Virus record (IMG/VR): IMGVR_UViG_3300036822_000118
Location: 1 to 20,124 of that record
Reading direction: 5' to 3' (one strand)
Length of the DNA stretch: 20,124 nucleotides
DNA from: a virus
In this document: one piece after another, positions 1-20,124 of the stretch
Position numbering within the stretch: position 1 is the first letter of the stretch
Layout of the letters: every line of letters starts with the position of its first letter
Position numbers and translations under genes: made by a program
The notes under the pieces: generated by a model
Told to the model about the DNA's origin: nothing
Databases searched by the model: none
What the model saw: only the letters and a program-made list of their open reading frames with translations

Positions 1-124
1 GCCTGAGCAACCTCCTCATGTCATCGTCTGCCGGCATGACGCGCACACCCGGGACAGATGGCCTGGTCGTCTGACCAGAATTTTGTCGATCACCTCTCAC
101 TATTCTCGGATTTATTTTGACCAT
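1..124 (-). CDS. Partial CDS running off the left edge; likely next phage structural gene
   Basis: An ATG at 124-122 opens a frame that stays open to the window edge, giving 41 visible residues beginning MVKINPRIVRGDRQ and ending around MPADDDMRRLLR. A purine-rich AGGAGGAG lies upstream, inside the last codons of the preceding gene, whose stop is at 132-130, so the two genes are separated by only 5 bases. The visible part is basic with no recognisable domain. Its position after the neck genes suggests another small virion or tail gene. The C-terminus and stop lie outside the window, so no function is assigned. The call rests on the open frame, the ribosome binding site and the tight spacing. 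Confidence 0.6.
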   Translation of the reverse strand, partial: MVKINPRIVRGDRQNSGQTTRPSVPGVRVMPADDDMRRLLR

Positions 125-129
125 GACCT

Positions 130-825
130 CTAACTCCTCCTTGCTGCTCGCAACGTGTCAAGCATGTACTTGACCGAGACCTGCTGGCGTTGGTTCATCT
201 CCGTCTGGGTATCTCCAGCCTTCACGCCGGTGGTCACATCTATCTCATTCAACATGTCCGTTATGTCAGGGTACCACTCGCTTCGGGAGAAGCAGTTCAC
301 CTCATACTGGAGCTCGCCTATCGGCGTCTCGTTGTTGAGCCCAGCGTTCCCGAACACGTGGCGTCTAGTTCCCCTGAGGACACTCTCAATGCCAACTCCC
401 TCAGGGTTGTTGTTGTGCAGAACGTTCATCAGCTTGATGTCGGTCCACAGCACGCCCATCAACCTGAGGTACGCAGTGTCGATGCCGTGCTCCAGCGCAT
501 CTGGGTCACTGTTGGCCTGGATCACCGAGAAACCAATCCGAGAGGTGTGGTTGAACCTGATGCACCCAGCGTTGGCGTCACCGTCCGGCACCATGATCTC
601 ATCTATGACATAGACACCGAGAAACGGCAGTAGATCGGCCTGCACCGGCATCATCTTGGTCTTGCGGAACGTGTAGCCAGCGAAATGTGGACTGGCAGTC
701 ACCACGTCGAACATCGCGTCACGAATATCGACGGCGAAGCTCTGGTTCTCGACGATACCCAGTACCTCGACGTCAGGGGCCGTTGCACCCAGAGCGAGCA
801 GACCCCTGGCCGGACTGATCACCAT
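130..825 (-). CDS. Phage neck/tail-terminator-region protein (hypothetical, 231 aa)
   Basis: The ATG at 825 forms a TGATG overlap with the stop of the gene upstream. The GTG codon just before it (828) is less likely as start because AAGGTG is placed well for the ATG. The 231-residue product is mixed alpha/beta with no signal peptide or membrane segment. It contains FLGVYVIDEIMVPDGDA followed by a stretch IRFNHTSRIGFSVIQAN, which resembles minor tail and tail-terminator-type proteins found after the connector genes in HK97-like phages. The position (fourth gene after the portal block) supports a tail terminator or neck role, but this is inferred from synteny rather than a diagnostic motif. Confidence 0.7.
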   Translation of the reverse strand: MVISPARGLLALGATAPDVEVLGIVENQSFAVDIRDAMFDVVTASPHFAGYTFRKTKMMPVQADLLPFLGVYVIDEIMVPDGDANAGCIRFNHTSRIGFSVIQANSDPDALEHGIDTAYLRLMGVLWTDIKLMNVLHNNNPEGVGIESVLRGTRRHVFGNAGLNNETPIGELQYEVNCFSRSEWYPDITDMLNEIDVTTGVKAGDTQTEMNQRQQVSVKYMLDTLRAARRS

Positions 826-1172
826 CACACGAGCACCTTCAGCTCGAGCGTGACCTCACCGCCGCCGTTGTGAAACACGTTGGTTATCTCAAAACTACCC
901 ACGGCTGGCAGACCGGAGACTGACTCAGCCGGAATGTCTATGGTATCTCCCTGCACCGGCAAGACCGAGAACTCACTGGCCCTGATGTCCAAGATGGTCT
1001 GCTGGTCGGAGAAGATGCTCCCGTCCTCAAGCATCACGTTCAAGGTGCGACTGTCGTAGATGCCTCTGTTGATCCCAGAGTAGGAGTTGCCCAGCGTGGA
1101 CGCAAAGGTCACTGGGCGGCCAAACACATCTTGGGTCGGCATATAGATGAGCGTAGAGAAGTTTACCGCCAT
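825..1172 (-). CDS. Probable head-tail joining (head-closure) protein, 115 aa
   Basis: A small, beta-rich protein with no membrane segment. The segment DVFGRPVTFAS near residues 15-25, the central GSIFSDQQTILDIRASEF and the C-terminal half with FHNGGGEVTLEL match the pattern I associate with small head-tail joining proteins of HK97-like siphoviruses from alphaproteobacteria. The start at 1172 is supported by AAGGAG eight bases upstream. It overlaps the upstream gene by 10 bases and its stop overlaps the next start (TGATG), so it is probably translated together with its neighbours. The family is assigned from memory of sequence pattern and synteny. A tail-completion role would also fit. Confidence 0.7.
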   Translation of the reverse strand: MAVNFSTLIYMPTQDVFGRPVTFASTLGNSYSGINRGIYDSRTLNVMLEDGSIFSDQQTILDIRASEFSVLPVQGDTIDIPAESVSGLPAVGSFEITNVFHNGGGEVTLELKVLV

Positions 1173-1549
1173 GACAGCTCCTTCACCATCAATTCATCCA
1201 TTCTCGCGACCAACTTCTCGTAGAGCTCAGGTCTCAGAATAGGCCTGTTCGTGTGGGTCCTGATCACGCCGAGCCGAGGTCGATTGGCCGTCTTGCGAGC
1301 TCTCAAGATGGCGTTGATCTTCTTTTGGTCTCGCTCGACCACCCTCGCCATCCTCGAGCTAGGCCAGATGTCGGTCTCTACCGTGTGCTCATCCGGCATC
1401 TTAGTGTTCGGAAAGCGACGTCGCATGTCCTCAGTCTGCCAGGCGGTCAGCTCCACAGTCATGTGCTGCTTGGGAAACTCCTCAAGCTTCTTGGCCATCG
1501 CCTCCTGGCGCTCAACCAAGCCACTGACGTCTAGCGAGATTTCCAGCAT
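1163..1549 (-). CDS. Small neck protein, possibly HK97 gp10-like tail completion, 128 aa
   Basis: 128 residues, strongly charged. The N-terminal helical segment (about residues 8-32, with LVERQEAMAKKLEEF) is followed by a basic middle with KKINAILRARKTANRPR, and the C-terminal helix contains RPILRPELYEKLVARMDEL. The motif of a conserved proline next to a C-terminal helix resembles the end of HK97 gp10-type proteins that complete the tail-head interface. The start ATG at 1549 overlaps the connector stop as TGATG, with GAGG just upstream. It sits between the gp6-like connector and the head-closure candidate, which fits. A minor capsid or other neck role is possible. Confidence 0.6.
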   Translation of the reverse strand: MLEISLDVSGLVERQEAMAKKLEEFPKQHMTVELTAWQTEDMRRRFPNTKMPDEHTVETDIWPSSRMARVVERDQKKINAILRARKTANRPRLGVIRTHTNRPILRPELYEKLVARMDELMVKELSWR

Positions 1550-2193
1550 CAGACCTCAAGCCTCACGTAGTGCATGAGTAGATTGTTGGTCGCTCCTCCG
1601 ATGATCCCTTGGATCGTCAGACCCTTACCCTGTTGGGTGGCGTCATAGTACATCACGCGGCTGTCCTTGTGGGATATGCTTCGTATCCCGATCACGGCCA
1701 GCCTGTTCATCAGGGCCTGACCCTCCCGCACCATCAAGGCGGCCGCCTGCTTCAGCGCCGGTGGTGTCTCATCCGGCAGATCATAGCCTCCAGAGTAGGT
1801 CACCTTGATCGGCTCACTATTGGTGGCCAGGAGCTCAATCTTTCCAGACTTCTCCTCCACCTCATAGGTAGATGGGTCGAGCACAGATCCAGTTGGGCTC
1901 TCCAGGGTCAGCGTGGCCTCAAGATCGATGGGATAGTGGCTCACAAACAACCTGGTCATGGAGTTCGTATTGTCGTAGTTCACACACCTCCAGATCTCAC
2001 TGACCTCCTCGTAGGCGAACACCCTGTTGCAGACGGTAGCGATCACGTCGGAGTACTGGGTGATGTAGGCCTGGAGCACCTCATCCTGACTGGTATCGGT
2101 AGGATTAATGCCAATCAGCACCTTCAAGTCATCCAGCGCGATCAGGTCATAGTTGTCCGCCGGAGTAATGATCTTGATGACCCGGTCAGCCAC
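1549..2193 (-). CDS. Head-tail connector protein, gp6-like, 214 aa
   Basis: This matches the gp6-like head-tail connector family, whose members form a ring under the portal. It has an N-terminal helical part with LDDLKVLIGINPTDTSQDEVL followed by QYSDVIATVCNRVFAYEE, then a beta-rich insert, and a C-terminal helix with TPPALKQAAALMVREG near residues 150-165. I prefer the GTG at 2193 (MADRVIKI) because AGGAGA lies at 2208-2203, nine bases upstream. An ATG at 2211 would add six residues but would place that same purine run inside the coding sequence. With the GTG start the overlap with the collagen-like gene upstream is 8 bases. Position after the portal region supports the call. Confidence 0.85.
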   Translation of the reverse strand: MADRVIKIITPADNYDLIALDDLKVLIGINPTDTSQDEVLQAYITQYSDVIATVCNRVFAYEEVSEIWRCVNYDNTNSMTRLFVSHYPIDLEATLTLESPTGSVLDPSTYEVEEKSGKIELLATNSEPIKVTYSGGYDLPDETPPALKQAAALMVREGQALMNRLAVIGIRSISHKDSRVMYYDATQQGKGLTIQGIIGGATNNLLMHYVRLEV

Positions 2194-3478
2194 GATGATT
2201 AATCTCCTCATTGTATTGTTCGAAGAGTGATCTGATGCACACCGGCTCGACCTCTATTCCATTGGACAAGACCGGAGTGATCGTATAGGTCTGCCTGTTC
2301 AACTTCCATGACTTGATAGTGGGGGCGTCCCTGCCTGGAGCGCCGGGACCTCCGCTCAAGCCACGCTCTCCCTGTTCACCCCTCGGCCCTGGCTTGCCTG
2401 GCTTTCCAGCGCTGGCGATCAACTGCCAACCGTCTCCCGGACACGGCCCTGGGTCGTCACACTTGGCGATGAAGCTCGAACCGTTGAGTGCCGCGATGTT
2501 CAAGAAGCTGTAGACGGCGTCATCTCTCCACGTACCCTTGATCAATGGTACTGCGGCGTTGGCGCCAGCGGCGGCCAGACAGATCCAATCGTCGTGTGGA
2601 GGGGCGTGGACCGTGTCACACTGGGCCTGGTACGTACCGCCCTTGTGCGTGACGACCTCACCGTGGTAGTTCACCCGACTCTCTGCGAACCTTCGGACCT
2701 CTCTCATTGACCCCGGCGCGCCATCCTTACCGGCTTGGCCGTCCTTACCTGTGAGACCCTGCTCGTCCTTCTCACCTCTCTGTCCTTGTATTCCGTCAAT
2801 GCCTTGCTCGCCCTTCTCGCCCTTTTCACCTTGCGTGCCATCTCTTCCTCCAATGCCCTGTTCACCTCGCTCACCACACTCGCCTTGAACGCCGGGATCG
2901 CCCTTCTCGCCTCGATCTCCAGTTGGCCCTACTGGACCGAGCTCGCCGGCTGGACCGCCAGGTCCTGGGTCGCCCCTCTCACCTGGACCTCCATTGATCC
3001 CAGCTTCTCCAGGAGAACCTTGCGAGCCTTGCTCTCCACGTTCTCCCTGGTCACCGCGCTCACCCTTTTCTCCGGAGACGCCTCGCTCGCCCTGGTCACC
3101 ACGGTCGCCCTTCTCCCCAGGCACTCCCTGGCCACCCATCTCTCCACGCTCACCTGGTTCTCCCCTCTCACCTTGAGGGCCTGCTGGGCCCATCGCTCCT
3201 GGAGGTCCAGCCGGGCCTGGCTCACCATCCCTTCCATCTTTGAGCTCAGCGAGCCTGGAGTTGATCCGCTCATTGAGCGTGGCAACCTGAGTCTCTAATC
3301 TGGATATGATCGCGCTCGACTGGGCCTCCATCAACTTGCAGTGGCGCTCCCATTCAGCATCCTTGCGATCGAGTATCTCCGCAAGAGCTATGCGCCACAC
3401 ATCAAGCAGAGTTTCTTCGCCGCTGTCCAACTCGCTCAGTGAGCCGGAGAAGGTTTCTGACTTCCCGTTGGATATCAT
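2186..3478 (-). CDS. Collagen-like virion protein with coiled-coil stem and carbohydrate-binding-like module, 430 aa
   Basis: The ATG at 3478 is preceded by AAGGG at suitable spacing. Earlier in-frame codons encode an improbable Leu/Arg-rich stretch inside the portal reading region, so the start is set here. Layout: residues 1-80 helical, with a likely trimerising coiled coil (about 48-80, containing LETQVATLNERINSRLAEL). Residues 82-255 are about 58 Gly-X-Y triplets rich in GER, GEK and GDR, with one Gly-to-Asp interruption (GEKDEQ). Next comes a two-part module with YHGEVVTHKGGTYQAQ and WICLA, resembling the small aromatic sugar-binding modules often attached to phage fibres. A second collagen run of about nine triplets follows, then a C-terminal domain of about 50 residues. 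It overlaps the portal gene by 77 bases. Likely a trimeric surface fibre; exact location on the virion is unknown. Confidence 0.85.
   Translation of the reverse strand: MISNGKSETFSGSLSELDSGEETLLDVWRIALAEILDRKDAEWERHCKLMEAQSSAIISRLETQVATLNERINSRLAELKDGRDGEPGPAGPPGAMGPAGPQGERGEPGERGEMGGQGVPGEKGDRGDQGERGVSGEKGERGDQGERGEQGSQGSPGEAGINGGPGERGDPGPGGPAGELGPVGPTGDRGEKGDPGVQGECGERGEQGIGGRDGTQGEKGEKGEQGIDGIQGQRGEKDEQGLTGKDGQAGKDGAPGSMREVRRFAESRVNYHGEVVTHKGGTYQAQCDTVHAPPHDDWICLAAAGANAAVPLIKGTWRDDAVYSFLNIAALNGSSFIAKCDDPGPCPGDGWQLIASAGKPGKPGPRGEQGERGLSGGPGAPGRDAPTIKSWKLNRQTYTITPVLSNGIEVEPVCIRSLFEQYNEEINHRG
2203..2208 (-). promoter_or_regulatory. Ribosome binding site deciding a GTG start
   Basis: AGGAGA on the minus strand, nine bases upstream of the GTG at 2193. 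It falls within the last codons of the collagen-like gene and favours the GTG over the ATG at 2211 for the connector gene. Confidence 0.6.
2711..3235 (-). repeat. Gly-X-Y triplet repeat tract coding for collagen-like rod
   Basis: About 58 consecutive glycine-led triplets, period nine bases. The repeated GGN codons on the minus strand also open long spurious frames in other registers on both strands. A GAC replaces the glycine codon in one triplet (GEKDEQ), the only break in the main tract. Confidence 0.9.
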
Positions 3479-4829
3479 CTTGGTTACCCTTCCCGGGTGG
3501 AGTTGGCTTGGCGTCCTCCGCAGGCGGCTTTGCCGGACCAGGAGGACCCGGAGCCGGAGGAGCCGGAGGGGCCGCAGGGATTGCTCCAGCCGCACTCAGT
3601 GGAACGACTTGTTGCTGCACTCTTGGCTCATCTCCGAACTTGACGTCCGGCAAACTCTCAGTGTTGCGAGCCTCATTGGGCGCGTAGATGCCACTTATAA
3701 CACCACGTGCCAATCCTTCAATGCGATCCTTAAATGCGGACCTGAGCAAAGCGGCCGTGTCAAACTCAACGTACTCATCCGGCTGGCCCTTGAGCTGAAA
3801 GAGCAGGCCGAGTGCCTCCTCGACGTGGTTGAGCGCGAACCCTAGACCAGAGGCAATCCAGCTCTGCATTAATAGCTCGGTGGAAGAGTACGCCGCTCCA
3901 CCGAGTCCCAAGATCTGGAGCGGTACTCGAAAGGCCAATGCGATGTGCTCATTGGTCAGCTTCATCATCTCAGCCGTCGCGGCGTCCTTGCCTCCAAAGG
4001 CCCACGGCTGGACCTTCAATCCCGCGGTCAAGATCGGCGTTCCGCCCTGGTGGACGCCCTGGACCTGTTCATTCCATTTGTCCCGAAGGGACTGGACCTG
4101 GTCCTTGTCCAACACGAGGTCGGTGGACAGAACCGCAGACGGCCTGGCCTCATTCATGTAAAACGCCTGCTGTTGCTTCGAGATCGCTCCAGCAACCGCC
4201 ATGTCTCCATAGGCCGCCAAGATCGGGCTCTCACCAACCAGAGGATTTGGGAAGCGACGGTTCACGTGGAGCTTGATGTGGAGCACGTCACGCATGGGCA
4301 CGACGAGATACTCCTCCCTGAACCTCTTGGCCACCACGTCATTTCCGGCCAGCCAATAGAATATGTCGCCGGTCTCAGCTAAGCGAGGATAGGACATCTC
4401 TGGGTGCATTGGGTGGAGCTCGTCGACCTCATAGCGATCATTGCGGAGCGCCAGTGCATATGCGTTGCCGGTCAAATAGAGCTGGCGGACTATGTTTAGC
4501 AGGAAGTCGCTGATCGATTGGTAGTCATTTGGATGTCGCAAGATGCGAGCGAGCGCAGAGTTCTTCACCCTGTCTCGCCCGCCCTTGGTGTTTAGTCTCC
4601 AATGGTCCCCTGGGCACATAGCGATCGTCTGGGCGTAGGCTGAGACGCAAGCCTCAACCATGGCCGAGCAGGTCGTCATGAACAGGGGATCATAGCCCTG
4701 CTGCCACCAGTTGATCGCCGCGTTCGCAGGCAACCAGCCTCCCGTAATGGGAAGATAGTATGGCCCGGGACGGTAGCTGCCCTCAACGGCCTTTAGGACC
4801 GACTTGAACCTGGCGATCAATCCTGGCAT
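3402..4829 (-). CDS. Phage portal protein, HK97 family, 475 aa
   Basis: The portal forms the dodecameric DNA entry ring at one capsid vertex. The length (475) is close to usual for HK97-type portals after allowing for a long Pro/Ala tail. Recognisable segments include WWQQGYDPLFMTTCSAMVEACV near the N-terminus, the helical wing with LLNIVRQLYLTGNAYAL, the LHPMHPEM turn, PNPLVGESPI, and FRVPLQILGLGGAAYSSTEL followed by a long helix. The C-terminus (about residues 415-450) is a Pro/Ala/Gly-rich linker, then a short basic helical tail. The gene follows a small charged protein two bases upstream, and its 3' end overlaps the collagen-like gene. The ribosome binding site is weak, suggesting coupling. 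Unlike canonical HK97 order, it lies downstream of the capsid gene. Confidence 0.93.
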   Translation of the reverse strand: MPGLIARFKSVLKAVEGSYRPGPYYLPITGGWLPANAAINWWQQGYDPLFMTTCSAMVEACVSAYAQTIAMCPGDHWRLNTKGGRDRVKNSALARILRHPNDYQSISDFLLNIVRQLYLTGNAYALALRNDRYEVDELHPMHPEMSYPRLAETGDIFYWLAGNDVVAKRFREEYLVVPMRDVLHIKLHVNRRFPNPLVGESPILAAYGDMAVAGAISKQQQAFYMNEARPSAVLSTDLVLDKDQVQSLRDKWNEQVQGVHQGGTPILTAGLKVQPWAFGGKDAATAEMMKLTNEHIALAFRVPLQILGLGGAAYSSTELLMQSWIASGLGFALNHVEEALGLLFQLKGQPDEYVEFDTAALLRSAFKDRIEGLARGVISGIYAPNEARNTESLPDVKFGDEPRVQQQVVPLSAAGAIPAAPPAPPAPGPPGPAKPPAEDAKPTPPGKGNQDDIQREVRNLLRLTERVGQRRRNSA

Positions 4830-4831
4830 GG

Positions 4832-5119
4832 CTACTCAGACTTAGCGTGTTGCTGTCTGGTCGAATACGTCCTCGAGGATGAGGAGCCGGCCTCCATATG
4901 TCTGGTCTGGACATTTTGATCAGGATCGCTCCCATCCTCTTCGTGCTCGAGGATGTGAGCACCCAGGGCGGACATATTGAGCTCCTCCTGGGTGGGCGTC
5001 GGCTTGCCCTTCGAGCGTGAGGCGAAATCGGCCCGAGACTTCTCGGTGGCCTTCTGCTCCTCGGCGAGAACCTTCTTGGCGTTCTCAGTCGCGGGGTCGT
5101 CTGCGTATTTGGTCGTCAT
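4832..5119 (-). CDS. Small charged protein between capsid and portal genes, 95 aa
   Basis: The start is set at the ATG at 5119 (MTTKYADDPATENAKK) because AGGAAAGGA lies upstream at good spacing. A longer in-frame ATG at 5170 has no such signal. The product is hydrophilic: a Lys/Glu-rich helix (about residues 8-35), then PTPTQEELNMSALGAHILEH, then an Asp/Ser/Gln-rich tail. There is no membrane segment or cysteine. The TPTQEE..GAH motif recalls small proteins located beside capsid genes in rhizobial phages. A head-associated (decoration, scaffold or chaperone) role is plausible from its place between capsid and portal, but no function is established from sequence. Confidence 0.7.
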   Translation of the reverse strand: MTTKYADDPATENAKKVLAEEQKATEKSRADFASRSKGKPTPTQEELNMSALGAHILEHEEDGSDPDQNVQTRHMEAGSSSSRTYSTRQQHAKSE

Positions 5120-5243
5120 TTCTAAAGTCCTTTCCTCATAGATGTGAGCGCCTAGCCTCCCCGGAGTCATCGGATCGCGGGCTAGGCTACTCTTGCGTTC
5201 CCCGTAACTCCCAGCGGGGCTGGCGGGTTCTGCAACTCTATAA

Positions 5244-7355
5244 CTACCAAGTGACGTTTTGGGTCCAAGCCACCGTACCTGCCCGGCGCTGCAACCAGTT
5301 CAGCGGCAGCACCATCCTCAGGGCTAGCGAGTCGGTCTGGAACAGCGAGCGCTGCGGAGTCGCAACGACGCCCGGAGAGCCAGCAACCAGGTCGGTCGGG
5401 CTGGTGTCCTCCATGTGCAGCGTGGCCTGGTCGCTCATCTCCATTCTCGGAGCGTCACCACCGACGACCACGAAGTCGGCCGCGTCCACCAAGATCATCG
5501 TCTTTGCCGGAACCGTAGCTGCATCGATGAACGGGATGGTGGCCAAGGTACCACCGCGAATTTCATCGCGGAACGGGAAGATGCCGGTATTAGCGGCCGA
5601 GAGCAGAGACGCACGGAGCATGTCCGTCTGGTTGACCAACCAGACCAAATTCCGCACGTTGCCGTAGGTGGCCGTGCTAATGGAATTGATCAGAGCTACG
5701 ATGTCTCCAACCAAGCCAGTGATGCCGCCACCGGCGGTCGCCGTGGTAACAGTCACGCCATTGAGCAGGCCGGCTGGCCTGATCGTGGTTGCGGGGTTCG
5801 CGTCGATCAACACAGTGTCGATCGCCACGCTCGTGTCCGTCTGGATGGCTTCTCTCAGGAGACCCTCGATCGCCGGGATGGAGTGCTCATCCATCTCCTT
5901 CGTCCAGGTCGTGATGACTGCCATCTTCTTTGGCGTCAGGGTTTGCGAGGTGAACGCACCCTGCCTGACCGGGATGGCCAGACCCTCACCCACGAACGAC
6001 CCAGCCAGGCTGGGCGTGCGAGAGCGAGTTGGGATGACAATCTTGCCGGTCTGCCCAAAGCTCAGAGCCAGTCCCTTCGGCGCGAGCCGAGTGAGGATCG
6101 CCTTGGGCATTAGGAGCGGCATCAGCGGAGCAAACGTGGTCTGGACGAGCTCCTGGGCCCAACCGGCTACGTTGGTCATCGCTGGGGCTGAGGCCGAGCG
6201 GAGCACTATGTCGGCAATCAGCTTGACCGCGTCATCCTTGTAGTCCGGATAGCGGGCTGCGATCTTGGCTCGAGTATCCTCGAGGCTGCTCCCCCAGCCC
6301 TTGGAGAAGTAGGCCAGAGTGCCAGCCTTGACGAACAGATCGAGCGGATCGAACTCCTTCGTCCGGTTGTGGATCACCGTCGGAGCCTGCACTCGCTCTC
6401 CAACGGAGGAGGGGACTAGCGACCTCCCGTTGCGAACTGGCTCCGTGGATCTAGCCAACAGCTTCTCACTATCGATGAGAGCCTCGCGGGTCCGCTCGAG
6501 CTGGACGAGATCGTCCCTGAACTTGCCGGCGATCTCCAGGTCGGTGTCACTTACGTTGCTGTCGTCCATATGGTCGATGTGGTTTTGAAGAGCATCACGC
6601 CGGGAGGTGATCTGGGCCTCCAAGTCAATGATGCGTTGGGCCAAGCTAGACATGGGTCTAACCCTTTCATTTCGATGTGACTTGGCGTGCCCGCCGTTGA
6701 TCGTCTTCCTGATCGTATGGTCTCTTTTGCCTTGCCCGGCGAATACCATGTCGATCGTCTCAGACGAGATACCCAGGGACTTCGCTACAGCAAGTGCGTT
6801 TGGGTTTGCCGGTACGGCGACCACGCTGGTCTCGATCAGCTCGCACTTGGTGTAGACGCTGCCCCAGTCGGTTCCTTCTCGATCGTTCCTCTCCTTCGGC
6901 CTGAAGCCGACGGAGACCGCGCGGAGGATGCCTGCCTCGATCAGTCGCCTGATCTCGTCGATCCTCGGACTGGTCCCCTCCTTGGCCAGCTCGAGGTGAC
7001 CACGCAGCTGCTTGTTCTCTACGCGGACGTTCGCCCACTTCCCAATCGGAAATGCGCTGTTGTGGCCAAACAGCGCGATCGGGTTCTTCTTGAACTCTCG
7101 GAGGTCCCACCCGTCGGACAGGATGACGTCGTCCATCCGATCGGGCGTCTCGTCCGAGAGGATGAACTCCATCCCGCTGACCTGCGAGGCGTGGGTCTTG
7201 TATTTTACCCCGCCGGCGCCGCGGTCCTCCCAGAGCGTCTGGCAGACGTCCTCGTTGCCTAGCTCATCGATGCAGTCGGACATGAACTCATCCTGCTCAT
7301 CATCCTCGTAGTCGCCTGGATCAGGGACCTGCTTGTCCTTGAGCTTCTTCAACAT
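5244..7355 (-). CDS. Fused prohead protease and HK97-type major capsid protein, 703 aa
   Basis: This single chain combines the maturation protease and the capsid subunit. Residues 1-60 are acidic and of unknown role. Residues 60-195 are the HK97-type serine protease: the histidine lies in ALFGHNS (H98) and the serine in LRAVSVGF (S148), followed by LIETSVVAVPANPNA. Residues 205-234 are a basic linker. Residues 235-320 form a delta-like helical domain (LAQRIIDLEAQI), and about 335-703 the capsid fold with SAPAMT, EGLAIPVRQ, SQTLTPKK and PQRSLFQTDSLALRM. The ATG at 7355 follows GAGAGGAG eight bases upstream and overlaps the preceding gene by 35 bases. Self-cleavage between domains is expected for such fusions. 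An internal ribosome binding site before Met235 could also yield capsid subunit alone. Confidence 0.93.
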   Translation of the reverse strand: MLKKLKDKQVPDPGDYEDDEQDEFMSDCIDELGNEDVCQTLWEDRGAGGVKYKTHASQVSGMEFILSDETPDRMDDVILSDGWDLREFKKNPIALFGHNSAFPIGKWANVRVENKQLRGHLELAKEGTSPRIDEIRRLIEAGILRAVSVGFRPKERNDREGTDWGSVYTKCELIETSVVAVPANPNALAVAKSLGISSETIDMVFAGQGKRDHTIRKTINGGHAKSHRNERVRPMSSLAQRIIDLEAQITSRRDALQNHIDHMDDSNVSDTDLEIAGKFRDDLVQLERTREALIDSEKLLARSTEPVRNGRSLVPSSVGERVQAPTVIHNRTKEFDPLDLFVKAGTLAYFSKGWGSSLEDTRAKIAARYPDYKDDAVKLIADIVLRSASAPAMTNVAGWAQELVQTTFAPLMPLLMPKAILTRLAPKGLALSFGQTGKIVIPTRSRTPSLAGSFVGEGLAIPVRQGAFTSQTLTPKKMAVITTWTKEMDEHSIPAIEGLLREAIQTDTSVAIDTVLIDANPATTIRPAGLLNGVTVTTATAGGGITGLVGDIVALINSISTATYGNVRNLVWLVNQTDMLRASLLSAANTGIFPFRDEIRGGTLATIPFIDAATVPAKTMILVDAADFVVVGGDAPRMEMSDQATLHMEDTSPTDLVAGSPGVVATPQRSLFQTDSLALRMVLPLNWLQRRAGTVAWTQNVTW
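6651..6667 (-). promoter_or_regulatory. Candidate internal ribosome binding site and start for unfused capsid protein
   Basis: On the minus strand AAAGGG (6667-6662) lies eight bases before an in-frame ATG at 6653, which is Met235 of the fusion and the first residue of the delta-like domain. Initiation here would give a 469-residue delta-plus-capsid protein lacking the protease. The placement exactly at the domain boundary is suggestive. Use in vivo cannot be judged from sequence. Confidence 0.4.
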
Positions 7356-7788
7356 GATCTAATCTCCTCTCTGGTTCAATCAGAGGCACCTGGGCCGATC
7401 GCTCCAATAATAGGCGAGGAGTACGACTGCGACCAACCAATACCGTGACTTGAGACGCCGCTGTTCCCCACGGATCAGCCGAGACGAAGATGTATCCCCC
7501 AATGAATGGCGTGGCCGACACGCCAGCATAGATCACGCGCAGGGCGTGGGTGTAGGCCGCAGTGATCAGACGCGTCGTCACATTTGCCGGAACCAGCACG
7601 TTCAATTGGCCCTGGAGAGCGTTCGTCACCTGGATGCTGACCTCTGCCGACTGGATGACTCGATGGCCACCAGTCAGCATCGTCCATAGGATCTGGGGCG
7701 AGCCAGAGAGGTCGAACGCGGTGCCGTCTGGATTGAGCAACGTGAATTGCAGCTTCCAGTCATCGCCCGCTACCAAGTGAACCGTCAT
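7321..7788 (-). CDS. Small beta-sandwich structural protein (BppU N-terminal/Ig-like fold), 155 aa
   Basis: The pattern is that of a phage beta-sandwich module: GDDWKLQFTLLNPDGTAFDL at the N-terminus, a strand with VQVTNA-like turn near the middle, then a stretch of strands ending PFIGGYIFVSADP (about 102-114). This resembles the N-terminal fold of BppU-like baseplate/fibre proteins. The last 40 residues are charged and less ordered. The start overlaps the upstream gene stop as ATGA, and the end overlaps the protease-capsid fusion by 35 bases. It probably belongs to the virion, as a decoration, fibre or baseplate component. The fold suggestion is from pattern only. Confidence 0.75.
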   Translation of the reverse strand: MTVHLVAGDDWKLQFTLLNPDGTAFDLSGSPQILWTMLTGGHRVIQSAEVSIQVTNALQGQLNVLVPANVTTRLITAAYTHALRVIYAGVSATPFIGGYIFVSADPWGTAASQVTVLVGRSRTPRLLLERSAQVPLIEPERRLDHVEEAQGQAGP

Positions 7789-9692
7789 GGCATCTGTCCA
7801 GTAAAACCAGGAGGAGGTGACTTCTGTCCCTTAAAGGACGGAGGAGATGGCTTCAGCCCAAACAACGTAACAGCTGCGGATGCCCGTGCAATCAAAGCCG
7901 CCGGAGCTGTCTCTTGCGCCACAAACTCCGGCGGCGATTTGATCTGAGCTACGAAGTGACCACCGAACGCCTCGGCGAACAGGCCGACCGTTCTGACTAC
8001 GATCGGGGCCGACTCAACCAGCATGAGCTGGCCAGCCGACGGCCTGATCCCACTGCCTAAGCTAGTGGCTGGAGCGTGTCCGACCAGCACCATCTCGGCC
8101 GACGAGGCGACCCGATTGATGTTCCCAACCAGGACCGGCGCAGACGGAGCGAGTGTCAGGCCGCCGGCAGGCGGATTGACGAACACGCCGGCCGTCTGTG
8201 CTATGACTGGCGGCAGCGAGGAGAGCGTTATGTTCACTCTCGCCGGAGCAATGACCAGACCGGACAGCACCGAGGGCGCCGTCTCAGTCAGCGTCAGGCT
8301 GGCCTTAGCTGGCACGATCGACCAGTTCACCGACAGCGAGACAACCGGAGCAGTCTCAGCCAGCACCAGGTCTGACTTTGGCACTATCAGCACGACGTTG
8401 GCGGACAGCGCCACGGTCGGCGCGATCTCCGTCAAGGCCAGGCTAGCCTTCGGCGGAACGATGCTGATCGAGGCGCTCGATTGAACGCCAGGAGCACTGG
8501 AGGTCAGCACCATCTCATATTGAGATGGTGCTATAGATACGTTAGCGGTGAGCGCGAGGCTCGGAGCGGTTTCCGTTAGCGCCAATCCGACCGACGGAGG
8601 ACTGACCGCAACATTAGCACTGACCGCGAGACTAGGCGCGGTCTCCGTCAAGGTCAGATTGACCCGCGGAGGAACGATACTGACCGAGGCGCTCGACTGA
8701 ACGCCCGGAGCACTGGTGGTCAGCACCATCTCATATTGAGGTGGTATCGAAGATACGTTAGCTGTGAGCGCGAGACTCGGCGCCGTCTCGGACAGCGTAA
8801 GAGTTGCCTTGGGCGGACTGACCCCAACCGGAGTTGAGACGATCGGTGCGGTCTCGGTCAGCACCAAGCCGACCGATGGAGGACTGATCGCAATATTGAC
8901 AACGGAGCTCGGAGCAGTCTCAGTCAGAGTCAATCCGACCGACGGAGGACTGACCGAAATATTAGCACTGACTAGAACGCTCGGCGAAGTCTCACTAAGA
9001 ACCAGAGCCGCGCTCGGCGGACTGATCGAGACGCTAGCTCCGGCCGAGACAATCGGCGCCGTCTCACTCAAGACCAGCGCGCGACTGGCCGGAGAGATAT
9101 TGACATTGTTCGAGAGCAGGACGCTTGGAGCCGTCTCACTCAGGCTCAACGCCACGCTCGGCGGAACAATAGCAACGTTGGCAGTTGTAGTGACCGAGGG
9201 CGCGGTCTCGGTAAGACTGAGCGCGTAGCTTGCGAGCGAGATATTGAGATTGTTCGAGAGCAGAACTGTCGGAGCTGTCTCACTCAGACTGAGCGCCACA
9301 CTCGGCGGAGAGATGGCAACGTTGGCGGCTACGGTGACCGACGGCGCGGAGGTATTTAGTGCGAGCTCATTGGCCGACGGAGAAATGGCAAAGTTGTTAG
9401 TGGTCGCGACCGATGGAGCGGTCTCGCTGAGGAGCATCTCATAAGTGGCAGGCGAGATGCTGGAATTAGCGGTGGTAACTACTGAAGGAGCAGTAGTGGT
9501 TAGCGTAAGTTCATAAGCAGAAGGCGATTCTGGTGTGTCAACGGCGGCGAGAATGGAGCCTTGAACGATCGGGTATGGCCTAAGTTGTGGGCCACCGCCT
9601 AACTTGCGAGGAGTGTAGAACGAAGGCTGCGCCAAAGCTGGAGCCGCGACTCCAACCGGCAACTCCTTGAGCAAACTGTAGACATAGTACAT
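7785..9692 (-). CDS. Tandem 24-residue repeat protein, about 22 copies, 635 aa
   Basis: The unit is roughly LTLTETAPSV followed by a variable 6-8 residue strand and ISPPS, spaced every 22-25 residues through about residues 59-576. The N-terminal 58 residues are unique. The C-terminal 59 residues change to a short PPxF motif (SPPEFVAQ, PPSFKGQ, PPGFTGQ). Composition is Ser/Thr/Pro/Ala/Val rich with no cysteine in the repeats, which suggests an extended beta structure such as a fibre or spine. ATG at 9692 with AGGAGAA upstream; its stop overlaps the next start (ATGA). No signal peptide, so virion incorporation rather than Sec export is likely. No enzymatic motif seen. Probably a tail fibre, head fibre or decoration protein. 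Confidence 0.85.
   Translation of the reverse strand: MYYVYSLLKELPVGVAAPALAQPSFYTPRKLGGGPQLRPYPIVQGSILAAVDTPESPSAYELTLTTTAPSVVTTANSSISPATYEMLLSETAPSVATTNNFAISPSANELALNTSAPSVTVAANVAISPPSVALSLSETAPTVLLSNNLNISLASYALSLTETAPSVTTTANVAIVPPSVALSLSETAPSVLLSNNVNISPASRALVLSETAPIVSAGASVSISPPSAALVLSETSPSVLVSANISVSPPSVGLTLTETAPSSVVNIAISPPSVGLVLTETAPIVSTPVGVSPPKATLTLSETAPSLALTANVSSIPPQYEMVLTTSAPGVQSSASVSIVPPRVNLTLTETAPSLAVSANVAVSPPSVGLALTETAPSLALTANVSIAPSQYEMVLTSSAPGVQSSASISIVPPKASLALTEIAPTVALSANVVLIVPKSDLVLAETAPVVSLSVNWSIVPAKASLTLTETAPSVLSGLVIAPARVNITLSSLPPVIAQTAGVFVNPPAGGLTLAPSAPVLVGNINRVASSAEMVLVGHAPATSLGSGIRPSAGQLMLVESAPIVVRTVGLFAEAFGGHFVAQIKSPPEFVAQETAPAALIARASAAVTLFGLKPSPPSFKGQKSPPPGFTGQMP
7965..9518 (-). 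repeat. Tandem repeat tract, about 22 units of 66-75 bases
   Basis: The tract encodes the ETAP...SPPS units. A higher-order repeat of 216 bases (three units) is visible: 8451-8562 closely matches 8667-8778, including the YEMVL...SAPGVQSSAS units. Units differ at many third positions, so the array is old enough to have diverged, but the 216-base copy is more recent. Confidence 0.85.
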
Positions 9693-9696
9693 TCAA

Positions 9697-10020
9697 TCAA
9701 ATTCTCCTAACACTCCACGGGAAGGCGCGACCAGTACCAGTGGTTTGCTTCAGGGTGAACTTGGCTTGGGTCGTCACATCGATCGGCGGCGACTTCTTAC
9801 CATTGTTGACCTGCGTATGCTGATAGGTGCCCTTCCAGCACTGACGATAGTTCACTCCATCAATCATGTCGTAGACGCGCAGCTCGACCAGATCGCCGAG
9901 CGCGAGGTTGACGGTGTCGACGCCGAACACGTAGGTCGCCGCCGCCGTCGGACTATCCAGTATGTGCTCAGTGCCAATCGTAGCCGTCTGAGAGCCGGAG
10001 TTATCGACCGTCCACGCCAT
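9697..10020 (-). CDS. Small phage structural protein, 107 aa
   Basis: ATG at 10020 overlaps the upstream stop as TGATG. The codon just before it is TTG and is not needed as a start. A GGAG lies 9-12 bases upstream. The product is beta-rich: MAWTVDNSGSQTATIG, an acidic LGDLVELRVYDMIDG strand, then QCWKGTYQHTQ and a basic C-terminus. No signal peptide or membrane segment. The ELRVYD...W.GTY pattern resembles small virion proteins of rhizobial and other alphaproteobacterial phages, without a firm function. It sits between the duplicated-half protein and the 24-residue repeat protein and is probably translated with them. Confidence 0.72.
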   Translation of the reverse strand: MAWTVDNSGSQTATIGTEHILDSPTAAATYVFGVDTVNLALGDLVELRVYDMIDGVNYRQCWKGTYQHTQVNNGKKSPPIDVTTQAKFTLKQTTGTGRAFPWSVRRI

Positions 10021-10868
10021 CAATACACTCCGTATACTGCTATGCCGGGACCACCAATCGCAGCTCTAACGGACTGGCATCTAGCTGCGATGCGAGTGCC
10101 AACGGGGACACTAATTGGGCAAAAACTGGTATTGGATGCTAGGGGGATGGCGTTGTAATTTCCGATGTAAGTTCCCAAGATATGAGAAGTGAACGGTAGT
10201 ATTATCTGTTCTGAGCCTCCAGCACCGATGGCGACATCGATCAGAAAATCACATGGATTCCCTACATTTTGTTGACCGTTGTCAAAGACTGCAAAAATTC
10301 CAGCATAGTCCCTCGCGGTCGATGCTGTCAGTTGAGCATATGATCCCATCACGTTGGCGGTAGCATTCGGCGTCAACAATGTTCCGTAACTGGTAGCCGA
10401 AACAAAACCGATATCATCTACGCCAGAAAATCCTTCCACCTGGGAGAACCCACCGTCAAACAATTTAATTTGCACAAAATTTTGTGGAAATGACGCTGAC
10501 GATGATTGAGATCGAGCAGAAATTCGCGTGCCTTGAAGTATTACCAGCGGGAACGCCACACGTACTATTTGATTCTGGTTATAAGGAGGACCTGTGAGAA
10601 TATTGGAGATGACAACCTGCTCCGAACCAGCACCTCCGATAGCTATATCCACACCAGAGTTCACCAGACTATAGCCGTTAAGATCACAGAAGATCGAGAA
10701 CTCAACCCAGCAAGTGTCGAATGGAGTGGATGCGATAAGCTGGGTATAGGCGCCCTTTGTGTTAGGAGTGGCCGAAGAGGTGATAGCAGTCCCTAGCGTT
10801 GCCGCAGCGTTTGTGCCGACATCAGTTGCATTGCAGATGTCTAGAATTGAAGGAAATCCGCCAGGCAT
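10020..10868 (-). CDS. Two-repeat beta-rich structural protein, 282 aa, in an AT-richer stretch
   Basis: The protein is an internal duplication. GAYTQLIAST (residues 39-48) recurs as GSYAQLTAST (165-174), VDIAIGGAGSEQVVIS (73-88) as IDVAIGAGGSEQIILP (200-215), and GTRISARSQS as GTRIAARCQS. Each half is about 125-130 residues of predicted beta structure, probably a fibre or tip module. The ATG at 10868 is three bases after the upstream stop, and the stop overlaps the next start. The coding DNA is visibly lower in G+C than its neighbours (24 of 60 bases at 10441-10500), which suggests separate acquisition. The repeated module resembles ones found in alphaproteobacterial tail proteins; receptor-facing function is inference. 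Confidence 0.8.
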   Translation of the reverse strand: MPGGFPSILDICNATDVGTNAAATLGTAITSSATPNTKGAYTQLIASTPFDTCWVEFSIFCDLNGYSLVNSGVDIAIGGAGSEQVVISNILTGPPYNQNQIVRVAFPLVILQGTRISARSQSSSASFPQNFVQIKLFDGGFSQVEGFSGVDDIGFVSATSYGTLLTPNATANVMGSYAQLTASTARDYAGIFAVFDNGQQNVGNPCDFLIDVAIGAGGSEQIILPFTSHILGTYIGNYNAIPLASNTSFCPISVPVGTRIAARCQSVRAAIGGPGIAVYGVY

Positions 10869-10870
10869 CG

Positions 10871-11308
10871 CTACTGTCCAGCTCCACTGCTCATCGTAGC
10901 AAGAATTGCGTTCGCTCTGGCCTGGGTCAGCAACGAATGGTTGACGAGGTACTGCAAGGAGTTCTTAATCGTACTGTGGTTCAGATTGAGTCCCTGGGTC
11001 ACCTGCATTGCGAACAAGAACTGGGCAACGTTGTTGTCCGTGCTAGCTCGAATCCCAGCCAACTCCGCAGCTGTAAATGCCATGATGAAGTCGAAAGTCA
11101 CAAGGACATTCGCGAGCGTTGGCGCAGTAACCGTGACCGTCGTACGCGTCGACGCGTCCCACGCCACGGTCGGACCAAGCGGCGGCAGACCAGAGACCTT
11201 AGCAAGACCATTTGCGGCAAGCGTCGCATCATCCGCGACCGGATCAGTGTCGCTCGGACACCACGAAACCAACTCGCCAGTCGTGTTATGATAGACGTAG
11301 ATGGCCAT
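10871..11308 (-). CDS. Small virion/tail-associated protein, 145 aa
   Basis: The ATG at 11308 overlaps the previous stop (TGATG). A longer in-frame extension upstream only covers the neighbouring gene in another frame, so it is rejected. Residues 1-60 include MAIYVYHNTTGELVSW and DTDPVADDATLAANGLAKV, a pattern common at the N-termini of small phage tail/fibre-associated proteins. The C-terminal half is helical (FLFAMQVTQGLNLNHSTIK, SLLTQARANAILATM). No signal peptide or membrane segment. A tail-fibre assembly or virion role is plausible, but only the family-like N-terminus and context support it. Confidence 0.72.
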   Translation of the reverse strand: MAIYVYHNTTGELVSWCPSDTDPVADDATLAANGLAKVSGLPPLGPTVAWDASTRTTVTVTAPTLANVLVTFDFIMAFTAAELAGIRASTDNNVAQFLFAMQVTQGLNLNHSTIKNSLQYLVNHSLLTQARANAILATMSSGAGQ

Positions 11309-11862
11309 CAGTTCAGCGCCTCGAATGTGAAGTCGTGAACCTGCATTGTCTCTACGGTAGAGCCAGATCGCAAGAACTGAGGACTGAGCACGTTGGCCGC
11401 AGTCAAATCCACCGTGACCGGTGCGGGCACGGAGGCCGGGATCATCACCGGCTGCAGCGTGCTGGCCACCACCGCGACGTTCGCGGAGAACAGACCCATC
11501 ACCAGCAGCGAGCCGGTCGCTCCCAGCGCCCTGCACCGCACCATAAGCTCCATGTTCCAGCTCAAATTGGTCTGCGACGGAGTCAGCGCGAACGCGGCAG
11601 AGGATCCAACGATGGTGCCGGTGGCGTCCACACCGGAGCCCCAATACATATTGAAGGTCCCGTTGCCAGGCGTAATTCCCGTCGTCATGCGACCAAATAT
11701 CCTCATGCGCACGGCCTTGCCGACGTAGCTAAAATAGTTCGATCCCAGGATCGGCAGATTGGCTATCGGCAGCAGCGCCTTGTTGGTGGCCGCCAGTGTG
11801 ACCGCGGCCACGTCTGCACTGATGTGGGGCGCGCGAGTATCAACGTAGAATTGGCCATCCAT
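11308..11862 (-). CDS. Phage structural protein of unknown role, 184 aa
   Basis: ATG at 11862 with GAGG about ten bases upstream. The product is beta-rich with little charge: YVDTRAPHISADVAAVTLAA at the N-terminus, NYFSYVGKAVRMRIFGRMTT, then YWGSGVDATGTIVGSSAAF and LSWNMELMVRCRAL. The GSGVDATGT..SSAAFAL pattern is one I associate with virion surface or tail proteins in alphaproteobacterial phages. It lies 16 bases after the upstream gene and overlaps the next by one base. No enzymatic residues are seen. A role in the virion surface or fibre is inferred from context. Confidence 0.72.
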   Translation of the reverse strand: MDGQFYVDTRAPHISADVAAVTLAATNKALLPIANLPILGSNYFSYVGKAVRMRIFGRMTTGITPGNGTFNMYWGSGVDATGTIVGSSAAFALTPSQTNLSWNMELMVRCRALGATGSLLVMGLFSANVAVVASTLQPVMIPASVPAPVTVDLTAANVLSPQFLRSGSTVETMQVHDFTFEALN

Positions 11863-11878
11863 GGACGGACCCTCAGGT

Positions 11879-12322
11879 TCAAGTCAGTTCGAAGATGCCG
11901 TTAGCGCTCGGCGTGATCGTGAGCGTGTTACCGGACGTGATGGAGAATTGAGCAGTTGAGAGCTGAGAGAAGCACAGTAGCTTGTCAGGTGTGCCAGACG
12001 ATTGGCGAATGACTGCAAACTTCACGTTGGCGATGCTGCCGGCCGCCGCCGTCCAGACCAGCGCCGCCGCGTTCCAGCGCCACACCTTGGCTGATGCGCC
12101 ATTGGCCCAGGTGATACCTGTCATCGGTTTACCCGAGGTCGAGTATCCATTGGCTACGGTCACCTCTCCAGTCACCGATCCCTTTGTAGAGAGCGTCAGG
12201 GTTGCTGCGTTTGAGGCCGACGTATACAGACTCATCCGAAACGTATTGGTGTCCAAGTCCATCGTGCCATCGGCCAGTTTCTTCTTCGCGATGTTGTAGA
12301 ACGTCCACGCACCCGCTGCCAT
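11879..12322 (-). CDS. Phage structural protein of unknown role, 147 aa
   Basis: AGGAGA lies six to eight bases before the ATG at 12322, so the start is firm. The protein begins MAAGAWTFYNIAKKKLADG, then FRMSLYTSASNAATL and a Trp-rich middle (ITWANGASAKVWRWNAAALVW), and ends with FAVIRQSS, LLCFSQLSTAQFSI and a C-terminal strand. This resembles a known group of small phage virion proteins beginning with the WTFYN.AKK.. motif. Its function is not established to my knowledge. It starts the block of virion genes just after the sugar-modification cassette and two bases beyond the DUF115-like gene. Confidence 0.75.
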   Translation of the reverse strand: MAAGAWTFYNIAKKKLADGTMDLDTNTFRMSLYTSASNAATLTLSTKGSVTGEVTVANGYSTSGKPMTGITWANGASAKVWRWNAAALVWTAAAGSIANVKFAVIRQSSGTPDKLLCFSQLSTAQFSITSGNTLTITPSANGIFELT

Positions 12323-12323
12323 G

Positions 12324-13172
12324 TCAGTCTCCTATCTCTGGTGACACCTGCGTTCCGAGCTCTGCAGCGATCCTCATGATCGCTGCAATCAGCCCTTTGC
12401 CTCGCACATTGAGTCGGAATTTATCACCGTGCTCATGAATTAATGCTTGGAAGTCCACCGCCTGCCTCATCATCCACGGTGCGCACATGAAGCTGCACCA
12501 CAAGTCCTCCCGACCCTCCGGGCGCAACCAGGTCTTGAGCCGCATGTCATCGTCGTTCTCCGGCTGCGCGTAACCGTGGTGATCATCGTCCATCCAGCAG
12601 CTGTCCAGGCCGAATATATCGAATGTGCGAAAGCCCAGCATGGTCAGCAACAGGATGGCACGAATGGCGACCGTAGTGCCACCCGTGATTGGATTGAATC
12701 GATTGAAGTAATACTGTTTCAACAGGTCCATCTCTGGCTGGCCGCCCGAGCAGCAGTGCCAGATCGTAACGTCGCGATCCTTGCAGAGTTCGAACGCAAC
12801 TGGATGGCACTGAGCAGCCAACAGGTAGCGACACTTCTCAACTGGAGTTGCAACAAATCGAGCATTGAATTCCCGCGCATCCAGCATCACCATGCAGGAC
12901 GGGCGGATGTTGCGATCTATGCACCACTGGTAGGAGCCATTCAGCGCGATGACCTTGGCGCCGTTCCAGTAAGCATTGATCAGATCGCGCTCGGTGGTCC
13001 TCAGCGATGGACCGCCGCAGACCAACGCGACCCTCTCCTCATTCGGTGCATGCGGGTACGCCTGGGGCAGTTGCCGACGGATGTTGGCCTTGACCTGCTC
13101 AATGATCACCTCGTCTGGGACGTTGCAACCATCCTCCGGATTGAACGTCACCTTGTGGAGTATCTCATTCAT
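12324..13172 (-). CDS. DUF115/Maf-type 6-hydroxymethylpterin-pyrophosphokinase-like or glycosyltransferase-like protein, 282 aa
   Basis: The nucleotide-binding motif VALVCGGPSL (residues 48-57) and the following IALNGSYQWCIDRNIRP (75-91) with MVMLDARE match the DUF115 / Maf-flag10 superfamily. Members include the archaeal MptE pterin enzyme and motility-associated factors that glycosylate flagellin. Further motifs are PITGGTTVAIRAILL and FDIFGLDSCWMDDDHH (about 165-200), as in phage and bacterial members. It starts with an ATGA overlap from the methyltransferase and completes a three-gene cassette with a GT9-like enzyme. A role in sugar transfer to a virion protein or a host surface structure is inferred. 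Pterin synthesis is unlikely from the context. Confidence 0.75.
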   Translation of the reverse strand: MNEILHKVTFNPEDGCNVPDEVIIEQVKANIRRQLPQAYPHAPNEERVALVCGGPSLRTTERDLINAYWNGAKVIALNGSYQWCIDRNIRPSCMVMLDAREFNARFVATPVEKCRYLLAAQCHPVAFELCKDRDVTIWHCCSGGQPEMDLLKQYYFNRFNPITGGTTVAIRAILLLTMLGFRTFDIFGLDSCWMDDDHHGYAQPENDDDMRLKTWLRPEGREDLWCSFMCAPWMMRQAVDFQALIHEHGDKFRLNVRGKGLIAAIMRIAAELGTQVSPEIGD

Positions 13173-13741
13173 GGCTTACCCACCACATAGAGCGCGGAGC
13201 CGCACAGGTCGCGCGCGTCGATCACGTGACCCAGGGTGCGCAAATGGTCGAGCCACCACCTGAACGGTCGCACCGTCAGGTGCAGCGGCTGGTCGATCAC
13301 CAGTCCGAACTGGTCCGGCACCAGCGCGATCTGGAGCCACGTGGTGCGGCACACCGATATGATCCGATCTAACGCCAGCATGGTATACTCGGGCGGCACG
13401 TGCTCCATCACGTCACAGCAGAAGCCATAGTCATAACCGAGCCACTGGCGCCTGGCCCAGTCGCCCCACAACTCCTGCTCGATGAACCGCCGGCGCGGGA
13501 CGTCGGGGTGCAGGCCAGCGGCAGTGATGTCGAGCCAGCTCACATCAAACCCAAACTCAGCAAACTTCAGACCAGCCTCGCCCGTGCCGCAGCCGACGTC
13601 GATCAATGACGCCCTGGCTTGGGGGTGCATCACCTGGAGGAAGCGATCAACGTTCTCCAAACCTGGAGAGTACTCACGATATTCCGGCACATCACTCCAC
13701 AGTTCGGTGTACTTGTCACGCTCAATGTCGGTGATACTCAT
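13169..13741 (-). CDS. Class I SAM-dependent methyltransferase, 190 aa
   Basis: Motif I is LIDVGCGTGEAG (residues 46-57). The acidic residue after strand 2 is in VSWLDITAAGL and a motif-IV-like segment is FCCDVMEHVPPE. The fold and length suit a small Rossmann methyltransferase with no target-recognition domain. I set the start at the ATG at 13741 (MSITDIERDKYTELW), typical of the family. Longer frames up to 13825 have no ribosome binding site and overlap the GT9-like gene more deeply. Even the chosen start lacks a clear purine run and probably relies on coupling (20-base overlap). Context suggests sugar or protein O-methylation rather than DNA methylation, but the substrate is unknown. Confidence 0.8.
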   Translation of the reverse strand: MSITDIERDKYTELWSDVPEYREYSPGLENVDRFLQVMHPQARASLIDVGCGTGEAGLKFAEFGFDVSWLDITAAGLHPDVPRRRFIEQELWGDWARRQWLGYDYGFCCDVMEHVPPEYTMLALDRIISVCRTTWLQIALVPDQFGLVIDQPLHLTVRPFRWWLDHLRTLGHVIDARDLCGSALYVVGKP

Positions 13742-14906
13742 CACAGTCACGCTGGGCCAGAGCGCTGGGCCAGTCTTCATCCGAGACTTGGCGACAGAGC
13801 TTGACGTTGTCGTACCATCTTGCACACCACCTCCAGCTCGACCAATGAGACAGAAGTCCGGTCACTCTGGGATGGCCGATCGCTCCTGCGAGGTGGAGCG
13901 CCGCCGTGTCCACGCTGACGATCTCATCCATGGCCATCATCAACCCGGCGCAGTCGGCGAAGCTCTCGAGCTTGTGGGGGATGATCCCGTGGTCGGCGGC
14001 CTCGTCGGAGCCCTGGGACTGGACGCTATGCAACTCTGCGTCACCGCCGAGGGCCTGGGCCAGCAGGTCGAGCTCAATCTCTCTGGGGTAGTCCCCGACG
14101 CTGGGCTTTCCCACGGACCAGGCCACACCTATCCGCCTTCGCATCTTCGATCCCAAATCTATGTGCCACTTGTTGGATGTATGCATGGGCGGGCGGAGGT
14201 ACGGCACCCCAGACACTATGTCCGGAGTGATATTGAGTATGTAGAGCAAATGGAGGATCGGAGCGAAGAAGTCGCAGTCGATCGGCTCAGCGACCACGAT
14301 CCCACACTGCTCGGCCATCTTGCGCAGTTCGGGAGGCATGACCATGATCGTCTTGGGCATGTCCCGCACGTAGCGCATCATCATGATGCTGTCACCGAAC
14401 CCATGGGCGTGGATCAGGAGCAGCCGCTTCCCGGTCAGTGGCTCACCCTTCCACGGCCGCAGACCCATGGTGAGCGCCTGCTCGACCTGGGGTCTCATGA
14501 ACGGTCTGCTTTGCTCACACTCCCAGTACTCGTGCAGACCCTCGCGCCACCGACCGGCCGCCAGCAGGACCATGGCCCGGTTGAACTTGGCCCTCAGGGT
14601 GGGGGCCGCCAGGAGGGTCAGATCGGCTTCCACGAGGGCGTCCGATAGCTCGTTGCGCTTGTACAGCTCAACCACTCGGTTGAAGTGGAGGAGGTAGTCA
14701 TTGATGTCCACCCTCAGCTCGTTGGTGATCCTTCGCCTGCCGATCGCTCTACCTTGGTGAAATACCAGGGTGGAGTCGGGCACGCCCGCCCCACCCCTGA
14801 CCTCGAACACCTCTCCACAGCCGGTCAATCCCCTCCAGCCATAGGAGGTCTGCTCGCAGGACACGATCGGATCCATGTCCGGCACGTCGTCGAAGAAGCC
14901 ATTCAT
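13722..14906 (-). CDS. TPR-like plus GT9-type glycosyltransferase-like protein, 394 aa
   Basis: Residues 70-135 are TPR-like helices (YLLHFNRVVELYKRNELSDA, then FNRAMVLLAAGRWREGLHEY). Residues 150-390 resemble the GT9 (heptosyltransferase) fold joined to TPRs in many bacteria and phages: LLLIHAHGFGDSIMMMRYV (162-180), RIGVAWSVGKPS (258-269), and the nucleotide-sugar-site motif DEIVSVDTAALHLAGAIG (327-344) followed by WSSWRWCARWY and a final DW. In this family the VDTA..HLAGA segment is the hallmark. The N-terminal 60 residues are unassigned and contain several Cys. It begins five bases after the capsid paralogue and overlaps the methyltransferase. Likely acts on a glycan; acceptor unknown. 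Confidence 0.8.
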   Translation of the reverse strand: MNGFFDDVPDMDPIVSCEQTSYGWRGLTGCGEVFEVRGGAGVPDSTLVFHQGRAIGRRRITNELRVDINDYLLHFNRVVELYKRNELSDALVEADLTLLAAPTLRAKFNRAMVLLAAGRWREGLHEYWECEQSRPFMRPQVEQALTMGLRPWKGEPLTGKRLLLIHAHGFGDSIMMMRYVRDMPKTIMVMPPELRKMAEQCGIVVAEPIDCDFFAPILHLLYILNITPDIVSGVPYLRPPMHTSNKWHIDLGSKMRRRIGVAWSVGKPSVGDYPREIELDLLAQALGGDAELHSVQSQGSDEAADHGIIPHKLESFADCAGLMMAMDEIVSVDTAALHLAGAIGHPRVTGLLSHWSSWRWCARWYDNVKLCRQVSDEDWPSALAQRDCDEYHRH

Positions 14907-14910
14907 CGCA

Positions 14911-15993
14911 CTACTTCCATATCGGAGTGAGCCAGGCCACGCCCCGCACGTCGCGGAGCACCCAGGACACTGGCCACCTCATCTTCAGCGCGATGCTCTC
15001 ACTCTGGAACAGGCTCCGCTCAGGCCCGGTTGACCCGAAGGTCCCAGTGGGCACGCTGTCCATCAGCAGGGTGCCGGTGCTGGCCGTCTCCATGTCCGGG
15101 GCAGGACTGATCGCGGCGGCCAGGGCCTGGGGTGCGACCACGACCACGTCGGCGCCCACCGCCGGAGAGGCCACTGGGATGATCGTCGCATCGGTGCCCT
15201 CAGCCTTGAGGCTGCCGTATCGCCCGCTGGCGCTGGCCAGGCGACCGATCGAGGAGATGATGAAGAATGGTCCGCTGCCTCCGACCGGACCGACGCCGTT
15301 GAGCAGGGTGGCCATGTCCTCGAAGAAGGCGCCGAACGCGTCCGTGTTGGCGCTCGGAGTCAGCGCCGTGATCCCATTGCGGATGCCCGCAGGGGCGGCC
15401 GCACTTGCGGCGGTGTTTCCGAACAGCACCGCGTCCAGGGCCAGACCAGCCGACCTGACCAGCGTGTCCCCGAGGATCACCTCTGCGTTCGAGCTCTCGA
15501 CCATCTCCCGCGTGAGCACGACGATCGAGGCCAGCTTGTGGGGCAGCAGGGTCTGGCTCGTGTCCGCGAACTGGCGGACCGGGATGGGATCACCCTCCGC
15601 GACAAACCCCGCACTGCCCGCAGAGGCCACGAACCCAGGCACGCCGAGGCTCCCAGCGCCGTTCCAGGTGAGCAGCAGGCTGCGACCCAAGACCGTAGCC
15701 CCGGCGGACGAGGCGCCGAGCGCCTGGACGATGTCCGCGGTCACCTTGTGGGCGAGCTCGGCCGCCCACCCGACCGTCGTGGTCATGGCAGGAGCCGAGG
15801 CCGCCTTGACCACAGCGGCCAGCTCTCGGTCGCTGGGCCACATCTCCGCGGCCACCAGATCGACGGCCCGTCGCTTGACCACGGCCACGGCCCTGGCCGC
15901 CAGCATCCGTCGGAACAGATTGCCCCGGGGCAGGTCGAGCGGTGGCTCGCTCTTATGGAAGGTCAGTGGCGCCGGCTTGATCATCTCATTCAT
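14911..15993 (-). CDS. Second HK97-fold major-capsid-like protein (paralogue), no protease or delta domain, 360 aa
   Basis: The sequence parallels the capsid half of the fusion at 5244-7355. SAPAMTTTVGWAAEL (residues 66-80) matches SAPAMTNVAGWAQEL there. Shared motifs further on include EGDPIPVRQ, SQTLLPHK and LTREM, GIRNGIT, and the C-terminal PERSLFQSESIALKMRWPVSW next to an RxVAW end. The first 60 residues are short and basic rather than a delta domain, and no protease gene is adjacent. The ATG at 15993 has an excellent AGGAGGT upstream, among the best in the window, implying strong translation. It lies 10 bases after TerL and precedes the sugar cassette. Could be a minor or vertex capsid subunit, or a replacement capsid gene. 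Confidence 0.88.
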   Translation of the reverse strand: MNEMIKPAPLTFHKSEPPLDLPRGNLFRRMLAARAVAVVKRRAVDLVAAEMWPSDRELAAVVKAASAPAMTTTVGWAAELAHKVTADIVQALGASSAGATVLGRSLLLTWNGAGSLGVPGFVASAGSAGFVAEGDPIPVRQFADTSQTLLPHKLASIVVLTREMVESSNAEVILGDTLVRSAGLALDAVLFGNTAASAAAPAGIRNGITALTPSANTDAFGAFFEDMATLLNGVGPVGGSGPFFIISSIGRLASASGRYGSLKAEGTDATIIPVASPAVGADVVVVAPQALAAAISPAPDMETASTGTLLMDSVPTGTFGSTGPERSLFQSESIALKMRWPVSWVLRDVRGVAWLTPIWK

Positions 15994-16003
15994 GCGTGAC
16001 CTC

Positions 16004-17602
16004 CTATGCGATCAGTGTGTCCAAATCGACGACCTTCTTCTGCTCCTTCACGGCACCGGCGGACAGGGCCATAGCCATGGCCACGAGGGCGTCGATCCTG
16101 GACCGATACTTCGTGTTGCTCTTGTCGAACTTCCGTCCACCCGCTGGGTCCTTGACCACCACGGCGTTGTTGGCGCACCAGGTCAGCACCGGGTTCAGCC
16201 CGTGGCGGATCTTCTCCTGGATGATCAACCGCTCCACGCAGTCGACCGCCGGGGTCATGTCCTTGTAGCCCTGGCCGTGCTCGACCAGCGACACCCGGCA
16301 GCCGATCCCGTCCAGCTCTCGCTTGAGCTCGTGGATGCGCCACCGGTCGAACGCGAGACCCTGGATCGGGTTGACCCCGTTGACCTCGGCGATCTTCCTG
16401 GCCACAGCTCGGGGGTCTGTCGCAACCCCCGAGGCAATAACCAGGCCCTGTCGCTCCCAGACCTCGTAGGGCACGCCGTCCTCCTCGCCCTTGTCCCGCA
16501 GGTTGCCAGGCACCCACACCCAGCACTTGATGTTCCAGTCCCCACTCTGGTCGCAGTAGGCGATCACCAGCGCCGTAAGGTCCCTCGTGCTGCCGATGTC
16601 CAGCCCGGCCCAGACCTTGGCGCCGTGGGGAATTAGCGGCTCCTGGCCGCAGGCCTTCCAGGCTGAGGGCTCCATGAACCTGGCCTCCGCGGCCACTCGC
16701 TGGTTCAGGATCAGGTTGCGGAACGCGTTCTCCTTTGTAGCCATCCGCTGGGCCTGGTTGGCCAACCGCTTCACGTCCTCCTTCGACCTGAAGTCACCGA
16801 GCGCGGGGTTGGCCAGCTCCCAGGTGTCCTCGTCCCACGGGTCCGCGTCCTCGGGCGCGGCGTACAGGGTGAGGTGGAAGGAGTTGTCCTTGATCTCTCC
16901 GGCGTTCACTTTGATCCCATAGTCGATCAGGTGGGACAGCGGGGCGTAGCTGTCGGCCGCCTGCGTAGAGATGACCAGCATCAGCGGCTCCTTGCGGGCA
17001 CCCATCGCGCTGTCCATGGCGTCGTACAGCTCGCGAGAGTTGGCCTGGCCTAACTCGTCATATACAACGAAACTGGGTGACAAACCCATTTTCGTTTTAG
17101 CTTCCGATGTAAGCGTGTAGTAGATCGTCCCGTTGTACACGTCGGTCATGCTCTTGGTGAAGGACGAGATGTTCACCCGGGCGCACAGCCACGGGTGGTG
17201 CATGACGATCGCCTCCATCTCGTTGTAAATCTTGCCAGCCTGGAACCGGTCATTGGCGCAGGCGTACACCTCGCCGCGGCTCTCAGCCTCTGGCCCAGAT
17301 AGGTGGCAGAGCGCAAGGGCGGCAGCCAGTTGGGTCTTGCCGTTCTTGCGGGCCATGCTCAGGAGCGCCGTGCGGACCATGCGGAGGTCCCGCTGGTTGA
17401 TCCGGTAGACGCTCCTGATGAACCGCCTCTGCCACGGCCTCAGGAGCAGCTTCTTCCCGCTGTCGGCGCCACTAGTGACCGTGAGGTCCTCGATGAATGC
17501 CATCACCCGCTCGGCGCGGGAGAGGCCAGGCTTGTCCCATGGGTTCACCCTCTGCGGGGGGGTGGACGCCTTCGGAATGGCGCCTATGCCTCTCCTGCCC
17601 AT
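16004..17602 (-). CDS. Terminase large subunit (HK97/Terminase_1 type), 532 aa
   Basis: The ATP-driven packaging motor and nuclease. The ATPase domain has a degenerate Walker A in SMARKNGKT (82-90), Walker B FVVYDE (178-183) with catalytic Glu, and the coupling motif ISTQA (211-215). The RNase H-like nuclease domain has Asp335 (AGLDIGSTRD), Asp419 (GLAFDRWRIHELK) and Asp504 (SRIDALVAMA). The length is usual for this family. The N-terminal 30 residues are basic and probably bind the small subunit or portal. The ATG at 17602 follows the HPI-repeat gene by eight bases with only a weak GTGAG-like binding site. No small-subunit gene is recognisable next to it, which is unusual. Confidence 0.95.
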   Translation of the reverse strand: MGRRGIGAIPKASTPPQRVNPWDKPGLSRAERVMAFIEDLTVTSGADSGKKLLLRPWQRRFIRSVYRINQRDLRMVRTALLSMARKNGKTQLAAALALCHLSGPEAESRGEVYACANDRFQAGKIYNEMEAIVMHHPWLCARVNISSFTKSMTDVYNGTIYYTLTSEAKTKMGLSPSFVVYDELGQANSRELYDAMDSAMGARKEPLMLVISTQAADSYAPLSHLIDYGIKVNAGEIKDNSFHLTLYAAPEDADPWDEDTWELANPALGDFRSKEDVKRLANQAQRMATKENAFRNLILNQRVAAEARFMEPSAWKACGQEPLIPHGAKVWAGLDIGSTRDLTALVIAYCDQSGDWNIKCWVWVPGNLRDKGEEDGVPYEVWERQGLVIASGVATDPRAVARKIAEVNGVNPIQGLAFDRWRIHELKRELDGIGCRVSLVEHGQGYKDMTPAVDCVERLIIQEKIRHGLNPVLTWCANNAVVVKDPAGGRKFDKSNTKYRSRIDALVAMAMALSAGAVKEQKKVVDLDTLIA

Positions 17603-17610
17603 CTATCGAC

Positions 17611-18225
17611 TCACTTTGACGGTACGGGGTGGTCGAGGTTAGGCACGCCGACTACGACCCAGCCGGTGTCCTCGCTCCAGCCGATGTGCCACGTGATCAG
17701 CTTCTTCCGCTCCTCGTCCGGGGTGTCCGGCGGAAGGAAGATCGGAACGCTCGGCCGCGGGTCAGTCGGCCCCCAGATGCCCAGCGGTGGCGGGGGAATC
17801 ACGATCGGATGGCTGGGTACTCCAGGCTCGACCGAGTCGGGCGGGATCACAATCGGGTGCTCAGGCTTGCCTGGCCCAGGCCAAACACTCGGCGGCAGAT
17901 AGATCGGGTGCTCAGGCTTGCCGTCACCGAGGCTGCCCGGAGGGATCACGATTGGGTGGCCGGGATACACCGGGAGGAAGATCGGGTGGGCAGGCACGCC
18001 CGGTGCGATCGCGTCCGGAGGAATGACGATCGGGTGGGATGGGCCACCGCCCGGTGCGATCGGGTGGGCGGGATAGCCCGGTGAGCCACCCGGTGCGATC
18101 GGGTGGGCGGGATAGCCCGGACCCGGCCAGACCTCCGGGGGTGGACCTCCTGGTGCGATCGGGTGGGTGGGCGCGCCGCCCGAGTCCTCGAGCGGAATGA
18201 TGTAGGCCAGCATACCTTTAGCCAT
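17611..18225 (-). CDS. Pro/His-rich HPI-repeat protein, 204 aa
   Basis: The protein consists largely of HPIAPGG, HPIVIPP and HPI(F/Y)LP units: nine HPI copies in residues 20-150, separated by Pro/Gly-rich spacers such as EVWPGPG, GKPE and GVPS. The C-terminal 55 residues differ, with PDTPDEERKKLITWHIG and GWVVVGVPNLDHP, resembling a small globular domain. No signal peptide. The start at 18225 has CAGGAG upstream at eight-base spacing. Such HPI-repeat proteins occur beside terminase genes in alphaproteobacterial phages as far as I recall; no function is established. His-rich extended repeats suggest metal binding or an extended adhesive surface, but this is speculation. Confidence 0.8.
   Translation of the reverse strand: MAKGMLAYIIPLEDSGGAPTHPIAPGGPPPEVWPGPGYPAHPIAPGGSPGYPAHPIAPGGGPSHPIVIPPDAIAPGVPAHPIFLPVYPGHPIVIPPGSLGDGKPEHPIYLPPSVWPGPGKPEHPIVIPPDSVEPGVPSHPIVIPPPPLGIWGPTDPRPSVPIFLPPDTPDEERKKLITWHIGWSEDTGWVVVGVPNLDHPVPSK
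18051..18120. repeat. 39-base tandem repeat with 31-base perfect identity
   Basis: The stretches 18051-18081 and 18090-18120 are identical and offset by 39 bases (13 codons). They encode adjacent GYPAHPIAPGG units. Similar but degenerate units continue on both sides. Confidence 0.85.
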
Positions 18226-18370
18226 GTTGAAACTCCTGGTTTGAGTTAGGTTTGAACGAAGACCACCCCCTCGCTGTACGCCGAAGAGGTCCGCCCTCTA
18301 CGGACGAACCTCCTCTGAACCTAGAGTGACCGGATGCCAGGGGGTGAGGAGGGCTCCGGCCGCTCGTCGG
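18226..18370. other. Intergenic stretch between the small secreted protein and the HPI-repeat gene
   Basis: 145 bases with no supportable gene. It contains a foldable segment at about 18285-18312 (AGAGG and CCTCT, or GTCCG and CGGAC, as competing short stems). No T-run follows on the minus strand, so I do not call a terminator. The ribosome binding site CAGGAG of the downstream gene is at its end. Confidence 0.4.
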
Positions 18371-18733
18371 TTAGGGCTGTACGTTGGTGAAGCCGATACC
18401 CAGGCCAGCACCCACGTTATTCGATACTCCACCTGCGGCCGCCGCACCGTTGCCGATGCTGAACGCGCCACTCGCGGAGTTGCTCTGGCCCGCGGAGGCA
18501 CCCACCGCAGAGGTCAGGCTGCCCGCAGGGGTCGTGGCGGCAATGCCGGCCCCGAGGCTGGTATTGGTCCCGGTCGCGATTGAGCCGGCCGCGGCCGTCC
18601 CAGTCGTGGCCGCACCATTGGTGGTCTGGACGTGACCAAAGTTAAAGCCCGTGCCGATACTCAGACTCGAACCTGCAAACGCGGGGGCGGACATGAGACC
18701 GACGAGGGCGGCAGAGAGCAATAATTTACGCAT
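18371..18733 (-). CDS. Small secreted low-complexity protein, 120 aa
   Basis: Residues 1-21 form a clear Sec signal peptide (MRKLLLSAALVGLMSAPAFA) with a canonical AFA cleavage site, followed by GSSLSIGTG. The mature part is nearly all Gly, Ala, Ser, Thr and Asn, with periodic GTxxxGSIxTG and ASAG/NSASG units, no Cys and very few charged residues. It should be exported and may form an extended, possibly beta-repeat, polymer. The ATG at 18733 has only a GAGAGA upstream. Such genes near phage late modules are known in alphaproteobacteria but uncharacterised. The role may be at the host surface or in the virion; not decidable here. Confidence 0.75.
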   Translation of the reverse strand: MRKLLLSAALVGLMSAPAFAGSSLSIGTGFNFGHVQTTNGAATTGTAAAGSIATGTNTSLGAGIAATTPAGSLTSAVGASAGQSNSASGAFSIGNGAAAAGGVSNNVGAGLGIGFTNVQP

Positions 18734-18807
18734 AGTCTCTCACATTTGTTAGCTGCCGAGTAAGTGATCTGGCCCAGGTGTGGCAGCGAACCACCCGGGC
18801 AAGCTCG

Positions 18808-19533
18808 CTAAGACTTTCCTTCCGTCATAGCCGGAGGCGCAGTCTTTTTCTTCGGGTGGTTGGTGTGGGCCCAGATCCGGCACTTCTGGCCGGGCTCGTC
18901 GTAGTCACTGCACAGGCGGTTGCGCCCAGTCCTGCCCTCTACGAGCAGGATCGGCCCACCACTGTAGGCCTCGTCCTGTGGTGGAGGAGGAGGAGGAGCC
19001 GACGAGGCGAACAGGGTGAAGCCCGACTGGACCTGGGGCAGGTAGAGCACGCAGACCTCGGGCATCGAGCGGTAGATGTCCGGCTGGAGGCAGAGCCGAG
19101 CCACGGCCGCCTTCCTCAGGCCGAAGCTCCAGAGCGTACGCGCATCCAGCCTGGCAGCGCAGCTTGGGTCTGGGATCGTGGTCCCAAAGGTGGCCCCGGT
19201 ACCGACCACGCCAGCTCCAGCAGATACAGACCCTAGGCAGGTCTCGAGGCCGGCGGCCGCCAGGCCTGGGGCGAACACGGTGGGCACGTTTTTTATGGTC
19301 TGAGTCCCACTGGCCACGGAGTTGATGGTCTGGGCTGCAGGCACGTTGGAGTTCAGTGTGACCGCCGCGGCGCCGCCGGCCCCACCCTGGCCAGAGATCG
19401 CGGTGGCCCTGGAGGCGGAGACGGAGGTGGACTTGGATACTCCCACCCCAGTGGCCGTTGTGGTCTGGGCCATCACGGGAGCGGAGATCATCGCCAGCGA
19501 CAGCGGTAGTGCGTAGACGAGAGGTCTATTCAT
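18808..19533 (-). CDS. Secreted Ala/Thr/Ser-rich protein with Cys-containing C-terminal domain, 241 aa
   Basis: I place the start at the ATG at 19533, with AAGGGGA upstream; the frame also extends to a GTG at 19557. The signal peptide is MNRPLVYALPLSLAMISAPVMA, cleaved before QTTTATG. Residues 23-80 are low-complexity (SKSTSVSASRATAIS, GQGGAGGAAAV). Then comes a conserved-looking part with LETCLGS, PDPSCAARLDARTLWSFGLRK and CLQPDIYRSMPEVC, whose Cys may form disulfides. The C-terminal third has a polyproline run and GPILLVEGRTGRNRLCSDYD. The pattern recalls alphaproteobacterial periplasmic proteins of unknown function that also occur in rhizobial phages. No enzymatic motif seen. Another secreted gene lies 74 bases downstream. 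Confidence 0.75.
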   Translation of the reverse strand: MNRPLVYALPLSLAMISAPVMAQTTTATGVGVSKSTSVSASRATAISGQGGAGGAAAVTLNSNVPAAQTINSVASGTQTIKNVPTVFAPGLAAAGLETCLGSVSAGAGVVGTGATFGTTIPDPSCAARLDARTLWSFGLRKAAVARLCLQPDIYRSMPEVCVLYLPQVQSGFTLFASSAPPPPPPQDEAYSGGPILLVEGRTGRNRLCSDYDEPGQKCRIWAHTNHPKKKTAPPAMTEGKS

Positions 19534-19589
19534 TAGCTCAGTCCCCTTGGTTGACACACTTTTTAGGTGGCGGGGACCTTAAACGCTTT

Positions 19590-19617
19590 GTGGCTTTTTG
19601 GCAGTAGCTTTTTGGCA
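19590..19617. repeat. Tandem 14-base direct repeat upstream of the secreted-protein gene
   Basis: Two back-to-back 14-base copies, 19590-19603 and 19604-19617, reading TGCCAAAAAGC(T/C)AC on the minus strand and differing at one position. They lie 57-84 bases upstream of the ATG at 19533, where an operator or upstream element would sit. This could equally be a chance duplication by slippage. Confidence 0.55.
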
Positions 19618-19660
19618 ACACTAAGGCAATAAAATTCTCACGAGAGGAACCTGCGGCCAT

Positions 19661-19759
19661 TTAGTAGGCGAACAAGAACCCTAGCAGTACGATCACGATC
19701 ACGAGCGCACAGATCAGAAATATGGTCACGTTTCGATCGTCGTTGAGGGGTGTCGTCAC
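19661..19759 (-). CDS. Putative 32-aa single-span membrane microprotein
   Basis: A GTG at 19759 opens a 32-residue frame. After a polar N-terminus (TTPLNDDRN) comes a hydrophobic span of about 20 residues (VTIFLICALVIVIVLLGFLF) ending AY and a TAA stop. A GGA lies six bases before the GTG and an AAGG further upstream. The single strongly hydrophobic helix without interruption is unlikely by chance in this G+C-rich DNA. It could be a small membrane protein, for example holin- or superinfection-exclusion-like, but the size is too small for a family call. Confidence 0.5.
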   Translation of the reverse strand: MTTPLNDDRNVTIFLICALVIVIVLLGFLFAY

Positions 19760-19796
19760 GGTTCGTCCAGCCTTACCTCACCCCACACGATTTTGA

Positions 19797-19856
19797 GCCC
19801 GGACCTCGCTGCCTCCCGTCAAACCAGGAGTTAAACCGAGAGGCAGGAGGCCGGGC
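19797..19856 (-). ncRNA. Long bulged hairpin in the leader (17 base pairs)
   Basis: GCCCGG, CCTC, CT and GCCTC (19797-19815) pair with GAGGC, AG, GAGG and CCGGGC (19840-19856), leaving two single-base bulges and a 24-base loop. No T-run follows on either strand, so a Rho-independent terminator is not indicated. It may be an RNA element or a DNA site. An alternative 9-pair helix (19836-19844 with 19869-19877) would compete for the GAGGC strand. Confidence 0.5.
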
Positions 19857-19877
19857 CCACTGCCGTAAGCCTCTCGG
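19836..19877 (-). ncRNA. Alternative 9-base-pair helix, mutually exclusive with the long hairpin
   Basis: CCGAGAGGC (19836-19844) is the perfect inverse of GCCTCTCGG (19869-19877), with 24 bases between. The segment 19840-19844 is also part of the long hairpin 19797-19856, so both cannot form together. This is the arrangement seen in switch-like leaders, though chance cannot be excluded. Confidence 0.4.
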
Positions 19878-19891
19878 CCACGGAAGAAAAG

Positions 19892-19950
19892 AGCGGCGGG
19901 CGCTTGCAGTCGCCCCTACAGTTTGAAGTCCGTCTCTTCGGACTGCCGCT
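19892..19950. ncRNA. Candidate three-way-junction RNA fold, 59 bases
   Basis: AGCGGC (19892-19897) pairs with GCCGCT (19945-19950). Directly inside, GGGCG (19898-19902) pairs with CGCCC (19911-19915) over an 8-base loop, and AGTCCG (19927-19932) pairs with CGGACT (19939-19944) over a 6-base loop, with an 11-base joining strand. All 17 pairs are Watson-Crick and the helices abut with no gap. On the minus strand the fold is followed by CTTTTCTT, so a terminator-like end is possible there. No known riboswitch or tRNA consensus recognised. Confidence 0.45.
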
Positions 19951-19972
19951 AAGTTTAGGGAGGTCTCACCCC

Positions 19973-20050
19973 CTAGACGATAGATGCTAAGATTACGAGC
20001 GCGGATGCGGTCAGAGTAAGGATAGAGGTCGCATATATGACTTCAAGCAT
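19973..20050 (-). CDS. Putative 25-aa hydrophobic microprotein
   Basis: The ATG at 20050 is preceded by AGGGGG at about eight bases, a good binding site. The 25-residue frame (MLEVIYATSILTLTASALVI then LASIV) is hydrophobic almost throughout and ends with TAG. It resembles a single short membrane helix. The binding site lies in the loop of a small inverted repeat (20053-20071), which might modulate translation. Together with the 32-residue ORF downstream it suggests a pair of leader membrane peptides. Too short for family assignment. Confidence 0.45.
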   Translation of the reverse strand: MLEVIYATSILTLTASALVILASIV

Positions 20051-20052
20051 CG

Positions 20053-20071
20053 GTTTAACCCCCTGCTAAAC
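20053..20071 (-). promoter_or_regulatory. Small inverted repeat enclosing the microORF ribosome binding site
   Basis: GTTTA (20071-20067 on the minus strand) and TAAAC (20057-20053) flank a 9-base loop containing AGGGGG, the binding site of the 25-residue ORF. The stem is only five A/T-rich pairs, so it would be weak. Confidence 0.3.
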
Positions 20072-20124
20072 TGAATACTGGCTTACCTCACGGTCCATGA
20101 GAAGAATATTCTACTACGGTTCCA

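Follow-up and report, generated by a model that had tools for sequence, protein, structure and literature searches.

Why would a tailed phage whose main capsid gene already combines a protease, a scaffold-like segment and a capsid domain encode a second capsid-like protein beside its terminase? The question is raised by a viral DNA stretch of 20,124 nt (IMG/VR record IMGVR_UViG_3300036822_000118), which is called the window here.

The two capsid genes of the window

The second gene, Cap2, occupies positions 14911..15993 on the minus strand (as do all window features given below), begins with ATG and encodes a protease-less protein of 360 aa with a predicted HK97 fold. The main capsid gene, Cap1 (5244..7355), encodes a 703-aa fusion of an S78 prohead protease (6741..7172, residues ~62-205, delimited by PF04586 and the structural model), delta/scaffold-like helices (6447..6644, residues ~238-303, with model helices at 238-261 and 270-303), and an HK97 capsid domain (5247..6206, residues ~384-703) that aligns with Cap2 residues 61-354. 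In BLASTP, Cap2 and the fusion are 33% identical over 315 aa (E 7e-32). The motifs that the first-pass annotation of this DNA had listed as common to Cap2 and the capsid half of the fusion (SAPAMT..GWA.EL; EG..IPVRQ; SQTL.P.K; and the C-terminal RSLFQ(S/T)(E/D)S.ALKMR/ALRM and VAW) appear in the same order in that alignment. Profile-profile comparison of the two families gave an E-value of 1.2e-46 over 332 columns, and the ~50 residues just before SAPAMT are retained in Cap2 and homologous to Cap1. Both proteins match PHROG 617 'major head protein' (phrog_617; E 1.3e-15 for Cap2) and PF05065 (Phage_capsid), where Cap2 scores 22.3 bits (E 9.9e-5), just under the gathering score of 24.2 bits; among the Cap2 orthologues, 7 of 44 match PF05065 at E 0.01 or better. 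These alignments make Cap2 a genuine paralogue of Cap1 in its capsid half, with a resemblance far beyond chance. As had been noted, it lacks the S78 protease (PF04586 was found in the fusion only, E 2.9e-9) and the long delta-like helical segment, which has no counterpart in Cap2. A search of the Cap2 sequence profile against the PDB found no capsid by sequence beyond a chance-level encapsulin match.

The unusually strong ribosome binding site reported for Cap2 is real in the window, where the Shine-Dalgarno sequence AGGAGGT (15999..16005) lies 5 nt upstream of the ATG and shares nucleotides with the stop codon of the terminase large subunit gene (TerL, 16004..17602; PF20441 and PF03354). Most orthologues have GGAG only, so the strong site is not a trait of the family. 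Promoter and terminator scans around Cap2 yielded nothing above shuffled sequences.

The Cap2 model has a pLDDT of 81.6 (AlphaFold2, 44 orthologues). Its best structural match (Foldseek, VIA-align) is HK97 prohead I, with Z 16.3 over 245 residues, followed by D3 proheads, a cf-PICI capsid, encapsulins and GTA capsids; the encapsulin matches reach Z 14.7 and include 9bje and 9bix from Streptomyces lydicus. Structure prediction thus places Cap2 firmly in the HK97 fold, as the first-pass annotation had supposed. In the model of the fusion the protease and delta parts are good and the capsid half has a pLDDT below 50. In HK97-type shells the A-domain tip lines the capsomer centre. Cap2 residues 259-268, the most variable internal part of the protein, form a tip of the A-domain region that contains alignment gaps, is modelled with low confidence and has a pair identity of 0.26, while the Cap1 segment aligned to it, AANTGIFPFR, has a pair identity of 0.83. 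The shortened, hypervariable tip suggests that Cap2 sits in a capsomer environment other than that of Cap1.

Conservation of the pair

Cap2 was located at 71 loci in a scan of viral contigs, and at additional ones in subsequent scans. The fusion was present in all 31 unique Cap2 loci with at least 8 kb of downstream sequence (from 103 unique metagenomic Cap2 loci) and Cap2 in all 64 fetched fusion loci that extend 3.5 kb or more upstream, numbers that carry an ascertainment effect since many loci were fetched via Cap2 and the fusion scan covered the 80 closest of more than 590 matches. Both genes are present in 15 of 15 larger records (14 viral contigs of 35-96 kb and one bacterial genome). 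Profile searches of all loci gave a recurrent order of TerL, Cap2, a TPR/GT9-like gene, in some cases a methyltransferase, the fusion and the portal. The window has in this order a putative glycosyltransferase with TPR and GT9-like parts (13722..14906), conserved directly downstream of Cap2, a class I SAM methyltransferase (13169..13825) and a portal protein (3402..4829; PF04860 E 2.4e-67); in many relatives a different methyltransferase-like gene takes the methyltransferase interval. The search of other genomes that had been proposed as a check therefore shows the pair recurring in a fixed arrangement. The distance of 7.5 kb between the two genes, which had been singled out, is correct for the window but atypical: it is shared with L003 only, because several further genes sit between Cap2 and the fusion in these two, and the gap is typically 1-2 kb elsewhere.

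Some open reading frames are recorded here as separate observations. In the window, the additional genes that separate Cap2 from the fusion include those for a 635-aa protein of degenerate repeats (SP...L.LSETAPSV; 7785-9692) and a protein with an MptE-like domain (PF01973; 12324-13172), and a long collagen-like protein of GXX repeats adjoins the portal gene (2186-3595). Around the fusion, L069 (3327-7514), L070 (3991-8289) and L044 (14093-17641) have reading frames that stay open for 1183-1433 codons and add several hundred codons at the N-terminus, which may be a real extension or just open frame.

Cap2 is under purifying selection, weaker than that on Cap1 (median dN/dS 0.39 and 0.13, respectively), and its invariant residues persist across 50-85% identity. 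Cap1 and Cap2 distances correlate among 66 loci (Mantel r 0.67; none of 5000 permutations reached this value), as joint inheritance would predict. Conservation and selection speak strongly against the idea that Cap2 is a decaying remnant, which the first-pass annotation had named among the outcomes that would refute its reading, and mark it as a genuine conserved second capsid protein.

The tailed phages with the Cap2/fusion pair occur in metagenomes and as Bradyrhizobium prophages: Cap2 was found in Bradyrhizobium stylosanthis, whose strain BR 446 has the pair in L074, and in two further genomes of a 266-genome Bradyrhizobium search. One Bradyrhizobium genome (G213) has three separate prophages (L201, L202, L203), each with the pair. 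Other fusion phages do without Cap2. It is missing between TerL and the fusion in the Bradyrhizobium prophages L190-L194 and L209 and in the 8 kb read upstream of the fusion in L195 (a distance that does not reach TerL), and in the cultured phages PAJU2, Salmonella phage FSL SP-016 and Rhizobium phage RHph_X2_26 the fusion follows TerL directly. These three encode a homologous protease-delta-capsid fusion between TerL and portal, as the window does, and differ from it in having no second capsid gene. A fusion capsid can evidently work without Cap2. A tblastn search with Cap2 against 50,697 phage records gave no match, so this reference collection does not reveal the pair.

Lone capsids of satellite-like islands and the probable origin of Cap2

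The same 266-genome search found 24 lone protease-less capsid genes, and genes of this type are present in further genera of the order. By gene calls backed with Pfam and PHROG, 21 of the 24 have a tyrosine integrase in the surrounding island, 19 a primase or replication gene and 12 a TerS-like gene, and in up to 17 of the 24 a charged, coiled-coil-like ORF directly follows the capsid. No portal, S78 protease or TerL was found inside the islands of the 22 genomes concerned, and half of these genomes have no recognised portal anywhere. By gene content the islands look like phage satellites. Genomes G039 and G182 each contain a lone-capsid island as well as a fusion prophage. Capsid-forming PICIs are comparable as satellites with a capsid protein of their own, but their gene set comprises a capsid, a protease, a portal, connectors and the two terminase subunits (PMC10690885), whereas the lone-capsid islands have the capsid and often TerS without TerL, portal or protease. 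Four loci, L198 (8600-17100), L199 (5600-16200), L207 (4900-14600) and L221 (1100-10300), may represent a new Bradyrhizobium satellite type of ~10 kb with an integrase, a primase or Rep, a lone HK97 capsid, a charged coiled-coil-like protein and TerS, and with no TerL, portal or protease. The proteins directly after the lone capsids in L197 (8633-9172), L215 (6082-6594) and L217 (8321-8890) have a common C-terminal motif, FFYLDD.G.KQD..LH.PILRAVD, and are possible scaffold or size factors. Two scans of viral contigs with single lone-capsid sequences retrieved only Cap2-less fusion phages (L249, L250) or nothing. Neither the Cap2/Cap1 pair nor a Bradyrhizobium satellite of this type was reported in the open-access papers searched.

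In a capsid tree with the cultured fusions as outgroup, Cap2 is monophyletic (100/100), and so is Cap1 of the Cap2 phages (100/100), which lies among the other fusions. Cap2 is nested among the lone capsids, with support of 97/98 and 98/95; some lone capsids have long branches, and L212, L213 and L219 fall outside the main lone clade. Two phage contigs, L023 (1079-3176) and L122 (1-2482), have a third capsid gene of the lone type directly beside Cap2. These third copies sit next to L199, a lone capsid; the separate pair partner of L196 is likewise found beside a lone capsid, L222. AU tests framed post hoc, after the tree was seen, rejected a tree that unites Cap2 and the fusions and leaves out the lone capsids (p 0.0036), and also one in which Cap2, the third copies and the partner in L196 share a single origin (p 0.0005). 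The latter points to at least three separate pairings of lone-type capsids with fusion phages.

The direct adjacency of Cap2 and the fusion in L074, L204 and L196 invites the idea of a tandem duplication of Cap1 within the lineage, which the tree and the AU test disfavour. Cap2 belongs to the lone-capsid lineage by phylogeny, but it is located between TerL and the fusion and portal of a full phage structural cluster. Most likely, Cap2 was taken over from the lone capsids carried by satellite-like integrative elements and did not arise by duplication of Cap1; a transfer from lone capsid to phage is the direction suggested by parsimony only. The first-pass annotation had offered 'a hybrid of two phage lineages' as one explanation. 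That proposal survives in an unexpected form: Cap2 would indeed come from a capsid lineage other than that of Cap1, namely the lone capsids of satellite-like islands. The distinctive point of the system is this origin, i.e., the apparent repeated recruitment of a satellite-type capsid beside the main capsid gene. A phage group with a fixed second capsid gene, a putative glycosyltransferase and a satellite-like capsid root offers a testable route to the origin of hetero-subunit shells, and may inform how capsid genes pass between satellites and phages and are put to new uses.

Possible roles of the second capsid protein

Cap2 has neither delta segment nor protease, is consistently encoded with a Cap1 that has both, and is selected and co-inherited with it; co-assembly is the simplest explanation. 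From homology, fold, pair conservation and phylogeny we infer, with a probability of about 0.58, that Cap2 is a second, lower-constraint subunit co-assembling with Cap1 in one procapsid. Cap1 would supply the protease and the scaffold-like delta segment, Cap2 would enter the Cap1 procapsid via conserved contacts of the E-loop, spine and P-domain, and the protease of Cap1 would mature Cap2, giving a virion with a two-subunit HK97 shell. Pentons or special capsomers are the leading guess for the placement of Cap2, with mixed capsomers as an alternative. Since the pair is constant and Cap2 is closest to the lone island capsids, this would probably be a two-protein shell of partly satellite-type ancestry. 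One precedent for co-assembly is T4 gp23/gp24 (PMC9958956). Another is the two-component Family 2B encapsulin of S. lydicus, in which two HK97-fold proteins form one shell of variable composition (PMC12407261); that shell is a compartment of the cell and has neither a portal nor a protease, and it packages no genome.

A narrower form of the co-assembly reading, which we regard as possible but doubtful, would make Cap2 the vertex (penton) subunit, in pentamers at 11 vertices with Cap1 in the hexamers. T4 is the well-known phage shell built of two HK97-fold capsid paralogues; its gp24 forms pentamers at the icosahedral vertices and has a short N-terminal peptide that is cut by the prohead protease. 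In that single shell gp23 provides the hexamers and gp24 the vertices, and the two HK97-fold subunits are ~20% identical (PMC9958956). The window resembles T4 in having two HK97-fold paralogues in one phage (33% identical here), the second copy with the shorter pre-sequence. The divergent, shortened tip of Cap2 lies in the A-domain, the domain where T4 gp24-bypass mutations map (PMC9958956), and the lower constraint on Cap2 fits a minor subunit. The differences are that Cap1 is fused to its protease and that Cap2 groups with lone island capsids. Duplication of the phage's own gene, as proposed for T4 gp24, is an origin that the AU test disfavours for Cap2 (p 0.0036), and sister fusion phages without Cap2 must build pentons from Cap1 alone.

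More tentatively, tailed phages may have repeatedly captured the capsid gene of previously undescribed minimal satellites consisting of an integrase, a primase and a lone capsid, often with a charged coiled-coil-like protein and TerS, and with no portal, TerL or protease. Under this proposal both the phage and the satellite versions would co-assemble with the fusion capsid, so that satellites would redirect the shell of their helper, and the phages would have domesticated one such capsid as an obligatory second subunit.

Compatible with co-assembly, and in our estimate rather improbable, is a role of Cap2 as the substrate of the adjacent TPR/GT9-like enzyme, i.e., a glycosylated subunit that alters the virion surface. 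Of the 129 loci that offer sufficient sequence, 97 have the start of the enzyme gene at most 200 nt from Cap2; in the majority of the others it is slightly further away or missed by the start rule. The enzyme has TPRs and an invariant motif, DTAA.H.AGA.GH, and is absent from the full-length Cap2-less fusion prophage loci examined. However, L074/L105, L204 and L196 have a Cap2-type gene with no enzyme gene beside it, the GT9 Pfam support is weak though recurrent (15 of 19 members, best E 7e-5), and the target could be another virion protein.

A role of Cap2 in setting capsid size or in competition, with satellite ancestry, is in our view unlikely; such a factor would shift the shell size or stop the lone capsids of putative satellites from hijacking Cap1. 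Cap2 does form one clade with the lone capsids of the integrase/primase/TerS islands, and the three or more separate pairings with fusion phages and the extra lone-type copies beside Cap2 in L023 and L122 would suit such a function. The similarity of the Cap2 model to encapsulins raises the thought of a separate particle, an encapsulin-like compartment or alternative head outside the Cap1 shell; no conserved cargo gene accompanies Cap2, its linkage to Cap1, TerL and portal is strict and the HK97 prohead is its best structural match, which makes a separate particle very improbable. Least credible of all is a decaying or redundant duplicate, since the threefold higher dN/dS of Cap2 relative to Cap1 is set against 103 unique loci, a fixed position, purifying selection and invariant residues.
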